DNA of 64,000 nt from Rhizobium oryzihabitans (GTDB lineage: Bacteria; Pseudomonadota; Alphaproteobacteria; Rhizobiales; Rhizobiaceae). The translations under genes were made by a program, and so were the position numbers. Positions 1 through 64,000 of this stretch are shown here, piece by piece (the first letter of the stretch is position 1; every line of letters begins with the position of its first letter). The notes beneath the pieces are model-generated. The model was not told the origin of the DNA. It worked only from the letters and a program-made list of their open reading frames with translations, and ran no database searches. Location: positions 248,001 through 312,000 of the forward strand of contig NZ_CP048632.1 of the NCBI RefSeq assembly GCF_010669145.1, written 5' to 3'.

Positions 1-51
1 CACATCGGGTTTTGCGCCAGCGCCGGGGAAATTCTTCACGATCGCATCCAT
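1..51 (-). CDS. folE: GTP cyclohydrolase I, N-terminus only
   Basis: Reading the minus strand from the ATG at 49-51 gives MDAIVKNFPGAGAKPDV, which I recognise as the start of FolE in Agrobacterium. FolE converts GTP to dihydroneopterin triphosphate, the first step of folate synthesis. Only 17 codons are inside the window, so no catalytic residues are visible. The gene is divergent from the IscU-like gene, with 286 bp between the two starts. Confidence 0.72.
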   Translation of the reverse strand, partial: MDAIVKNFPGAGAKPDV

Positions 52-337
52 TCCGTCTCTCCCGATGCGGTTCAAGGCCGCACCTGAACTTCGTTTTTAT
101 AAAAGCGGGATTCTGTCCGCTGTTGCTGCTATCTGGTTGTTTTACAGCATTTTGGCAAGACCGATGCTGATATTTCGGTATCGGAGCCGTTAATTTCATC
201 ACGGCTTGATGTCCAGAAAGCTCGTTAGCATATAATGAGAATGAAGGGCAGGAAAGCTTCACCGCGAGAAACGCAGTGTTTGAAAAATTTGACCTGTCCT
301 GTTTTTGGGCATTCTTGAGCGCGCCGGACACCTGACG

Positions 338-784
338 ATGGACGATATCTACAATAATCGCATTCTGGAATTTGCCGGAAACATTCCGCTGATTGGTGTT
401 CTCGAGGATGCCGATGCCAGCGCCGAAAAACACTCGCGGCTGTGCGGTTCGAAACTCAAGGTCTATCTGAAACTCGAAGGCGGCATCGTCACGGCATTTT
501 CGCATGAGGTTCGCGCCTGTGCGCTCGGGCAGGCATCCGCCTCTATCATGGCGCATCATATCGTCGGTGCTTCCAGTGCAGAGCTTCGGCAGGCGCGTGA
601 AGACATGCTTGCCATGCTGAAACAGGACGGCGAGGGGCCGAGCGGCCGTTTTGAAGATATGCGGGTGCTTTTGCCAGTCCGCGACTTCAAGGCTCGCCAC
701 GCCTCCACCATGCTGACCTTTGAAGCGGTGGTCGATGCTCTCGACCAGATCGAAGGCCGGCCGGTTCTCAACGCTGCGGGTTAG
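338..784 (+). CDS. IscU/NifU-like iron-sulfur cluster scaffold protein
   Basis: A 148-residue protein starting MDDIYNNRILEF. It resembles the SufU/IscU N-terminal fold used to assemble Fe-S clusters before transfer to apoproteins. The segment around HSRLCGSKLKVYLK and the later HEVRACALGQASASIM match the positions of cluster-ligand cysteines in rhizobial members, although the pattern is less cysteine-rich than classical IscU. A TTG 33 bp upstream could extend the frame, but the ATG gives the usual family start. The stop is followed directly by yidD, so the two are probably co-transcribed. Confidence 0.8.
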   Translation: MDDIYNNRILEFAGNIPLIGVLEDADASAEKHSRLCGSKLKVYLKLEGGIVTAFSHEVRACALGQASASIMAHHIVGASSAELRQAREDMLAMLKQDGEGPSGRFEDMRVLLPVRDFKARHASTMLTFEAVVDALDQIEGRPVLNAAG

Positions 785-787
785 GTG

Positions 788-1147
788 ATGTGCGGCGAAC
801 CGGATTGCCGGCACCAGACGAGCGCGGGCAAGTCCGCACGATCCCGCAACTGGGGCGGAACTTTTGCGAAGACGCCGGGGCGACTTCTGGGCGTCGGTCT
901 CATCCGGCTCTACCAGCTGACGCTTTCCGGCTTCATCGGAAACTCCTGTCGCCATATCCCCACCTGTTCCGAATATGGCTATGAGGCGATAGCCCGCCAC
1001 GGGCTCTGGCCGGGCGGATGGATGACGCTGTTTCGCGTCGCGCGCTGCGGCCCGGGCGGCACCAGCGGACTGGACCCCGTGCCGGAAGCGCTTGCCGCCA
1101 ACAGGCACTGGTGGACGCCCTGGCGCTACTGGACATCGCACCGATGA
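788..1147 (+). CDS. yidD: Membrane protein insertion efficiency factor YidD
   Basis: A 119-residue protein with the YidD core: GLIRLYQLTLSGFIGNSCRH, then PTCSEYGYEA, then GGWMTLFRVARCGPGG and DPVP. The CRHxPTCSEY and RCxPxxxxGxDPVP signatures define the family, which helps YidC insert inner-membrane proteins. The N-terminal 35 residues are basic and variable. GTG at 785 directly before the ATG is an alternative start. The last codons overlap the next gene (ATGA). Confidence 0.9.
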   Translation: MCGEPDCRHQTSAGKSARSRNWGGTFAKTPGRLLGVGLIRLYQLTLSGFIGNSCRHIPTCSEYGYEAIARHGLWPGGWMTLFRVARCGPGGTSGLDPVPEALAANRHWWTPWRYWTSHR

Positions 1148-1665
1148 CTTATGTGGCTCTGCTGCACAGTATCGTTCTTGGTGCGGGCAGGCGGCTCCTC
1201 ATGGCCGATCTGCGTGAAATGGCGCAGGAGCTCGGTTTTGGCGATTGCAGAACGCTGGTCGCGACTGGAAATCTTGTCTTTCACGCGCGGGCTGCTCCTA
1301 TTCGCGACATCGAGGACAGGCTTGAACGCGCCTTCGAGAAACGGTTCGGCAAGCACGTGGATATTCTCGTTCGTTCAGCCCCTGACTGGCTGAGACTGAC
1401 CGCTGAGAACCCGTTTACAGACGGTTATCCACCGGACGTCTGCGTGCGGGTGATGCGCGAACCATTCGGCAGCGACGTCCTTGGGTTTCTGGAGAAATAT
1501 CGCCGGGATGAAAAGATCGCTGTTGTCGGCGGTGATCTCTGGATCGATTTTGGCGGCAAGCCAAGCGAAAGCCGGCTCCTGTCGGTACTGACCACAAAGA
1601 GGCTTGGAGTGGGGACGACCCGCAACGCCAATACTGTCAATGGAATCGCTGAAATGCTCGGGTGA
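1144..1665 (+). CDS. DUF1697 domain-containing protein
   Basis: A 173-residue protein beginning MTYVALLHSIVLGAGRRLLM. DUF1697 proteins of this length start with a strand like yvaLLRgiNvGg; here the usual N is replaced by V in HSIVLGAG. The later GFGDCRTLVATGNLVF and TTRNANTV blocks match the family. Function is not established. The start overlaps the yidD stop by 4 bp, suggesting translational coupling. Confidence 0.82.
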   Translation: MTYVALLHSIVLGAGRRLLMADLREMAQELGFGDCRTLVATGNLVFHARAAPIRDIEDRLERAFEKRFGKHVDILVRSAPDWLRLTAENPFTDGYPPDVCVRVMREPFGSDVLGFLEKYRRDEKIAVVGGDLWIDFGGKPSESRLLSVLTTKRLGVGTTRNANTVNGIAEMLG

Positions 1666-1791
1666 AACGCCGTTCACCTTTGACTGGAACGGCAAAATTC
1701 TTTATCAGCCTGCCTGCCCATTACTAGTCGGGCGATTATTATTCCAACACCACCCGCATTCGTTGGCGGGACTGGACAGGAGAGTTAGACA

Positions 1792-3795
1792 ATGTCTGAA
1801 GCTGTTTCCCTTACATTTCCCGATGGATCCGTGCGCAGCTACCCCGCCGGTACGACCGGCCGCGAGGTCGCCGAATCCATTTCCAAATCGCTTGCCAAGA
1901 AGGCCGTCGCCATTGCGCTTGACGGCACTGTGCGCGATTTGTCCGAGACCATCACCGATGGCAAAATCGAGATCGTCACGCGTGAAGACGGGCGTGCGCT
2001 GGAACTCATCCGCCACGATGCAGCCCACGTCATGGCCGAGGCCGTGCAGGAGCTGTGGCCCGGCACGCAGGTGACGATCGGTCCGGTGATCGAAAACGGC
2101 TTTTATTACGACTTTGCCAAGAACGAGCCTTTCACGCCGGAAGATCTGCCGAAGATCGAAAAGCGCATGAAGGAAATCATTCTGCGCAACAAGCCGTTTA
2201 CCCGCGAGGTCTGGTCACGCGAAAAGGCCAAGGAAGTGTTCGCCGCCAAGGGCGAGAACTACAAGGTCGAGCTGGTCGACGCCATTCCCGAGGGACAGGA
2301 CCTGAAGATCTATTACCAGGGCGACTGGTTCGATCTCTGCCGTGGTCCGCATATGGCTTCCACGGGTCAGATCGGCACGGCCTTCAAGCTGATGAAGGTG
2401 GCCGGGGCCTATTGGCGCGGTGACAGCAACAATGCGATGCTGTCGCGCATCTACGGCACCGCCTGGGCGACTCAGGAAGAGCTGGACAATTATCTGCACG
2501 TGCTGGCGGAAGCCGAAAAGCGCGACCACCGCCGTCTCGGCCGCGAAATGGACCTGTTCCATTTCCAGGAAGAAGGACCGGGCGTCGTGTTCTGGCATGG
2601 CAAGGGCTGGCGCATGTTCCAGACGCTGACGGCCTATATGCGCCGCCGGCTCGCCAATACCTATCAGGAAGTCAACGCGCCGCAGGTGCTGGACAAGTCG
2701 CTGTGGGAAACCTCCGGCCACTGGGGCTGGTATCAGGAAAACATGTTTGCGGTGAAATCCGCCCATGCCTTTACCCATCCCGATGACGAGGAAGCCGATC
2801 AGCGCGTCTTTGCCCTGAAGCCGATGAATTGCCCGGGCCACGTGCAGATCTTCAAGCATGGCTTGAAGTCTTACCGCGAAATGCCCGTCCGCCTTGCGGA
2901 ATTCGGCACCGTGCATCGTTATGAGGCTTCCGGCGCGCTGCATGGCCTGATGCGCGTTCGCGGCTTCACGCAGGACGATGCGCATGTCTTCTGCACGGAA
3001 GAGCAGATGGCGGCGGAATGCCTGCGCATCAACGACCTCATCCTCTCCGTCTATGAGGATTTCGGTTTCAGCGAAGTCGTCGTCAAGCTCTCCACGCGCC
3101 CGGACAAGCGCGTCGGTTCCGACGATCTCTGGGATCGCGCCGAAAGCGTGATGATGGATGTTCTGAAGACCATCGAGGAGCAGTCTGGCGGCCGCATCAA
3201 GACCGGCATCCTGCCGGGCGAGGGTGCGTTCTACGGGCCGAAGTTCGAATATACGCTGAAGGACGCCATCGGCCGTGAATGGCAATGCGGCACGACGCAG
3301 GTGGACTTCAACCTGCCGGAACGTTTCGGCGCCTTCTATATCGACCAGAACTCCGAAAAGACGCAGCCGGTGATGATCCATCGCGCCATCTGCGGCTCCA
3401 TGGAGCGTTTCCTCGGCATTCTCATCGAGAACTTCGCCGGTCACATGCCTTTGTGGTTCGCCCCGCTTCAGGTCGTGGTCGCGACGATCACCTCGGATGC
3501 GGATGATTACGGACGCGAGGTTGCCGAAGCGCTGCGCGAGGCCGGCATGGCGGTCGAGACCGATTTCCGCAACGAGAAGATCAACTACAAGATCCGCGAG
3601 CATTCGGTGACCAAGGTTCCGGTCATCATCGTCTGCGGACGCAAGGAAGCGGAAGAGCGCACGGTCAACATCCGCCGCCTCGGTTCGCAGAACCAGACGC
3701 CGATGTCGCTCGAAGATGCGATTACGAGCCTTGTGGACGAAGCGACGCCGCCGGATGTGAAGCGCAAGCTCGCGGCGAAGAAGCAGGCTGCTTGA
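1792..3795 (+). CDS. thrS: Threonine--tRNA ligase
   Basis: A 667-residue ThrRS. An N-terminal TGS domain (about residues 1-65) is followed by an editing-type domain with [17 protein letters not shown] (residues about 74-90) and the class II catalytic core. Zinc/catalytic-region motifs [35 protein letters not shown] and [11 protein letters not shown] are visible, and a C-terminal anticodon-binding domain starts near VVATITSD. It charges tRNA-Thr in the cytosol. The ribosome site GGAGAG lies 9 bp before the ATG. A strong terminator follows 8 bp after the stop. Confidence 0.98.
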
Positions 3796-3803
3796 TAATA
3801 CTT

Positions 3804-3830
3804 ACGGCCCCTTCGGGGGCCGTTTTGTTT
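3804..3830 (+). terminator. Intrinsic terminator after thrS
   Basis: An 8-bp perfect stem, ACGGCCCC/GGGGCCGT, closed by a TTCG tetraloop and followed by TTTGTTT. Confidence 0.93.
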
Positions 3831-3853
3831 GTGGGAATGTGCTGCAGAAGGCG

Positions 3854-3984
3854 GGGCATCCGCACTCCGTCACCCCGGACTAGATCCGGGGTCCAGTGCG
3901 ATCAAGTCCTTGATCGCGAAAGACTCGTTTCTCACGGCGCAGACGCGCCGTGGCTGGATGTCGGATCAAGTCCGGCATGACGGC
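3854..3984. repeat. Dispersed intergenic repeat, copy 1
   Basis: About 130 bp carrying internal palindromes such as CCCCGGACTAGATCCGGGG and GGCGCAGACGCGCC. It is closely matched by 19832-19960. Both copies begin GCATCCGCACTCCGTCACC and end near TGACGG. It lies between thrS and a convergent gene and has no coding content. Confidence 0.85.
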
Positions 3985-4034
3985 GGAGAGGTTTTTGGGT
4001 CATACCGCTGGCCTCGCGATTAGTGCAATCGAGC

Positions 4035-5027
4035 CTACTCGAAATCCCCGGTCATGTCTTCCGGCGCCTGATCCTTCATCAGCACTTCCACATCCGAATC
4101 CCGTCCCGACGTAACCTTGAAGTTGCGCTGGAAGACCTTGTCCTTGTTGCGGGCGATGGCGGTATATTCGCCTTCCGCCAGCACCATGGTCGAAAAGGCG
4201 CTGACGCTTTCGTTGACCACGTCGCCGCCGCCGTTCAGCACCGACCAGGCCGTATCGGCAATGGCCTCGCCGCCTTCTTCGGAGACGAGCTTGAGGGTGA
4301 TCTGGGCGGCCTGATGCTGGAGCGTTGCTTCCGTCAGCTTGCCGGCTTCCACCTGGATATCGGCGCGCACCACCGCATTGACGTTGCCATATTCGGAAAC
4401 CACGTGATAGGTGCCGGCATTGAGGCGGACGATGGTGTTGGGCTTGATATCGGCCATGACGAGGCCGCGCTCGCCATCCGGCCGGGCATCCGACGAATAG
4501 ACGGAAAATTTCAGCTGGGTGCCGGCGATCTGCTTGTCGGACCCTGCGACCGCGTTCAGCACAAAGCCGCCGGCATCGAGAATAAGCACCTGCTTCTGAA
4601 CGTTGCCCGAACTTGGCACATTGAGCTTCTTTGTGACCCCGGCGCGGCCGAAGGCGACGTTGACGAAATATTCGCCGGGTATCAGATGAAATTCAGCCGA
4701 GCCGCCCTCGGAGCTTGCCAGCATCGGCAATTTGCCGTCAGCACCGGGAATGGGGCTGAAAACGCGCCAGGAAAGGCCTTCCTTCACCGCTTCGCCTTCG
4801 CTCGTCAGCTTGGCTTCCATAGCGATATCGCGGGCGGTGCTTGTCGGGGCATTGGGCGCAGTCGGGGCGGTAAAAGCATTGAGTTTCGGCATTTTCGGTG
4901 TGCCGCCAAGCTGCTTGAAGTCCTTGAAAGCGTCCTGCGAAAAAGCCGATTGTGATAAAACGCCGACCGCGGCCAACGCAATGGCCAGACGTGTCGCGAA
5001 TTTGGCCACGAATTTGATTGCCGACAT
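4035..5027 (-). CDS. Secreted or periplasmic protein of unknown function
   Basis: A 330-residue protein starting MSAIKFVAKFATRL, with a hydrophobic stretch ALAAVGVLSQSAFSQ typical of a Sec signal peptide. The mature part is a run of beta-rich modules: about three similar blocks containing patterns such as GEYFVNVAFG, GTYHVVSEYG and GEYTAIARNK. This recalls repeated carboxypeptidase-regulatory or Ig-like folds. The ATG at 5025-5027 is preferred over an upstream start because it begins the signal peptide. I do not recognise a named family; surface or periplasmic location is inferred. Confidence 0.72.
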   Translation of the reverse strand: MSAIKFVAKFATRLAIALAAVGVLSQSAFSQDAFKDFKQLGGTPKMPKLNAFTAPTAPNAPTSTARDIAMEAKLTSEGEAVKEGLSWRVFSPIPGADGKLPMLASSEGGSAEFHLIPGEYFVNVAFGRAGVTKKLNVPSSGNVQKQVLILDAGGFVLNAVAGSDKQIAGTQLKFSVYSSDARPDGERGLVMADIKPNTIVRLNAGTYHVVSEYGNVNAVVRADIQVEAGKLTEATLQHQAAQITLKLVSEEGGEAIADTAWSVLNGGGDVVNESVSAFSTMVLAEGEYTAIARNKDKVFQRNFKVTSGRDSDVEVLMKDQAPEDMTGDFE

Positions 5028-5138
5028 TTTTGGATACCGATTGACTTCTTGAATTTCCCGGACCACTTCAAAACCAATGCCGTGGCTATTTCAAGGCCCA
5101 TAATTTCGCGATGACAGCAGAATGGAAGATTTTTGATC

Positions 5139-5720
5139 ATGACAAGCGATATCAAGCTCCTCGACTATCTCAAGGTTCGCCGCTCCACGCCCGCTTTGCA
5201 GCTTGCCGAGCCGGGGCCGGCGAAAGCGGAAATCGAGGAAATCCTGCGTCTTGCCGTACGCGTGCCCGATCACGGCAAGCTCGCGCCCTGGCGTTTCGTC
5301 GTTTACCGCGGTGAAGATCGCGTACGTCTTGGCGAGGCCGCGCTCCGGATCGCACTGGAGAAGAACCCGGAGCTGGATCTCCAGCAGCAGGATGTGGAGC
5401 GCACCCGCTTCACCCGCGCGCCTGTCGTCATCGCCGTCATCAGCACCGCCAAGCCGCATTTTAAAATTCCGGAATGGGAACAGGTCATGTCCGCCGGCGC
5501 TGTTTGCCTCAATCTCATCTTTTCGGCCAATGCCAATGGTTATGCGGCGAACTGGCTGACGGAGTGGCTTGCTTTCGACGCGGCATTCCTGTCCGAGCTG
5601 GGCGTTGCCGCAGACGAGAAGGTGGCGGGCTATATCCACATCGGCTCGACGACATTCCCGCTGGTGGAGCGGCCAAGGCCGGAGCTCGCGGATGTGGTCA
5701 CCTGGGTTGGGGACGTCTGA
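5139..5720 (+). CDS. Nitroreductase family protein
   Basis: A 193-residue FMN-dependent nitroreductase of the short YdjA-like type. The N-terminal RRSTPALQL and [19 protein letters not shown] contain the usual FMN-phosphate and ring contacts, and the C-terminal [24 protein letters not shown] is the second flavin-contact block. These enzymes reduce nitro compounds or quinones with NAD(P)H; the substrate is not deducible. The ATG at 5139 follows a GGAAGA site. A TTG two codons upstream is less likely. The stop overlaps the next start, so it forms an operon with the flavin reductase. Confidence 0.88.
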
Positions 5721-6331
5721 TGTTCTACACCACCGACACCAATCAGCACGGTCTGCCGCACGATCCATTCAAGGCGATCGTCGCGCCGCGGCCGATCGGC
5801 TGGATCGGCTCGAAGGGCAGGGACGGCTCTCTCAACCTCTCGCCCTATTCCTTCTTCAACGCGATTTCGGATAGGCCGAAGCTCGTCATGTTCTCTTCCA
5901 GCGGGCGTAAGGACAGCCTGCGCAATGTGGAGGAGACCGGCGTCTTTACCGCCAACCTTGTCAGCCGCCACTTGATCGATCGGATGAATGCCTCTTCCGC
6001 ACCGGTTGCCTATGATGTCGACGAGTTTGCCCTTGCGGGTCTGACAGCCGTTGATGGCCGGGTCGTTGATGCGCCTTTCGTTGGGGAGGCGCTCGCCGCT
6101 CTGGAATGCCGGGTAACCCAGATACAGCAGCTCACGGACATCGACGGCAAGCCGGCGGATTCCTGGATGGTGATCGGACAGGTTATGGCGATCCATATCG
6201 ACGATGCGATCATTCGCGACGGGCGCATCGATATGGGGCTTGCGCGCCCTGTGGCGCGCATGGGCTATATGGATTATTGCGACGGTGGCAGCGATGTATT
6301 CCAGCTGCAGCGCCCTTCTACTGCGCCTTAA
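5720..6331 (+). CDS. Flavin reductase-like, FMN-binding split-barrel protein
   Basis: A 203-residue protein with FKAIVAPRPIGWIGSKGRDG and LNLSPYSFFNAISDRPKLVMFSS, the characteristic split-barrel signature. The family binds FMN and reduces it, or acts as the partner of flavin-using enzymes. The TGATG overlap with the upstream nitroreductase suggests the two work on related flavin chemistry, but that is inference. No membrane segments. Confidence 0.87.
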   Translation: MFYTTDTNQHGLPHDPFKAIVAPRPIGWIGSKGRDGSLNLSPYSFFNAISDRPKLVMFSSSGRKDSLRNVEETGVFTANLVSRHLIDRMNASSAPVAYDVDEFALAGLTAVDGRVVDAPFVGEALAALECRVTQIQQLTDIDGKPADSWMVIGQVMAIHIDDAIIRDGRIDMGLARPVARMGYMDYCDGGSDVFQLQRPSTAP

Positions 6332-6442
6332 ATATAGTTCTTCGCCGGCAACGGTTAAATTTTATGGTGAACCAAACGTAAACCATTTGCGCCTAGAGTT
6401 TTATACATGGTGGCGGCGATGATGCCGTCATCCATTGTGTGA

Positions 6443-7597
6443 ATGTGTTTCGAGGCTCAGGTGATCGTACAGGCATTTCTTCGCTGGTCTGAAAAGGCTG
6501 GATCGACCGAGCGGGCGAAAGCCGCCAATGCTCTCGGCCGCGCCTATCTGCAGTCCGACATGGTGCGGGAAAACCGCGATGCCGCCTATATGGCGATGAC
6601 CTATCTTCTCGACGATCCGTCGCCGCGTGTCAGGCTGGCGCTTGCCGAGGCGCTGGCGGATGCTCCAGAGGCGCCCCGCGCCATTCTCGTTTCGCTTGCC
6701 GAAGACCAGCCGGAAATCGCCTGCACCGTGATTGCCCGCTCGCCCGTACTCACCGAGGCAGATCTGGTCGATCTTGCCGGGCGCGGCGAAAGCCTCACCC
6801 GTGCCCTCATCGCCGCAAGGCCGGGCCTGCCGCGCGGGGTCTGCGCGGCGCTCGCCGAAGTCGGCGACCTCTCTGAAACGCTTGTGCTTCTCGAGAATGA
6901 CGATGCTTTCATCACGCCATTTTCCTTGCGGCGCATTGCCGAGCGGCATGGCTGCGATGCCGACATCCGCGCTCTCCTGCTTTGCCGCGAGGCGTTGCCC
7001 GCCGATGCACGCCACCTGTTAATGGGACGCGTCAGCGAGGCTCTGGCGGGTTCGGCGCTGGTGCATGCCCTGATCGCGCAAAACCGCGCCGACAGCATCT
7101 TTCGCGAGGCGGAGGATTCCGCCACCATCCTTATTGCCGGCAACGTTCCTTCGCCCGAATTGCCGGCACTGGTGGAGCATCTGCGGCAGAGGCTGGAACT
7201 GACGCCGGCGCTTCTCATTCATGCCGTCTGTTCAGGCAGGCTGGAATTCTTCACGGCGGCGATGGTCAATCTCTCGGGCCTCGACGACCGCAAGGTGCGC
7301 TCCATTCTGGCGACGGGACGGCCGCATGCGCTGAAGGCGCTGTTCAAATCCGTTGGCCTTCTTGGTGATGCCATCGATGTCTTCACGGAAGCGACGCTGA
7401 TGTGGCGCCGCGCCGCACGCTCGCATCTTTCAGAGGCAGCAGCCTCCGTCTCGGCCGAACTGCTTGCGCATTTCCGCCATGTCGATGGTTCCGAAACGCT
7501 CTTTGAGCTGCTGCACGCCGTGCGCAAGCTTGCCATTGCCGAAGAACGACAGAAGGCGCGGCACTATGCGGAAGCGCTGACGGTGGAAGCGGCCTGA
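6443..7597 (+). CDS. DUF2336 domain-containing protein
   Basis: A protein of up to 384 residues, almost entirely alpha-helical, with HEAT-like repeats: ALGRAYLQSDM, DDPSPRVRLALAEALADAPEAPRAIL, LAEDQPEIACTVIARSPVLTEADLVDLAGRG. This is the DUF2336 pattern common in Rhizobiales. Function is unknown; helical repeats suggest protein binding. A GTG at 6461 is an alternative start giving MIVQAFLRW. It is monocistronic, with a palindromic repeat downstream. Confidence 0.85.
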   Translation: MCFEAQVIVQAFLRWSEKAGSTERAKAANALGRAYLQSDMVRENRDAAYMAMTYLLDDPSPRVRLALAEALADAPEAPRAILVSLAEDQPEIACTVIARSPVLTEADLVDLAGRGESLTRALIAARPGLPRGVCAALAEVGDLSETLVLLENDDAFITPFSLRRIAERHGCDADIRALLLCREALPADARHLLMGRVSEALAGSALVHALIAQNRADSIFREAEDSATILIAGNVPSPELPALVEHLRQRLELTPALLIHAVCSGRLEFFTAAMVNLSGLDDRKVRSILATGRPHALKALFKSVGLLGDAIDVFTEATLMWRRAARSHLSEAAASVSAELLAHFRHVDGSETLFELLHAVRKLAIAEERQKARHYAEALTVEAA

Positions 7598-7668
7598 GGT
7601 CTGGGGAATTTCGGCGAGATCGCCACCTGCGCTAGATGTTGCGATGTTTCGGGATCGGTTTGGCTCTC

Positions 7669-7784
7669 CTCATGCCTGTGCCTGTCACAGGAATCCAGCC
7701 CGACGCGTGTCTACGCGGCGAGAGAAGTCTTTTCAGCCCAAGGACTTGGGCTGGCTCGATTCCTGTGACAGGCACAGGCATGAG
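7669..7784. repeat. Palindromic intergenic element with perfect 27-bp inverted arms
   Basis: The arms 7669-7695 and 7758-7784 are exact reverse complements (CTCATGCCTGTGCCTGTCAC... / ...GTGACAGGCACAGGCATGAG). The 62-bp interior contains a smaller AGCCCaag..cttGGGCT hairpin. No transposase is encoded. It resembles small rhizobial palindromic elements and lies between convergent genes. Confidence 0.88.
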
Positions 7785-7804
7785 GGTCTCATTCCCGGAT
7801 TTCC

Positions 7805-8242
7805 TTATTTCTCGAACCGCTTGGCAATCCACGAATAGCTGTTTTCAACCATCCGTACCGGCGTGCCGAGAAGGTGCTTCACACCTTCTGTGGAGGGCAG
7901 GATACGGCTGACGCGGCTGATCGCCTGTCGGGTCAGGCTCTCTTCTTCCTTCTGCGTCACCTGTTCGCTGGCCGGCGGCTGGGTCTGAGCCTGTGCTGCG
8001 GCGGCCGGAGGCTGGGTGCCAGGGGTGTTGCCCGCCGTCTGGGGCGTCTGCTCGCCCGGCGTCTGGCACACGGCCACCACGACGGGATAGGACGCATTGG
8101 CGTAGCGTTCCAGTTCCTTCTCGGAAACCGCGTCGCAGAGCTCGATGCTCGTCCAACGCTGCTGCGATGTGGCGATGTAATGGCAATCGGTGGCGCTGTC
8201 GTCGCAGCCTAGAAAGGTCATGAGAACGAGGGCTGTTTTCAT
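7805..8242 (-). CDS. Conserved hypothetical protein, probably exported
   Basis: A 145-residue protein starting MKTALVLMTFLGCDDSATDCHYIA. The short hydrophobic N-terminus, four cysteines in the first 60 residues and a low-complexity Gln/Pro/Ala/Thr linker (about residues 63-95) suggest an envelope protein with a disulfide-stabilised N-terminal domain. The C-terminal 40 residues are amphipathic. I know no function for it. Confidence 0.65.
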   Translation of the reverse strand: MKTALVLMTFLGCDDSATDCHYIATSQQRWTSIELCDAVSEKELERYANASYPVVVAVCQTPGEQTPQTAGNTPGTQPPAAAAQAQTQPPASEQVTQKEEESLTRQAISRVSRILPSTEGVKHLLGTPVRMVENSYSWIAKRFEK

Positions 8243-8347
8243 GGTGTGTGTTGCCTCTGTCGGGAGTAATGCTCTAGAAACTCATCTATCCGGATTGCAG
8301 TGACATTACGACGAAATACGCATTTTATAGAGAAGGCAGGCATCGCA

Positions 8348-8802
8348 ATGACTCCCGAAATCAAGCTTGAATCCCCCGGCAGGAGGCGGTTCTGCGTCTC
8401 ATTGATTTGTCCAACGCCTATATGGCATCGCTTTATCCCGCCGAAAGCAATCATCTGGTCGATATCGGCCAGCTGGAAAAGGACAATGTCTCCTTCTTTG
8501 TCGTGCGGCATGACGGCCGCGTCGTCGGCTGCGGCGCGCTGGTGGAGGCGGGCGATGGCACGGCGGAGATCAAGCGCATGTTCGTCGATCCCGAAGCGCG
8601 GGGACTGCGGATCGGCAAGCTGATCATGGATACGCTTGTTGCGCGTGGCGTGGAGCTTGGCCTAACCGCCATCCGGCTCGAAACCGGCATCAGCCAGCCG
8701 GAAGCGATCGGCCTTTACCGCAAGGCGGGGTTTGTGGAGATCGAAGCCTTCGCACCCTACAAGCCTGATCCGCTAAGCCTGTTCATGGAAAAGGCGCTTT
8801 AA
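8348..8802 (+). pseudogene. GNAT family N-acetyltransferase, frame broken near the 5' end
   Basis: The frame from ATG 8348 (preceded by an AAGG site) reads MTPEIKLESP and then loses sense. From the C-run at 8373-8377 the +1-shifted frame reads RQEAVLRLIDLSNAYMASLYPAESNH and continues to 8802. The body has the acetyl-CoA loop RMFVDPEARGLRIGKLIMD and the C-terminal ETGISQPEAIGLYRKAGF, typical of GNAT acyltransferases. Restoring one C gives a continuous protein of about 151 residues. If the shift is real, a shorter product from TTG 8407 is the only option, but no ribosome site precedes it. Confidence 0.78.
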
Positions 8803-8846
8803 GCCTGCTGCGGGCGTTTGCCGGCGAGCCGTGCTGCACACTCGAC

Positions 8847-8934
8847 GTCATCCTCGGTCTTGTGCCGAGGATCCAACCAGGTAGCGTGAAATCAATCGGT
8901 CGCAGATGCTCGGGACAGGCCCGAGCATGACGGA
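8847..8934. repeat. Dispersed intergenic repeat, divergent relative
   Basis: A GTCATCC... start and ...GCATGACGG end, with internal hairpins CCTCGGTCTTGTGCCGAGG and TGCTCGGGACAGGCCCGAGCA. It shares layout with the repeats at 3854 and 19832 but differs in sequence. Non-coding spacer between convergent genes. Confidence 0.65.
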
Positions 8935-9003
8935 GGCGGGGTTCAGGGATTTTTCCCCAGCTGAGCCGCGTTAGAGCAAGCCCTTCACTGCAGGCGTCGG
9001 CAA

Positions 9004-10241
9004 TCAGAAAGCGGCTTTCCGAAATGCCGTCGTTTCCTCGCTATCGTCTTCAAGCGCGGCGACCTCATCAACGGGATCGTCCTGCGTGGGCGGTGAGGGC
9101 GGAAGCTCGGCGCTTGCGGTGCCGGAGAGTTCCACTTCGCGCACCCATTCGCGCCAGATTGCGACCAGAAGCGCCATCAGCACCGGGCCGATGAAGAGGC
9201 CGAGGAAGCCCATGGTCTTGACGCCGCCGACGAGGCCGAAAAAGGTCGGCAGGAAGGGCAGCTTGATCGGGCCGCCGACGAGTTTCGGGCGAATGGTCTT
9301 GTCGACGATGAAAAGCTCGACCGAGCCCCAGACGAACAGCGCCAGCCCGTAAGCGGGGAGCCGCTGGCGACGAGATAGATCGACACCAGCGTAAAGGAGA
9401 GCGGCGCGCCGCCTGGAATAAGCGCCATGACGCCGGTGAGAACACCGAGCGTGACGGGCGAGGGCACGCCGGCGATCCAGTAGGCGATGCCGAGGATGAT
9501 GCCTTCACCGATGGCGATCAGCGTCATGCCCGTGACGGTGGAGCTGATGGTGGCGGGCACGACGCGGGAGATGCGTTCCCATCTCGTCGGCAGGATGCGC
9601 TCGCCCACAAGGTCGACCTGGCGGGTGAAGCCGGCACCGTTGCGGTAGACGAAGAACAGCGCGATCAGCATGAACAGGAGGGTGAGCACGAGGTGGAAGG
9701 CGCCATTGCCGGCAGCGAGGATCGCCCGGTAGATATTGCCGATATTGGCGCCGCTGACGAGCTGGATGACTTCGCCGATGGCGCCCGGCGTGCCGATATA
9801 TTTCACCCATTGCTCGCCGAACCAGGGGCCGACGCCGGGAAGTGCGGCGATCCAGTCCGGTACGGGAGCGCCCGTCTTGTTGACATGAACGGCCCAGCCA
9901 AACCATTCGCGAATTTCGCTGGCCGTATAGGAAGCGGCGATGAAAATCGGCACGACGAGGAAGGCGAGGATGAGGATGATGGCGATGGTGGCGCCGAGCG
10001 TGGTGTTGCCGCCCACCTGCCGCAAGAGCCGTGTATAGACCGGCCAGCTGGCAAAACCGATGACGAGGGCGGCGAGAACGGGGACGAGAAAGCCGTGGAA
10101 GAAATAAATGCCGGCAAGGGCGACGAGAACGAGCAGCCAGCGCGCAGCCGAGATGGGCGGGATCAGGGCGATCCGCGTCGGGCTGGCGGGACCAAGCCAT
10201 CTCGGTTCGCCACTGGGCTTACGGCTGTCAATATTACTCAC
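9004..10241 (-). pseudogene. AI-2E family transporter, frame broken at 9355-9358
   Basis: The minus-strand frame from 10241 encodes a polytopic membrane protein (WLLVLVALAGIYFFHGFLVPVLAALVIGF, then several more helices, and ILGIAYWIAGVPSPVTLGVLTGVMALIPGG, the family signature). After residue about 294 it becomes nonsense, while the adjacent frame continues GLALFVWGSVELFIVDKTIRPKLVGGPIKLPFLPTFFGLVGG and MGFLGLFIGPVLMALLVAIW to 9004. One missing base in the G-run (C-run on the coding strand) at 9355-9358 explains it. AI-2E/PerM proteins form putative exporters. The acidic tail after the last helix is unremarkable. Confidence 0.85.
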
Positions 10242-10471
10242 GGCAGGCTCTTTCTCGCATTCTCCCCGAAGGGTGCATTCACTCTGTCACACCGATACAT
10301 ATAAGTGCAATATAATCGGATCACATTACCGTTGTGTGTTTATTGCCTAGCCTATTGAACGATTTTGGTAAAAATAGAACAACGGTCTTGGCGCGCGCAT
10401 TGAAATATGACAATTGAACTCCGTTTTTCTTGCGGTGTTAAGGTTGCCGCGTCCGATCTCCAGGTCATGCC

Positions 10472-12205
10472 ATGCTCCGCCGTTTTTTTGCCTATTACCG
10501 TCCCTATCGCGGTCTGTTCATCCTCGATTTCTCCTGCGCAGTGCTGTCGGGCGTGCTCGAACTCGGCTTTCCCATGGCGGTGAAGGCCTTTGTCGACGTG
10601 CTGCTGCCGGGTGGTGAATGGGCGATCATCCTTGCGGCGTCGGTGGGTCTACTTGTCATCTACGTGCTAAATACCGGGCTGATGGCGACCGTCACCTATT
10701 GGGGACACATGCTCGGCATCAATATCGAGACCGACATGCGGCGTCTGGCCTTCGATCATCTGCAGAAGCTTTCCTTCCGTTATTTCGACAACCAGAAGAC
10801 CGGCCATCTTGTCGGGCGGCTGACGAAGGATCTGGAGGAGATCGGCGAGGTGGCCCATCATGGGCCCGAGGATCTGTTCATCGCCATCATGACCTTCATC
10901 GGCGCTTTCCTTTTGATGATGTCCGTCAATGTGCAACTGGCGCTCATTACTGCCGCTGTCGTGCCTGTTACCGCCTGGGTGACGAGCCGTTACGGCGGCC
11001 GCATGACGCAGAATTTTCGCGCGCTCTACGGTCGTGTCGGTGATTTCAACGCCCGTATCGAGGAAAATGTTGGCGGCATGCGGGTGGTGCAGGCCTTTGC
11101 CAATGAGGACCACGAGCGTGCGCTGTTCGAGAAGGACAACCAGAAATACCGCCGCACCAAGCTCGACGCCTACAAGATCATGGCGGCCAGCACCTCGCTC
11201 AGCTATATGAGCATGCGCCTGACGCAGATGATCGTGATGATCTGCGGCGCCTGGTTCGTGCTCACCGGCAGCCTGACGGAAGGCGGCTTTGTCGGCTTCC
11301 TGCTGCTGGTCGGCGTGTTTTTCCGCCCGGTGGAAAAGATCAATTCGGTCATCGAGACCTATCCGAAGGGCATTGCCGGTTTCCGCCGTTTCACCGAACT
11401 TCTGGACACGGCACCCGATATCGTCGATGCGCCGGATGCGATCGAGGCGCCGGCGCTCTCCGGCGCCATTGAATATCGCCAGGTTGGCTTCGGTTATGCC
11501 GAAGGCAAGCAGGTTCTGCGCAATATCGATCTGAAGATCAGCGCCGGCGAGACGGTGGCCTTCGTTGGCCCCTCGGGTGCGGGCAAGACGACGCTGTGCT
11601 CACTTTTGCCGCGCTTTTACGACGTTACCAGCGGTTCAATCACCATTGACGGCATCGATATTCGCAGGATGAAGCTTGCCTCCCTGCGCAACCAGATCGG
11701 CATCGTGCAGCAGGATGTGTTCCTGTTCGGCGGCACGATCCGAGAGAATATCGAATATGGCCGTCTCGGCGCTTCGGATGTGGAGATCATGGATGCGGCG
11801 CGGCGCGCGCGTCTCGATGGCGTCATCGAAGCAATGCCGCTCGGGCTCGATACGGTTATCGGCGAGCGCGGTGTCAAGCTTTCCGGCGGCCAGAAGCAGC
11901 GTCTTGCCATTGCCCGCATGTTTCTGAAGAACCCGCCGATCCTCATTCTCGATGAGGCGACGTCGGCGCTGGACACAGAAACCGAGCGTGCCATCCAGCA
12001 GTCGCTGACAGAACTTGCCAAGGGCCGCACCACACTCGTCATCGCCCACCGGCTGGCGACGATCCGCGATGCCTCGCGCATCGTGGTGGTGGACCAGACG
12101 GGCATTGCCGAAACAGGCGCCCATGCCGAGCTTCTGGCCGCCAAGGGACACTACAGCCGCCTGCACGAGGCGCAGTTCAGCGGGCATCTTGCAGGCCTGA
12201 GCTGA
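10472..12205 (+). CDS. ABC exporter, fused permease and ATPase
   Basis: A 577-residue half-transporter. The N-terminal permease domain (about residues 1-310) has six predicted helices starting FFAYYRPYRGLFILDFSCAVLSGV. The ATPase domain has Walker A GPSGAGKTT (about 367-375), Q-loop VQQDVFLFGG, signature LSGGQKQR (about 472), Walker B ILILDEATSALD and H-loop IAHRLAT. It should homodimerise and export a lipid, peptide or drug; the substrate cannot be read from sequence. It is divergent from the AI-2E gene across a 230-bp promoter region. Confidence 0.92.
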   Translation: MLRRFFAYYRPYRGLFILDFSCAVLSGVLELGFPMAVKAFVDVLLPGGEWAIILAASVGLLVIYVLNTGLMATVTYWGHMLGINIETDMRRLAFDHLQKLSFRYFDNQKTGHLVGRLTKDLEEIGEVAHHGPEDLFIAIMTFIGAFLLMMSVNVQLALITAAVVPVTAWVTSRYGGRMTQNFRALYGRVGDFNARIEENVGGMRVVQAFANEDHERALFEKDNQKYRRTKLDAYKIMAASTSLSYMSMRLTQMIVMICGAWFVLTGSLTEGGFVGFLLLVGVFFRPVEKINSVIETYPKGIAGFRRFTELLDTAPDIVDAPDAIEAPALSGAIEYRQVGFGYAEGKQVLRNIDLKISAGETVAFVGPSGAGKTTLCSLLPRFYDVTSGSITIDGIDIRRMKLASLRNQIGIVQQDVFLFGGTIRENIEYGRLGASDVEIMDAARRARLDGVIEAMPLGLDTVIGERGVKLSGGQKQRLAIARMFLKNPPILILDEATSALDTETERAIQQSLTELAKGRTTLVIAHRLATIRDASRIVVVDQTGIAETGAHAELLAAKGHYSRLHEAQFSGHLAGLS

Positions 12206-12230
12206 TGGGCGGCGCGTTTTGCGCCGCCGC

Positions 12231-12458
12231 TTAAACGCCGTTTTCGGCTGCCTGTTCCTCGGCGATGCCGGGGTTGGGCTCCGGCTTGCCGGGATGGCTG
12301 GTGACGAGATACCCCATGGCGACGGCGCCAGCGACGATGAACAGCAGAACGATGCCGCTGATCGTCATCAGCCAGTCGCGTGGCCTTCGATGCGCCATGA
12401 TATATTTCGGCCATCGGCTCGGATGGTTCACCACGCTGAATTTATTACCGTATCGCAT
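12231..12458 (-). CDS. Small single-pass membrane protein
   Basis: A 75-residue product starting MRYGNKFSVV with a GGGGAAG site just upstream. It carries one transmembrane helix, WLMTISGIVLLFIVAGAVAMGYLV, a basic cytoplasmic N-terminus and a short acidic tail ending EEQAAENGV. An internal ATG at 12396-12398 (MAHRRPRDW) is an alternative start giving 55 residues. Unknown function. Confidence 0.55.
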   Translation of the reverse strand: MRYGNKFSVVNHPSRWPKYIMAHRRPRDWLMTISGIVLLFIVAGAVAMGYLVTSHPGKPEPNPGIAEEQAAENGV

Positions 12459-12601
12459 GAACTTCCCCGGACTATCGTTGCTTCGTGAAAGATCAACGCA
12501 GCCACGCAAGCGGCTGTTCCGCAATGACGGGGCAGGGGCGATGACAAGGCTGTGAGGATCGCCTCGCCACCTTCTCAGGCAACTTCGCAGCGGACGCTGC
12601 C

Positions 12602-12967
12602 TCAGGCGGACTGGATGGCGATGCGATTTCCCTCGCCGTCGGAGATTTCGGCGACGAAGAGATTCTCGTTGACCGGCGTTTTCGGAAACAGGACTTCGCT
12701 GCCGTGCTGAACGGCTCTGGCAAGAACATCATCGATATTCTGGACGCCAAGATAGATAATCGCCCCGTCTTTCGTCGGAACATAGGTCTCGCCCTCGGCG
12801 AGCGCGCCGCTCGCTCCGTCCTTTTCCTCCTCGAAGGGGAAATAGGCCATCCGGTTATCGTGGATGGTGACGATCTCTTCGAAGCTCACATCAAAAACGG
12901 CGGTGTAGAAACGCATTGCCCTTTCAAGATCAAGGACCGGAATTTCGACGTGGGCAATCAGGTTCAC
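12602..12967 (-). CDS. VOC family protein (glyoxalase/bleomycin-resistance fold)
   Basis: A 121-residue single-domain VOC protein: VEIPVLDLERAMRFYTAVF at the start and LFPKTPVNENLFVAEISDGEGNRIAIQS at the end, the two halves of the metal-binding fold. The GTG start at 12967 follows an AAGGAA site and gives the expected VNLIAHVEIP beginning. It may act as a dioxygenase, isomerase or binding protein; metal ligands are not certain. Confidence 0.85.
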   Translation of the reverse strand: MNLIAHVEIPVLDLERAMRFYTAVFDVSFEEIVTIHDNRMAYFPFEEEKDGASGALAEGETYVPTKDGAIIYLGVQNIDDVLARAVQHGSEVLFPKTPVNENLFVAEISDGEGNRIAIQSA

Positions 12968-13241
12968 TTCGCTGTTCCTTCTGAAATAGTGCCGGAAATG
13001 TATCGACCGCCTGTGTACACGGCACGACATCCCGGCTGTCAATCGCCAAACGAAATAGTCCTCCATGTGGTGGCAAAAACCCGCCGCTCCGGGCGCATCT
13101 AGCTGCCCTGATGTCCCGCGGCGCTGCCGGAGCAGGGGCTTCCCGTGTCGGGATAAACGCCGGCAAAATGACCGACAATCTCCAGCATCAAAAAGAGGTC
13201 AAAAGCCCGCTTGCCAGTCAATCTCGTTTATGCGAATGATT

Positions 13242-13251
13242 TGCAATTGCA
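13242..13251. promoter_or_regulatory. Palindrome upstream of mntH, candidate Mur operator
   Basis: TGCAATTGCA, a perfect 10-bp palindrome in an AT-rich stretch 31 bp before the mntH start. Mur, the manganese-responsive Fur relative of rhizobia, binds AT-rich TGCAA/TTGCA-type palindromes and is known to repress mntH in Agrobacterium. Assignment rests on position and pattern only. Confidence 0.5.
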
Positions 13252-13281
13252 TTAATAAAATTCCATTTGAAAGTTCGCAAG

Positions 13282-14607
13282 ATGGACAAGCCTGTCTTTG
13301 GATGGCGGCGGAATGGCGACGACCTTTCGCTCTCCGACGTTCACAGCACGATCAGGGTCAAGCCAAATGCCGGCACGTTTCGCCGGGCCATGGCCTTTTT
13401 CGGACCCGGATATCTCGTCGCGGTTGGTTATATGGATCCCGGAAACTGGGCGACCTCGCTCGCCGGCGGTTCCAGATTCGGCTACACGCTGCTGACCGTC
13501 GCGCTGGTCTCGAACATCATGGCCATTGTCCTGCAATCGCTCTGCGCGCGTCTGGCGATTGCTTCCGGGCGCGATCTCGCCCAGGCCTGCCGCGATGCCT
13601 ATCCGAAACCCGTGGCGATGGTGCTGTGGCTGCTCGCCGAAATCGCCATCATCGCGACTGACATCGCCGAGGTCATCGGCACGGCCATCGGCCTTAACCT
13701 GATCTTCGGCATTCCGCTTGAGCTTGGCGTCCTCATCACCGCGCTAGATGTTTTCCTGATCCTTTATCTGCAAAAACTCGGCTTCCGCTGGGTGGAGGCG
13801 CTGGTCATCACGCTGCTTGGCGTCATCGCCGTGTGTTTCGCCATTCAGGTGGCGCTTGCCGACCCTGATTGGGGGCAGGTGATCCTTGGGTTCGCGCCGA
13901 CGACTGATATCGTCACCAATCCGGATATGCTTTATCTGGCGCTCGGCATTCTGGGGGCGACGGTGATGCCGCATAATCTCTACCTGCATTCGGGCATCAT
14001 ACAGACCCGCGCTATCGGCGAGACGCTGCCTGAAAAGCGTGAGGCGCTCAAATTCGCCACGCTCGATTCCACCATCGCCCTGATGTTCGCGCTGCTCATC
14101 AACGCCTCGATCCTCATTCTCGCGGCGGCGACCTTCAATAAAACCGGGCAGACGAATGTCTCGGAACTGGGGGAGGCGCATAATCTGCTCGCGCCGCTGC
14201 TCGGCCTTGCCATTGCGCCGACGCTGTTCGGCGTGGCGCTGCTGTGCTGCGGCATCAACTCCACCGTCACGGCGACGCTTGCCGGCCAGATCGTGATGGA
14301 GGGTTTCCTGAAGATGCAACTCGCCCCCTGGCTGCGCCGCCTCATCACCCGCGCCATCGCCATCGTCCCGGCCGCCGGCGTCACCATTTTCTATGGCGAC
14401 AGTGGCACGGCGGAGCTGCTGATTCTGACGCAGGTGGTGCTGAGCCTGCAACTCTCCTTCGCCGTTTTCCCGCTCGTGATGTTCACCGCCGATAAGGCCA
14501 AGATGGGCGAGCTGCGCTCACCGCTCTGGCTCTCGGCTTTTGCGTGGCTGATTGCGGTGGTGATTGCGGCGCTGAATGTGAAGTTGCTGATGGATTTTAT
14601 GGGGTGA
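13282..14607 (+). CDS. mntH: Nramp-type divalent metal (manganese) transporter
   Basis: A 441-residue Nramp protein with about 11 transmembrane segments. The helix 1 metal site [18 protein letters not shown] (DPGN) and helix 6 motif [14 protein letters not shown] (MPHN) are intact; both supply metal ligands. It imports Mn2+ with protons across the inner membrane. The ATG at 13282 is chosen over an upstream TTG. A TGCAATTGCA palindrome just upstream suggests metal-responsive repression. Confidence 0.94.
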
Positions 14608-14615
14608 GGCGGGGG

Positions 14616-14957
14616 TCAGGCCGCGCCTTTACGGAGCGCGGCCGCTGTGCCTTCCGGATCGACGGCAATGACCTTTAGATAAGCGCGGGCCGGTTGATCC
14701 GGCTCGCTTCGGCCCTGTTCCCAGTCGCGCAGTGTGCCGAGCGGAATATGATACCGCGCAGAAAACTCCTCCTGCGTCAGCTTCAGAGCCCTGCGGATGA
14801 TCTTGATGCGCGGCATTCTGGGAGCTGCGGCGAGCTGTTCGGCGGAAAGCGGTATATTATCAGGGTCGGCCAGCGCATTGGCCTCCGCTTCTTCGTCGGT
14901 CATGGCGTGAAGACGGGCCCAGTCGGTTTGATCGGTTTTACCAGCCATTGTCGTCAT
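14616..14957 (-). CDS. HTH antitoxin partner of BrnT-like toxin
   Basis: A 113-residue protein. An N-terminal segment DWARLHAMTDEEAEANALADPDNIPLSAE is similar to the start of BrnA-like antitoxins, followed by an XRE-type HTH (IIRRALKLTQEEFSARYHIPLGTLRDWEQGRSEPD). It lies downstream of and overlaps the BrnT-like gene by 20 bp, the toxin-first order known for brnTA. It should bind the toxin and autorepress the operon. An ATG three codons in is also possible. Confidence 0.85.
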   Translation of the reverse strand: MTTMAGKTDQTDWARLHAMTDEEAEANALADPDNIPLSAEQLAAAPRMPRIKIIRRALKLTQEEFSARYHIPLGTLRDWEQGRSEPDQPARAYLKVIAVDPEGTAAALRKGAA

Positions 14958-15216
14958 ATTCCTTGCGCTCTGCGCGTGTCGCCTTTCGTGCGGAGATGAT
15001 GCGGATCACTTCGCTTCGTTCGGTATAGATCACGGTCAGAACCAATCCGTTGCCCAAACCTACTATACGCCGTCGGACTTCACCGTAATTCGCTGAACGA
15101 TCCTCGATATCCACGGCAAATGGATCGTCAAAAACCCTGCGGGCGGTTTCAAAACTGACGCCATGTTTGGCGAGATTGGCTGACGCCTTTTGCGCATTCC
15201 ATTCGAAATGTAACAT
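14938..15216 (-). CDS. BrnT family toxin
   Basis: A 92-residue protein with the BrnT profile: FEWNAQKASANLAKHGVSFETARRVFDDP, then RRIVGLGNGLVLTVIYTERSEVIRIISARKATRAERKEYD. BrnT is a RelE-fold ribonuclease that inhibits translation; the H-G-V-S-F and the C-terminal R-I-I-S-A-R-K-A positions carry family-typical active residues. Transcribed with the HTH antitoxin. Confidence 0.92.
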   Translation of the reverse strand: MLHFEWNAQKASANLAKHGVSFETARRVFDDPFAVDIEDRSANYGEVRRRIVGLGNGLVLTVIYTERSEVIRIISARKATRAERKEYDDNGW

Positions 15217-15267
15217 TCTAAACTACGGGTTTCCAGTAGTTGCAATAAATAAAACATCAAAACAATA

Positions 15268-15295
15268 AGGGCTCTTCCATATCTGAAAGAGCCCT
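15268..15295 (-). terminator. Intrinsic terminator after nrdJ
   Basis: The stem AGGGCTCTT/AAGAGCCCT (9 bp, 10-nt loop), read on the minus strand, is followed by TTATTGTTTTG. It lies 36 bp past the nrdJ stop and upstream of the toxin gene. Confidence 0.85.
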
Positions 15296-15330
15296 CAAGA
15301 CTAATCATTTTTTGGTGCCTAAGCTAAAAC

Positions 15331-18300
15331 TTAGCTGCAACCGCTCGTCGCACCGCAAGTATCGCACTTCTCGCAAGTGCCGTTCCGCACCATCGTGAAG
15401 TTCTGGCATTCCGAGCACATGTTGCCCGTGTAGCCCTGTGCAATGGAGCGCATGCGGCGTTCGTTTTCTACCTTCTTGGCTTCCGCCTTGGCCGATGCCG
15501 CGTCTGCGGCGGCCTTGTCGGAGAAGAGGGCGGTGGCGGTCTGGTTGGCTTCCTGGGCCACGTCGTCGATCACCTCTTCGGCAATCTCTTCCGCCAGTTC
15601 CTTGGCGCGCTCTTCATAGTCGCGCTTGAAGGAGACGATTTCCGAGGTGGAGATTGCGACTGTCGGTTCCAGCTTGCGGGCGGCGGAGCCTGCAAAGGAG
15701 GTCACGTTGGCCGAGGCGCGGGCGGGGGCTGCCGTTGCCGAGCCCTTGGGTTCGGAAGCGGAGCGTTCGCCTTCGTTGCTGGAAACCAGCGTCGGCTTGT
15801 AACCGCGTGTCCAGCCGGTGGAAAGCAGGTTGGTCTTGCCTTCCTGGATGCCCTTGCCGAGTGCGGTATTGGAGAAGTCAGACGTATCGACATGGGCGAG
15901 GTCGTGGCGGCCGAGATAGGAGACGGCGAGTTCGCGGAACACGTAGTCGAGGATCGACGTGGCGTTCTTGATCGCGTCGTTGCCCTGCACCATGCCGGCC
16001 GGTTCGAACTTGGTGAAGGTGAAGGCCTCCACATATTCTTCCAGCGGCACGCCATATTGCAGGCCGAGCGAAATGGCGATGGCGAAGTTGTTCATCATCG
16101 CACGGAAGGCGGCACCTTCCTTGTGCATGTCGATGAAGATTTCGCCGATGCGGCCATCGCCGAATTCGCCGGTGCGCAGATAGACCTTGTGACCGCCGAC
16201 GGTTGCCTTCTGGGTGTAACCCTGACGGCGGTTCGGCAGCTTTTCACGCTCGCGCGAGACACGCTCGATGACGCGTTCGACGATCTTTTCGGTGATCGTC
16301 ACGGCCTGCTGGGCGAGCGGCTGCTGGATCAGCTCTTCGACGAAATCTTCTTCGTCCTCGTCTTCCACCAGCGAAGCGTTGAGCGGCTGGGAAAGCTTGG
16401 AACCATCGCGGTAAAGGGCGTTGGCCTTCAGCGCCAGCTTCCAGGAGAGCATGTAGGCTGCGCCGCAATCTTCCACCGTCGCATCGTTCGGCATGTTGAT
16501 CGTCTTGGAGATCGCACCCGAGATGAAGGGCTGTGCCGCCGCCATCATGCGGATATGGGATTCGACCGAGAGATAACGCTTGCCGATCTTGCCGCAGGGG
16601 TTGGCGCAATCGAAGACCGGCAGGTGTTCCGCCTTCAGGAACGGTGCGCCTTCCAGCGTCATTGCGCCGCAGACGTGAACGTTCGCCGCTTCGATGTCCT
16701 TCTTGCCGAAGCCGAGATGCTCCAAGAGGTTGAAGCTGATGTCGGAGAGCTGCTCGTCGGTGACCTTCAGGGTGCCCTTGAGGAAATCGGCGCCGAGCGT
16801 CCACTGGTTGAAGACGAACTTGATGTCGAAGGCGCTCTTCAGCGCGGCGTTGACGGCTTCGATCTTCTCATCGGTGAAGCCCTTGGCCTTCAGCGTCGAG
16901 GGGTTGATGCCGGGCGCCTGGTTGAGATTGCCATGGCCGACGGCATAGGCTTCGATCTCGGCGATCTGGCTTTCGGAATAACCGAGCGAACGCAGGGCAT
17001 CGGGAACCGCACGGTTGATGATCTTGAAGTAGCCGCCGCCGGCAAGCTTCTTGAACTTCACCAGCGCAAAGTCGGGCTCGATGCCCGTCGTGTCGCAATC
17101 CATCACGAGGCCGATCGTGCCGGTCGGCGCGATGACGGTGGTCTGGGCGTTGCGGTAGCCGTGCTTTTCGCCAAGCTCCAGCGCTTTGTCCCAGGCGGCA
17201 GTGGCGTGGGCGATGAGGTCCTGATCCGTGCAATCGGCATGGATGAGCGCAACCGGGTTCACCGACAGGCCTTCATAACCATCGGAGAGGCCATGAGCGG
17301 CGCGGCGGTGGTTGCGGATGACCCGCAGCATGTTGTCGCGGTTCGGTGCAAAGCCCGGGAAGGGGCCAAGCTCGCCGGCCATTTCCGCCGAGGTGGCGTA
17401 GGAAACGCCCGTCATGATCGCGGTCAGGGCACCGGCAATGGCGCGGCCTTCGTCGCTGTCATAGGGAATGCCCGACGACATCAGCAGGCCGCCAATATTG
17501 GCGTAACCGAGGCCAAGCGTGCGGTATTCGTAGGAGCGTTCGGCAATCTGGCGCGAGGGGAACTGCGCCATCATGACCGAGACTTCGAGAACGACGGTCC
17601 ACAGGCGCACGGCATGTTCGTAATCGGCGATGTCGATGCGCTTCGTTGCCTGATCCTTGAACTGAAGCAGGTTCAGCGAGGCAAGGTTGCAGGCCGTGTC
17701 ATCGAGGAACATATATTCCGAGCACGGGTTGGAGGCGCGGATCGGGCCTTCGGCCGGCGAGGTGTGCCAGTCGTTCATGGTGGTGTTGAAGTGCAGGCCG
17801 GGGTCGGCCGATGCCCAGGCGGCGTGGGAAATCTTTTCCCAGAGGTCGCGGGCCTTCAGCGTCTTCATGACCTTGCCGTCCTTGCGGGCGGTGAGGTTCC
17901 AGTCGCCGTCATTTTCGACAGCGCGCAGGAAGTCGTCCTTCAGCGAGACGGAGTTGTTGGAGTTCTGGCCCGACACCGTGAGATAGGCTTCGGAATCCCA
18001 ATCCGTGTCGTAGGTCTTGAACTGGATGTCCTTGTAACCCTGTTCGGCGAACTGGATGACGCGCTTGACGTAGTTTTCCGGCACCATGTCCTTCTTGGCA
18101 GCGCGGATTTCGCGCTTCAGGGCAGGGTTCTTGGCCGGGTCGAAGCAGTCACCATTGTCAGCCTCGCAGTTGACGCAGGCCTTCATGATCGCCTTGAGGT
18201 GCTTGGCGACGATCTTGGAGCCGGTGACGAGAGCGGCAACCTTCTGCTCCTCGTTCACCTTCCAGTCGATATAGGCTTCGATATCCGGGTGGTCAGCATC

Positions 18301-19149
18301 AACAACGACCATCTTCGCTGCACGGCGGGTGGTGCCGCCGGACTTGATGGCGCCGGCTGCGCGGTCGCCGATCTTGAGGAAGCTCATCAGGCCGGAGGAC
18401 TTGCCGCCGCCCGAAAGCTTTTCGCCTTCGCCACGCAGGTAGGAGAAGTTGGAGCCGGTGCCGGAGCCGTATTTGAACAGGCGCGCTTCACGCACCCACA
18501 GGTCCATGATGCCGCCTTCATTGACCAGATCGTCTTCGACGGACTGGATGAAGCAGGCATGCGGCTGCGGATGTTCGTAAGCGGACTTGGACTTGGTCAG
18601 CTTGCCGGTGAAGGGGTCGACATAGAAGTGGCCCTGGCCGGGGCCGTCAATGCCATAGGCCCAGTGCAGGCCGGTGTTGAACCATTGCGGGCTGTTGGGG
18701 GCGACGCGCTGGGTGGCGAGCATGTAGGCAAGCTCGTCGCGGAAGGCGAGTGCATCTTCCTCGGAAGAAAAATATTTGCCCTTCCAACCCCAATAGGCCC
18801 AGGTGCCGGCCAGACGGTCGAAAACCTGGCGCGCATCGGTCTCTGAGCCGTAACGCTCGGATTCGGGCAGCTCTTTCAGGGCTTTCTCATCGGCAACCGA
18901 ACGCCACAGGAAGGAAGGAACATCGTTTTCCTCGACCTTCTTCAGCACCTTCGGCACGCCGGCCTTGCGGAAATATTTCTGCGCCAGAACATCCGTGGCG
19001 ACCTGCGAAAACTGCGCGGGAACGTCGATATCCGCCAGACGGAACACGATGGATCCATCCGGGTTCTTGATTTCACTGACGGCCTTGCGGAATTCGATCT
19101 CCGCGTAAGACGATTGGCCGGGCTTCGTGAAGCGGCGTTCAATGCGCAT
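15331..19149 (-). CDS. nrdJ: Adenosylcobalamin-dependent ribonucleotide reductase (class II)
   Basis: A 1272-residue class II RNR, the usual length for the rhizobial enzyme. Visible blocks include SPQWFNTGL, the substrate-site region [48 protein letters not shown], and a C-terminal cysteine cluster ([28 protein letters not shown]) that recycles the active-site disulfide or binds zinc. It makes dNTPs from NDPs aerobically or anaerobically, given B12. I see no cobalamin riboswitch upstream. Two long antisense-frame readings over the gene are shadows. Confidence 0.97.
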
Positions 19150-19313
19150 GGTTTCCTGTCCTCGTCCATTGGGCGCCCGGTGAAGGGCGCAAAAATCCGG
19201 TCCAGCCGTGCGAACTATGCGCGCAGCCGGTTGTTGCCGTTCTGTAAGGGATGTTCATCCTTGGATGCGATCCCTGTATCTCGTGGCTTATTCGGCTGCA
19301 AGCATCGTGTGGA

Positions 19314-19329
19314 ATACCAAATATAGTAT
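19314..19329. promoter_or_regulatory. Palindrome upstream of nrdJ, weak NrdR-box candidate
   Basis: ATACCAAATATAGTAT lies 165 bp before the nrdJ start. The ends ATAC/GTAT are inverted and the core CCAAATATAGT agrees with most positions of the NrdR consensus CwAtATaTwGt. NrdR boxes normally come in pairs about 31 bp apart; I find no second box, so this stays tentative. Confidence 0.3.
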
Positions 19330-19831
19330 CAACAGCTTCCTGCCGCCAGTCCCGCGTCATGTTTTGGCGGTACTCGAAAGCACGCGGAATCCACCGGCGA
19401 ACCGCCCCCTGATGGCCGGGACGCCCCGTTAAGGACTTGCGAGCTGAGATTGAGAGGAACCGGCCTCGTTACTTTCCGGTCCGTTGCCGCCGCAACATAA
19501 CTGTCACTTTCCTCCCGTGGCATAGATTCGTCAAGCCATAGATTGAAACGGTTTTTTAACCACAAGATATTGTGTGAACAGCCTGTGGAAAACGGGGAAA
19601 GCAAAAGCGTTCAAAAAAATCAGTGACTTGGCGAGAGAATTTGAAGCTTGCGCGAGGCTGGTTTCCGCAGCGGAATGCGAAAACCCCGCATTTCCGGGGT
19701 GAGGCATAAAGGCGACACTGCGGTTTTTCCGTGTTTTTCCGCTGTCGTCAAAAAGGCATTTCTCCACAAAAAAACCGCCCCGGCGGGACGGCGAAAGGGT
19801 GGATATTGCTGGGGGAAGTTTTGCGCAGTTG
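19330..19831. other. Non-coding spacer upstream of nrdJ
   Basis: About 500 bp without a convincing gene. It contains a hairpin CCCCGcatttcCGGGG near 19684-19700 and a longer imperfect stem CGACA-CTGCGG...CCGC-TGTCG near 19712-19748 around a T-rich loop. One minus-strand frame (19531-19911) is open but has no ribosome site and unlikely composition. Confidence 0.5.
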
Positions 19832-19960
19832 GTGCATCCGCACTCCGTCACCACGGACTTGATCCGGGGTCCAGCGCGATCAAGTCCGTGATCGCGAGAG
19901 ACTCTTCTCACGGCGCAGACGCGCCGTGGCTGGATTCCGGCTCAAGGCCGGAATGACGGA
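19832..19960. repeat. Dispersed intergenic repeat, copy 2
   Basis: Closely matches 3854-3984 over about 130 bp, with shared GCATCCGCACTCCGTCACC start, GGTCCAGYGCGATCAAGTCC middle and GGCGCAGACGCGCCGTGGCTGG hairpin region. It sits just past the 3' end of gpt. Confidence 0.85.
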
Positions 19961-19986
19961 TGAGAAATGGGTTCCTCTGTGGGCAA

Positions 19987-20484
19987 TCAGCCGCGCGATC
20001 CCTTGGCGATCGGCTCCTGATAGGTGAAGCCCATGTCCCAGGGGAAATAAATCCAGGTGTCCTGGCTGACTTCGGTCACAAAAGTGTCAATGGTCGGCAC
20101 GCCCTTCGGCTTGGCGTAGACACAGGCGAAATGCGCCTTCGGCAACATTTCGCGCACTTCCAATGCCGTCTTGCCGGTATCGGTCAGATCGTCGACGACC
20201 AGCACGCCTTCGCCGCTATCCGTCATCAGTTCCGGCGCCACGCCCTTAAGAAGAACCGTGTCGCCCTGATTGACGTAATCATGGCGGGTGGCGATGCAGA
20301 CCGTATCGATCATGCGGATGTTCAGTTCGCGGGAAATGATCGCCGCCGGCACGAGGCCGCCGCGGGTGATACAGACGATTGCCCGGAACTCTTTGTCGAG
20401 ACCGGCAAGACGCCAGGCAAGCGCGCGGGCGTCGCGGTGGAACTGATCCCAGGATACGGGAAAGGCTTTATCGGGAAGGGACAT
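19987..20484 (-). CDS. gpt: Xanthine phosphoribosyltransferase
   Basis: A 165-residue type I phosphoribosyltransferase. The PRPP-binding motif [14 protein letters not shown] is clear (about residues 91-104), with upstream [19 protein letters not shown]. It salvages xanthine and guanine to nucleotides in the cytosol. I choose ATG 20484 ([12 protein letters not shown]), which gives the standard length; another ATG lies four codons upstream. Confidence 0.93.
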
Positions 20485-20596
20485 GTCGTCTACCATCTGG
20501 TCAAAATTGTCGATGGCTTTGGCTAATAGCCGCAAGACCGGCAAAAAGGCAAGCTTTCCGCGCAGGGAGCATTGTGTCGACTGCAAGATCGCAGCT

Positions 20597-20725
20597 TGTT
20601 TCTTCTCCCCTGCCGGGGAGAAGGTGGCCCGAAGGGTCGGATGAGGGGGCAACGTCGCCGTAACTCACTGCCCTTGCCCCCTCATCCCGCTGCCGCGACC
20701 TTCTCCCCGGCGGGGAGAAGAAACA
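20597..20725. repeat. Rhizobial palindromic intergenic repeat
   Basis: Outer arms TGTTTCTTCTCCCC..GGGGAGAAGGT and ACCTTCTCCCC..GGGGAGAAGAAACA are inverted, and a second nested pair ATGAGGGGGCAA/TTGCCCCCTCAT lies inside. The whole can fold as a long cruciform. No coding content; position between gpt and a stress gene. Confidence 0.85.
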
Positions 20726-20765
20726 CGCGGCAGGCGCTCGGCCCACATTCAAACGTCAATGTATC

Positions 20766-21611
20766 CTAGCGCGACAGCAGCGTCAGCGCCGTCATGGAAT
20801 CCAGCAGGGTGCGGGTCACGCCGCCGAACAGCAGCTCCCACCAGCGGGAATGGCCATAGGCGCCCATGACCAGAAGGTCGATGCTGTGGTCGGACAGGCG
20901 GTTTTCGATGGCCGCCTGCGGCGAGACACCGGCGATCTTTTCCTGCGAGGTGACCGTGACGTTGACGCCGTGGCGGGCAAGTGTGGCGGCCAGCTCCGCA
21001 CCGGCAAGGCCGGACGATTGCGTTTCGCTCTCGGCCTGATCGACAGAGAAGATCTCAACGCTTTCGGCCGCGATCAGGAAGGGCAGGGCGTCGAAGGTAG
21101 CGCGTGTCGCTTCACGGGAGCCGTTCCAGGCGATCAGCACGCGCTTGATCGGTTTGGCGACTGTGAGCACATGCGGGACGAGGAGAACGGGGCGGCCGCT
21201 TTCATAAAGAAAACCGTCAATGTCAGAGCGGCTGTCGGAGAGTGCGGAAGAACTGCTCTGGCGGGCAACGATGAGATCGGCGCAGCGGGCGCTGTCGATC
21301 GCCGATGCGGAGGCGTAACCAACCGAGGTGATGAAGCTGCGCCATTCATGCGAGATGCCATTGGCCGATAGGGTGCGCTCGAAAAGCGTGCCGACATCGG
21401 TGGTTTCCTTGTGCGCGACGTCCTGAAGCGCCTGGACGGTTGCGGGGTCGGGAATTTCCATCGGCGCGACAAGCGGAACGGCGGCGAGCGTTTCCATGTG
21501 CAGGCCAATCACATGGGAGGAAAACTGGTCGGCAAGGCTGACGACGAATTCGCCGAGCTTTTGCGTGTTCGCAACATTATCGACCACTGTCAGTATCGTT
21601 TTATAACCCAT
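20766..21611 (-). CDS. Universal stress protein, two UspA domains
   Basis: A 281-residue protein. The first Usp domain begins MGYKTILTVVDNVANTQKLGEFVVSLAD; the second begins PIKRVLIAWNGSREATRATFDALPFL and ends DLLVMGAYGHSRWWELLFGGVTRTLLDSMTALTLLSR, with the G-x(2)-G-x(9)-G-S/T-type nucleotide-binding tail (GAYGHSRWWELLFGGVTRTLL). It probably binds ATP and dimerises internally. Monocistronic. Confidence 0.9.
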   Translation of the reverse strand: MGYKTILTVVDNVANTQKLGEFVVSLADQFSSHVIGLHMETLAAVPLVAPMEIPDPATVQALQDVAHKETTDVGTLFERTLSANGISHEWRSFITSVGYASASAIDSARCADLIVARQSSSSALSDSRSDIDGFLYESGRPVLLVPHVLTVAKPIKRVLIAWNGSREATRATFDALPFLIAAESVEIFSVDQAESETQSSGLAGAELAATLARHGVNVTVTSQEKIAGVSPQAAIENRLSDHSIDLLVMGAYGHSRWWELLFGGVTRTLLDSMTALTLLSR

Positions 21612-21799
21612 TTTTCTCTCCTCGGTGACGCGTCGTTTTCAGATCGTTCTGGCCTGTCTTCGAATAGCCGTAACGATCTAGGTCATTGTTTTTCGCATTG
21701 TCCGGACAGAAAAGCGGTTCCGCTCTTCCTGGAAATGCTCTGGGGAGAGTGGCCGCCTTTGCCGGCCGCCACCTTGATTTTGGTCAACCCGCTTACGGC

Positions 21800-22591
21800 T
21801 CAGGCGGTTGCATCGCCCTTGCCGGCTGCCAGCCGTTTTTCCTCGCCGATTGTTTCGATCATCGCCGCTACCGCGTCCGCCGCTGCCTTCAGGACGGTGG
21901 CGTCGCGGGCGCGAACGACGATCTCCGTCGAAAAGCGCTGTCCGTCATATTTGGGGTAGGAGCCGATGCTGGTTTCAGGGTGTGCTTTCTGGATGGCCGT
22001 CAGCGGCGTACCGATGTCGCCTTCGCCATAGGGCGAGCGCACCGCCTGCGACATGACCTTCGAACCGGTGCGCAATGTCGGCATGACATTGTCGAGCATG
22101 GCCTGAAATACCTGCGGCACGCCGGCCATGACATAAACATTGCCGATGACGAAGCCGGGGGCGACGGAAACGGGATTGGCGATATGCCTTGCACCTCTTG
22201 GCATGCGCGCCATGCGCTTGCGCGCTTCCGTGAATTCCATTTCGCGGACGCGGTACATCTCGCCGAGGAGGCGCAACGCCTCGGCATCGTGTTCGCAGGG
22301 CAGGCCGAATGCCACTGATACCGCATCGGCAGTGATGTCATCATGGGTCGGGCCTATGCCGCCGGAGGTGAACACGTAATCATAACGGCTGCGAAGGGCG
22401 TTCAGCGCCTCGACGATCGCATCCTCCTCGTCGGCGACGATGCGCACCTCCTTGAGGTCAATCCCTGACATGGTGAGAACATCCGCGAGATGCCCTATAT
22501 TCTTGTCCTTGGTGCGGCCCGACAGCAATTCATCGCCAATGGCGAGCATGGCGGCGGTCACGACGGATTGGGTGGAGGAGGGATTGGACAT
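21800..22591 (-). CDS. CinA/MoaB-like molybdopterin-binding domain protein
   Basis: A 263-residue protein with the MoCF-binding fold found in CinA N-termini: VVTAAMLAIGDELLSGRTKDKNIGHLADVL and YDYVFTSGGIGPTHDDITADAVSVAFG. It lacks the C-terminal nicotinamide-nucleotide amidase domain of full CinA. The family is associated with ADP-ribose pyrophosphatase activity, but the role of the short form is unclear. An ATG five codons upstream (22606) is an alternative start. Confidence 0.85.
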   Translation of the reverse strand: MSNPSSTQSVVTAAMLAIGDELLSGRTKDKNIGHLADVLTMSGIDLKEVRIVADEEDAIVEALNALRSRYDYVFTSGGIGPTHDDITADAVSVAFGLPCEHDAEALRLLGEMYRVREMEFTEARKRMARMPRGARHIANPVSVAPGFVIGNVYVMAGVPQVFQAMLDNVMPTLRTGSKVMSQAVRSPYGEGDIGTPLTAIQKAHPETSIGSYPKYDGQRFSTEIVVRARDATVLKAAADAVAAMIETIGEEKRLAAGKGDATA

Positions 22592-22869
22592 GGTTGCACT
22601 CGTCATCTGTTTCGAGCGACGTTAACGCCGCGTCGGCGTGAATGCAAAGCGGTTTTGAATAAACGCAAAACGGGAAATGGTTGACGATGCCAGTTTGCGT
22701 TCACTCATGGTGAACAGTGCGTATGCCAATCCCCGGCTGGCGGGATGCGGGCTCGTCCGCTACCTTTCCTTCACACACATTTGACGGGTCAACGCCGATG
22801 ATCATCGAGTTTTTAAAGAAACTTATCGCCGGTACGCCGGAAACAGTTCCAACAAGGGAAACGAAGAGA

Positions 22870-23469
22870 ATGACGAAAGTTTTGGTCCTCTATTATTCTT
22901 CTTACGGTCACATCGAGACGATGGCCTATGCTGTTGCAGAAGGCGTGAAATCGACCGGCGCGGAAGTCGTCGTCAAACGTGTACCGGAACTGGTGCCGGA
23001 AGAAGTCGCCAAGTCCTCGCACTTCAAGATGGATCAGGCAGCGCCGATCGCCACCGTGGACGAACTGGCCGATTATGACGCCATCATCGTTGGCGCCGGC
23101 ACGCGTTTCGGCACGGTCGCTTCGCAGATGCGCAATTTCTGGGATCAGACCGGCGGTCTGTGGTTCAACGGCAAGCTGGTCGGCAAGGTCGGCTCTGCCT
23201 TCACCTCGTCCGCCACGCAGCATGGCGGTCAGGAATCGACCATCCTCGGTTTCATTCCCACCTTCCTGCACCACGGCATGGCCGTTGTCGGTCTTCCCTA
23301 TGCCTTCCAGGGCCAGATGGGCGTCGATGAAATCAAGGGTGGTTCGCCCTATGGCGCCTCCACCATCACCGACGGTGACGGTTCGCGCCAGCCTTCGCAG
23401 ATCGAACTGGAAGCTGCTCGCTATCAGGGCGCGCATGTGGCGAAGCTTGCCGCCAAGCTTTCGGCTTGA
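22870..23469 (+). CDS. wrbA: NAD(P)H:quinone oxidoreductase WrbA
   Basis: A 199-residue flavodoxin-like protein starting [25 protein letters not shown], with the FMN-phosphate loop YSSYGHIE. The internal [25 protein letters not shown] region ([18 protein letters not shown]) and [14 protein letters not shown] [16 protein letters not shown] are WrbA hallmarks. It forms tetramers and reduces quinones with two electrons to limit oxidative stress. Upstream in-frame starts exist, but ATG 22870 gives the standard protein. Confidence 0.95.
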
Positions 23470-23490
23470 GCCCGAATTGCTGAAAAAAGA

Positions 23491-23518
23491 AATGCGGCCC
23501 GAAAGGCCGCATTTTCTT
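23491..23518 (+). terminator. Intrinsic terminator after wrbA
   Basis: The stem AATGCGGCC/GGCCGCATT (9 bp) with a CGAAA loop is followed by TTCTTATT. A-rich before and T-rich after, so it may also work in the opposite direction. Confidence 0.9.
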
Positions 23519-23568
23519 ATTCCGGCGTCTCACATCGCCGGTCCCGGAGGGGATGATTTTAAGGCGGG

Positions 23569-23658
23569 TCAGATCGGCAGGTTGACCATGAAAAGGCAGC
23601 TTGCGACCACGAAGCCGAGCATCGATATTTCTAGAAAACCGTTCAATCCGTCACGCAT
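23569..23658 (-). CDS. 29-residue hydrophobic mini-protein
   Basis: The minus strand has an excellent GGAGG ribosome site 7 bp before an ATG. It reads MRDGLNGFLEISMLGFVVASCLFMVNLPI, a single hydrophobic helix. It is too short for most gene finders, but site strength and composition make it credible. Function unknown. Confidence 0.6.
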   Translation of the reverse strand: MRDGLNGFLEISMLGFVVASCLFMVNLPI

Positions 23659-23785
23659 TTCAATCCTCCTTGTTTGATCGAAAAGAGAACGGAAAAAATC
23701 TATCGCGGTTCCATAACAGAAGAATGAAATTTAGGAATTTTTAACGGGCCACCGTTCCGCCGTGCGGCGGAGAGGGATTTCATGT

Positions 23786-23875
23786 TCAGCCGGTGACGAC
23801 GAAGGCAACGACGAGATGGCCGAGAAGGCCGATTGCGAGGCAGGAGAGGAGGAATATGAACAGGGCTTTTTTCAT
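23786..23875 (-). CDS. 29-residue membrane mini-protein
   Basis: MKKALFIFLLSCLAIGLLGHLVVAFVVTG is one transmembrane helix with a KK start, preceded by CCGGAAAC. Two in-frame ATGs upstream (23893 and 23935) could extend it to 35 or 49 residues. It lies next to another mini-membrane-protein gene. Function unknown. Confidence 0.55.
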   Translation of the reverse strand: MKKALFIFLLSCLAIGLLGHLVVAFVVTG

Positions 23876-23951
23876 GTTTCCGGAAGCTTCCATCTGTTTC
23901 GTTCCATCAAACCCGTTATCTTGAAAATTCAGCATCAAAGAGCGCGTATTG

Positions 23952-24197
23952 TTACGCCTTGATATCGAGACCCGCTTCGATTGCTGCGGCGATGAAGGCC
24001 TTGCGCGCATCTTCGGGCTTCTTTTTGCCGGCATCGACGGCGGCGCAGACCAAGAGCGCCTTGTCCAGCGCGTCGCCATCCTCTATCGGCCAATCTTCGA
24101 TCAGCGCCCAGGAGGCCGCTTGTGTGGTCTCGATACTCGTATAGTCGCCCGGCGTTTCGAACGCGATCAGGACGGGTTTTTGCCAGCGCGTGTTCAT
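23952..24197 (-). CDS. DUF982 domain-containing protein
   Basis: An 81-residue protein: W-x-P-V-L-I-A-F-E-T near the start, then ALIEDWPIEDGDALDKALLVCAAVDAGKKKPEDARKAFIAAAIEAGL. This is the DUF982 pattern, a family expanded in Rhizobiales. Function is not known. Confidence 0.9.
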   Translation of the reverse strand: MNTRWQKPVLIAFETPGDYTSIETTQAASWALIEDWPIEDGDALDKALLVCAAVDAGKKKPEDARKAFIAAAIEAGLDIKA

Positions 24198-24290
24198 CGC
24201 TTATCCGTATTGGTTATCGTCCCCGGCTCTAAACGAAGCGGGTGGGATGCGCAATCCCGTTAGCGGGCCGTTTTGCCGGGTGCGGTGCGG

Positions 24291-24596
24291 TCAGTCGTCG
24301 CGCCCGAACAGCCAGTCGCGAATGATGCGCCGGTCGATGAGTTCCAGCGAGCGATCCGGCGCGATACGGTAGGTTTCCACCGCCCTGGTGCTGCCGTCGA
24401 TACGGAATTCATGGCTGAAGGTGCTGCCGATCGGCGACTTCGTCAGCTTGGTGCGCGGCTGACCTCTGTAGATGATGCTGCCGGGGATGGGTTCGACATA
24501 GGGCGCGGGGCCGACATAGCCGGCCGGCCCGGCTGTGGTGCATCCGGTAAGTGCCAGCGCAAGCGCGATAGTGGCCGATGATACGAGCGTTTTCAT
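24291..24596 (-). CDS. Small lipoprotein
   Basis: A 101-residue protein. Signal peptide MKTLVSSATIALALALTGC ends in a lipobox (L-T-G-C), so Cys19 should be lipidated and the protein anchored in the envelope. The mature part is Pro/Gly-rich, then has a basic/acidic C-terminal domain ending DWLFGRDD. GGAGG lies right before the ATG. Confidence 0.8.
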   Translation of the reverse strand: MKTLVSSATIALALALTGCTTAGPAGYVGPAPYVEPIPGSIIYRGQPRTKLTKSPIGSTFSHEFRIDGSTRAVETYRIAPDRSLELIDRRIIRDWLFGRDD

Positions 24597-24675
24597 TCTG
24601 TCCTCCGAAGTGCGTCTGCGAAAACGATATGGAGGCGCGGCGGTTCCCGACAACGGCAGGGACAATTTGCCCCGG

Positions 24676-24780
24676 CTATTTGCTCTTTGGATTTTGAATG
24701 TCGCGCGCAACCCAGCGAAAGAAAGCGTAGACGACGAGGCCGAAGATGAAAAGCGGGATGAGGTTCGCAAAACCGGACAT
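24676..24780 (-). CDS. 34-residue membrane mini-protein
   Basis: MSGFANLIPLFIFGLVVYAFFRWVARDIQNPKSK: one transmembrane helix followed by a charged tail. Upstream there is a GGGAGGGAG stretch and a duplicated GAATCAC/GAATCAT motif. Likely expressed just before the small lipoprotein gene. Confidence 0.5.
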   Translation of the reverse strand: MSGFANLIPLFIFGLVVYAFFRWVARDIQNPKSK

Positions 24781-25381
24781 ATGATTCTCGTGATTCTCGT
24801 TTCTCCCTCCCATTCCGGGGGTCTAACCGGAGACAAAGAGGCAAGGCAAGAGCTGCGTGCGGCACCGCCGGTCAAAATTCCGTGTGCCTGTGGGGAGGGG
24901 GTAATTGTCGGCTGAAGAGGTAATGCCTGTGCGGTGGGAGCCTGCGGGGGGAGGCCTGGCGCACTGCCAGTGATACCAGGCCTCTCCGTCCTCCCGCCAG
25001 TTTCAGGGGTCGGGTGACTTCTTCAAGTATGACGAGTGATCGCTAATATACATAGACCGAGAAATTACCTCGAATAAATAGCTACCATAGTTGATGTTCA
25101 GGACAGGGCGCCTGTGGTGCACCGTGACATGCGACTGCAGTCTCCGGATCCCGAGGATATTATCCGGCAAATCTTTCTACAGCCATGGAAACGGAAGACG
25201 CTTTTTCCCGCCATGCGGGAGCTCAATTGGCCGCACTGTTCGTCAAGGACGGTTTAACCCGTTGAAAGGGAACGGGATGCCCGTTTCGCTTCAAGTTGCA
25301 GCATACGAAGGAAACGGGAACCATTTGCACCCTTCCATCATTAAAGTCGGCAGGACACATGCCAATAATGGAGGGTTATAC
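24781..25381. other. Non-coding region with a strong stem-loop
   Basis: About 600 bp between divergent small genes. The inverted repeat GAGGCCTGG (24951-24959) / CCAGGCCTC (24976-24984) has a smaller TGGC..GCCA hairpin inside its loop and flanking GGGAGG/CCTCCC extension. No T-run follows it. I see no other gene; a small RNA cannot be excluded. Confidence 0.5.
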
Positions 25382-25534
25382 ATGCTCGGCACCATCCTCG
25401 TTATCCTGCTCATTCTTTTCCTGATCGGCGCTCTGCCAAGCTGGGGTTACCACAATTACGGCTATGGCCCATCGGGCGGCCTCGGGCTCGTTCTTGTCAT
25501 CGTACTGATCCTGGTTTTGCTTGGGCGTATTTGA
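25382..25534 (+). CDS. DUF3309 family membrane mini-protein
   Basis: A 50-residue protein: MLGTILVILLILFLIGALPSWGYHNYGYG, then GPSGGLGLVLVIVLILVLLGRI. Two hydrophobic helices are joined by an aromatic/Gly loop, the DUF3309 signature common in Rhizobiales. GGAGGG precedes the ATG by 6 bp. Often linked with stress response; function unproven. Confidence 0.92.
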   Translation: MLGTILVILLILFLIGALPSWGYHNYGYGPSGGLGLVLVIVLILVLLGRI

Positions 25535-25559
25535 CCGACAGCATTGAAGATGCAGCAAC

Positions 25560-25601
25560 CGCCCGCTTGGCGCAAAGGCGTCAATGCGGGCGTTGTTTCT
25601 T
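25560..25601 (+). terminator. Probable terminator after the DUF3309 gene
   Basis: The stem CGCCCGC/GCGGGCG (7 bp), with a 19-nt loop, is followed by TTGTTTCTT. Confidence 0.65.
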
Positions 25602-25772
25602 CTGAAATATGAGGAAGATACAAAAAAACACGAAATTCGAATGGCTTAGAGGGCCGCCGCCCGAGCTTTTTCGATCGGGTCCTAAAAAACAGCACATTCG
25701 GAACGAACCCTCTTGCGCCCAAAATGGATTCGTTCTAAATGCCCGCCATCGCTCGAATTGAAGAGCGTGTGA

Positions 25773-25812
25773 GGCCTCGTGGCGGAGTGGTGACGCAGAG
25801 GACTGCAAATCC
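25773..25812 (+). other. 5' part of tRNA-Cys(GCA); left prophage attachment site
   Basis: GGCCTCG acceptor strand, TG, D-arm GCGG..GC, then GAGGA CTGCAAA TCC with anticodon GCA at 25805-25807. After TCC (25812) the sequence stops matching a tRNA: the rest of the anticodon stem, the T-arm and CCA are absent. An integrase gene follows 100 bp later. I infer the prophage recombined in the anticodon region and that an intact tRNA-Cys lies at the unseen right end. Confidence 0.78.
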
Positions 25813-25912
25813 CAACAAAATGTAATGTTTTCAGTAGGCGTTCTGAATAAGACGACCCAAAACGATACATTTTCCGCCGTATACGGCCATTGATTTCATT
25901 CACAAATTTTGA

Positions 25913-27121
25913 CTATTCAGAACGGCCAAAACGCTTTTTCGTGGCCTCTAAAACGCGCTTCTCTGTCTCTTTCGCATACCCGCGATAGGCCGAAGCCGTC
26001 TTGTGCTTTGACAGCACTCTGCCTTGCCCTTCGGTAAGGCCTTTCTCCTCAAGCTCCGTCATGCCGCCATGCCTGCACATATCCAGGCTGAACTCTGGCG
26101 CCGACAGTTTCCCCGCCTCCCTGAGCTTGTCAGCCATCTCCCTGACTTCATGAGCCAAGAACGTTCCATCACCAAAAAGCTGGCCGTTCTTCTTACACAC
26201 GATCGATGTGCCGTATCTCGGCGCCTTGCGAAGAACCTCTTCAGCTTGGGAATAGAGCAGGACTTTCGATCCATCTTCGTCGACGAACTCGAGCGGGTGC
26301 AGCGCCAGCGCATCATTCTTTCGATGCTTCAGCCGGATCTTGTCGGGATGGTCGGATGCTCTATATCCGGTCCACGGCGCAAAGCCGGCTCCGATCGATG
26401 ACGGGCGCATCAGCCATTCGAAGGCCAGCACGGCGGCTGCAGCCAACTCCCCACGGCCATTCTCAATCGCCCCGTCGGCAAACTCATAGACCGCTTTGCG
26501 ATCAACATATCCCTTGGTCGCCTTCTGACGTCTCTTTACGGTGACGCCTTCCCATGGGTTCGCAACATCGTTTCGGAACTGGTCGGGGTGATGCGGCCGC
26601 ATGCGCTTCCACATGGCCTTGCAATAGGTGACGACCTTCTCACCCATGCGGTTGGCGGTGTCACCTGAGAAATGCAGGTAGACCTTTTCGGCCGTGCTGA
26701 CGCCGACGTTGTTAACCTTCGCATCTCCGAACCTGACCTTGTCACCATTCGGTTTTGTTATTTGAACATCTGTCACGCGTTTGAAAACACGCTTGTAATC
26801 GGCCCGGCTAAACTCGCCTACGCGCTCCAGAAAAGAATTGTGAGACAGGTAGACGTTCACAAGCCACTCGACAGTGCCGTATCGGCTCGTATCGGGCTCG
26901 TGACGAGGGTTTGCTTTCTCCCTGCGCCAGCCCTCCAGCCGATCATTCCAGACCTTTGCTGCGGCCACCAGTTCAGCCTGAGAAAGGTTGACGCCAAGAG
27001 CCGCGCTGCGGTAGGGGCAGCCAGCCTTGCGGTATAGGGTAGGGCACGTCCAATAGTAGCCGGTTGATCCGTTGGCCAGCGTCTTGAACGAGGTATACGG
27101 AGGCATAGTGACGGGGATCAT
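25913..27121 (-). CDS. Prophage tyrosine recombinase (integrase)
   Basis: A 402-residue protein starting MIPVTMPPYTSFKTL. The C-terminal half has the catalytic-region pattern: AFEWLMRPSSIG (first Arg), DMCRHGGMTELEEKGL in the HxxR position (the first His looks replaced by Asp), SKHKTASAYRGYAK with a His before the probable nucleophile Tyr. It should catalyse integration at the tRNA-Cys site. It is the last gene of the leftward operon and overlaps the excisionase-like gene by one ATGA. Confidence 0.9.
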   Translation of the reverse strand: MIPVTMPPYTSFKTLANGSTGYYWTCPTLYRKAGCPYRSAALGVNLSQAELVAAAKVWNDRLEGWRREKANPRHEPDTSRYGTVEWLVNVYLSHNSFLERVGEFSRADYKRVFKRVTDVQITKPNGDKVRFGDAKVNNVGVSTAEKVYLHFSGDTANRMGEKVVTYCKAMWKRMRPHHPDQFRNDVANPWEGVTVKRRQKATKGYVDRKAVYEFADGAIENGRGELAAAAVLAFEWLMRPSSIGAGFAPWTGYRASDHPDKIRLKHRKNDALALHPLEFVDEDGSKVLLYSQAEEVLRKAPRYGTSIVCKKNGQLFGDGTFLAHEVREMADKLREAGKLSAPEFSLDMCRHGGMTELEEKGLTEGQGRVLSKHKTASAYRGYAKETEKRVLEATKKRFGRSE

Positions 27122-27357
27122 CACCACACTTCCGGGTCGGCGTTTTCGTCTACGCCAATAGCCTTGTCCAGGTCGATCTTGCGCCACGCTCTGAATCTGC
27201 CCTTGCCGGTTCCGGTCTCGATGAACGGCCGAGGCCACACGGTTCCAACACGGCTGATAAACGCATCGACCGTCTTTTCGCCGGCATAGGCTGCCGCGTG
27301 CTCATCTCTAAGGACAGCAGGCCAGCATCCGGCGGGGATGACAGCATGTTTCGTCAT
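27121..27357 (-). CDS. Excisionase/AlpA-like small DNA-binding protein
   Basis: A 78-residue protein with AAAYAGEKTVDAFISRVGTVWPRPFIETGTGKGRFRAWRKIDLDKAIG. This resembles the winged-helix excisionase/AlpA pattern in which a helix is followed by a recognition wing and a W-R-K-x-D-L-D-x-A-I ending. Position directly upstream of the integrase supports a recombination-directionality role. The assignment is by pattern and context. Confidence 0.65.
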   Translation of the reverse strand: MTKHAVIPAGCWPAVLRDEHAAAYAGEKTVDAFISRVGTVWPRPFIETGTGKGRFRAWRKIDLDKAIGVDENADPEVW

Positions 27358-27649
27358 TTATCCCGCTTTCCCCGTTTTCAACAGGCTGTTTGTGCACAGG
27401 CGATCCCTCTCTCCTTTCAATCGCCGCTCGGCGTTCCGGCATTACGAAGAGATGCGCCTTGCCAGCGTCGGCAGCATCAGCCAACGCTCTAAGACCATCT
27501 GGCGTGATAGCCGCAAAGCTGCCGTTAGGGCCATGCGATTTCATCAAGCCCATTTCGCATAGGCGCTTGCTGGTTTGGCAGGGAACGATGATGGCCGAAG
27601 TGCTTCCGACCGATTGAAGCATTTGAATTTGTCGCTTACCTAGCCGCAT
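27308..27649 (-). CDS. Prophage hypothetical protein
   Basis: A protein of up to 113 residues starting MRLGKRQIQMLQSVGSTSAIIVP, with a helical N-terminal half (CQTSKRLCEMGLMK, DGLRALADAADAGK) resembling a small winged-helix protein. The last 17 residues overlap the next gene by 50 bp and look unnatural (CCHPRRMLACCP). One extra G in the run near 27378 would end the protein in an ATGA overlap instead. Confidence 0.6.
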   Translation of the reverse strand: MRLGKRQIQMLQSVGSTSAIIVPCQTSKRLCEMGLMKSHGPNGSFAAITPDGLRALADAADAGKAHLFVMPERRAAIERREGSPVHKQPVENGESGINDETCCHPRRMLACCP

Positions 27650-27701
27650 CACCGCTCCTCCTATTCGACGGGTGGAGACGTCCGCACCGGCATGCGCCAA
27701 A

Positions 27702-27741
27702 ACGTGGATATCCTGATGTGGTCACATGGTGACGTGGATAT
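27702..27741. promoter_or_regulatory. Direct repeats flanking a palindrome upstream of the int/xis genes
   Basis: ACGTGGATAT occurs at 27702-27711 and 27732-27741, exactly 30 bp apart, with the palindrome GTCAC-ATG-GTGAC (27721-27733) between them. It lies in the only sizeable gap of the leftward operon. Possible regulator or recombination-protein site. Confidence 0.4.
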
Positions 27742-27775
27742 TTGTGAAGGCCAATCTTGCAAAGTATCCAGCGTA

Positions 27776-28582
27776 TCATTCGCCGCCCTCCTGCTTTGCG
27801 GGTGCTGCGGCGTAGTCACCGGCCTTCATCGTGTATTCTGCTAAAAGAAATGCAGCGGTTTCCCACCAAATTGTTTGCCGAAGCATCCCACACTCATGCG
27901 CCGTGATCACTTCGGTAGCGGCTTCGTGCACTTCTTCTGGAAGACACCCCGCCACGTCCTGCACCTGTGCGGATCGGTCATCTATGTGCCTGCGGATGAT
28001 CTTGGCTACCTTATCACGTCGCCAGTCTGCACCCGGTTCCTTTGATGGGTCGGAGCCAATGCCGAGAAGCAGAAGAATTTCACTTGCACATTCGGTGTCG
28101 CTTACCGTCCAGTCGTCCTGCACCTGTGCGGAGAGGGCGTCAAACTCGTTGACGGCATCGCGCAACCCGTCGATGAGGTCTTGATCAACTACCGCAATGC
28201 TCCCGTGATGGGAAACTCGATCCACTAAAAAGCGAGCATTGTCCCGCAAAGCCTTCACGGCCACGGATGGCGCGGGCTTCTGGTTCAAACGTTCTTCAAT
28301 CAAAACGCCGGCACGATTTGCGGAGTATGGCACGTCATCTGGAGCGCCAACTACTTCGATCAGCAGATAGGTTAAAACCTCTTCTGCCGCAGTCTGGCGA
28401 TTGTTTCCGCCGTCATTCATCAATGCGTCGGCATTGTATAACTCATCCGACTCCGCAGCGGACAGGGCGGCTTCGAGGGCGCGCTTTGTCGCTTCTTCTG
28501 GCGGTCCTGAAATCCAGTAGTCTTTTTGAAAGCTGGCATCCAATATCTGCTGCGCCTTCTCGATCATCTCATCAGTTACCAT
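27776..28582 (-). CDS. Prophage hypothetical protein
   Basis: A 268-residue acidic protein starting MVTDEMIEKAQQILDASFQ. It contains two similar SAQVQDD/SAQVQDV segments (about residues 165 and 215), hinting at an internal duplication. Ends EGGE like several neighbours. No recognised domain. The first codons overlap the upstream gene. Confidence 0.65.
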   Translation of the reverse strand: MVTDEMIEKAQQILDASFQKDYWISGPPEEATKRALEAALSAAESDELYNADALMNDGGNNRQTAAEEVLTYLLIEVVGAPDDVPYSANRAGVLIEERLNQKPAPSVAVKALRDNARFLVDRVSHHGSIAVVDQDLIDGLRDAVNEFDALSAQVQDDWTVSDTECASEILLLLGIGSDPSKEPGADWRRDKVAKIIRRHIDDRSAQVQDVAGCLPEEVHEAATEVITAHECGMLRQTIWWETAAFLLAEYTMKAGDYAAAPAKQEGGE

Positions 28583-28868
28583 TGTGTTCGCCTCCTTGCG
28601 GCATAACGCGAGCACGGACCTGCTCTTTCGTCTCGGGTATGGAGTTGCGGTAGTCGTCGGCCATCTTGCGGACCGTGATGCGGTGCAGGCCGGTTGCCTT
28701 GGCTACCTGACCCTCCGACAAGACGCCTTCTTCGTGAAGACGGATGAGAAGCGCCTGCATAGAAGCAACGTGATCACCGCCGTGTCCGTATGCGCCACGA
28801 GCGTGCCCGGTGCTGCCATATTTCTTCCGGCGCGTCTCCCATGCTCGTGCTCTTGCATCACTCTGCAT
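28572..28868 (-). CDS. Small HTH-containing prophage protein
   Basis: A 98-residue protein starting MQSDARARAWETRRKKYGSTGHARGAYG. Residues about 45-75 (LHEEGVLSEGQVAKATGLHRITVRKMADDYR) form a convincing helix-turn-helix. The R-A-W-E-T-R-R-K-K-Y-G start is common in phage and rhizobial HTH mini-proteins. Likely DNA-binding. Confidence 0.7.
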   Translation of the reverse strand: MQSDARARAWETRRKKYGSTGHARGAYGHGGDHVASMQALLIRLHEEGVLSEGQVAKATGLHRITVRKMADDYRNSIPETKEQVRARVMPQGGEHNGN

Positions 28869-29436
28869 GGTGTTCGCCTCCTGTGCTGGCGAGGGCGCGG
28901 AAGTCGGAAGGACCGAACCACTCAACGATGCGGTCGTTTTGGCAGGCGACGTCGGTCCAACCGTTTTCATCGACCCAATCTTTCGAGACGGCGCGGAATG
29001 GTTCGATCACGTCTTCCAGCCGCTTCACCTCGGCCTCTGCTGCCTCGGCGCGGGCCTGTGCGTCGTTGCAGTCAGTGGCCATATCGGTGGCAAGTTTGGC
29101 TTCCCGAATGCAGGAAATTCGCTCCTCATCGTACAGGCGCAAAATCTCATCGCGCTGTTTAGCGTAGCCATCCCGTGACGCGCGAAGTATATCATTCTCG
29201 CGCTGCAAGCTTTCGAGGGTGGAGAGGAGTTCCGGCATGGCATTGACGGCAATAGCCATGAACCCACCAAGCTTATCCTGTTTGTCGCCGCAGCCGATGA
29301 CAGTGAAGAACGTACCGTCGTAGTCTTCGTTGATTGGCGCGATGATTGCATTGAACTCATCGCAGTCAGGCGTGAACTCCACCTTCAGCGGGCCGACGCC
29401 TTCCAGCGCCTTCTTGATCTCTTCCAATGCGGTCAT
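28858..29436 (-). CDS. Ead/Ea22-like prophage protein
   Basis: A 192-residue protein. The N-terminal half has FNAIIAPINEDYDGTFFTVIGCGDKQDKLGGFMAIAVNAMPELLSTLESLQREND, followed by a coiled coil (EILRLYDEERISCIREAKLATDMATDCNDAQARAEAAEAEVKRLED). The architecture resembles Ea22-like phage proteins. It ends STGGEHHAE. Confidence 0.68.
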   Translation of the reverse strand: MTALEEIKKALEGVGPLKVEFTPDCDEFNAIIAPINEDYDGTFFTVIGCGDKQDKLGGFMAIAVNAMPELLSTLESLQRENDILRASRDGYAKQRDEILRLYDEERISCIREAKLATDMATDCNDAQARAEAAEAEVKRLEDVIEPFRAVSKDWVDENGWTDVACQNDRIVEWFGPSDFRALASTGGEHHAE

Positions 29437-29636
29437 GGCTTTGCCTCCTCGAGGCTGCCGTATCGATAAGTGTCGATAGGCCCGTCAGTTGGTTCGCCGG
29501 TATTGAGATCGACAACCGGAGCGCCGGCGAGGCAATCGGAATGGCATATGCCAAGCTCAATATCGGTCGCGCAAATGTCGTCGGACTTGAATGCCACCGC
29601 GCAGACGGGGCAGGTATCTTCGTGATTTCCGGTCAT
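29433..29636 (-). CDS. Small prophage protein with a Cys pair
   Basis: A 67-residue protein starting MTGNHEDTCPVCAVAFKSDD, with CPVC and a later CHSDC that could form one zinc site. Overlaps both neighbours by 4 bp, which supports it as a real member of the operon. No known function. Confidence 0.65.
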   Translation of the reverse strand: MTGNHEDTCPVCAVAFKSDDICATDIELGICHSDCLAGAPVVDLNTGEPTDGPIDTYRYGSLEEAKP

Positions 29637-30031
29637 GGCGTATCCTCGCGATAGAACGTGACGGGCCGGTAGACGACGGCCTTTTTGGGCTTTGCTGACT
29701 TTTGGAAGCCGGGTGATTGGATCGTCTGCTTCGGGCGGGTGATGCCAAGATGCTTCTTGCGGACGGCGGCAACCTTTGCCTTCTCGGCAACATCGAGTGC
29801 TGTTTTTTCGACGTGGCATTTGCGATGGGCAGGCTTGAGATTGCTTTCCCGGTTTTCGCCGCCGTTGATCAGCGCTGTGACGTGATCCAAATCCCATTTC
29901 TGGCCAACCTGGATTTCACTCTGGCAGAGATGGCAAATACGCTTGTCGCGGGACATGATCCTGTCGCGGACACTTCCGGGCGCGCGGTGATCGTCAGATT
30001 TACCAATCCATTCCTCAACTGTCCGGGCCAT
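29633..30031 (-). CDS. HNH endonuclease
   Basis: A 132-residue protein with CHLCQSEIQVGQKWDLDHVTALINGGENRESNLKPAHRKCHVEKT: two zinc-ligand CxxC-type pairs, the catalytic DH of HNH, the central Asn and the last His. The C-terminal 45 residues are basic. It may nick or cut DNA. Location is in the early leftward operon, not next to terminase, so a packaging role is unlikely. Confidence 0.88.
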   Translation of the reverse strand: MARTVEEWIGKSDDHRAPGSVRDRIMSRDKRICHLCQSEIQVGQKWDLDHVTALINGGENRESNLKPAHRKCHVEKTALDVAEKAKVAAVRKKHLGITRPKQTIQSPGFQKSAKPKKAVVYRPVTFYREDTP

Positions 30032-30279
30032 TAGTTGCCCTCCTGTGCGAACAGGTCGCCGGATGCCTTGTCCTCGACAAAGAGACGGCACGGCAGATTG
30101 CGAACTCCGTCGCGCGGGATCAGCATGTGAAGAATGCTGTCCGGCTTGTTGCACTCCTGATAGTTCAACATGAGATGCGCGGTCCAGATCGGGCAGTCTT
30201 GGTTCTTGTCGTGGACGCATCGAGAGCAATAACGCTCCTGATAGTCGGCGCCCTCAGTACCGTTTGAGAAATATCCCAT
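30031..30279 (-). CDS. Cysteine-rich small prophage protein
   Basis: An 82-residue protein starting MGYFSNGTEGADYQERYCSRCVHDKNQDCPIW, with C-x2-C-x6-C and later Cys residues, a possible metal-binding knuckle. The start ATG (30279) follows GCAGAGGTG. Similar proteins occur in rhizobial prophages; function unknown. Confidence 0.68.
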   Translation of the reverse strand: MGYFSNGTEGADYQERYCSRCVHDKNQDCPIWTAHLMLNYQECNKPDSILHMLIPRDGVRNLPCRLFVEDKASGDLFAQEGN

Positions 30280-30494
30280 CACCTCTGCCCTCCCAGCGCG
30301 CGTGTCATCATGTCCCGCTTGCGGCGCTCCAGATCGCGGACACGTCCTGTCTTGCTGCGGGATTGCTTTGCCTGTCGGATCTCGGCGTCGATCTCGGTTT
30401 GCCAGTTGTATTCACGGGCAAGGTTCCGTCTCGACTTCCAAGCGAGCCAGTGGTGGATGGCGCGGCGGATGAGGCGAGTAGTGGGGCTAAGCAT
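30279..30494 (-). CDS. Small basic prophage protein
   Basis: A 71-residue, very basic helical protein beginning MLSPTTRLIRRAIHHWLAWKSRR. The ATG at 30494 is preceded by GGGGAGG. Likely nucleic-acid binding given charge; no domain recognised. Confidence 0.6.
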   Translation of the reverse strand: MLSPTTRLIRRAIHHWLAWKSRRNLAREYNWQTEIDAEIRQAKQSRSKTGRVRDLERRKRDMMTRALGGQR

Positions 30495-30804
30495 TTGCAA
30501 CCTCCCCATCGCTGCTGAAAAGCTCGACCAAGCCCTTTATACGGTCAGTGAGGCCGCTGACCTTGTTGGCTTGCTCAATGGTAGTGAGCGCGTTCCAATC
30601 GGTGAGGTCGGCTATCGCCTCTGCAAACCTCCGCACCTCGTGGTAGTCACCGTCGGCCTTGATGATGTTAGTGCCCGTCTTTACGTGCATCACTGACCAA
30701 AGGCCGGTGTTAATCTTAACGAGCGCAATTCCCTTGTAGGCTGGCGCGGATATGAAGTCTCCGGTTTTGTTCCCCCGGAAGAAGTGGCGGACCCATTTAG
30801 CCAT
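30487..30804 (-). CDS. Prophage hypothetical protein
   Basis: A 105-residue protein starting MAKWVRHFFRGNKTGDFISAP. A beta-rich first half (YKGIALVKINTGLWSVMHVKTG) is followed by a helical tail. The overlap with the ATPase gene (8 bp) suggests coupling. Unknown function. Confidence 0.62.
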   Translation of the reverse strand: MAKWVRHFFRGNKTGDFISAPAYKGIALVKINTGLWSVMHVKTGTNIIKADGDYHEVRRFAEAIADLTDWNALTTIEQANKVSGLTDRIKGLVELFSSDGEVANA

Positions 30805-32242
30805 CGACGCCTCCCAAATCAGAAGCCTTGCAGTCCAGCATTTCGGCAAAGTGCGTCAGCGCCTTTTCACGCAGAGCCGGCATCACCTTCGGGTCAGCCT
30901 TGATCTGGGCGTCAGCGCTTTCGACAAAAGCCTTGATGTGCAGGTGAAGTTCTTCCGGCAGACTGTCCTTCCAGTTGTCCTTTGCGGTGACAAGCGTGGC
31001 GCGGCGCTGTTGCGGCGTCTCCAGCGATGGATCAACCACGATGAACATGAGCTTTCGGCAGCACTCGATCAGGTCAGCGCGATCCGTTGGGTAAATGGTC
31101 GAGGCCGGAGCATCCGATGCGGGGGTATCATCCGCTCCGGCCTCATCTACTGGCGTATTGCCAGCATCTGCCGACGACGCAGGGGCAGGGGGAGCGTCGG
31201 CGGAAGGGGTGTTGTCTTGGTCAGGGCGAGACGCTGATGCGCCTTGTGTCTGTTGGCGCACAAAGTCACGGTTAAAGCCCTCCTGCCCGTCTGTGGTGTC
31301 GCCAGAGGCTTTACGTGCGGCGGCGATGCGTTCGGCGATGTCTCCGCCACCTGCATCCATCTGATCGGCCAGCATTTGGTCGTGAGCAGACGCAATCGAC
31401 TTGAGCGTGTCCTTGAAGGACTCGAGAACCTTTTTCTTCGCCGGCGTCAACGCGGCCCACCATTTCGTCAACGGCGCAACGCCTTGGTTCGCGATCATCA
31501 ACCCTTCGCGCTTGGCGTCTTCAAGATCGGTGTCAATCGCGCGGCCCTCATTCGCCCACTGGCTGACGGTATTGCCGATCTGCGTTGTAACACGGCTACC
31601 CTGCGGAAACGCGTTCAGAAGGTCACCGGGGCATTTCTGGAGCAAAGGAACGTGCGTTCCTTCTTCCAGCATCATGGAGACGGTCATTTCGTAGATGAAC
31701 GACTTCTCCTGAACGACGACAAATCCTTCATTGATGATTTCGGTCTTGCCGTCTCGGCCCTTGGCCTGAACGACCTTTTCCTTGACGCGGCAGCAGAAGA
31801 TCAGGTGAGCACGGGTCTGCAACAGCTCGTTCATAAGCTTCTTGTGGCCAGCCTTGGGCTTCTGCCAGCAATGAAGGCCAGCGCGCTTGGTCCGTTCCTC
31901 GATCGCTTCGGCTTGCTCCAGAACGCCGCCCGAGCCTTCCCATTCGTGAGATATGCTGTCCACGACGATGGCGGGATATCCTGCCTTCTCGAAAGCCTTG
32001 ATCGCTTCGATGTAACGACCGGACGTGAAAGGCGGGTCGAGATCGATCACATCAAAGCCGCCGGCGACGTCGGCATAGAACCTGGATCGCTTGTTTTCGG
32101 TGTCGATGAAGCCGATCTTGCCTTCGGGACCGACGAGGCCACGAGCGTAGAGCAGGGCGCTGTAGGTCTTCCCAGAACCGGAGGGGCCAGCGATCGACGT
32201 GAGCGTATAGGTTTTCTCGCGCACTGCGCGTTCGATTTTCAT
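30797..32242 (-). CDS. Sak4-like RecA-fold ATPase
   Basis: A 481-residue protein. Walker A is GPSGSGKT (residues 19-26); FIDTENKRSRFYAD and AIVVDSISHEWEG supply the other ATPase motifs, with HLIFCCRVKEK following. The C-terminal half is low-complexity (Ala/Pro/Asp-rich, about 350-410) and then helical. This matches AAA_24/Sak4 proteins, which anneal single-stranded DNA in phage recombination. It is paired with a RecE-like exonuclease, forming a two-gene recombination module. Confidence 0.85.
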   Translation of the reverse strand: MKIERAVREKTYTLTSIAGPSGSGKTYSALLYARGLVGPEGKIGFIDTENKRSRFYADVAGGFDVIDLDPPFTSGRYIEAIKAFEKAGYPAIVVDSISHEWEGSGGVLEQAEAIEERTKRAGLHCWQKPKAGHKKLMNELLQTRAHLIFCCRVKEKVVQAKGRDGKTEIINEGFVVVQEKSFIYEMTVSMMLEEGTHVPLLQKCPGDLLNAFPQGSRVTTQIGNTVSQWANEGRAIDTDLEDAKREGLMIANQGVAPLTKWWAALTPAKKKVLESFKDTLKSIASAHDQMLADQMDAGGGDIAERIAAARKASGDTTDGQEGFNRDFVRQQTQGASASRPDQDNTPSADAPPAPASSADAGNTPVDEAGADDTPASDAPASTIYPTDRADLIECCRKLMFIVVDPSLETPQQRRATLVTAKDNWKDSLPEELHLHIKAFVESADAQIKADPKVMPALREKALTHFAEMLDCKASDLGGVDG

Positions 32243-32244
32243 GG

Positions 32245-33243
32245 TCAAGCTGCCTTCGGAATGGAGGGTTCGTTCTCGATCATCTTTTCGAACTGATCGG
32301 TCGGGGAGACGGTGATTCCGCTTCCGTAATAGGTGGGCCAAAAGCCGGTCTTCCAGCACTCGGCAAAGGCGTTCAAAGCCGCTCGGTTCTGGCGCTGGCC
32401 GTACCAGATATACTGCGCGTCAACCGGCTTGATGTTGTAAGCGTAGGGGCGCTTCGGTTCTATGAAGAGCAGGACGTGATCCTTCACGTCGATGTTGCGG
32501 ACTTCCTTGATTGCCGTGGAGGCAAGAGCAAGCTGCATGTGATAATTGAACTTGCGGACAGACAACGCGCATCCGCGGTCGCTGGCGTCGGCGGTCGTTT
32601 TCAGGTCGGCAATGACGTTGTCGGCCGGAATGGAATCGGGCCGGGTCTTTACCCACACGCCAGTTTTCTGGTCGAGATAGATGACAGAGCGCTCAACGTC
32701 GCCACGCAACAGGTCAACGAATGTCCGGTCATTAGCGACACGATCCGCCATGCCCTCGATCTGCTCGATTGCAGAAGGCAGCAACACCGTCTTGCCGGCG
32801 GCGATCTGATTTTCGCGCCACTCGCGGGCCTTTTTCGTTTTGTAGTCAGAGTATTCTTCGGGGCGGACCACGTACTGGTCACGGAAACCTTCTTCTCCTA
32901 GCAACAGCGTGTGAACGGCTTTGCCAAGGCTGAAATGGTCCTTCTGGACCTCTGGCGCGCGGTCGGGGTTCAGATAGCTGTTATCCCAGAACTTGACAGG
33001 GCAACCATCTGGCGGGGCAATCTCACGCAATCCGCTAGAAGAGATAGAAGGGCCGTGGCAGCAATCGGAATGATAGACCGACATAGGCATGTAACGGTAC
33101 ACGCCCGGTTCCGTCACCTTTCCGCCGCGATAGGCGCGCTCGCTCTTCTTCGTCGGGAACTTATCGCTCAGCGCGCCAACGATGCCTGATGCTAGGGTGC
33201 CGGTGGATTGTTCGGAACCTGGAATATCAACTACCTTTTCCAT
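32245..33243 (-). CDS. RecE/YqaJ-like PD-(D/E)XK exonuclease
   Basis: A 332-residue protein. SISSSGLREIA and FWDNSYLNPD..FSLGKAVHTLLLG begin the nuclease domain; catalytic blocks are VWVKTRPDSIPADNVIADLKTT (R-x-D ... D-x-K) followed by FNYHMQLALAS. That is the RecE/exonuclease VIII pattern. It should resect double-stranded ends so the neighbouring ATPase can load. ATG 33243 starts MEKVVDIPG. Confidence 0.88.
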   Translation of the reverse strand: MEKVVDIPGSEQSTGTLASGIVGALSDKFPTKKSERAYRGGKVTEPGVYRYMPMSVYHSDCCHGPSISSSGLREIAPPDGCPVKFWDNSYLNPDRAPEVQKDHFSLGKAVHTLLLGEEGFRDQYVVRPEEYSDYKTKKAREWRENQIAAGKTVLLPSAIEQIEGMADRVANDRTFVDLLRGDVERSVIYLDQKTGVWVKTRPDSIPADNVIADLKTTADASDRGCALSVRKFNYHMQLALASTAIKEVRNIDVKDHVLLFIEPKRPYAYNIKPVDAQYIWYGQRQNRAALNAFAECWKTGFWPTYYGSGITVSPTDQFEKMIENEPSIPKAA

Positions 33244-33476
33244 GCGACGGTGACCTCCTGATTGATAAGCGCCATGCGCTGGTATTTCGGGATGCCGATG
33301 AAGGCCCAGGAAGCGGAGACGCCGCAAACGGTGAGCATCACGGCGATAACGGCTCGGAACCGGCGCTTGAAAGACTTGGTCGACGTGTCGATGCGCCGGA
33401 TGTGGTTGCCGAGTTCGATGTAAATCTCGGTCGGGTCATCCGCTTCTTGTGTGTTGGTGGTGAAGAAAGCGTCCAT
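33231..33476 (-). CDS. Small membrane protein of the prophage
   Basis: An 81-residue protein with one transmembrane helix (FRAVIAVMLTVCGVSASWAFIG) after an amphipathic, charged N-terminus. Starts by TGATG overlap with the upstream gene and overlaps the exonuclease start by 13 bp. Confidence 0.65.
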   Translation of the reverse strand: MDAFFTTNTQEADDPTEIYIELGNHIRRIDTSTKSFKRRFRAVIAVMLTVCGVSASWAFIGIPKYQRMALINQEVTVAWKR

Positions 33477-33739
33477 CACGAGCGGCCCTCCGCTTTGGCG
33501 ATGGAGGCCTCAAGCTTGATTTCGACGTCAGCGGCAAAGTCCGCCGCATCAGCAGCGTCCTCGACGTTGTATCGAAACAGGCGAAGCGTTTCCTTGGCGG
33601 CTTCCAGCAGGTCGTCGTAAGCCGGGAAACATTTGTCGAGAGTGGCGCCCTTATCGACGGTGCGCGTTCCGACAGCTGCATGCATTTCCATTTCAACGGC
33701 GGCTTTCATGGCGCGCTCGGTAGGTCTGCTATCTGCCAT
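33476..33739 (-). CDS. Prophage hypothetical protein, helical
   Basis: An 87-residue, acidic, wholly helical protein starting MADSRPTERAMKAAVEMEMHAAVG. No known domain. Couples to the following gene by a 1-base TGATG overlap. Confidence 0.62.
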   Translation of the reverse strand: MADSRPTERAMKAAVEMEMHAAVGTRTVDKGATLDKCFPAYDDLLEAAKETLRLFRYNVEDAADAADFAADVEIKLEASIAKAEGRS

Positions 33740-33805
33740 TTTCCTGCCCTTTAATGCGCGGGTACTCGGTACACAGCCCGCTGGTGGGTTCAGTTGGTGG
33801 GGTGG

Positions 33806-34027
33806 TCACTTCATATCGTCGTAGTCGAGGAAGTAGGCCTTGCCGCAGACGTCACATTCGTAGCGTTCGCCATCGAATCCGCCGCCAGTTTCCTTGATGT
33901 TTGGGCACTGTGACCATCGACCGGTTCCCGTGTCCCAAATCCCTTTGGGGTTGGCGTCTGAGAACGGTGTGAACACAGGGTTTCGGCAAATGTCTGGCTG
34001 TTTGGTCGGGTCACCGGGTCGGCTCAT
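33806..34027 (-). CDS. Small zinc-ribbon-like prophage protein
   Basis: A 73-residue protein. The C-terminus has YECDVCGKAYFLDYDD; an earlier Cys (RWSQCPN) and CRNP could complete a zinc site. Unknown function. Confidence 0.6.
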   Translation of the reverse strand: MSRPGDPTKQPDICRNPVFTPFSDANPKGIWDTGTGRWSQCPNIKETGGGFDGERYECDVCGKAYFLDYDDMK

Positions 34028-34028
34028 C

Positions 34029-34223
34029 TTACTCTCCCGTTGGGGTGTGAGGGGTGGAGAGGGCGATGTCGGAACGGCTCACAACGTCCACGAGGACTTT
34101 GGTAAGGGCCGTTTGCTCACGCGCTGCTGTCGGGTCCGAAAGGCTCTTCGCGAGAGCGCCGCTGATCACGGCTAGCTTCTTGAGCGCCATCAATTCGATG
34201 GCTGAAATTTTCACTGCGGGCAT
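34029..34223 (-). CDS. Small helical prophage protein
   Basis: A 64-residue protein starting MPAVKISAIELMALKKLAVISG. AAGGG lies 9 bp before this ATG; an ATG three codons earlier is too close to that site. No domain. Confidence 0.55.
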   Translation of the reverse strand: MPAVKISAIELMALKKLAVISGALAKSLSDPTAAREQTALTKVLVDVVSRSDIALSTPHTPTGE

Positions 34224-34261
34224 TCTTCCCATCCCTTGTCTGAAGCCCTATGCGGGGCGGC

Positions 34262-34618
34262 TCAAAACGGCAGGTCGCCGTCGTCATTAAATTTTGGGTC
34301 AGTTTCGGCTTTGACCGCCAGAAGGGCATCTGCCATCGCGTAGCGGACGCGGGCTGAAAGCATGAACCGTTCCGAATTCGCGATTGATCGCCACCAGCTA
34401 TCGAACGGCCCGAGAGACGTTTGCTCGTCAGACCAGACCTGACCGGATAAATATGTGAACCCAGCCATGGAGACGATCTCGGCAATTCCCGGCTGGTCTG
34501 CGTGGATCGCGGCATAGTCGCGGTGCGTCATGCCTTCGAAGCTTGCAGGATACCCATCGACATAAGAGTGGTTTCCGGGGAAGGCTGAACCGCCTGTTGT
34601 CTTTGCGCGTTCGGTCAC
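34262..34618 (-). CDS. Prophage hypothetical protein
   Basis: A 118-residue protein with an N-terminal GGSAFPGNHSYVDGYPASFEGMTHRDYAAIHA block. This G-x-x-F-P...GMTLRDYFA-like pattern is a widespread phage small-protein family of unknown role. 4-bp overlap with its upstream gene. Confidence 0.72.
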   Translation of the reverse strand: MTERAKTTGGSAFPGNHSYVDGYPASFEGMTHRDYAAIHADQPGIAEIVSMAGFTYLSGQVWSDEQTSLGPFDSWWRSIANSERFMLSARVRYAMADALLAVKAETDPKFNDDGDLPF

Positions 34619-34968
34619 AGGCGGTCCTCCTGCATCATCTCGCGGCGCTGGTCGGCGTGGTCTTCAAGTGCCGCCTGATGCTGTTCTCCGGCTTCGGTTA
34701 GCATCCAAGTCTGGAAGTCGTCGCCGGTCGTGAATTGCTCTTCCAGCCAGTCGGGAAGCGCCACCGGATCGGGCAAAGGCTTGAGGCCGGACATCTTGAA
34801 GAACTGGACCTTGCTGACTTCTGCTAGAGGCATTTCAGCCGGATCAACCAATGTCGCCTTACTGCCGGGATGAACTGTGAAGTCCACCACCATCTGCAAT
34901 TCGATCTCCGTGCCGCTCTCGCTGGCGCTGATCGAGATGTACTGTTCTGCGCGGTATTTGTTGCTCAT
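34615..34968 (-). CDS. Prophage hypothetical protein
   Basis: A 117-residue acidic protein starting MSNKYRAEQYISISASESGTEIELQMVVDFTVHPG, beta-rich at first and helical at the end. GGAG lies 8 bp before this ATG; another ATG sits two codons upstream. No domain. Confidence 0.62.
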   Translation of the reverse strand: MSNKYRAEQYISISASESGTEIELQMVVDFTVHPGSKATLVDPAEMPLAEVSKVQFFKMSGLKPLPDPVALPDWLEEQFTTGDDFQTWMLTEAGEQHQAALEDHADQRREMMQEDRL

Positions 34969-34973
34969 CGTCA

Positions 34974-35300
34974 TCACTCCGCAGCCTGCAGATTTGCGCC
35001 GCGAACGAGTCCGAGAGTGCGGTGGTTCATGGTGTCGTACTCAGGAAAGATCGGAACCTTGGCATCGGCAGCGTCTTCGCCAGCCTGAAATGCGTGGTCG
35101 ATATCCAGCGACAGGACATTCGCGTCCGGCATGTAGTCGATGTCACCGCCGCAAGCCTTGATGCTCTTGAGGAGGAAATCATGGAACGCAATCGATGCTG
35201 CCTTGAATGCTTCGGAATTGGCCTTGAAAGACCGGCTCGGGTTCATCCCGGCAGATTCCGCATCCAGCGCGGCTTTCAATGCTTCGATGTGCTTTTCCAT
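34974..35300 (-). CDS. Prophage hypothetical protein
   Basis: A 108-residue helical protein starting MEKHIEALKAALDAESAGMNPSRSFK. No recognised domain. Part of the leftward early operon. Confidence 0.6.
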   Translation of the reverse strand: MEKHIEALKAALDAESAGMNPSRSFKANSEAFKAASIAFHDFLLKSIKACGGDIDYMPDANVLSLDIDHAFQAGEDAADAKVPIFPEYDTMNHRTLGLVRGANLQAAE

Positions 35301-35326
35301 TTGCTCATCCTCAGTGGTTGATCCGA

Positions 35327-35497
35327 TCAGGCTGCAATGTTCATTCCGCAACGGGCGTTTTCGGCGTATTCAGCGGAAATCCGTTGATGCCGAACCGCTT
35401 TCTCAAGCTGGCCGTTGAGCAGGTAATCGAGCGCCCATTCAGAGTGCATCGCTGCCTCTTCCTGCCAGTATTTTGCGGTTAGCTTTTCGTAGAACAT
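35327..35497 (-). CDS. Small prophage protein
   Basis: A 56-residue protein: MFYEKLTAKYWQEEAAMHSEW then a helix with NGQLEKAVRHQRISAEYAENA. Its start codon overlaps the stop of the upstream gene. Unknown function. Confidence 0.58.
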   Translation of the reverse strand: MFYEKLTAKYWQEEAAMHSEWALDYLLNGQLEKAVRHQRISAEYAENARCGMNIAA

Positions 35498-35700
35498 CAC
35501 GCAGCCCTCAGAATTTCTCGGCGGCATGGATGTCCGGGGTTGAAGACGGCAGCTTTCAGATCGCCACGACCGACGCTGATAACGACTTCCTTGCCAGCGC
35601 ATCCCTTGGTGCGGAGCCAATCGACGTAGGCCTGAACGTCAGCAGCATCGGCAATAGTCTTGCTGAAACCGTCGCAGTAGATTTTGTAAACCTTGCCCAT
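35497..35700 (-). CDS. First gene of the leftward early operon
   Basis: A 67-residue protein starting MGKVYKIYCDGFSKTIADAADVQAYVDWLRTKGC. Small alpha/beta shape; no known domain. It is the promoter-proximal gene, 78 bp downstream of an operator-controlled promoter, so it should be the first expressed on induction. Confidence 0.65.
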   Translation of the reverse strand: MGKVYKIYCDGFSKTIADAADVQAYVDWLRTKGCAGKEVVISVGRGDLKAAVFNPGHPCRREILRAA

Positions 35701-35777
35701 CGCTCATCTCCGGTTCTTGTGGTGGCAGCGAGATCGGCGGGTGTTGGTGATTCTTCGTCGCTGCTGATGACTGGAGA

Positions 35778-35850
35778 GTGCATTACGCACGTCGCGTTGT
35801 CAAATAAAAAGTGCGAAACGCACGAAATAAGTTGACCGCTCGAAACGCAC
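35778..35850 (-). promoter_or_regulatory. Left early promoter with three repressor operators
   Basis: GTGCATTACGCAC (35778-35790), GTGCGAAACGCAC (35811-35823) and GCTCGAAACGCAC (35838-35850, one mismatch) fit GTGC-N5-GCAC. On the minus strand a TTGACA box (35798-35803) lies exactly 7 bp from the first operator and 7 bp from the second. This matches the right promoter at 37326. A clear -10 is not visible. Confidence 0.8.
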
Positions 35851-35854
35851 GGGG

Positions 35855-35894
35855 ATAAAAGAAAAGCGCCGGAGGGATGATCCTACCGGCGCTT
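35855..35894 (-). terminator. Terminator of the repressor transcript
   Basis: AAGCGCCGG (35864-35872) pairs with CCGGCGCTT (35886-35894). Read leftward, the stem is followed by TTCTTTTATC. It would stop transcripts coming from the repressor before they enter the left promoter. Confidence 0.8.
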
Positions 35895-36387
35895 GAGCAG
35901 CTTTTGTGATAGAAATTGCCTAACACATCACAACAATTGATGGAATAGGTATTGCTGCTTCAAGGCACTGAAAAGCACAAAATCTTGCGTCTGCTCGGAG
36001 GTTCCCGGCAAGATGATGTGTTCAGAGGTGCAAAGGCAGCGGTTTTTTCAGGGCTTGTCCCGCGCCGCCGATCAATCCGGCAAATCAATCCCCACGCGGT
36101 GGCCGTCTGCCAGGCTCAGACGGAATCAAAAATGCCTAGGATGCGTGACCCATAGCGCCTAGGGCCTGACGGTGCAGGGCAACCCCCTGACGGTCCCACG
36201 TTTCGAAACTCCGCCGCCTTGACCCAGCGGGTAAATTTCGAGATGCCAGCAGCCGTAAAAAATGCTGGCGAGGAACGATCTGTGGAAGGATCGGCGGGCT
36301 TGCCCGGAAAAGATGCTGAGTATGCGCCCGAAAGGGTTCCCCTAGTCAGGGACTGGCAAGAGCGGTTCGGGATTGTCCTATACCCTG
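35895..36387. other. About 490 bp with no recognised gene
   Basis: Short open frames exist on both strands, but none has a ribosome site or plausible composition. Contains a repeated CCTGACGGT (near 36165 and 36187). It lies between the repressor operon and the left promoter, where lambdoid phages keep immunity or antisense RNA functions. Confidence 0.45.
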
Positions 36388-36600
36388 TCAGGCAGAAAAG
36401 GGTGGAGCTATGTCTGGACCTTGGGAACGAAGCTTTTCCCAGTCATCACCAGACAACGCGGCTTCCAGCACAACGTCCACCTCGGGCAAGAAACTCTCCC
36501 ACATCGGCCGGCCTTCGAACGCCGTGTTTTCAGGAACGTCGTTAAACCGGCATAGAGCGCGAGCAGCTTTCTCCCTTGGGGAATGAGCGCGGGAAGTCAA
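36388..36600 (-). CDS. Small protein downstream of the repressor
   Basis: A 70-residue protein from a TTG start that overlaps the repressor stop (TTGA). RAHSPREKAARALCRFNDVPENTAFEGRPMWESFLPEVDVVLEAA is typical of small conserved proteins in alphaproteobacterial phages. Co-transcription with the repressor suggests expression in the lysogen. Confidence 0.68.
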   Translation of the reverse strand: MTSRAHSPREKAARALCRFNDVPENTAFEGRPMWESFLPEVDVVLEAALSGDDWEKLRSQGPDIAPPFSA

Positions 36601-37288
36601 AGCCGCTTTCCACTCGTAGACACGTCTTCGACCGGTGCGCCCACATTGCGACGGATATGCTTCTGCGCTGAGCGCCTCGGCTTTATGTCCGTGACGAACG
36701 CAAAGTACCGGACGGGTATGTCTCTCATCATGGGAGCATTTACGCTCTCGAGATGAAATAAACCCGGCTGCGATCCTGGATATGGCGTCTTGATCAGAAC
36801 ACGCTCGTCTTCAAGGAAGCAAACGCAAGGTTCGCCCATGTGATCCTCCGTCGGGCTTTCCTTCTCATCATAGAAGATCAGCCACCCGTCATTCGCTATT
36901 CCCTCATGGAATCCCCCTGAACTTCCAACGCTGAGGTATTTACGCTTGAGCCTTCGGGGGCTGGAACCTCCCCGAAGTTTCCATCTCCCGTGGCAAACAG
37001 AACAGAGCCATCGGGGCCGGCGCCAGCCTTGCCGACGATCTGAACCATTGTCGGGCCTTTTTCTGGCCCATCGCCCTCACCAGTCAAAAGCCATCCTTGG
37101 CTAACCCGGAAAGCCTTCGCATATTTGTCGGCCGCCCGGACAATGCCGCGCGTGCCATTCTCATGCTGCGTATAGCTGTCTGGACTCCATCCGAAGTAAA
37201 TGGCAGCGTCTTTCGCCGTCTCGAACTTGCGTGCGATCCGGGCTTGTTCAAGCCGCTTGGCGGCATCTGGGCGATCATCAAACTTCAT
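36597..37288 (-). pseudogene. Prophage CI-like repressor (HTH + S24), frame broken at 36901-36903
   Basis: Residues 1-60 carry an XRE-type HTH (KRLEQARIARKFETAKDAAIYFGWSPDSYTQHENG). The S24/LexA-type half reaches ALEVQGDSMR, whose Ser is the nucleophile, then hits a stop. The adjacent frame continues ANDGWLIFYDEKESPTEDHMGEPCVCFLEDERVLIKTPYPG, with the matching Lys, to 36597. One missing G after ATGAGG restores a protein of about 230 residues. It should bind the GTGC-N5-GCAC sites and self-cleave on SOS induction. No ribosome site precedes the ATG. Confidence 0.85.
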
Positions 37289-37291
37289 ATA

Positions 37292-37369
37292 GTGCAAAAA
37301 GCACGAAACCACCGTGCGTTTCGACTTGACAAAGCGCCGTGCATAACGCACGTTAAGTGCATGACGCAC
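37292..37369. promoter_or_regulatory. Right operator cluster and divergent promoters
   Basis: GTGCAAAAAGCAC (37292-37304), half-site GTGCGTTTC (37314-37322), GTGCATAACGCAC (37339-37351) and GTGCATGACGCAC (37357-37369). TTGACA at 37326-37331 lies 7 bp before the third site. The last operator contains the start codon of the Cro-like gene, and the first ends 3 bp before the repressor start. Bound repressor would block both genes. Confidence 0.85.
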
Positions 37370-37582
37370 GAACTCGACATCAAATCGCTCCGTGAGAGCA
37401 TCAAGTGGAAGCAAGATCGGCTGGCGCGCTTTCTGGGCGTTGATCGTTCGAGCGTATCCCACATGGAAAATGGTCGTCCCGTGAGCGGGCCGGTCAAGCG
37501 CCTTCTCGAAACCCTTGCTGCTGCCGCCAAGGCAGGAACTGCGGATGCCCTCTGCCCGGAAGAGACGGAGAATGCAGCATGA
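37361..37582 (+). CDS. Cro-like HTH repressor
   Basis: A 73-residue protein starting MTHELDIKSLRESIKWKQDRLARFLGVDRSSVSHMENGRPVSGPVKRLLETL, a compact XRE HTH. It is divergent from the S24-type repressor and begins inside an operator, the layout of Cro. Upstream there is no ribosome site, so translation may be leaderless. The end overlaps the next gene by 4 bp. Confidence 0.82.
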   Translation: MTHELDIKSLRESIKWKQDRLARFLGVDRSSVSHMENGRPVSGPVKRLLETLAAAAKAGTADALCPEETENAA

Positions 37583-38091
37583 CGCTGAATGTCTCCGCAT
37601 ATCCGCTCTGCGCCGCAAGGCTCAAATTCCAGCGCGCCGACCTCAGCGACAAGCTGATGACGCACTACTGGGCGGCTGTGTGCGTGGCATTCGACATTCG
37701 CGATGCAGAGCTTGCGGAGGCTGGCGGTTTCAACTTCGAGAGCCGCACCGAGGAGAACGGCAAGCGCCTCCTGTCTGGTCTGGAAAATCTTCTGATGAAG
37801 CGCCAGCAGCGTGTTGCCGCGAACTCTGCCTATGCCAGCCTTGAACTGCGGGCGTCTCTCGGAGCCAGAGGCATAAAAACCTCGAAGCTCAAGACCGAGG
37901 ACGATTATTGGCTCGTCGCGGAAACGCTCTTTGCCGGTCGGATCACTCGCGACGGCGGACTGACGCGGCTTTACGCGCAGATCTGCAACATCACCAAAAA
38001 AGAGCGCGCTCGCCTGACGGCTGAGAACCTCAAGAAAATTGATCCCGACTGGCTTTCGGATGCCGCGGCTCATCAGAGGAAACTCCAGTGA
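37579..38091 (+). CDS. Prophage hypothetical protein
   Basis: A 170-residue protein starting MTLNVSAYPLCAARLKFQRADLSDK. Mostly helical and basic towards the end (ITKKERARLTAENLKKIDPDWL). Not recognised. ATGA overlaps on both sides place it in the rightward early operon. Confidence 0.62.
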   Translation: MTLNVSAYPLCAARLKFQRADLSDKLMTHYWAAVCVAFDIRDAELAEAGGFNFESRTEENGKRLLSGLENLLMKRQQRVAANSAYASLELRASLGARGIKTSKLKTEDDYWLVAETLFAGRITRDGGLTRLYAQICNITKKERARLTAENLKKIDPDWLSDAAAHQRKLQ

Positions 38092-38402
38092 CAGAACAGA
38101 AAATCACAATGGCAGGGCTGGAAAAGATGTTTGGCGAGAGCCAGCCGCAGCTTGTCGACGGCGCGTCTCAGGACTGCATAGGCGAACTGGACATCGATCC
38201 GGCCCGGTTGCTGAAAAAGGTGATCGCTGCGGTCATCAGTCATGATCAGGGGCATATCCTCTACGACTTCCCAGAGGTTCTGGAATTTCTGAAATCGCGC
38301 ATCCCGAGCCGTGAAGAGCTGTCCGGCCACACCGGCATCGATGAGCGCATGTTCGAAGCAAAGGCCAAGTGGCCGAACCTTATTCCGGGGACGCAGATAT
38401 GA
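38088..38402 (+). CDS. Prophage hypothetical protein
   Basis: A 104-residue protein starting MTEQKITMAGLEKMFGESQPQLVDG; helical, acidic, no domain. Its stop overlaps the next start. Confidence 0.6.
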   Translation: MTEQKITMAGLEKMFGESQPQLVDGASQDCIGELDIDPARLLKKVIAAVISHDQGHILYDFPEVLEFLKSRIPSREELSGHTGIDERMFEAKAKWPNLIPGTQI

Positions 38403-38785
38403 CCCAATGGAACCACAACATATCCCAAGCCCCGCGCGACGGCAGCCACGTCATTCTGGCGATGCCGAACAAGACGACGCTCCGTTCCTACTGGTGCGAG
38501 CCGAAGAACGAACCGGCGCACTGGTGCATGCTGAGCCACAAGAACGAGCCGGTGGCTTGGATGGCATGGCCGGAACATCCATTCGCATCCGCTACGACGA
38601 GCGAAGATGCGCTGACCGAAGCCCCGACGAACGTAAGTCTCCCGGTTGACGAGAGGAGCGGTGAACGGGCCAACGCAGGAGGCGACCATGTAACCGGTGG
38701 CGAGAATGCTCATACGATATCGGCGGGGGAGCTCGTCAGTAACTCCTCCGCATTCCTTCTCGAAGACGTTGGGGGAGGTGCCTGA
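38399..38785 (+). CDS. Prophage protein with DUF551-like start
   Basis: A 128-residue protein. ISQAPRDGSHVILAMPNKTTLRSYWCEPKNEPAHWCMLSHKNEPVAWMAWPEHP resembles short phage proteins with W-x3-P-x(n)-W-x-P-L-P spacing (DUF551-like). The C-terminal half is low-complexity. Function unknown. Confidence 0.62.
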   Translation: MTQWNHNISQAPRDGSHVILAMPNKTTLRSYWCEPKNEPAHWCMLSHKNEPVAWMAWPEHPFASATTSEDALTEAPTNVSLPVDERSGERANAGGDHVTGGENAHTISAGELVSNSSAFLLEDVGGGA

Positions 38786-39136
38786 ATGGACACGGTTCAA
38801 ATCCTCAAGGAAGCCCGCGCCCTCATCGCTGATGAGGAGAACTGGACGCAGGGCGATTATGCGCAAGACAAAGACGGCAACCAGACTATGCCTAGTTTGA
38901 GTGAGGCGACGTGTTTTTGCGCTGTTGGTGCAATTCACCGAGTTGGACGGATCAAGCTTTCCCAGTCTGTGCCTCTCGACATCATTTCGGTTCTCGCCAT
39001 CGATGAAGCTGTAGATCGTACTGACGTTGGAATCAGTGAATCGGCAATAATCGGGTTCAATGACACCCACACCCACGCCGACGTTCTCGCTCTCTTTGAC
39101 CGCACCATAGCTCGCGCTGAAAGCGAGGCCGCATGA
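38786..39136 (+). CDS. DUF6197 family protein
   Basis: A 116-residue protein: VQILKEARALIADEENWTQGDYAQDKDG, then ATCFCAVGAIHRV and FNDTHTHADVLALFDRTIARAE. This is the DUF6197 layout, common in actinobacteria and phages, with conserved C-x-x-G and N-D-x-x-x-T-x-x-x-V motifs. Role unknown. Confidence 0.82.
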   Translation: MDTVQILKEARALIADEENWTQGDYAQDKDGNQTMPSLSEATCFCAVGAIHRVGRIKLSQSVPLDIISVLAIDEAVDRTDVGISESAIIGFNDTHTHADVLALFDRTIARAESEAA

Positions 39137-39303
39137 CCTCCGCCCGTATCGAAGCAGCCACACAATCGCGCCGCGCAAAGTACCGACCACACTACGTCGG
39201 CTGCCGCGAGTGCCACCGTCCACTTTCCATTGAAAACCAGATCGAGAAGTTCTGCGACGACTGCGGGACTGTAACGCCGGTCGAAATTCGTGAGGGGAAT
39301 TGA
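39133..39303 (+). CDS. Small zinc-ribbon protein
   Basis: A 56-residue protein reading MTSARIEAATQSRRAKYRP then CRECHRPLSIENQIEKFCDDCG. CxxC...CxxC makes a zinc ribbon. 4-bp overlap with the preceding gene. Confidence 0.62.
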   Translation: MTSARIEAATQSRRAKYRPHYVGCRECHRPLSIENQIEKFCDDCGTVTPVEIREGN

Positions 39304-39305
39304 TC

Positions 39306-39413
39306 ATGAAGAAGGTCACCAAACAGAAGCCGATCGTCATCGATATGAAGGCCTTTGAGGCTGAACTGATGGCTGAAGTTGCCCGCATCAACGATGAACG
39401 GGCGGCGGCATGA
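39306..39413 (+). CDS. 35-residue prophage mini-protein
   Basis: MKKVTKQKPIVIDMKAFEAELMAEVARINDERAAA when read in two helical pieces. It overlaps the next gene by ATGA, and the spacing and start context (GGGGAATTGATC) support translation. Confidence 0.5.
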   Translation: MKKVTKQKPIVIDMKAFEAELMAEVARINDERAAA

Positions 39414-39508
39414 CCGACACGACCATTTTCATCGGCGGTGAGGCGTTTCTGGCGGCTGTTACTGTCCTCGTCATCCTGGCGCACTTCACGGTCTCGGGGC
39501 GGGAATAA
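39410..39508 (+). CDS. 32-residue membrane mini-protein
   Basis: MTDTTIFIGGEAFLAAVTVL then VILAHFTVSGRE: one transmembrane helix. Couples to the upstream mini-gene by a 4-bp overlap. Confidence 0.5.
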   Translation: MTDTTIFIGGEAFLAAVTVLVILAHFTVSGRE

Positions 39509-39590
39509 CCTTCAACAAACTGAGCGGCACGTCCCCCTGACGCTCAGCGCTGGTCGCCTTCATCCACCTCCCTGTTGGCGGCCAGCACCC

Positions 39591-39737
39591 TTACCAGCGT
39601 TCTCCCCGCAGCCTTGCGATGACTGCGGCGAGGGGAACACCAAGGGGAACAAAACCGCCTTTGCGCGGCGGGCCGGAGACGGCGGTTTGATTGGCATCTG
39701 TGCCGCCGTCTCCATCAGTTTCAAAGCCTTTGTACAT
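39591..39737 (-). CDS. Possible 48-residue opposite-strand protein
   Basis: The minus strand has a perfect GGAGG site 5 bp before ATG 39737. The product begins MYKGFETDGDGGTDANQT and ends with PRKGGFVPLGVPLAAVIARLRG. It covers a GGAGACGGCGG/CCGCCGTCTCC stem (39673-39712). Either a small antisense gene or a fortuitous frame in a regulatory spacer. Confidence 0.35.
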   Translation of the reverse strand: MYKGFETDGDGGTDANQTAVSGPPRKGGFVPLGVPLAAVIARLRGERW

Positions 39738-39781
39738 GTTGGCCTCCGTTGACGCCGCCAACCTCGCACAAAGGATGAAGA

Positions 39782-40189
39782 ATGTCTGACAATAGGTTTT
39801 CACGAAACGTAAATTTTGTTTCAGAGGATGAAATGTCTAGTACTGCGTTAGTCGAAGCAAAAGACTGGTACGACAAGCTTATGGCCTTGGAATTTAGGGG
39901 CCGTGGCGATCGTGAAAAGTCTGCCCGTGGGCGAGTAGCCGATAACATCGGTGTCCCTGAGACGTGGCTGTTCGACCTTCAATACAAGTCCAGTGGCAAG
40001 AAAGATGTGCGCGGTGCGCTCTATCGAGCCCTCATGCTTGGCATCCAGAAATACGAAGACCTTTGCCAGAAAAACGAGGAAGCGGCGGATCGGTACAAGG
40101 CCGATCGCCTGAAACGACGAGGCAATCATGAAACGGCTGACGAAAAGCCTGCTCAGGCGGGTTTGGGAATGGATTCGTCTGAGGTTTGA
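39782..40189 (+). CDS. Prophage hypothetical protein
   Basis: A 135-residue protein starting MSDNRFSRNVNFVSEDEMSS. The middle (KSARGRVADNIGVPETWLFDLQYKSSGKKDVRGALYRALMLGIQKYEDL) is helical and could be HTH-like. No named family. Confidence 0.6.
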   Translation: MSDNRFSRNVNFVSEDEMSSTALVEAKDWYDKLMALEFRGRGDREKSARGRVADNIGVPETWLFDLQYKSSGKKDVRGALYRALMLGIQKYEDLCQKNEEAADRYKADRLKRRGNHETADEKPAQAGLGMDSSEV

Positions 40190-40204
40190 GAAGAGGAAGT
40201 CACG

Positions 40205-40549
40205 ATGAAGGCGGCGACATACAAAAAGGGCGTGAAGCCCAAGCGGGGTATGAGCCTCGCACGTCGCGCCGCAAAGCGTGACGCCAGCGAACCGGAGATC
40301 GTCACGGCGCTAGAGCAGTGCGGGTTCTCGGTGTTTCGCCTGAATGAGCCTTGCGATCTGCTCGTCGGCTTCCGTGGCAAAAACTATCTGGTCGAATGCA
40401 AGACGAATGGCACAGCCTACGGCAAAGACCTCAACAGCAATCAGCAGGCTTTCAACGACTTTTGGCGCGGCGGCAAGATGGTTCGCATCGGCAGTGCTTT
40501 GGAAGCGCAAGATTGGGCGATATCGATCGCCAGTAAGGCGACGGCATGA
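40205..40549 (+). CDS. VRR-NUC/resolvase-like nuclease
   Basis: A 114-residue protein: EPEIVTALEQCGFSVFRLNEPCDLLVGFRGKNYLVECKTNGTAYGKDLNSNQQAFND. E, the D of CDLL, and E-x-K of VECK form a PD-(D/E)XK site. It couples to the helicase gene by ATGA, the usual phage nuclease-helicase pair. Confidence 0.82.
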   Translation: MKAATYKKGVKPKRGMSLARRAAKRDASEPEIVTALEQCGFSVFRLNEPCDLLVGFRGKNYLVECKTNGTAYGKDLNSNQQAFNDFWRGGKMVRIGSALEAQDWAISIASKATA

Positions 40550-41940
40550 GCGAGTATCAAGAGTTCCTCGATCGCAAGAAGATCACCGATCCTGATACAG
40601 GCATCAGTGAAGCTTTGTCCCTGCCGTCGGTATTGAAGCCTCACCAGCACGATATCGTTCAGTGGTCATTGCGCCGCGGTCGCGCCGCTATCTTTGCCGG
40701 CACTGGCCTTGGAAAGACGCTCATGGAGCTTTCATGGTCGGATCAGGTCTTCGACTTCACAGGTAAGCCAGTCCTTATCATGGCGCCGCTAGCCGTCGCT
40801 GAGCAACACATTACCGAGGCCGAGAAATTCGGCATGGCGGCAAATCTGGTGTCGTTCCATCCCGAGGAAGGATGGGGGATCAACGTCACCAATTACCAGA
40901 AGATGGATCACTTCGACCTGTCCCGGTTCGGTGGCGTCGTTCTGGACGAAAGCAGCATCCTCAAAAGCACGGACGGCAAGTACCGCACGAAGCTGATTTC
41001 CGAGTGCTCGAAGATACCGTTCAGGCTGGCAGCAACGGCAACTCCGGCGCCGAACGACTTCATGGAGCTTGGCAATCATGCGGAGTTCCTCGGCGTCATG
41101 TCGTATACCGACATGCTTGCGACGTTCTTCACACACGACGGAGGCGATACGCAGAAATGGCGGCTGAAAGGGCACGCTGAGAGCGAGTTCTGGAAGTGGA
41201 TGGCTTCGTGGGCCGTGATGCTTCGGAAGCCTTCCGATCTAGGCTATGACAATGCCGGCTACGATCTTCCGCCGCTGAACTACCACCAGCACACTGTCGG
41301 AGTGGAATACGCCCCAAGCCTCGATACCGGCCTCCTTTTCCCCATGGAAGCCCGCACGCTGCAAGAACGCATTGCGGCTCGCCGTGACAGCGTATCCGAG
41401 CGCGTGGCGCTAGCCGCCTCCATGACGCCGGCCGATAGACCTTTCGTATGGTGGTGCAATCTGAACAGCGAAGCTGAGGCCCTCGCAAAGCTGATACCAG
41501 GCGCGGTCAATCTATCAGGGGCCGACAAAGACGACGACAAGCGCCGCAAGCTTGTTGACTTCTCGCAGGGTCGCATTCGCGTGCTGATCACGAAGCCGTC
41601 GATCGCCGGGTTCGGAATGAACTGGCAGCACTGCGCAGATACCGGATTTGTCGGGCTGAATGACAGCTTCGAGCAAATCTATCAGGCGATCCGTCGCTTC
41701 TGGCGGTTTGGGCAGATGAAGCCGGTCAATGTCCATTTCATCGCATCTGAAATGGAGGGCGCCACCGTAGCAAACCTCCGTCGGAAGGAAATCGACGCGG
41801 ACCGGATGGCCGCAGCGATGGTGATGCACATGGCAGACCTTTCGAGTGCAGCTGTGCGCGGATCTGTTCGTGATCGTCCTGACTACAATCCAACCATACC
41901 GATGAAAATTCCAACATGGATAGGGGAGTGCGCGGCATGA
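40546..41940 (+). CDS. SNF2/DEAD-type helicase
   Basis: A 464-residue protein with LKPHQHDIVQWSLRRGRAAIFAGTGLGKT (Q/Walker A), VVLDESSILKS (Walker B, DESS), AATATPAPNDFMELGNHAEFLG (motif III) and the C-terminal ATPase lobe VLITKPSIAGFGMNWQHCADTGFVGLNDSFEQIYQAIRRFWRFGQ (motifs V-VI). Typical of phage helicases working in replication or recombination. Coupled on both sides by 4-bp overlaps. Confidence 0.92.
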   Translation: MSEYQEFLDRKKITDPDTGISEALSLPSVLKPHQHDIVQWSLRRGRAAIFAGTGLGKTLMELSWSDQVFDFTGKPVLIMAPLAVAEQHITEAEKFGMAANLVSFHPEEGWGINVTNYQKMDHFDLSRFGGVVLDESSILKSTDGKYRTKLISECSKIPFRLAATATPAPNDFMELGNHAEFLGVMSYTDMLATFFTHDGGDTQKWRLKGHAESEFWKWMASWAVMLRKPSDLGYDNAGYDLPPLNYHQHTVGVEYAPSLDTGLLFPMEARTLQERIAARRDSVSERVALAASMTPADRPFVWWCNLNSEAEALAKLIPGAVNLSGADKDDDKRRKLVDFSQGRIRVLITKPSIAGFGMNWQHCADTGFVGLNDSFEQIYQAIRRFWRFGQMKPVNVHFIASEMEGATVANLRRKEIDADRMAAAMVMHMADLSSAAVRGSVRDRPDYNPTIPMKIPTWIGECAA

Positions 41941-42932
41941 CTATCAACGCCGTCGACCAGGTTGTGACCGATCGATACGCCATCTATCAGGGCGACGCAT
42001 GCGAGCTTATCCGTGGCGTCCCCGGTGATAGCGTCCATTTCGGCATCCATAGCCCGCCATTCGAGGGGCTTTACAAGTTCTCGAACTACGACCGCGATAT
42101 ATCGAACAATGACGGCCCGCAGTTTTGGGAGCACTACGCATTCCTGATTTCCGAACTCTACAGGGTGACGAAGCCGGGCCGCATACATTCCGTTCACTGC
42201 ATGCAACTGCCCACCAGCAAGACACGACATGGCTTTATCGGCATGCGGGACTTCCGGGGCGAAATCGTCAGAGCCTACGAGGACGCCGGGTGGATCTTCC
42301 ATTCCGAAGTTTGCATCTGGAAAGACCCGGTTATCGCTCAGCAGCGCACGAAATCTATCCGGTTGCTTCACAAGCAGATCACGAAGGACAGCACGATCAG
42401 CGGTATGGGACTTGCTGATTATATCGTGTCATTCCGCAAGCCGGGGGACAACGAGGCGCCCGTCGCTGGAATGTTTGACCGGTGGTCTGGCGATGACAGC
42501 CTCGACATCAGCCGTGAGGCCTATGAAAAGCACAGAAAGCAAACCGAATCCGAAGGCCGCAAGGCTTGGCCCTTCGAGCAGTGGCGTTCAATCCTCGTAT
42601 GGCAGCGGTACGCTTCGCCAGTGTGGATGGACATCAACCAGACGAACACCCTGCAGTATCGCGCCGGTCGCGATGAGAAGGACGAACAGCACATATCCCC
42701 GCTACAGCTGGACGTGATCGAGCGATGCCTCGATCTTTGGTCGGCAAAGGGTGAGACAGTCCTGACACCGTTCCTTGGCATTGGAAGCGAAGTTTACTCC
42801 GCTGTAAAGCTCGGCCGAAAAGGACTGGGTTTCGAGTTGAAGCCGTCCTATTTTCGACAGGCAGTCAAGAACATCGCCGAATTGAATATTCAACCAGCTG
42901 ACACGCTGTTCGATATGGCAGGTGTCGCATGA
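41937..42932 (+). CDS. Beta-class DNA methyltransferase (N4-C or N6-A)
   Basis: A 331-residue protein. The catalytic SPPF motif (about residue 39) precedes the AdoMet-binding block ETVLTPFLGIGSEVYSAVKLGRKGLGFELKPSYF, the beta-class order. SPPF fits N4-cytosine enzymes best. No cognate restriction enzyme is adjacent, so it probably protects phage DNA. It overlaps the helicase end by 4 bp. Confidence 0.9.
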   Translation: MTINAVDQVVTDRYAIYQGDACELIRGVPGDSVHFGIHSPPFEGLYKFSNYDRDISNNDGPQFWEHYAFLISELYRVTKPGRIHSVHCMQLPTSKTRHGFIGMRDFRGEIVRAYEDAGWIFHSEVCIWKDPVIAQQRTKSIRLLHKQITKDSTISGMGLADYIVSFRKPGDNEAPVAGMFDRWSGDDSLDISREAYEKHRKQTESEGRKAWPFEQWRSILVWQRYASPVWMDINQTNTLQYRAGRDEKDEQHISPLQLDVIERCLDLWSAKGETVLTPFLGIGSEVYSAVKLGRKGLGFELKPSYFRQAVKNIAELNIQPADTLFDMAGVA

Positions 42933-43284
42933 CCGGCCCGAGAAAGACGCCCTCGCAGTCCTACAGCCGTTCCTTGGCGATGAGCTGGCGAAGGCCATTG
43001 TTGAGTTCCGCCGGCACACGAAGAAATCCCCGCTGACCGGATATGCCGCCAAGCTACTCGTGAAGGAATACCAGATCACGGGCAATGCCGTGGCGGCCGC
43101 CGAAATGCAGATTTCTATGTCGTGGCAGGGCTTCAAGGCCAACTGGTATTTCAACGAACTCGCCAAGACTGGCCAGCGCCACCCGCACCAGCCGCCGCAA
43201 CGCCGGACAGGCGACATGGCAGATTTCACCAACGACTTGATGGAGGGCTACTATGAACGCAAGCTTCCGACCATCAACCATTGA
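42922..43284 (+). CDS. Prophage hypothetical protein
   Basis: A 120-residue protein from a GTG overlapping the methyltransferase end. LQPFLGDELAKAIVEFRRHTKKSPLTGYAAKLLVKEYQITGNAVAAAEMQISMSWQGFKANWY looks like a helical DNA-binding region found in phage replication-associated proteins. Assignment is uncertain. Confidence 0.62.
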   Translation: MSHDRPEKDALAVLQPFLGDELAKAIVEFRRHTKKSPLTGYAAKLLVKEYQITGNAVAAAEMQISMSWQGFKANWYFNELAKTGQRHPHQPPQRRTGDMADFTNDLMEGYYERKLPTINH

Positions 43285-43843
43285 GGCGCTGAAATCCTTG
43301 TGGGTGGCGTTGCCGGTCCGCGCATCAAACGATGGGGCCGACGGCGATCCTCGCGAACGGCAAATGGCCATCCTACAGCTCTATTGCGAGGTTCTTTCCG
43401 AGTGCAGCGAGGCGGCTATCTGGAACACGGTCAATAACCTGCGCGCAGGCAAGATCGAAGATGCCAGCAAGAGCTTTTGTCCGAAGGCTCCCGAACTGGC
43501 CTCTTATGTCCGCAGTGAGCAGACACGTCTCGACGCGCTGAACCGGCCAAAGTCTATCGCGGCTCAGCCAGTGACCCGGCCTTGGACCGATTGGCGAGAG
43601 GTTCACCTGAACCGGGCATTCAAGGAAAATCGTGCGTTCATCGAGCATGTGACGCTCGATCAAGCGAAAGCTCGGTCCAGTCGGAAGAAATACCCAGCCG
43701 GTTCGACGTGGTTTTGGTCCCTTGGTCCCGTCGATACCATGCTTGGCTCAATGTATGGGCCTGCCGGTAGCGCGGAAACTGACGGTCAAATCTGGGGCGA
43801 CAACAGGCAGCATGTACCTGCATCGGTGGTGATCCATGTGTGA
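43253..43843 (+). CDS. Prophage hypothetical protein, possibly replication-associated
   Basis: A 196-residue protein starting MNASFRPSTIEALKSLWVALPVRASNDG. The middle (LQLYCEVLSECSEAAIWNTVNNLRAGKIEDASKSFCPKAPELASYVRS) resembles loader-like proteins that sit near phage helicases. It overlaps neighbours at both ends. No certain family. Confidence 0.62.
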   Translation: MNASFRPSTIEALKSLWVALPVRASNDGADGDPRERQMAILQLYCEVLSECSEAAIWNTVNNLRAGKIEDASKSFCPKAPELASYVRSEQTRLDALNRPKSIAAQPVTRPWTDWREVHLNRAFKENRAFIEHVTLDQAKARSSRKKYPAGSTWFWSLGPVDTMLGSMYGPAGSAETDGQIWGDNRQHVPASVVIHV

Positions 43844-44039
43844 TTGCCCTCTATCCGAAACAGAGCTTCGTGTAGCCCGCTGGCTGGCGGATGGAAAAGA
43901 CTGCCAGGACATCGCGCTTATCCTGGATCGCAGCAAGATGACGGTCACCCGGCATATCGCTGCGGCCTACAACAAGACCGGCACCCACAACATGCACGGC
44001 CTCGTCGCCTTCGTTCTGCGTAAAGGATGGCTCGAATGA
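43836..44039 (+). CDS. Stand-alone LuxR-type HTH protein 1
   Basis: A 67-residue protein that is just a GerE/LuxR HTH: LSETELRVARWLADGKDCQDIALILDRSKMTVTRHIAAAYNKTGTHNMHGLVAFVLRKGWLE. It has no receiver or sensor domain. The next gene encodes a similar protein of identical length. Possibly a late or lysis-timing regulator; not proved. Confidence 0.85.
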   Translation: MCDCPLSETELRVARWLADGKDCQDIALILDRSKMTVTRHIAAAYNKTGTHNMHGLVAFVLRKGWLE

Positions 44040-44239
44040 TTGAAAGAATCCCCACAGATCGAGAGATCGAATGCGTTCAGGCTATTGCCAATGGGCTGAC
44101 TGCCAAGCAGGCATCGTTCAAGCTCGATACATCGATCAATCTGTTCAACAGGCTCCTTGAGAGAGCGCGTCTGAAAACAAGCGCGAAAACAACGGCTGAA
44201 CTGGTCGCAATCGCCATGAGAAACGGATGGATCCAATGA
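44036..44239 (+). CDS. Stand-alone LuxR-type HTH protein 2
   Basis: A 67-residue paralogue-like protein: PTDREIECVQAIANGLTAKQASFKLDTSINLFNRLLERARLKTSAKTTAELVAIAMRNGWIQ. Aligns along its length with the upstream protein (shared ...LVA(F/I)...(R/K)GWxx end). 4-bp coupled. A tandem duplication that has diverged is likely. Confidence 0.78.
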   Translation: MIERIPTDREIECVQAIANGLTAKQASFKLDTSINLFNRLLERARLKTSAKTTAELVAIAMRNGWIQ

Positions 44240-44508
44240 CCATTCAGGAACGATTAGAGGCTCAGGTTTCCGAGCACGAAGCGTTGGGATCGACGCGCCG
44301 GGACAAATCTCTTGGCATTCGGTCTATGCCGGAGGGTTACGCGCTCATGTTGAACCGTGACGAAAGCCATTTCTACTGGCTCAAGTTCGATGGCTCGGAA
44401 GGGGTGGAGGCGTGGGACAAATGGTACGTCTACCACTCGGCCACGATGAATAGCGATAGCTGCGAGATACTCGCGGTGCTTCAAGGCAAGATTGGAGCGT
44501 CTGCATGA
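44236..44508 (+). CDS. Prophage hypothetical protein
   Basis: A 90-residue protein starting MTIQERLEAQVSEHEALGSTRRDKSLG; mixed fold with aromatic core (HFYWLKFDG...WDKWYVYHS). ATGA overlaps at both ends. No known domain. Confidence 0.6.
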   Translation: MTIQERLEAQVSEHEALGSTRRDKSLGIRSMPEGYALMLNRDESHFYWLKFDGSEGVEAWDKWYVYHSATMNSDSCEILAVLQGKIGASA

Positions 44509-44591
44509 CCCCCATCCAATGGAACGGCTCAAGCACCAGCTTTGGGCCGGCGTTTGAGAAGGCAGTGAATAGCAGGGGGCTTTTCGCATGA
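44505..44591 (+). CDS. 28-residue linker mini-protein
   Basis: MTPIQWNGSSTSFGPAFEKA then VNSRGLFA, joined by 4-bp overlaps to both neighbours. Its role may be mainly to couple translation into the methyltransferase. Confidence 0.42.
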   Translation: MTPIQWNGSSTSFGPAFEKAVNSRGLFA

Positions 44592-46000
44592 GATACGGCT
44601 CAGTGTGCAGCGGCATCGAAGCCGCGACCATGGCTTGGCATCCACTCGGATGGACGCCGGCATTCTTCAGCGAGATCGAGGCTTTCCCCTCGGCCGTCCT
44701 CGCTCATCACTACGGATCGAACATGCCAGGAGAACCGCTGGCAAAGAACGGGATACCGAACTATGGCGACTTCACGCAGATCGGCGCGGATGCAGGACCA
44801 ATCGACCTTCTTGTGGGAGGAACACCCTGCCAGTCTTTCTCGGTCGCAGGAAAGCGTCTCGGACTGGATGACCCGCGCGGTAACCTCGCCCTTGAGTATC
44901 TCAGCCTGGCTCGGCGCCTGCGCGCCCGCTGGATCGTATGGGAAAACGTCCCCGGTGTCGTTTCCTCTGTCACGGATGAAGAGGACGGTGAAGGCGGTAT
45001 TCAGTCAGGAATTGAAGGACGCGAAGCCGGAGACGAATGGATTGAAGAAAGCGATTTTGCGACCTTTCTCTCATTCGTTCGGGAATGCGGGTATGGGTTC
45101 GCCTACCGAGTTCTTGACGCTCAATATGTCCGAGTGGACGGCTTTGGACGGGCTGTCCCTCAGCGACGACGGCGTGTGTTCGTTGTCGGATATCTTGGAG
45201 ACTGGCGACGTGCCGCAGCAGTATTACTTGAGCCCCAAGGCATGCGCGGGGATTCTGCGCCGCGCCGAGAACCGGGGGAAGGAACTGCCGGAACAATTGA
45301 TGCGAGCGCTGCGCGCAGTCGCGGAGCAGGCGTAAACCCCGGCATGATAACAGGTGACTGGCCGGCTCAAGTCTCTCCGACACTCGACACCTATTATGGT
45401 GACAAGATGGGGCTTGAAGATCAGCACATATTCAATCAACGCGGTGGAAAGTTTGTGCCTGTTGCCATACAGGCAGGCGCCCTGCGCGAGAACCCAAACA
45501 GTGGCCCTGACGGCGTTGGCGTTCAGGAAGGCATTTCCTACACGCTGGAAGCTCGATCAGAGGTGCAAGCCGTTGCTTTCGATACAACGCAGATCACCAG
45601 CAAGGCCAATTACAGCAATCCTCAGATTGGAGACCCTTGTCATCCTCTCGCATCAGGTGCGCACCCGCCGGCTGTGGCTTTCGCTCAGAACACCCGTGAC
45701 GAGGTTCGCCTGTTCGGTGGCGACGGGCAGGTGGTTGGAGCTCTCGCCGCAGAACCCGGCATGAAACAACAATCGTATGTCGCTCAGGATTGGGCCGTCC
45801 GCCGACTGACCCCGACCGAATGTGAGCGTTTGCAGGGATTTCCCGACAATTTCACCAATGTCCCATGGGGCAAGAAAGACACGTCGCCCGACGGGCCTCG
45901 ATACAAAAGTTTGGGGAATTCTATGGCGGTAAACGTGATGCGCTGGATCGGCCGGCGGATTGAGATGGTGGAGAAGATCACGAAAGGAGAGGCGGCATGA
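44588..46000 (+). CDS. C5-cytosine DNA methyltransferase
   Basis: A 470-residue Dcm-type enzyme. Motif I FSGIEA-like CSGIEAATMAW, catalytic GGTPCQSFS (motif IV), WENVPG (VI), PQRRRRVFVVG (VIII), RRLTPTECERLQGFPDNF (IX) and KSLGNSMAVNVMRWIG (X) are all present. The target-recognition part lies between VIII and IX. It probably protects phage DNA from restriction. A conserved-looking second frame overlaps the centre (see 44763-45335). Confidence 0.93.
   Translation: MRYGSVCSGIEAATMAWHPLGWTPAFFSEIEAFPSAVLAHHYGSNMPGEPLAKNGIPNYGDFTQIGADAGPIDLLVGGTPCQSFSVAGKRLGLDDPRGNLALEYLSLARRLRARWIVWENVPGVVSSVTDEEDGEGGIQSGIEGREAGDEWIEESDFATFLSFVRECGYGFAYRVLDAQYVRVDGFGRAVPQRRRRVFVVGYLGDWRRAAAVLLEPQGMRGDSAPRREPGEGTAGTIDASAARSRGAGVNPGMITGDWPAQVSPTLDTYYGDKMGLEDQHIFNQRGGKFVPVAIQAGALRENPNSGPDGVGVQEGISYTLEARSEVQAVAFDTTQITSKANYSNPQIGDPCHPLASGAHPPAVAFAQNTRDEVRLFGGDGQVVGALAAEPGMKQQSYVAQDWAVRRLTPTECERLQGFPDNFTNVPWGKKDTSPDGPRYKSLGNSMAVNVMRWIGRRIEMVEKITKGEAA
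44763..45335 (+). other. Second conserved reading frame inside the dcm gene
   Basis: In the +1 frame relative to dcm, 190 codons stay open. Its last half reads GMGSPTEFLTLNMSEW, then SLSDILETGDVPQQYYLSPKACAGILRRAENRGKELPEQLMRALRAVAE. I recall this SLSDxLETGxxPxxYxLSxxACxGILRRAxxRGKxLP motif as a real segment of many phage proteins. So the same bases encode two conserved protein segments. A start inside or near 44868 (MTRAV) is possible; expression is unproved. Confidence 0.55.
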
Positions 46001-46341
46001 CGAACAAATCTGCAGCAAAAGCCGTCCCAACCGGCAATGAATACGAGGCCCATTACCGGCCTGTGTGGGCAGCATCGTTCCGAGTGGTGAAGACCAGCGG
46101 GAGAGTAGCGAAGTTCTCGACAGAGCTTGCAGCAGAGGTAGCAGCGTGGCGGGTTCTGTATTCCGTCGAGCAGCGGGTAATGAGACGCGACGGCGCCCTG
46201 GTATTTGCGGCCAAGGCAACAGCCGACGCACATTTCAATCTGGCTCCATCTGTCAAAGCCAAGGGCAGCAATAAGCGAACCATTGTCGAGAAGGCACAAC
46301 GCAAGGGCAAAGAGATCAGCGTGGAGGGGGTTACGGCATGA
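45997..46341 (+). CDS. Prophage hypothetical protein
   Basis: A 114-residue basic protein starting MTNKSAAKAVPTGNEYEAHYRPVWAASFRVV. It contains a helical middle and K-rich end (KGSNKRTIVEKAQRKGKEI). Coupled by ATGA to dcm. No domain. Confidence 0.62.
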   Translation: MTNKSAAKAVPTGNEYEAHYRPVWAASFRVVKTSGRVAKFSTELAAEVAAWRVLYSVEQRVMRRDGALVFAAKATADAHFNLAPSVKAKGSNKRTIVEKAQRKGKEISVEGVTA

Positions 46342-46607
46342 GCGACAGACCGGTCGAAGCATGGCTCGCATCCAAAGACCATGAGAAATGGGGCAAGGCG
46401 ATGGTGGCCTGCCAGAGCGGAGCGCCGTGGGAGTGCGGTGCAGAAGGCAAGTGCGCCAACGGCGGCGATTGCTTCACCACGGATCGACAGGGAGCCTGTG
46501 TGGCGTGGAAAATGATCAAGCGGCTCAAGAGCGATAACGTCGTGGTGCAGCGTCACCTCCATCGTGCAGTGGAATTTCTTCGTTACGGGAAAGGAGACGC
46601 AGCATGA
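46338..46607 (+). CDS. Cysteine-rich prophage protein
   Basis: An 89-residue protein: VACQSGAPWECGAEGKCANGGDCFTTDRQGACVAW contains six Cys in 30 residues, perhaps a metal-binding knot. Helical flanks. Coupled by 4-bp overlap on both sides. Confidence 0.62.
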   Translation: MSDRPVEAWLASKDHEKWGKAMVACQSGAPWECGAEGKCANGGDCFTTDRQGACVAWKMIKRLKSDNVVVQRHLHRAVEFLRYGKGDAA

Positions 46608-46984
46608 CCACAGCAGCCAAACCCAAGCACAGCAAAGAACACATAACACTGGCTGCCCAGATGTGGTGCGACGGGCAGAAAGTCGAAGTGATCGCTGAAC
46701 GGCTCGGCATGACGCCGCAGAAACTGCGCGGCATGATAGACACATACCGAAAGCGCTTCCCGTATCGCAGAAATCACGTCAGGCGGGAAAACCCTGTGGT
46801 CAAGCCTCCTGAGATGGGCAGCGTCGTAACGCCGTTATCCAGACCGGGATGTGTTGTCCGCACGACCATTACAGGGGCGAGGGTCACCATGCCCGCGTGG
46901 AGTTCATTGACGGGCCAGAATGGCAGGCGAGGGCGTAATGACCAGCCATCCGGCAGCCGATCTGTTCCCCGAGACAATCGCTAA
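46604..46984 (+). CDS. GcrA-like/HTH prophage protein
   Basis: A 126-residue protein. ITLAAQMWCDGQKVEVIAERLGMTPQKLRGMIDTYRKRFPYR is an HTH resembling GcrA-type or sigma-4-like domains of alphaproteobacterial regulators. The remaining 75 residues are basic and disordered-looking. Could regulate late genes. Confidence 0.65.
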   Translation: MTTAAKPKHSKEHITLAAQMWCDGQKVEVIAERLGMTPQKLRGMIDTYRKRFPYRRNHVRRENPVVKPPEMGSVVTPLSRPGCVVRTTITGARVTMPAWSSLTGQNGRRGRNDQPSGSRSVPRDNR

Positions 46985-47417
46985 GCGCCCACGGTCGCCA
47001 AACGGCATCAACGTGCACCGCTTCCTTGAAGGATACGGCATCAAGGTTCTTCCTTATACCGATGCCAGAGGGTGGAAAGACCGGCCGGCGAACGTCGTCT
47101 ATGGAGGCAGAACAGTGGCTCGCCTGATGCGAAGAGACATGGAATTGACAGGGCTGGTGGTCCGCTGCATTCAGACAAGTAACCCAACCTGCTTTGATGA
47201 CGTGGTTATCCTGTCGGTATGGCGGTTCATATCGGCTCACATGGCCCACAGGAAGGCGCCAGACGTAATTCAGGAGTTCGGGCGCGTAGACCTTGCCCAC
47301 ATCAAGAAACGCGCTCACCGCCTCGTAAATGGGAGCTACGGGCGAATGGGCAAGACATGGGAAAAGATCGGCACGCTGTTGGCCGACGCTATGATTGAAC
47401 AGGAGCACGCGGCATGA
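46938..47417 (+). CDS. Prophage hypothetical protein
   Basis: A 159-residue protein starting MTSHPAADLFPETIAKRPRSPNGINVHRFLEGYGIKVLPYTD. GAGGG lies 7 bp before this ATG. It contains CIQTSNPTCFDDVVILSVWRFISAH and an HTH-like C-terminus (VDLAHIKKRAHRLVNGSYGRMGKTWEKIGTLL). Possibly a phage regulator. Confidence 0.62.
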   Translation: MTSHPAADLFPETIAKRPRSPNGINVHRFLEGYGIKVLPYTDARGWKDRPANVVYGGRTVARLMRRDMELTGLVVRCIQTSNPTCFDDVVILSVWRFISAHMAHRKAPDVIQEFGRVDLAHIKKRAHRLVNGSYGRMGKTWEKIGTLLADAMIEQEHAA

Positions 47418-48328
47418 AGATTTCCGAGCAACAGAGCTACCTCGACATGGCTGGACGCAGGGTGTTTATTGTCAGGAGAGAAAAGCTCATCGACACAACA
47501 ACCGGGCGTCGGGATCAATTCTGGACTTACATCGGATACCAGGTGGACCGAGACGGAAACCGCATTGGCGAGCCACGCGGATGGAAGTCAGACGGGAGAG
47601 ACTGGACTGGCGACATGGATGGCAACATTATCCGGGAAGCCGATATCGGCATGTCGATAACGGAACCACAGGCTGTCATTTTGGAACGGCTTATTGAGGC
47701 CATGGAGACGGATATGGCTTTGCCGATCGCCACCGGTCCTAAGCTATTCGGAAATGCGTGGCCTGAAACATCCTCAACTAGCACCGAGATCCGTGGGCAT
47801 GAAACGGTGGAGCTTGTCGCGGGAGAAGAGCACATTACCCGGCAGCGCCATGCAGCGGTCAACGATCTGACCGAGCGCAGGGCGAAGTGCAGCAGGCCTC
47901 GTATCGGGCGGATGGAAGAGGCTTTCTCCTGGGTGTCGTTGGTGTTTGATGATGAAGACCGCAAGATTTTGCTTGCCTATGCGGAAGTGAAGGCAAAAGG
48001 ATGGGAATTTAAGCGCTTCATCGAGAACAGAAACCGCCGTAGCCCTCACAAAAACGCATGGGTTAAACGAACGATATTGCGTAAAATTACAAAAACCTTG
48101 CAAGAGGTTGAAACGAAGTTGCGCAAGCGTGCAATTATCTTGCGTGATTGTGCCGGTTTACATGTGTCACACGAAGAGGCAAAACACTCATGCAAATCGA
48201 TAACGTCAACGGTTTGTGGGCGGGATGAAGAGATAAACCGGCATGCAACGCCGATGAATAGCCCCGCAAATATCACAACGGCCGCCGAACGTGAAGCACG
48301 ACGGCGCGCCAAGCTGGAAGCAGCATAA
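47414..48328 (+). CDS. Two-domain protein with leucine zipper, DUF6362-like
   Basis: A 304-residue protein. Residues 1-95 form a beta-rich unit; residues about 155-245 (RPRIGRMEEAFSWVSLVFDDEDRKILLAYAEVKAKGWEFKRFIE) resemble DUF6362-type HTH regions that precede phage terminase. Then four leucines repeat every 7 residues (TILRKITK TLQEVET KLRKRAI ILRDC), a leucine zipper. Likely a DNA-binding dimer; late-gene regulator is a reasonable guess. Confidence 0.65.
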   Translation: MKISEQQSYLDMAGRRVFIVRREKLIDTTTGRRDQFWTYIGYQVDRDGNRIGEPRGWKSDGRDWTGDMDGNIIREADIGMSITEPQAVILERLIEAMETDMALPIATGPKLFGNAWPETSSTSTEIRGHETVELVAGEEHITRQRHAAVNDLTERRAKCSRPRIGRMEEAFSWVSLVFDDEDRKILLAYAEVKAKGWEFKRFIENRNRRSPHKNAWVKRTILRKITKTLQEVETKLRKRAIILRDCAGLHVSHEEAKHSCKSITSTVCGRDEEINRHATPMNSPANITTAAEREARRRAKLEAA

Positions 48329-48406
48329 CCATTTGGACCGGCGATACCGTGAGGGTTCGCACCGCACAGGCTGAGATTGATGCGCTCAGCGGTCCCGCCA
48401 ATTCAC

Positions 48407-48483
48407 GTCGGTGTAGAGCAGCCCGGTAGCTCGCTTGGCTCATAACCAAGAGGCCGCAGGTTCAAATCCTGCCACCGCAACCA
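48407..48483 (+). tRNA. Phage-encoded tRNA-Met(CAU)-like gene
   Basis: Cloverleaf: D-arm GAGC-AGCCCGGTA-GCTC, anticodon stem-loop CTTGG-CTCATAA-CCAAG (anticodon CAT), T-arm GCAGG-TTCAAAT-CCTGC, then CACCGCA, A and encoded CCA. Total 77 nt. The D-loop is initiator-like, but the three G-C pairs below the anticodon loop are missing, and the acceptor positions 1-72 (G-A) and 2-71 (T-C) do not pair. Confidence 0.88.
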
Positions 48484-48602
48484 GTTTCACCAGCCCCGCC
48501 CGTAACAAGGTGGGGCTTATCGATTCAGGAGATGGTGTCGGCCGTCCCGACACAACCAGTGGGTACAATCGGAAATACCGATAGTACCGAGGTCAAGGCA
48601 TC

Positions 48603-48758
48603 ATGGCGATACCGAGGCTGATCTTTTGGGCTGGGGTGATGTTCATGGCTGCTGCCGTGCTCGACAGTTACGTCAATGGTTCATCTATGCTGGGGCTTTT
48701 GTTCCCAGTTGGGTCAACACTGGTGTTTTTCTCAATCAGCCAGTTAGATAAGGCGTGA
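48603..48758 (+). CDS. Small two-helix membrane protein
   Basis: 51 residues: MAIPRLIFWAGVMFMAAAVLD then VNGSSMLGLLFPVGSTLVFFSISQLDKA. Two hydrophobic segments joined by a short loop suggest a small membrane protein; holin-like size but no proof of lysis function. Confidence 0.55.
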   Translation: MAIPRLIFWAGVMFMAAAVLDSYVNGSSMLGLLFPVGSTLVFFSISQLDKA

Positions 48759-48760
48759 CG

Positions 48761-49111
48761 ATGCACATTCTCGAAATGCTGGTCTACATGATCGCGGCGC
48801 ACTTCCTTCTCGACTACGCCCTTCAAGGCGACTGGATGAGCAAGGCGAAGAACGCAACGCTTGATCTGGTGCCGGGTGAGCGCATCTGGCCGCTGGCACT
48901 GTTCGGGCATGCGCTTATCCATGCGACGGCGGTACAGATCATCACCGGCAACTGGTGGCTGTTCCCCGTTGAGCTAATCGTCCACTTCATCACCGACTAT
49001 CGGAAATGCCGTGGCGACTTCGGATACAACTTCGATCAGGCTGTGCATATCGGCTGCAAGGTTCTTTATGCCGGCGCGCTCCTTGTTTTTTCTCTCATCC
49101 GGTACGCCTAA
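48761..49111 (+). CDS. DUF3307-like membrane protein
   Basis: A 116-residue polytopic protein: MLVYMIAAHFLLDYALQGDWMSKAKN, then PLALFGHALIHATAVQIITG, WWLFPVELIVHFITDYRKCRG and VLYAGALLVFSLIRYA. The H-F-L-x-D-Y...Q and H-x-x-x-D-x-x-K pattern is DUF3307. A GTG two codons earlier overlaps the previous stop. Function unknown. Confidence 0.8.
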   Translation: MHILEMLVYMIAAHFLLDYALQGDWMSKAKNATLDLVPGERIWPLALFGHALIHATAVQIITGNWWLFPVELIVHFITDYRKCRGDFGYNFDQAVHIGCKVLYAGALLVFSLIRYA

Positions 49112-49141
49112 CCCCATTCACCCGCCCACATGGAGAGAGCG

Positions 49142-49333
49142 ATGACACGCGAACAGCGCAAGAAATTGCCAAAGGCTGGCCTGATCCGTTTTGAGTGGGG
49201 CAGCTACAGTTATGTTGCCAAATTCCGTCTTGCTAACGCGATGAAGGTCCAGATCGGACGCCTGTCCATCGTGTGGCGTATGCCGTGGCTTGAGCATTCT
49301 GCGCGGCGCCTGCATCCCGAAGTGTTCGGTTAG
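49142..49333 (+). CDS. Small basic prophage protein
   Basis: A 63-residue protein starting MTREQRKKLPKAGLIRFEWGSYSYVAKFRL; GGAGAGAG lies just before. Beta-rich, basic; unknown. Confidence 0.55.
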   Translation: MTREQRKKLPKAGLIRFEWGSYSYVAKFRLANAMKVQIGRLSIVWRMPWLEHSARRLHPEVFG

Positions 49334-49370
49334 CCACCCCATGACCACCACCGAGCAAGAGCGGGAGAGC

Positions 49371-49850
49371 CTATTGGTAGATATGCGAATAGATCGTGTA
49401 GACTCCCCAGCCGAAACCGCCAAGCGATAGGACGGTGGTCACCAAAGCAGCTCTCGTCCAAGCTGTTCCGTAGCCCCAATAGCGCGCATAGTAATTCCTA
49501 TCGCGCAGATGCGAGGAATAGGCTTGGTTAGCCAAGTACGCAAAAACGCAGGTGACGACCGCTAGAAAAGCACCGGCAGCGAAGAATACCAACGCCTCCG
49601 TTGCACCCAATACGAAAGCCGCCTCTTTCTTTATGGTGTGTTCTTTGCCCATGGTGGCAGATAGGAACGCTAAGAGCGCGATGCACGCTCCTCCATTCAG
49701 TATGAGCAGTGCCTTCAGGCCTTCCACCGATGCGTCAATAGATGCTTTCTCAAGGGCATCTGCCCGCGCTTCATCACTCAAGTTCGCCCCCAAGGTTACC
49801 CATGCCTGCATCCAGAAAAGCACGGCGGCCGGGCAGGGTGCAATAGCCAT
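49371..49850 (-). CDS. Opposite-strand membrane protein (moron-like)
   Basis: Up to 159 residues with three or four transmembrane helices (ALLILNGGACIALLAFLSATM, ATEALVFFAAGAFLAVVTCVFAYLAN, RAALVTTVLSLGGFGWGVYTIYSH). It is transcribed against the late genes and its start region overlaps the next rightward gene. A later ATG (49811) is an alternative start. Placement suggests a lysogen-expressed cargo gene. Confidence 0.65.
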   Translation of the reverse strand: MAIAPCPAAVLFWMQAWVTLGANLSDEARADALEKASIDASVEGLKALLILNGGACIALLAFLSATMGKEHTIKKEAAFVLGATEALVFFAAGAFLAVVTCVFAYLANQAYSSHLRDRNYYARYWGYGTAWTRAALVTTVLSLGGFGWGVYTIYSHIYQ

Positions 49851-50052
49851 GACTGCCGACGACGCCCGCGAGCAAGCCTGCACCCGGTTCCTTGAACCAA
49901 CCAACGCGGCATACATCGGCAAGATAAACGACAACGGCGATATCAGGTCTGCACTGTTTGACGACGAGGGCGAACCTCTGGCGATCGGTCCAGAAATGAC
50001 ACTGCGCCAAGTCGCGATGACAAACGGCTTCGTGGTCGTATCCAGACATTGA
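49849..50052 (+). CDS. Small prophage protein
   Basis: A 67-residue protein starting MTADDAREQACTRFLEPTNAAYIGKINDNGDIRSALFDDEGEPLAIGP. Small alpha/beta; unknown. Divergent-overlapping with the opposite-strand membrane gene. Confidence 0.58.
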   Translation: MTADDAREQACTRFLEPTNAAYIGKINDNGDIRSALFDDEGEPLAIGPEMTLRQVAMTNGFVVVSRH

Positions 50053-50078
50053 CCGTATTCGCCCACAGGAGCCCGCTG

Positions 50079-50333
50079 ATGCGCTCGATCATCAATCGTG
50101 GTCTAATGGCTGCTGTTGTTCTCTTTGTGCTGTGGCGCCCGTCTGACGCAAAGCAGGTCGCATATCTGCCGAGGCTCGATAGGCCAGTGGAATCGGAAAC
50201 CGTCGCCATCCGGCCGAACCGGCCATGCATCGTAGATCGCGCGCCAGTCGTCATTCAATGGCAGGTGGTTGACCCGAGCGGCAAGCGAAGGACTGCAGGG
50301 TATCTGATTATCCAGCGGGGGTGCGTGAGATGA
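50079..50333 (+). CDS. Small exported prophage protein
   Basis: An 84-residue protein starting MRSIINRGLMAAVVLFVLWRPSDA, a signal peptide or signal anchor, followed by a small beta domain with two Cys (RPCIVDR, QRGCVR) that could form a disulfide. AGGAG precedes the ATG. Spanin-like position (before terminase), but no lipobox. Confidence 0.58.
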   Translation: MRSIINRGLMAAVVLFVLWRPSDAKQVAYLPRLDRPVESETVAIRPNRPCIVDRAPVVIQWQVVDPSGKRRTAGYLIIQRGCVR

Positions 50334-50355
50334 AGGCATCTGAGGAGCAGGTTTC

Positions 50356-50802
50356 TTGACCACCCACACGAAAAAGAGCGGCGAGCCAAACAAGGGTGGT
50401 AGGCCACCGGCTTTGACGCCAGATGAGGCGACGTTGGAGATCATTCGCGGGCTTGGCGAGATCCAATGCACCACTAGAGAATGCGCCGCAGTGCTGGGTG
50501 TCAGCCATCAGACGTTCATTGCGTTCAAGGCAAAGCATCAGGAAGTTTCTGACGCTCTGGAAGCGGGAATGCAGACCGGCCGGCAGTCACTTCGACGCAA
50601 GCAGTTCAAGATGGCAGATACGAATGCGAGCATGGCCATATGGCTGGGCAAGCAATATCTCGACCAGACCGACAAGCAGGACATCACCGCCAACGTGAAG
50701 CAGGACGTAACGATATCAGATGCACGGGCAAAGCTTGAACATCAGATCAATCGCGTTGCTTCCGGTATCGGAGAGAGCGTCGGTACTAGCAAGCCTCACT
50801 GA
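50356..50802 (+). CDS. Terminase small subunit
   Basis: A 148-residue protein from a TTG start with GAGGAG upstream. GGRPPALTPDEATLEIIRGLGEIQCTTRECAAVLGVSHQTFIAFKAKHQE is the terS HTH, followed by a helical oligomerisation region. It recognises the packaging site. It overlaps the large-subunit gene by 83 bp. Confidence 0.87.
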   Translation: MTTHTKKSGEPNKGGRPPALTPDEATLEIIRGLGEIQCTTRECAAVLGVSHQTFIAFKAKHQEVSDALEAGMQTGRQSLRRKQFKMADTNASMAIWLGKQYLDQTDKQDITANVKQDVTISDARAKLEHQINRVASGIGESVGTSKPH

Positions 50803-52063
50803 CGCGGAATGCGAGGCTCTGGTCAATGACTGGGGCTTTCTTGCCAGAGACAACCAACTGCCACCGGATGGTGACTGGTTGGTGTGGCTCATCCTGGCTG
50901 GACGAGGGTTCGGAAAGACTCGCACTGGTGCTGAATGGGTGAGGGAGCGTGTGAAGGCTGGGGCGGGGCGTATCGCTCTGATCGCGCCGACGGCTTCAGA
51001 CGCGCGAGACGTTATGGTCGAAGGGGAGAGCGGGCTTCTGTCCGTCTGCTGGGCTGGCGACAAGACATACTCGGGGGAAGACCTTGGGCGGCCGGCTTAC
51101 GAGCCATCAAAGCGCCGGTTGACTTGGGCGAATGGCGCGACGGCGACGTGCTTCTCTGCTGAGGAACCGGAACGACTTCGTGGCCCGCAGCATGAGGTAG
51201 GCTGGTGCGACGAGCTGGCGGCGTGGAAGTACCTGCAGGACACATGGGACATGTTCATGTTTGGCCTTCGCCTCGGGGTGAAGCCGCAGGCATTGATCAC
51301 CACCACGCCTAAACCGCTCAAGATATTCAAGACCCTTGCCAACGACCCCAAGACGGTTGTGACGCGAGGATCGACATTCGATAACGCTGCGAACCTGGCC
51401 GGAACCTTCCTCAAGGCTGTGAGGGATAAGTACGAAGGCACGCGGCTCGGTCGGCAGGAATTGTATGCGGAGGTCATGGAAGAGGCTGAAGGCGCTCTTT
51501 GGACGCGCCAGATGGTTGAGGATGCCAGGCACGAGGGCGCGTTGCCAGAGATGGCCCGCATCGTTGTTTCGATCGATCCTGCAACCACCAACAAGGAAGA
51601 CAGTGCAGAGACGGGCATCGTTGCTGCTGGCCTCGGTCGTGATGGTCTTGGCTATGTGCTCAATGATGGCTCTGGCAGGTACAGTCCGGGCGATTGGGCG
51701 AAGAAGTCGGTCTCGATGTTTCGAGAACTTGGGGCAGATCGGTTCGTCGCTGAAGGCAATCAGGGCGGCGAGATGGTCCGCCATACGATAAAGACGGAGT
51801 GGTCCGCTGCACCAATCACCATTGTTTATGCATCGAGAGGCAAGGCAGCACGAGCCGAGCCGGTGGCAGCGCTATACGAACAAGGCAAGGTCAAGCATGT
51901 GGGGGCGAACCTCTCCACATTGGAAGATCAGCTTTGCACATGGGAACCGCTTTCCGGCATGCCGTCGCCTGACAGGCTCGACGCGCTGGTGTGGGCGCTG
52001 ACTGAATTGATGCTTGGCGTACAGCCGTCATCCACCACAACAAGGGTATCGGGTCTGATTTGA
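50720..52063 (+). CDS. Terminase large subunit
   Basis: A 447-residue protein. Walker A ILAGRGFGKTRTGAEWV (about residues 58-74), an ATPase core with GPQHEVGWCDELAAWK (Walker B DE), and the nuclease domain VVSIDPATTNKEDSAETGIVAAG with later D residues. It translocates and cuts DNA during head filling. The ATG at 50720 precedes the end of terS, a normal nested arrangement. Confidence 0.95.
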   Translation: MHGQSLNIRSIALLPVSERASVLASLTDAECEALVNDWGFLARDNQLPPDGDWLVWLILAGRGFGKTRTGAEWVRERVKAGAGRIALIAPTASDARDVMVEGESGLLSVCWAGDKTYSGEDLGRPAYEPSKRRLTWANGATATCFSAEEPERLRGPQHEVGWCDELAAWKYLQDTWDMFMFGLRLGVKPQALITTTPKPLKIFKTLANDPKTVVTRGSTFDNAANLAGTFLKAVRDKYEGTRLGRQELYAEVMEEAEGALWTRQMVEDARHEGALPEMARIVVSIDPATTNKEDSAETGIVAAGLGRDGLGYVLNDGSGRYSPGDWAKKSVSMFRELGADRFVAEGNQGGEMVRHTIKTEWSAAPITIVYASRGKAARAEPVAALYEQGKVKHVGANLSTLEDQLCTWEPLSGMPSPDRLDALVWALTELMLGVQPSSTTTRVSGLI

Positions 52064-53415
52064 TGGAAGACGTTAAAACGACACACCCGGATATCACGCC
52101 GGATCGGGTAGCCGATTGGCGATTGATGCGCGACACTATGCAGGGCGCGCGAGCCGTCAAGCGATGCGGAGAAACTTATCTGCCGATGCCGTCCGGGTTC
52201 AAGTCAATGGATGACGGCGGCATGGAGGCGTACGAAAAGGCCTACAAGCGCCGCGCTATAGTGCCCGATATTCTGGCGCCATCTGTCGCGGCGATGATCG
52301 GCATCATCCATGCCAAGGAAACGCAGATCACCATTCCTGATGGCCTTTCCTCGATCTGGGAGAACGCCGACGGCGAAGGAATGAGCCTAGAGGCATTCCA
52401 CCGCCGGATTACCCGCTATCTGCTCTGGCTGGGCCGCTATGGGGTGCTGACGACTGCGCCGGCAGAAGGAGGAGAGCCTTTCCTCGCTGGATATGCCGGT
52501 GACAGCATCATCAATTGGGATCGCGATTTTTTCGTGCTGGATGAGAGCGGCAAGAAACGTTCAGGCTTCGAGTGGAAGGATAACCCGAAGTTCCGCGTTC
52601 TGGACTTGGTGGACGGATACTATGTGTCGACGGTCTATGAGGGCGAGAGTTTCGATACAGTGGCTGTCTCCGAACCGGTGGCGCTCGGCGGTGGCCGTCT
52701 CGACTTCGTGCCGTTCTTCGTCGGCAATGCCCGTGACGTTGTTCCAGCGGTAGAAACCCCGCCACTGGTTGGCATCGCGAACGCTATCATCAATGCCTAC
52801 CAGCTTTCCGCTGACTGGCGCTGGCAGCTTTACATGTCGGGCCAAGAGACACTCGTGGCCATCAATGGCGAGGCACCCAAGACCGTTGGCGCTGGTGTCG
52901 TGCATCAAATGATGGGCAATGACACGATGACGCCTGATCTGAAATACGTGTCCCCGACATGTGCAGGCATCCAGAAACATGAGGATGCGATCGAGAAGCA
53001 GAAGGAAGCCGCTGTTATGGCTGGCGCCCGGCTGTTCGAACAACAGCAGTCAACGCAAGAGAGCGGCGAGGCGCGCAAGCTTCGCTTCGCCAGCGAGACC
53101 GCAAACCTCATGAGCGTTGCGCAGGTGTCCGCCGCATTGCTTGAGCGAGGGCTGAAGGCCGCAGCGCGGATGAAGGGGCTGGAAGACAAAGAGATAGTGG
53201 TTGTCCCTCCGAAAGACCTTCTCGACAGCACCATGTCGCCGGCGGATTTCGCACAACTGTTCTCGGTATACACCCAGAACGGTATCTCTTGGGAAACCTT
53301 CTATGAACGCGGCCAGGCAGGCGGGATATTCTCGTCGGAGCGTGACGCAGATGAGGAATACGCGCTTATCGACCCCGAAGGCGCGGAAGAGGAGCGGCTC
53401 GCAGCCGTAGCCTGA
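52063..53415 (+). CDS. Portal protein (DUF4055 family)
   Basis: A 450-residue protein: YKRRAIVPDILAPSVAAMIGIIHAKETQI, LWLGRYGVLTTAPAEGG, PPLVGIANAIINAYQLSADWRWQLYMSG and LRFASETANLMSVAQVSAALLERGLKAAARM fit DUF4055 portal-like proteins. It would form the dodecamer at the head vertex. The start overlaps the terminase stop (TGATG). Confidence 0.88.
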   Translation: MEDVKTTHPDITPDRVADWRLMRDTMQGARAVKRCGETYLPMPSGFKSMDDGGMEAYEKAYKRRAIVPDILAPSVAAMIGIIHAKETQITIPDGLSSIWENADGEGMSLEAFHRRITRYLLWLGRYGVLTTAPAEGGEPFLAGYAGDSIINWDRDFFVLDESGKKRSGFEWKDNPKFRVLDLVDGYYVSTVYEGESFDTVAVSEPVALGGGRLDFVPFFVGNARDVVPAVETPPLVGIANAIINAYQLSADWRWQLYMSGQETLVAINGEAPKTVGAGVVHQMMGNDTMTPDLKYVSPTCAGIQKHEDAIEKQKEAAVMAGARLFEQQQSTQESGEARKLRFASETANLMSVAQVSAALLERGLKAAARMKGLEDKEIVVVPPKDLLDSTMSPADFAQLFSVYTQNGISWETFYERGQAGGIFSSERDADEEYALIDPEGAEEERLAAVA

Positions 53416-53463
53416 CATCGGCCGTAGTGCGGCCATATCAACCACCAGCAGGAGAAAAGGCCA

Positions 53464-54186
53464 ATGGCCCTGAAACTCGTTCTGGACTCGCTCGACAATG
53501 TCGAGGAGGCCATCAAGTCCCTTTATGTCGAACACTCCGATGGCAAGTTCCATCTGGATACCGACGCCGACAGCGTCCGCGGTCACCGCGACGTTCTCCC
53601 TCTTGCCAACGCCTATGAGCGCACCAAGGCCGATCTGGCAACCGCCAAGACTGACCTTTCCACCGCGAAACAGAAGGTGGCGCCCGAAGACTTCGATCCG
53701 GAGACGTGGAAGAAGCTGAAGGACGGCAAGACCGATGACGCCGCGCACCAGCGCCAGCTTGTCGAGCTTCGCAAGACCCTCGAAGCCGAACGCGATGAGT
53801 GGAAAGGCAAGTTCGAAGGCGAAGTCACCAAGGGCAAAAAGGCCGCCGTCAACGCGGCGCTGACAGATGCTCTCTCAGCCTCCGGCATCACCAACCCGAC
53901 ATTCGTAAAGGCCGCCCGTGCGCTTCTGGAGCCGCGTGTGGCCATGGATACGGATGAAGCCTCCATGGATATCGGCCTTGGCCCCATGGGCATTGCCGAA
54001 GCCGTCAAGCGCTGGTCCGCAGGTGATGAGGGGAAGGCCTTCGTGGCACCTGCCAAAGGCGACAATGCCAAGGGCAACGAGAACGGCCACCAACATCAGC
54101 AGGTGAAGGGTGACTTCGGCGGGGACGCCAAGGCCCGCGCTGCCGCAATCTCCGCAAAGTTCCCTGAACTGAGCGAAGGCGCCTGA
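53464..54186 (+). CDS. Head scaffold protein
   Basis: A 240-residue protein rich in coiled coil (AYERTKADLATAKTDLSTAKQKVAPEDFD and LRKTLEAERDEWKGKFEGEVTK), with a mobile C-terminal tail. Located between portal and major capsid, the usual scaffold position. GGAG lies upstream. Confidence 0.8.
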   Translation: MALKLVLDSLDNVEEAIKSLYVEHSDGKFHLDTDADSVRGHRDVLPLANAYERTKADLATAKTDLSTAKQKVAPEDFDPETWKKLKDGKTDDAAHQRQLVELRKTLEAERDEWKGKFEGEVTKGKKAAVNAALTDALSASGITNPTFVKAARALLEPRVAMDTDEASMDIGLGPMGIAEAVKRWSAGDEGKAFVAPAKGDNAKGNENGHQHQQVKGDFGGDAKARAAAISAKFPELSEGA

Positions 54187-54301
54187 CACCTGACCATTCG
54201 CCCATAGCGGCGTCTCTCCCGTGATCTCAATGAGGTGACGGGCATCTGGGCAATGCCCGCAATCACACCCAACCATCACGGAAATCAGAAAGGAAACGAC
54301 C

Positions 54302-55270
54302 ATGTCTCTTTCGCAGATGCAGGTCTTCAACAAATACTTCATGCCCGCGACCATCGAAACGCTTGCCCAGATGGTCGAGAAGTTCAACGCGGCTTCCGGC
54401 GGTGCTATCCGCCTGACCACGGAAGGCTTCGAAGGCGACTTCCTTCAGGAATCGTTCTACGCTGCCATTCACTCCGCCCAGCGCCGCGTTGACCGCTATG
54501 CTGCTCAGGCCAGCGCTTCTGCCACCGACCTGACACAGCTCAAGCATTCGTCTGTCAAGGTTGCCGGCGGCTTCGGCCCCGTTCGCTATGAGCCGTCGCA
54601 GATGACCTGGCTGGACAAGCCGACCGCAGAAGGTATCGAGGTTGCTTCCCGCAACTTCGCAGAAGCCCTTCTCCGCGACCAGTTAAACACTGCCGTGGCT
54701 GCACTCGTTGCCGCTATCAGCAATCAGGCGGCTGCCACTAATGATGTGTCAGCCACCGCTGGTGTCAGCTACATCACCATGAACGACGCTCACGCTAAGT
54801 TCGGTGATCATTCTGGCAATCTCATCTCCCAGGTCATGAACGGCACGGCCTATCACAAGCTGATCGGCCTCAACCTCGCGAATGCACAGCAGCTCTTCCA
54901 GGCCGCAAACGTTCGCGTCGTGGATATCCTCGGCAAGATGGTCATCGTCACCGATGCTCCGGCTCTCTACGAGGCTGGCACGCCGAACAAGATCAAGGTG
55001 CTGTCTCTGGTCGCCAACGCCGCCACCGTGTCTGACAGCCGCGACATTATCTCGAACATCGAGACGAAGAACGGCCAGACCCGCATCGAGACGACGCTGC
55101 AGGTGGACTACACCTTCGGCCTCGGCCTCAAGGGCTACACCTGGGATGAGGGTAACGGCGGCAAGTCCCCGACCGACGCGGAACTCGCGACCGGCACCAA
55201 CTGGGATAAAATCGCCAGTGACATAAAACACACCGCAGGGGTGATTACGATTGGCGACCCCACGAAGTAA
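54302..55270 (+). CDS. Major capsid protein
   Basis: A 322-residue protein: MSLSQMQVFNKYFMPATIETLAQMVEKFNAASGGAIRLT, a long helical-beta body and VQQ-like TLQVDYTFGLGLKGYTWD, GNGGKSP. It matches the phage coat family without an N-terminal protease domain. A GGAAA site precedes the ATG. Confidence 0.9.
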   Translation: MSLSQMQVFNKYFMPATIETLAQMVEKFNAASGGAIRLTTEGFEGDFLQESFYAAIHSAQRRVDRYAAQASASATDLTQLKHSSVKVAGGFGPVRYEPSQMTWLDKPTAEGIEVASRNFAEALLRDQLNTAVAALVAAISNQAAATNDVSATAGVSYITMNDAHAKFGDHSGNLISQVMNGTAYHKLIGLNLANAQQLFQAANVRVVDILGKMVIVTDAPALYEAGTPNKIKVLSLVANAATVSDSRDIISNIETKNGQTRIETTLQVDYTFGLGLKGYTWDEGNGGKSPTDAELATGTNWDKIASDIKHTAGVITIGDPTK

Positions 55271-55284
55271 GTGGTAGAAACAGC

Positions 55285-55318
55285 GAACCCGCCGGATGCG
55301 TCAACATTTGGCGGGTTC
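55285..55318 (+). terminator. Hairpin after the capsid gene
   Basis: GAACCCGCC/GGCGGGTTC, 9 bp with a 16-nt loop, 15 bp after the capsid stop. No T-run follows, so it may slow transcription or protect the capsid mRNA end rather than fully terminate. Confidence 0.6.
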
Positions 55319-55347
55319 TAACCAAGCCCGAACATTGGAGGTTCGTG

Positions 55348-55926
55348 ATGGCTGTTTCCCGTATATGCTCGATTCCTGAATGCAGCAATAAGCACAAAGG
55401 CCACGGCCTATGTGTGATGCACCTCTCCCGATTGAAGAGACATGGTGACCCTATGGCAGCCAGGCGCTACCCAAAGCGCGGACAGCCGTGGCAGTATATG
55501 TTGGATCACATGCACGATGGCTGCCCTAAATGGCCTTTCGCGAGAAACTCTCGCGGTTATGGGCACATCCAGTGCGACGGGAAGGTAAAAGACCTTCACC
55601 GGGTCGTTTGCGAGATTGTACACGGTCCAGCCCCAACACCAGATCATGACGCTGCGCACAAATGCGGGCTTGGACACGAAGGATGCTTCGGCGCGGACTG
55701 TATTGTCTGGAAGACGAAGACAGACAACCAAGCAGACCGCGTTGAGCATGGAACCCATGACCGTGGTGATAGGATGTGGGCATCGAAACTGACCGAAGAC
55801 AGCGTTCGGCAAATTCGAAACATGCAGGGCAAGAAAACACAGCGAGAGATAGCAGAAGAATTTGGCATCTCGCGCCCTCACGTCAGTATGATCCAGTCTC
55901 ATCATGCGTGGTCGTGGTTGGAATAG
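55348..55926 (+). CDS. HNH-type homing endonuclease, free-standing
   Basis: A 192-residue protein: CSIPECSNKHKGHGLCVMHLSRLKRHGDP (zinc-like start), LHRVVCEIVHGPAPTPDHDAAHKCGLGHEGCFGADCIVWKTKTDNQADRVEHG (HNH core with H-x(n)-N) and a C-terminal HTH (LTEDSVRQIRNMQGKKTQREIAEEFGISRPHVSMIQ). This is the build of phage homing endonucleases. Confidence 0.87.
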   Translation: MAVSRICSIPECSNKHKGHGLCVMHLSRLKRHGDPMAARRYPKRGQPWQYMLDHMHDGCPKWPFARNSRGYGHIQCDGKVKDLHRVVCEIVHGPAPTPDHDAAHKCGLGHEGCFGADCIVWKTKTDNQADRVEHGTHDRGDRMWASKLTEDSVRQIRNMQGKKTQREIAEEFGISRPHVSMIQSHHAWSWLE

Positions 55927-55951
55927 ATTGGACTGAATTACTTCCCATTTG

Positions 55952-55975
55952 GCCGCCCTCTGAGGCGGCTTTTTC
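55952..55975 (+). terminator. Intrinsic terminator after the homing endonuclease
   Basis: GCCGCC-CTCTGA-GGCGGC followed by TTTTTCT, ending right before the next gene's ribosome site. Confidence 0.85.
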
Positions 55976-55991
55976 TATGGAGAGACGAGAA

Positions 55992-56426
55992 ATGACGAAA
56001 GAACGCGAGATCGCTTATGAGCCTCATCCGGTCTCCCCGGAACGGAAGGCTGAACTGCGGAAGGCCGGTTACAAGATCATCGACGCCCGCTTCAATCCGG
56101 ATGTGAAATCGGCGCCAGAAGCTTGCAATCCTGCCGCGGATATCGGCACGGACAGCGGCGAGCAGTTCTCCGACGAACAGCTTCGCGAAATCATCACCAA
56201 GGAAACCGGCGAGGCTCCGCATCCCCGGCTTGGCCGCAAAAAGCTCATCGAGCAGTTCAACGCTCTCAATGCCGCCGCCCATCAGGAGGAAACCGCATCC
56301 AACGGTCTTTCCCGCCGCGAGATTGAGGCCGATCTGTCCGCGATGGAAGTTGAGTTCGACCCGACAAACGACATCGAAGATCTTGCCGCCTTGCGCGACC
56401 TGAGCCGCGAAGAACGCAACAAATAA
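55992..56426 (+). CDS. Head-region prophage protein
   Basis: A 144-residue acidic protein starting MTKEREIAYEPHPVSPERKAELRKAGYKIIDARFNP; the middle has DEQLREIITKETGEAPHPRLGRKKLIEQFNAL, a SAP/HeH-like helical hairpin. Often found after phage capsids. GGAGAG lies upstream. Confidence 0.68.
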   Translation: MTKEREIAYEPHPVSPERKAELRKAGYKIIDARFNPDVKSAPEACNPAADIGTDSGEQFSDEQLREIITKETGEAPHPRLGRKKLIEQFNALNAAAHQEETASNGLSRREIEADLSAMEVEFDPTNDIEDLAALRDLSREERNK

Positions 56427-56453
56427 TCCTCACAAAGCGCAGGAGAGCCATCA

Positions 56454-56768
56454 ATGAGTGTCGTTGTATCCTTCTTCAAACCGGGAGGCATTGGTGGCGT
56501 CGGTGCTGCTCCTGGCATTGGCTACTGCCGCGCTACCGAGGTTTTGGCCGTACCTGGAACCACAACAACTGCTTCACAGGCGGGAGAGATGATCCTGATT
56601 GTGAGCAGCGAGAGCAACGTGGTTCGTGTGGCTCATGGCAACACACCGGATGCTGCCGCTGCGGCGGCCACCTCCGACACCACGGCAGGCTATCCCGTCG
56701 CCCCCGGCATCATGGTTCATGTGGCGCCCGGTATAGGCCACAAGATAAACGTCAAGGCTCTGTCCTGA
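56454..56768 (+). CDS. Head decoration or fibre-like protein
   Basis: A 104-residue, Ala/Thr/Gly-rich beta protein starting MSVVVSFFKPGGIGGVGAAPGIGYCRATEV. Position between capsid and connector suggests a head surface protein. No certain family. Confidence 0.6.
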   Translation: MSVVVSFFKPGGIGGVGAAPGIGYCRATEVLAVPGTTTTASQAGEMILIVSSESNVVRVAHGNTPDAAAAAATSDTTAGYPVAPGIMVHVAPGIGHKINVKALS

Positions 56769-56998
56769 TGGCCGATATCGTTAAATTCTATCCGGCAGAC
56801 GCGGCCAAGAAGGCGGATAACGTCATTGAACAGGCCATCGGCGTCTACGACCAGGTGATCATCATCGGTTGGGACAAGGACGGGAATCTTGATGCCCGCG
56901 CAACGCTCGGCCTGAAGGATGGCGGCGACGTGCTTTGGCTTCTCGAAACGTTCAAGCACAAACTGATGAACGGTGACTATTCAGGGGACGTAGACTGA
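56768..56998 (+). CDS. Small head-region protein
   Basis: A 76-residue protein starting MADIVKFYPADAAKKADNVIEQAIGVYDQVIIIGWDKDGNLDARATLGLKDGGDVLWLLETFK. Similar small alpha/beta proteins occur in many siphophages at this place. Overlaps neighbours by one base. Confidence 0.68.
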   Translation: MADIVKFYPADAAKKADNVIEQAIGVYDQVIIIGWDKDGNLDARATLGLKDGGDVLWLLETFKHKLMNGDYSGDVD

Positions 56999-57516
56999 TG
57001 GCTGACAACTACGGCACCCTTGCCGGCGCTCTTGCCTACCACGACAGCCGTGGAAACGCGGCGTGGACTGCGGCAGGGGTTGATGACGCCAAGCGAGAGG
57101 CTGCGCTCCTGCGGGCTTCTGAGGCGATTGACGGCATCTATGGCCCTCGCTTTCCCGGCAAGAAGGTAAGCCGCTCTCAGGCGCGCGCATGGCCACGCAC
57201 AGGCGCCGTCGATCTCTGCTCGAATGAGCCGATACCGGAAGACGAAACGCCGGTTGAAGTCGAGAACGCAACATATGCTTTGGCATTGGCGGAACTGGCG
57301 GCGCCGGGATCATCCACCCCCACACTGACGCTCGGCAAATCCGTTAAGCGCCAGAAGGTCGGGAGCATCGAGCGCGAGTTCTTCAGTCCGCAAGAAGGCG
57401 TCCCGATCACCATTGAAAGCCTGCGGCCGGTCCTTACCGCAGTTGAGGACGTCCTACGCTGCATCATAACGCCCGATCCCGGCAAGGGCGGCACGTTCAA
57501 GTTGGAGCGGTTCTGA
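56998..57516 (+). CDS. Head-tail connector (annotated in relatives as DnaT-like)
   Basis: A 172-residue protein: ALAYHDSRGNAAWTAAGVDDAKREAALLRASEAIDGIYGPRFPGKKVSRSQARAWPRTGA and YALALAELAAPG match the Gp6-like adaptor family, also labelled DnaT-like ssDNA-binding. Head-tail joining is the better reading given its place. Confidence 0.82.
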   Translation: MADNYGTLAGALAYHDSRGNAAWTAAGVDDAKREAALLRASEAIDGIYGPRFPGKKVSRSQARAWPRTGAVDLCSNEPIPEDETPVEVENATYALALAELAAPGSSTPTLTLGKSVKRQKVGSIEREFFSPQEGVPITIESLRPVLTAVEDVLRCIITPDPGKGGTFKLERF

Positions 57517-57866
57517 TGACGTTCTACGATGAAATGCGGGAAGTCGCAGAGGAAATGATTGCCGAGTTCGGAATGCCTGGCGCAATCCGCCGCGCGGTTA
57601 AGACCGGGCCAGACTACGACCCCGAGATCACCGAGACGGACTATCCGTGCACGCTGGTCACGTTGGAATATGACGACGCCAAGGTGGACGGCACGCTGAT
57701 CCGCAAGACGGACAAGATGATCTACGTATCGACGGCCGGCCTCAACATCACGTTGGCCGAGAGCGACAAGGTAGTCGCCGCCGGGGAGGTCTACGCCATC
57801 GAGAACCTCAAGCCGCTGTCACCGGCTGGTATTGTGGTTTATTACGAGGTTCAGGGAAGGCGATAG
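57516..57866 (+). CDS. Head-tail joining protein
   Basis: A 116-residue protein: a helical start MTFYDEMREVAEEMIAEFG, then a beta domain (AIRRAVKTGPDYDPEITETDYPCTLVTLEY ... VVAAGEVYAIENLKPLSPAGIVVYYEV), typical of the head-closure family. Starts in the stop of the connector gene. Confidence 0.75.
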   Translation: MTFYDEMREVAEEMIAEFGMPGAIRRAVKTGPDYDPEITETDYPCTLVTLEYDDAKVDGTLIRKTDKMIYVSTAGLNITLAESDKVVAAGEVYAIENLKPLSPAGIVVYYEVQGRR

Positions 57867-57875
57867 GACAAGACC

Positions 57876-58226
57876 ATGGCTGAAACGATGATCGACAGGG
57901 TGGCAAAGGCCATCAAAGCCGAGACTGACAAGTTTGATATGCCGGTCAATCTCTACATCGAGCCAGAGGCTGGAGCGCGCTTCGAACGGGATAACCCCGG
58001 CAAGGATCGCTTTCTTGATGCTGAACTTGACGATCTGGAAAGCTACCGGATCATTGCGCGGGCAGCCATCACAGCCATTCGCGATGAGGAAAGGCAATCG
58101 TGCTTCGATCTTGTCGGGGAACTCGTGGGTCACTCCATGTATCACATCAAGGCTGGATCGAAGGGCGATGATGATCTTGTCTTCAATGACGCCATCCATG
58201 CAGCGCAGCGAGCGCTCAAGGAATAA
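57876..58226 (+). CDS. Small helical prophage protein
   Basis: A 116-residue acidic protein starting MAETMIDRVAKAIKAETDKFDM; resembles short phage proteins with an E-x-Y-R-x-x-A-R-A-A-I motif. Unknown role. Confidence 0.65.
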   Translation: MAETMIDRVAKAIKAETDKFDMPVNLYIEPEAGARFERDNPGKDRFLDAELDDLESYRIIARAAITAIRDEERQSCFDLVGELVGHSMYHIKAGSKGDDDLVFNDAIHAAQRALKE

Positions 58227-58229
58227 CCA

Positions 58230-58352
58230 TTGAACGACAACGTGCCGCCATCGATCGCAGCCCGCATTCTCGTGCGCGGCGTGATCATCGGCTTCCTCAT
58301 TGCATGCGCTGCAAGGCTTGGCTGGGCCGCTGGTGGCTGGATAATGGGGTGA
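58230..58352 (+). CDS. 40-residue membrane mini-protein
   Basis: From a TTG preceded by AAGGAATA, a short peptide NDNVPPSIAARILVRG then VIIGFLIACAARLGWAAGGW: one transmembrane helix. Four bases before the minor head gene. Confidence 0.48.
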   Translation: MNDNVPPSIAARILVRGVIIGFLIACAARLGWAAGGWIMG

Positions 58353-58355
58353 GGC

Positions 58356-59393
58356 ATGACGTTTGACGAACTGCTCGACCGGTACGAGCCACGGCTTGCG
58401 GCTGCGTTCCGAGAGGCTATAGACGCAATCAAGTCGAGCATCATCCTTGCTCGCGTCGTTGATCGTCTGGAGCGCGGCGACATCAACGGCGCCGTAGAGG
58501 CCATGCAGATTGATGCCGATGCTTTCAGTGCCTTGGAAATCGCGTTGCAGGAGGCGTTTAACGCAGGTGGCGTCAATCTCACTGGCGAACTGCCTAGAGT
58601 GACGGATCCGAACGGTAATCGTGTCATCTGGCGTTTCGGCGTGCGAAACCCGGAGGCAGAGCGCGTTCTTCGCGAGCTGTCCTCAACGATGGTGACGCAC
58701 ATAACCGACGATCAGCGTGACGGCATCAGGTACGCGCTCGAACAGGGGCTCGTACGTGGCGCCAACCCTCGGTCAACGGCTCTGGATATCGTCGGGCGGC
58801 AGAACGCAGTCACCAAGCGTCGTGAAGGCGGCGTAATCGGCCTCACACGCCACCAGATTGAGTTTATCGAGCGGGCGCGGGTGAACCTGTCGTCTGGCGA
58901 TCCGGCGCTTATGCGGCAGTATCTGACGCTCAAGACGCGTGACAAGCGTTTCGACGGCACTGTGCTCGCCGCAATTCGTGCTGGGAAACCAATCCCGACA
59001 GAAACGCTCAATAGGATCATTGCCAGGCTAAATGACAAGAACCTGTTGCTGCGCGGTGAAATGCTGGCCAGAACAGAAACGATGATGGCGCTCGGTGCTT
59101 CTCGCGATGAAGCTTTGAGACAGCAAATCGCCGCCGGCAAGGTAGCCGCGCAGGATGTGACGAAGAAGTGGCACTCGGCGGGTGACAATCGGGTCCGGCA
59201 TACGCACCGGGTTTTGAATGGCAAGACCGTCGGAATAGACGAGAGCTTCCAGTCACCGTCTGGTGCCTTGCTGCGATATCCGGGCGACCGACAGGCGCCG
59301 ATCAGTGAAATCTCCGGGTGCCGGTGCTGGGTGGAGTACAAGGTCGACTACATCGGCGGCGCAGCAAGGCGATACAAGGCGGAGCTGGTTTGA
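58356..59393 (+). CDS. Minor head protein (Mu F/SPP1 gp7-like)
   Basis: A 345-residue protein. N-terminal helical region (LLDRYEPRLAAAFREAIDAIKSS), LARTETMMALGASRDEALRQQIAAG and the C-terminal KKWHSAGDNRVRHTHRVLNGKTVGIDESFQSPSGALLRYPGDRQAPISEISGCRCWVEYKV with the W-x-S-A-x-D-x-R-R-x-H and C-R-C signatures. It is a head morphogenesis protein carried into the capsid. Confidence 0.92.
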   Translation: MTFDELLDRYEPRLAAAFREAIDAIKSSIILARVVDRLERGDINGAVEAMQIDADAFSALEIALQEAFNAGGVNLTGELPRVTDPNGNRVIWRFGVRNPEAERVLRELSSTMVTHITDDQRDGIRYALEQGLVRGANPRSTALDIVGRQNAVTKRREGGVIGLTRHQIEFIERARVNLSSGDPALMRQYLTLKTRDKRFDGTVLAAIRAGKPIPTETLNRIIARLNDKNLLLRGEMLARTETMMALGASRDEALRQQIAAGKVAAQDVTKKWHSAGDNRVRHTHRVLNGKTVGIDESFQSPSGALLRYPGDRQAPISEISGCRCWVEYKVDYIGGAARRYKAELV

Positions 59394-59838
59394 TGGCAAA
59401 GCTTTCTTTCGGCTCGTCTATAGCCGCGTGGGCCGAAAAGGTGGAAGGCGCGACGGAGGCGGTCTTCAAGGAGAGCGTGCAAGAAGTCGTGGCGGAAATG
59501 CAGACCCCAACGTCGCAAGGCGGGCGGATGCGCGTCGACACTGGCTTCCTTCGTGCTTCCTTGCTGGCTTCATCGACTGCCATGCCCACAATCAATCGGG
59601 CATCGGTCCCGGTGGGGGACAGACATACTCCGCCAGCTTCGCTGAGATTGAGGCAGTTATCGCCGGATCATCGCTCGGTGACACGCTCTATTTCGGCTAC
59701 ACGGCTGCATACGCTGGCTATCGTGAATACGGAGCTAATGGGCAGCCGCCCGATGCTTTCGTGCGCATGGCGGCTCAGAACTGGAAACAGATCGTAGACA
59801 GGAACACCGCAAGGGCTAAGGCTGCGTTTGGTCTTTAG
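59393..59838 (+). pseudogene. HK97 gp10-like tail-completion protein, frame broken at 59598-59600
   Basis: The frame from ATG 59393 (MAKLSFGSSIAAWAEKVEGATEAVFKESVQEVVAEMQTPTSQGGRMRVDTGFLRASLL) is good to AMPTINR, then fails. The next frame continues GIGPGGGQTYSASFAEIEAVIAG, TLYFGYTAAYAGYREYGANGQPPDAFVRMAAQNW to 59838. One G lost from the run at 59598-59600 accounts for it. The joined protein has the gp10 length and FGYTAxYAxxxEYG motif. Confidence 0.85.
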
Positions 59839-60010
59839 CGTCTTCTGACTTCTTCACCATCGCCGCCTGAAGGCTTAGCAATGCCAAGCGCGCGGCTTTG
59901 ATGGTGTTGTCACCGAATGAGCTTTCGCCGGTCTGCTTATTGAACAGCAGATACGCCTCGTGCAGGCGGTCGTATATCTCGCTGTCTGTAAGGGGCGGCT
60001 TTTCGGACAT
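59816..60010 (-). CDS. Opposite-strand small protein (moron-like)
   Basis: A 64-residue protein starting MSEKPPLTDSEIYDRLHEAYLLFNKQTGESSFGDNTIKAARLALLSLQAAM. Helical, soluble, read against the tail genes; its end overlaps gp10 by 23 bp. An ATG five codons earlier is possible. Confidence 0.6.
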   Translation of the reverse strand: MSEKPPLTDSEIYDRLHEAYLLFNKQTGESSFGDNTIKAARLALLSLQAAMVKKSEDAKDQTQP

Positions 60011-60023
60011 AGAGGTTGAATAC

Positions 60024-60449
60024 ATGGCGACGGGAACGGACGCAACAATCCTTGCTGCGCTGATCGAGCATCTTAAAACGCTTTCATTCTCGCCCGCGCT
60101 CCAGATCGTAATGCCGGGGGTTGATTTCCCCGCCGCAGGTCAGACGAAGCCAGACAATTACCTTGCTGCGTTTTTCATGCCCAATGAAACCACCAACAGT
60201 GAACTAGGTGCGGGGCAGGAACAGCGCCGTGGCATGCTGCAAGTGTCCGTCTTCTGGAAGAAGGGCGCCGGGCATATCAAGCCGCTCGAGGCCGCAGACA
60301 AGATCATCGCCCACTTCGCCAAAGGCACCACGCTCAACGCCGATGGCCTGAAGATCATCATCGATCGCAAGCCTTACGCCGCCTCACCACTCCAAGAAAC
60401 CGACCGTGTGCAGGTGCCTGTGACGGTCCGATATCACTGCTTTGCATAG
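60024..60449 (+). CDS. Tail terminator-like protein (DUF4128)
   Basis: A 141-residue protein starting MATGTDATILAALIEHLKTLSFSPALQIVMPGVDFPAAGQTKPDNYLAAFFMPNET. The Q-R-R-G-x-L-Q-V-S-V-F and V-P-V-T-V-R-Y positions are the DUF4128 pattern for tail terminators. Confidence 0.85.
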   Translation: MATGTDATILAALIEHLKTLSFSPALQIVMPGVDFPAAGQTKPDNYLAAFFMPNETTNSELGAGQEQRRGMLQVSVFWKKGAGHIKPLEAADKIIAHFAKGTTLNADGLKIIIDRKPYAASPLQETDRVQVPVTVRYHCFA

Positions 60450-60463
60450 GAAAGGATATCCCC

Positions 60464-60952
60464 ATGGCAGGCATCAAAACCACGCTGGCGGGCACGAAAG
60501 TGTCGATCAGCACTGCGCCCGTTACGCTCCCACTCAACGCCGCTGCTTTTGGCGCGCTCACGTTCACCGAGATCAAGTCGGTTGGCAACCTGGGTGACTA
60601 CGGCTCGGCGCCCAACATCGTGAATTACGACACGCTCGATACCGACGTTCGCTCCAAGGCCAAGGGCGTTGAAGATGCCGGCGAACTTTCGATCGAAGTC
60701 GCGCGCATCTTCGATGATCCCGGCCAGATCGCCATCCGCGCCGCCGCTATCACCAAGTTCTATTATGCGGTCAAGGTCGAGTATGCCGACGCGCCGTCCG
60801 AAGACTGGTCCAACACCATCATGTACGCAGCCGGTCCGGTAACTGGCCCGCAGCTTCTCGGCGGTGGCACGGATGATTTCGTTCGTGAAAGCTACACCGT
60901 GGCCTTCACGGATCAGCGCCCGCTCTTCATCGCCCCCGTCAACACGCCATAA
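60464..60952 (+). CDS. Major tail (tube) protein
   Basis: A 162-residue protein: AGTKVSISTAPVTLPLNAAAFGALTFTEIKSVGNLGDYGSAPNIVNYDTLDTDVRSKAKGVEDAGELSIEVAR is the tail-tube beginning, with a beta-sandwich continuing to VAFTDQRPLFIAP. GGAAAGG precedes the ATG. Confidence 0.88.
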   Translation: MAGIKTTLAGTKVSISTAPVTLPLNAAAFGALTFTEIKSVGNLGDYGSAPNIVNYDTLDTDVRSKAKGVEDAGELSIEVARIFDDPGQIAIRAAAITKFYYAVKVEYADAPSEDWSNTIMYAAGPVTGPQLLGGGTDDFVRESYTVAFTDQRPLFIAPVNTP

Positions 60953-60960
60953 GGTGACAA

Positions 60961-61347
60961 ATGGACCTTCTGAAACTCACCCCGAACACCATCACGGTCG
61001 ACCTGAAGCACCCCGGCACCGATGCGCCGCTCGGCGTCAAGGTCGAACTGCAGAGCCTCGAAAGCGACGAGGTGAAGGCAGTCGAGCGCACCTTGAAGAA
61101 CAAGGCACTCAGGGGCGGTCGCAACAATGTCACCGCCGAGAGGATTGACGACAACACCGTAGCGATCCTGTCGGCTGCTATCGTCGGCTGGGAATTCACC
61201 GGTGATGCCAGCCTGGCGGGCGACAAGAAGCCTGCCTGCAACGCCGCCAACAAGCGCAAGCTGCTTCAGGTGCCAGCGCTGGCGAAGCAGATCGATCTCG
61301 CTCTGGGGAATGAAGCCGCTTTTTTCGAGCAGTCGGCGACGAGCTAG
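60961..61347 (+). CDS. Tail assembly chaperone, zero-frame product (gpG-like)
   Basis: A 128-residue protein starting MDLLKLTPNTITVDLKHPGTDAPLGVKVELQSLESDEVKAVERTLKNKALRGG. Between tail tube and tape measure, which is gpG's place. It ends 8 codons after a T-TTT-TTC run at 61320-61326. Confidence 0.82.
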   Translation: MDLLKLTPNTITVDLKHPGTDAPLGVKVELQSLESDEVKAVERTLKNKALRGGRNNVTAERIDDNTVAILSAAIVGWEFTGDASLAGDKKPACNAANKRKLLQVPALAKQIDLALGNEAAFFEQSATS

Positions 61348-61724
61348 TCGCCGCAGTCTCCCAGATCGCTAAGTGGGAGACCCCCGGATACGAACTCAAC
61401 GACGGGCCGAAGACGAAAGTCATTCTCACCCGTCGCGAGTTCAACGAGCGCTTCGATAAGGCTGACGAGAACCCCGACGAGCCGGACATCCGCGAGGACA
61501 TAGAGCATATCTGGGCTTGGTACTGGCAATTGCATGCCAGACGCCAGCACGGTGCCAATGGGCCGCAGGCGATCAGCTATCCCGAAATAGCCGCATGGTC
61601 TCGCATGACCGGTGAGATGCTTCTGCGCGAGGAAGTCGCAATCCTGATCCGAATGGATGACGGATACCGGAACGCGCTGGCCGAAGAGATGGAGGTGCAG
61701 CGGAAGGCGAGGGCGGCGGGTTAG
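61326..61724 (+). CDS. Tail assembly chaperone, -1 frame extension (gpGT-like)
   Basis: In the -1 frame the sequence stays open from before 61320 to 61724: RAVGDELVAAVSQIAKWETPGYELND, then IEHIWAWYWQLHARRQHGANGPQAISYPEIAAWSRMTGEMLLREEVAILIRMDDGYRNALAEEME. There is no ATG or GTG until far inside, so it must be reached by a -1 slip on T-TTT-TTC, giving a fusion of about 254 residues. Sequence error is the alternative. Confidence 0.75.
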   Translation, partial: RAVGDELVAAVSQIAKWETPGYELNDGPKTKVILTRREFNERFDKADENPDEPDIREDIEHIWAWYWQLHARRQHGANGPQAISYPEIAAWSRMTGEMLLREEVAILIRMDDGYRNALAEEMEVQRKARAAG

Positions 61725-61981
61725 TTTGTGAACTCGCCTCTGTCAGCCTTTGCTGCCTGTTCACGAGTAATGTACCCATTGGCGGCGCAATGATCGCGCA
61801 AAGCCTTTGCTGGCGAGCCTTCGCGCGTCAGTGTGGCGCGGCAACCACTGACCATTGTTCTTTCCTGTGAAGCTGCCTCGGCGGCTTGTTTCTGCTGGTA
61901 CTCACTCCAGGCGAAATACCCGCCTCCCGCGATTATCACGACGCAGGCAGTAGCAATCAGAAATTTCAACCAACCGTCCAT
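61721..61981 (-). CDS. Opposite-strand membrane protein (moron-like)
   Basis: An 86-residue protein: MDGWLKFLIATACVVIIAGGGYFAWSEYQQKQAAEAASQERTMVSGCRATLTREGSPAKALRDHCAANGYI. One N-terminal membrane anchor and a small periplasmic part with two Cys. AGAGGGAG sits before the ATG. Inserted between chaperone and tape measure. Confidence 0.68.
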   Translation of the reverse strand: MDGWLKFLIATACVVIIAGGGYFAWSEYQQKQAAEAASQERTMVSGCRATLTREGSPAKALRDHCAANGYITREQAAKADRGEFTN

Positions 61982-62041
61982 TCTGGCTCCCTCTGAGGTT
62001 GCCGGAACCATACGCATTGAAACGCCGGAAGGTAAAGCCCT

Positions 62042-64000
62042 ATGGATATCGCGCAGCTCGGCATCGAGGTCCAATCCGGCGGCGTCAAGAGCGCAACCAA
62101 CGACCTGAAACAGTTCACGAATGCTTCTCGTGTTGCTGAGCGTGCTGCTGCTGGGCTTTCTGACGCATCAGGCAAGTTTTCCACATCTGAGATTGCGGGC
62201 ATGGCTGCGGCTATGGGCACCGTGGAGAAGACGTCAAATGCAGCCGCTAAGGCACTCGCGGCTGCTTCTCTCGCCGCACAGCGTGCGGGGTCTGTGGGCG
62301 CTTCTGGAGTAAAGTCCCTCGGTCAGGCATCCGGTGCTGCTCGCGCTCAGGTGCAGAACCTCTCTTATCAGATGCAGGATATCGTCACGATGATGGCGAT
62401 GGGGCAGTCGCCTTTCATGCTGCTGGCCCAACAGTTGCCACAGGTGACGCAGAATGGCGGTCAGCTCAACGGCGTATTATCGGCCATCAAGCAGACAATC
62501 ACCGGTCTGATAAGCCCTCTCGGCTTGGCAACGACTGCGTTTGTGCTGATTGGTAGCGCTGCGGTATCCTATTTCACCGAATGGATGTCCAAAGGTTCAG
62601 AGAGCAACAAGATTGCCGAAGAGCAGGCGCGTCTTATCGAAGCTGTTGCTGACGAATGGGGTAAGGCAGTTCCAGCGCTCCAGGCCTACGTCGCAGCGCT
62701 CAAGGACGCGAAGAGTGCCGCAGACCTAATCAACGTGACCAATACGCTCGCTGATAACCAGTGGGACTTGGCTCGTCAGCAGGTCCATAATCTGAACGTC
62801 GAAATGGGTAACACCATTTCCCTTATGACGCAGGCAGGCGCAGAGAGCGAGACCATCTATTCCTTCCAGAAAGCCTGGGAGGACGTGACAAGGGCGGTTT
62901 CTGAAGGGCGGCAGGATCTGGACGCTATGAAGCGCGTTCAGGACGCTCTTGCCAGTGCCATCTCGCAGACTGGCGTTCCGGCGCTCAGTGGCTTCGAAAC
63001 GGCGTTCAACGACCTATCACAGACGATCGCTGGCGCCACGCGGCAGGCTGCTACGTTCAGGGAGGCCGCGGTGCAGGCTTTGCTTGTCGGACAGAATGGC
63101 CCGAAATTGGGAGAACTGTCCCCGCTGTTCTCTGAGAACGGGCGCTTCTACTCGGGTGAAGACTTCACGCCACGTGATGCTCCGACACCATCGGGTCGTC
63201 CTCTTATCGAACTGGAGGGTTTGCCTAGTGTTGGAGGTGGGCGCACGAAGACCGCAAAGCAAAGCGGATACGAGACAGCCACTGCCTCAATCGCCGAGCA
63301 GACGCGCGCCCTACAAGCCCAGACAGCGGCTCAGTCCACCCTGAACCCGCTGGTGAGCGATTACGGGTATGCTGTGGCTAAAGCAAAGGTCGAGACTGAC
63401 TTACTGTTGGCCGCTGAGAAGGACAAGAAGGCGATCACGCCGGAATTGACGGCTCAGATCAGCGCGCAGGCCGAAAGCTATGCTCAGGCTGTTGTCGAAC
63501 AGAACCGGCTGACGGAAGCCACGAAGAAGGCGACGGAAGCGGTCAACTTCGTAAAGAACACGACGGCGGGCTTCATCAACGACCTTCGGGATGGCTTGAA
63601 GAATGGCGAGAGCTTCTGGGAATCGTTCAGCAACGCGGCGTTGAACGTCCTCGATCGTATCACCGACAAGCTGCTCAACGACGTCATGGATGCCATCTTC
63701 AAGGTGTCGAATGCCGGTTCCTCGTCTGGCGGCGGTGGCTTTCTGTCCAGCCTTTTTGGTGGGTTGTTCGGGGGAAAGTCCGCTTCGTCCTATGCGGGGC
63801 TATCTGGCGGCTTGTTCGCTGACGGTGGATATACTGGCAACGCATCTGCAAAGGCTGTGGCTGGCGTCGTACACGGCGGCGAATACGTCTTCTCCAAGAA
63901 GGCGACCGACAGGATCGGCATTGGCAACCTCGATGCCATGCATCGCAGCGCCAAGGGGTACGCAGTCGGCGGGTATGTTGGCTCTTCGGCCACGGTGACA
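62042..64000 (+). CDS. Tail tape-measure protein, 3' end outside the window
   Basis: 653 codons remain open to the window edge. Starts [25 protein letters not shown] after a GGAAGG site. Contains [33 protein letters not shown] (the lambda-gpH-like family motif), hydrophobic [19 protein letters not shown], long helical stretches, then [16 protein letters not shown] and [35 protein letters not shown]. It sets tail length. Confidence 0.92.

Follow-up and report, generated by a model that had tools for sequence, protein, structure and literature searches.

To our knowledge, long same-strand overlapping genes have rarely been established in tailed phages. In one methyltransferase, M.EcoHK31I, the small-subunit gene reportedly lies inside the large one and in another frame (work said to be that of Lee et al. 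in 1995). The available part of a later source describes M.EcoHK31I (YGGCCR) as two polypeptides, of which the larger has motifs I-VIII and X and the TRD and the smaller only motif IX, and describes M.AquI (CYCGRG) as a C5-methyltransferase split between motifs VIII and IX into two subunits (PMC3404938). Genes hidden in another frame of phage methylases are also already known, in the form of the out-of-frame HNH endonuclease insertions of the ShiLan type described in the available part of a second source (PMC11855218). A literature search of open-licence papers found no description of the nested gene considered here, which we call ORF2.

ORF2 overlaps a methyltransferase gene in the window, the whole 64,000-nucleotide stretch of DNA that was analysed (contig positions 248001-312000), where the two frames and their landmarks are placed as follows.

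44588-46000, + strand: dcm, an intact frame 0 open reading frame of 470 amino acids, assigned as a phage-type cytosine-5 DNA methyltransferase
44763-45335, + strand: ORF2, nested inside dcm in the +1 frame; 190 amino acids counted from the ATG at 44763
44825..44833, + strand: PCQ in the Dcm frame, read from the window sequence, within the ORF2 overlap
45158..45178, + strand: PQRRRRV in the Dcm frame, read from the window sequence, within the ORF2 overlap
45180..45323, + strand: C-terminal core of ORF2, SLSDILETGDVPQQYYLSPKACAGILRRAENRGKELPEQLMRALRAVA, marked out by invariant columns and selection; the matching part of a relative (L225) is predicted to form two helices
45800..45844, + strand: Dcm motif IX (RRLTPTECERLQGFP) in frame 0, downstream of ORF2, read from the window sequence
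45911..45934, + strand: Dcm motif X (LGNSMAVN) in frame 0, read from the window sequence

Frame 0 matched PF00145 (DNA_methylase) in Pfam at E 1.1e-36 and phrog_116 in PHROGs at E 4e-74, and motifs IV, VI, VIII, IX and X were all located by eye; by these marks the gene at 44588-46000 is a cytosine-5 DNA methyltransferase. We take PCQ to be motif IV and PQRRRRV to be motif VIII. ORF2 begins before motif IV and continues beyond motif VIII, with its stop about 460 bases short of motif IX. The preliminary description had quoted a peptide from each frame, along with GMGSPTEF and SEW motifs and an open second frame of 190 codons, and we found all of these in the overlapping frames, as claimed. An alternative ATG at 44790, which would give a protein of 181 amino acids, aligns with the conserved start of the family. 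In an alignment of 17 ORF2 members, 16 columns are invariant, nearly all of them within the C-terminal third; NCBIfam gave nothing significant on 17 ORF2 proteins. The 573-base ORF2 stretch occurs three times in the host genome with 100% identity (contig positions 292763, 356871 and 3190388), which suggests related prophages that were recently duplicated or repeatedly inserted.

A tblastn search of phage records with ORF2 returned 130 records with a match, including phages of Caulobacter, Vibrio, Pseudanabaena, Akkermansia, Streptococcus, Ruminococcus and Mycobacterium. All six loci that we inspected (Caulobacter, Mycobacterium, Enterobacter, Oscillospirales, Sinorhizobium and the P1-like phage RCS47) have ORF2 in the +1 frame of a methyltransferase gene. 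The P1 record NC_005856 contains the RCS47 ORF2 stretch across its full 492 bases at 99.0% DNA identity, dmt being the only annotation under the match. P1 offers a laboratory phage in which ORF2 can be tested. The P1-like and CobraSix genes lack GYLGDW in the Dcm frame and keep the ORF2 core. Two loci have further peculiarities. In the dmt gene of RCS47 (L008 898-2219), a stretch that by eye resembles an intein splits Dcm motif IV (PC/Q), and the ORF2 open frame starts downstream of it. In Mycobacterium phage Phoebus (L005 1116-2232), the Dcm frame stops soon after ORF2, which is intact, and motifs IX-X sit in a separate annotated gene.

Loci retrieved with ORF2 itself favour its presence, so Dcm genes were sampled with a query from the Dcm N terminus, which overlaps ORF2 only over about its first 25 codons. 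The 80 best viral Dcms of the 'GGTPCQ' kind made up set A and the 80 best of the 'CGGFPCQD' kind set B; set C, the cellular Dcms, consisted of 30 of the top-scoring PF00145 genes in 200 genomes of the host's phylum. The N-terminal queries were themselves taken from genes with a nested frame, which means that sets A and B represent relatives of such genes. In set A, 79 of the 80 genes matched the ORF2 profile in their +1 frame; in set B (0/80) and set C (0/30) none did. Of the set A contigs, at least 17 had been fetched earlier through ORF2, so that among the remaining 63 at least 62 carry it. Median lengths of the longest +1 open run were 162 codons in set A, 230 in set B and 70 in set C, and those of the longest +2 run 59.5, 56 and 43, respectively; a long nested frame, though of a different type, is therefore present in set B as well. 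ShiLan-type genes are insertion elements with an HNH domain, whereas the window ORF2 has no Pfam match up to E 1, overlaps the catalytic core and is of a kind present in 79 of the 80 sampled Dcms of its class.

We then asked whether the +1 conservation might arise without any second protein, only from conservation of Dcm and biased codon usage. Near-identical Dcms were dropped before the codon tests, which kept 70 of 80 genes in set A, 71 of 80 in set B and 28 of 30 in set C. Part of the signal has such a passive origin: the Dcm protein alone gives a weak ORF2-likeness, and 754 of 1400 synonymous shuffles of dcm still passed the ORF2 profile at E 1e-3. A crude regular-expression test also found the +1 frame open between PC and motif VIII in only 53 of 76 set A genes (+2 frame: 1 of 76), a count that we put down to misplacement by the expression because the alignment shows almost no +1 stops there. 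Against this explanation, the real +1 score exceeded that of all 50 shuffles in every set A gene (70/70; median 120 bits, lowest 0.4, compared with a shuffled mean of 16 bits) and in all 71 set B genes. When synonymous codons were shuffled 100 times per gene, no shuffle reached the observed +1 run in 22 of 70 viral and 0 of 28 cellular genes, and at most 5 of the 100 did so in 45 of 70 viral genes and in 1 of 28 cellular ones. Stops in the +1 frame of set A fall to at most 0.001 per codon across the nested stretch, compared with 0.8-9% in other intervals of the alignment; in set B, between the PCQ motif and a point close to the end of the nested stretch, they stay at or below 0.004 per codon, and in set C they amount to 1.2-11%.

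The variability of codon positions points the same way. Third-position diversity of the set A Dcm genes is 0.56-0.74 outside ORF2 and 0.35-0.50 over most of it, and at the ORF2 C terminus (columns 160-204) it drops to 0.17-0.30, with first-position diversity rising up to 0.58-0.64. In the set A interval at column 180, residue conservation is 0.50 for Dcm versus 0.83 for ORF2. This inversion contradicts the idea that there is no second protein, which only an alignment error would revive. The lack of both a long +1 frame and a diversity shift in the cellular Dcms also speaks against it.

We also classed substitutions by their effect on Dcm (first letter) and on ORF2 (second letter), with N for a changed and S for an unchanged protein. 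Among 394 set A pairs, the NN/NS ratio was 0.97 upstream of ORF2, then 0.77, 0.72 and 0.33 (0.29-0.38) along it, and 0.92 and 0.95 downstream. The cellular control, noisy with only 7 pairs, scattered between 0.67 and 1.00 for NN/NS and between 0.50 and 0.76 for SN/SS, so the ratios for the N-terminal half of ORF2 are not clear of it; the C-terminal 0.33 is, and it carries most of the weight. For the clade of the window itself, we compared the window with six relatives, leaving out three of the nine relatives tried (L108-L110) in which the start pattern was unmatched. In these seven sequences, NN/NS was 1.09 upstream, 0.51 and 0.42 in ORF2, and 1.01 and 1.00 downstream, with 0.44, 0.16, 0.15, 0.67 and 0.47 third-position differences per codon in the same five parts. 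Thus, in set A and in the window clade alike, the second frame is under purifying selection beyond that on the Dcm frame. True dual coding, one of the two origins that had been proposed for this overlap, gains support from the constraint on synonymous sites of dcm inside ORF2 and not around it, in the large set as well as among near relatives. From these patterns, ORF2 is almost certainly a real coding sequence, and the absence of a second protein is extremely improbable.

For the best-supported ORF2 start, a Shine-Dalgarno match of at least 4 bases was found in 64 of 70 set A genes and of at least 5 bases in 54 of 70, figures that are inflated by the choice of the best start per gene; at other ATGs of the same genes, the corresponding values are 8-15% and 1-5%. 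The start falls at one same position in 53 of the 70 genes. Most of these Shine-Dalgarno sequences are written in the Dcm codons for KEW or QEW (a pattern present in 64/70), where AAG outnumbers AAA by 41 to 5 (474 versus 477 over all K codons) and GAG outnumbers GAA by 44 to 14 (650 versus 808 over all E codons). In set B, the nested start has a match of at least 4 bases in 51 of 71 genes and of at least 5 in 23 of 71, and its position is less fixed. By these signals, most set A members have a predicted ribosome-binding site of their own for ORF2 and a start codon at a fixed place.

An alternative is that ORF2 has no internal start and is reached by +1 ribosomal frameshifting from the Dcm start, yielding a fusion of the Dcm N terminus to ORF2. 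Such a fusion is encoded in one open frame at 2 of 375 loci, and in the window copy we found no clear Shine-Dalgarno sequence at ATG 44763 or 44790, nor at the start of dcm itself. Frameshifting would, however, leave unexplained the position-fixed start codons of set A with their Shine-Dalgarno sequences and matching codon bias, as well as the third-position diversity, which begins to drop near the fixed internal start. We regard it as very unlikely.

ORF2 is closely tied to Dcm. With the nested profiles run over 494 loci, all 314 ORF2 matches listed, which were not deduplicated, lie in the +1 frame of a Dcm match, and the Dcm frame is open in 313 of them and has a stop in one. All 159 further ORF2 loci listed, fetched with Firmicutes-phage-first and P1-first queries, likewise overlap Dcm, whose frame is open in 158 of them and interrupted by a stop in the other. 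Matches of the set B type lie over Dcm in 234 of 237 cases, and the three exceptions are weak (22 bits or less). The second-frame segment had been taken for a conserved part of many phage proteins; as a free-standing phage protein it was not found, and all confident copies examined overlap a Dcm gene. No free-standing homologue was present among the matches listed, which were the best 80 of about 600 rows in each collection scan, a depth at which a rare copy standing alone could escape notice. Of 375 distinct loci, 7 have ORF2 in one open frame with a piece of Dcm, five having the order ORF2-TRD-IX-X and two the Dcm N terminus followed by ORF2; these fusions could be natural rearrangements or sequencing errors. 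The five resemble the arrangement of M.AquI, from which the window differs in that its second frame lacks TRD, IX and X and its chains overlap in different frames.

The nested proteins of set B form a sister family that ends in NPxWVEWLMGFPxGWT. Among complete Dcms, a motif IX pattern that detects 39 of 55 cellular Dcms was found in frame 0 of 61 of 65 set A genes and 0 of 66 set B genes, and a IX-like pattern in the +1 frame of 1 of 65 and 58 of 66, respectively. Consistent with this, the eight best places of the set B nested profile on 57 cellular Dcms are all motif IX. Pfam gave nothing significant on 57 set B nested proteins. The profiles of the two nested families align over their N-terminal 97 columns (hhalign, 95.5%), for which shared Dcm ancestry could partly account. 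One gene of the sister family is already annotated: gp56 of Paenibacillus phage Shelly, with the note 'g55 internal gene', is a +1 gene nested in a DNA-cytosine methyltransferase, and it is matched by a set B nested protein, that is, by the motif IX-bearing family and not by the ORF2 family. An independently annotated homologue, which the preliminary description had called for, therefore exists for the sister family and was not found for ORF2 itself.

By pattern, the set B nested family matches the division of motifs described for M.EcoHK31I in the available part of PMC3404938, a likeness drawn from that description. ORF2 differs from it in two respects. The large chain of M.EcoHK31I lacks motif IX, whereas the window Dcm and 61 of 65 set A Dcms have it; and the small chain of M.EcoHK31I carries motif IX, whereas the window ORF2 has none and has a different C-terminal segment instead. 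Since these two defining features differ, ORF2/dcm is not of the EcoHK31I type, and since ORF2 lacks motif IX and its own Dcm has IX and X, the EcoHK31I rationale is not directly transferable. The placement of the small chain inside the large one in another frame, reportedly a feature of M.EcoHK31I, is true of ORF2/dcm too, and by analogy the pair may work in a similar manner.

What the ORF2 C terminus might contribute is suggested by its likeness to ordinary enzymes. When the ORF2 profile was run on 57 cellular Dcms, the eight best places were all one segment (DIL..Y.LS; LADILENDEDVPESYFLSA and similar), which follows motif VIII in all seven cellular Dcms where motif VIII was located; several of the eight matches are alike and not independent. 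The best score was 10.3 bits and the second 7.4, compared with 8.6 for the best of 1140 shuffled sequences. A loose regular expression for the post-VIII segment, written with ORF2 in mind, matched none of 70 set A genes in frame 0 and 56 of the 70 in the +1 frame; among cellular genes, 5 of 28 matched in frame 0. In hhalign, the ORF2 C terminus aligned with the canonical post-VIII segment at E 0.045, with one of 40 column shuffles scoring higher. The reverse search, with cellular profiles against ORF2, gave nothing significant, and a PDB search for ORF2 relatives returned none, only one unrelated match at E 0.72. The PADLOC profile MTase_II matched 5 of 66 ORF2 proteins (best E 0.0016); in the one member where the match was located, it covers profile positions 300-373 of 408, an unexpected region and not the one after motif VIII. 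Together, the ORF2 C terminus appears weakly to resemble the segment after motif VIII of ordinary C5-methyltransferases. The predicted structure of the relative L225 has a helical hairpin there, with pLDDT 86-94 over residues 111-140 and 78 over 141-150, and its first 100 residues average below 50; on this model, the N-terminal part of ORF2 is probably disordered.

The best-supported function, which we consider moderately probable, is that the cytosine methyltransferase is split, with ORF2 as a nested subunit that is translated separately. From its internal start, ORF2 would be translated separately, wholly inside dcm in the +1 frame, as the small second subunit of the overlapped enzyme. Its C-terminal hairpin would dock onto Dcm in the interval from motif VIII to the target-recognition region and would provide a segment that is found in some one-chain enzymes and is not seen in the ORF2-bearing Dcm frame; the sister family, in another phage Dcm type, would bring motif IX likewise, as reported for M.EcoHK31I. 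Such an arrangement may have originated in an old pair of frame changes that left the piece in the other frame, where an internal start rescued it, with the outcome that both chains would be co-expressed and co-inherited from one gene. An ancient frame switch was the other origin put forward at the outset, and the likeness of the ORF2 C terminus to the post-motif VIII segment is suggestive of it; that likeness is weak, and ORF2 only possibly arose in this way.

The main alternative is that ORF2 is a real nested protein with a function outside methylation; it might, for example, counter restriction, act as a regulator or be another early effector of the phage. The coding evidence for this is identical to that for a subunit; moreover, no recognisable domain was found in ORF2, its N-terminal 100 residues are predicted with low confidence and motifs IX and X are already present in the Dcm frame. 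An effector unrelated to Dcm would be expected to turn up elsewhere at times, yet among the matches listed ORF2 was not found away from Dcm; the nested sister family carries motif IX, and at five loci ORF2 is in one frame with the rest of Dcm. We consider a role outside methylation possible but doubtful.

If ORF2 is indeed a methyltransferase subunit, part of the enzyme would have been missed both where phage dcm genes were cloned with recoded codons and where specificity was judged from the Dcm chain alone, and such genes would be a test case for one protein fold divided between two frames of one gene. More broadly, and with confidence somewhat short of even, we suggest that phage orphan cytosine methyltransferases of several types may mostly be split, with the second subunit in the +1 frame; that different lineages may have moved different pieces (motif IX or the post-VIII segment) by ancient frame switches; and that many dcm genes annotated as single, including P1 dmt, may be two interlocking subunits.

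Existing protein families may already contain such frames. At E up to 1 in PHROGs, 16 of 17 ORF2 proteins matched phrog_16143 (best E 4e-11; window ORF2 0.012) and 4 of 17 matched phrog_1008 (best E 8e-5), and at least 13 of 20 phrog_1008 loci are frames overlapping a Dcm, two of the 13 being the same place. Both families are named 'DNA methyltransferase', a name that fits the overlapping enzyme and is silent on nesting. They appear to describe nested frames and not the enzyme frame, and gene callers may therefore sometimes have picked the nested frame. Elsewhere in the host genome (region 3012735; L207 1368-2217) lies a Dcm of a second type, and the nested frame that overlaps it belongs to the phrog_1008 family.

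Two further observations concern dcm and its surroundings. A close relative of the window gene (L011 2808-4967) has, by eye, about 200 extra residues within motif IX, which may be a further insertion element of the sort reported in phage methylases. Upstream of dcm in the window, two small tandem genes (43836-44039 and 44027-44239) both match phrog_3282 (sigma factor, transcription regulation), at E 3e-7 and 4e-11, and so look like a duplicated regulator pair.
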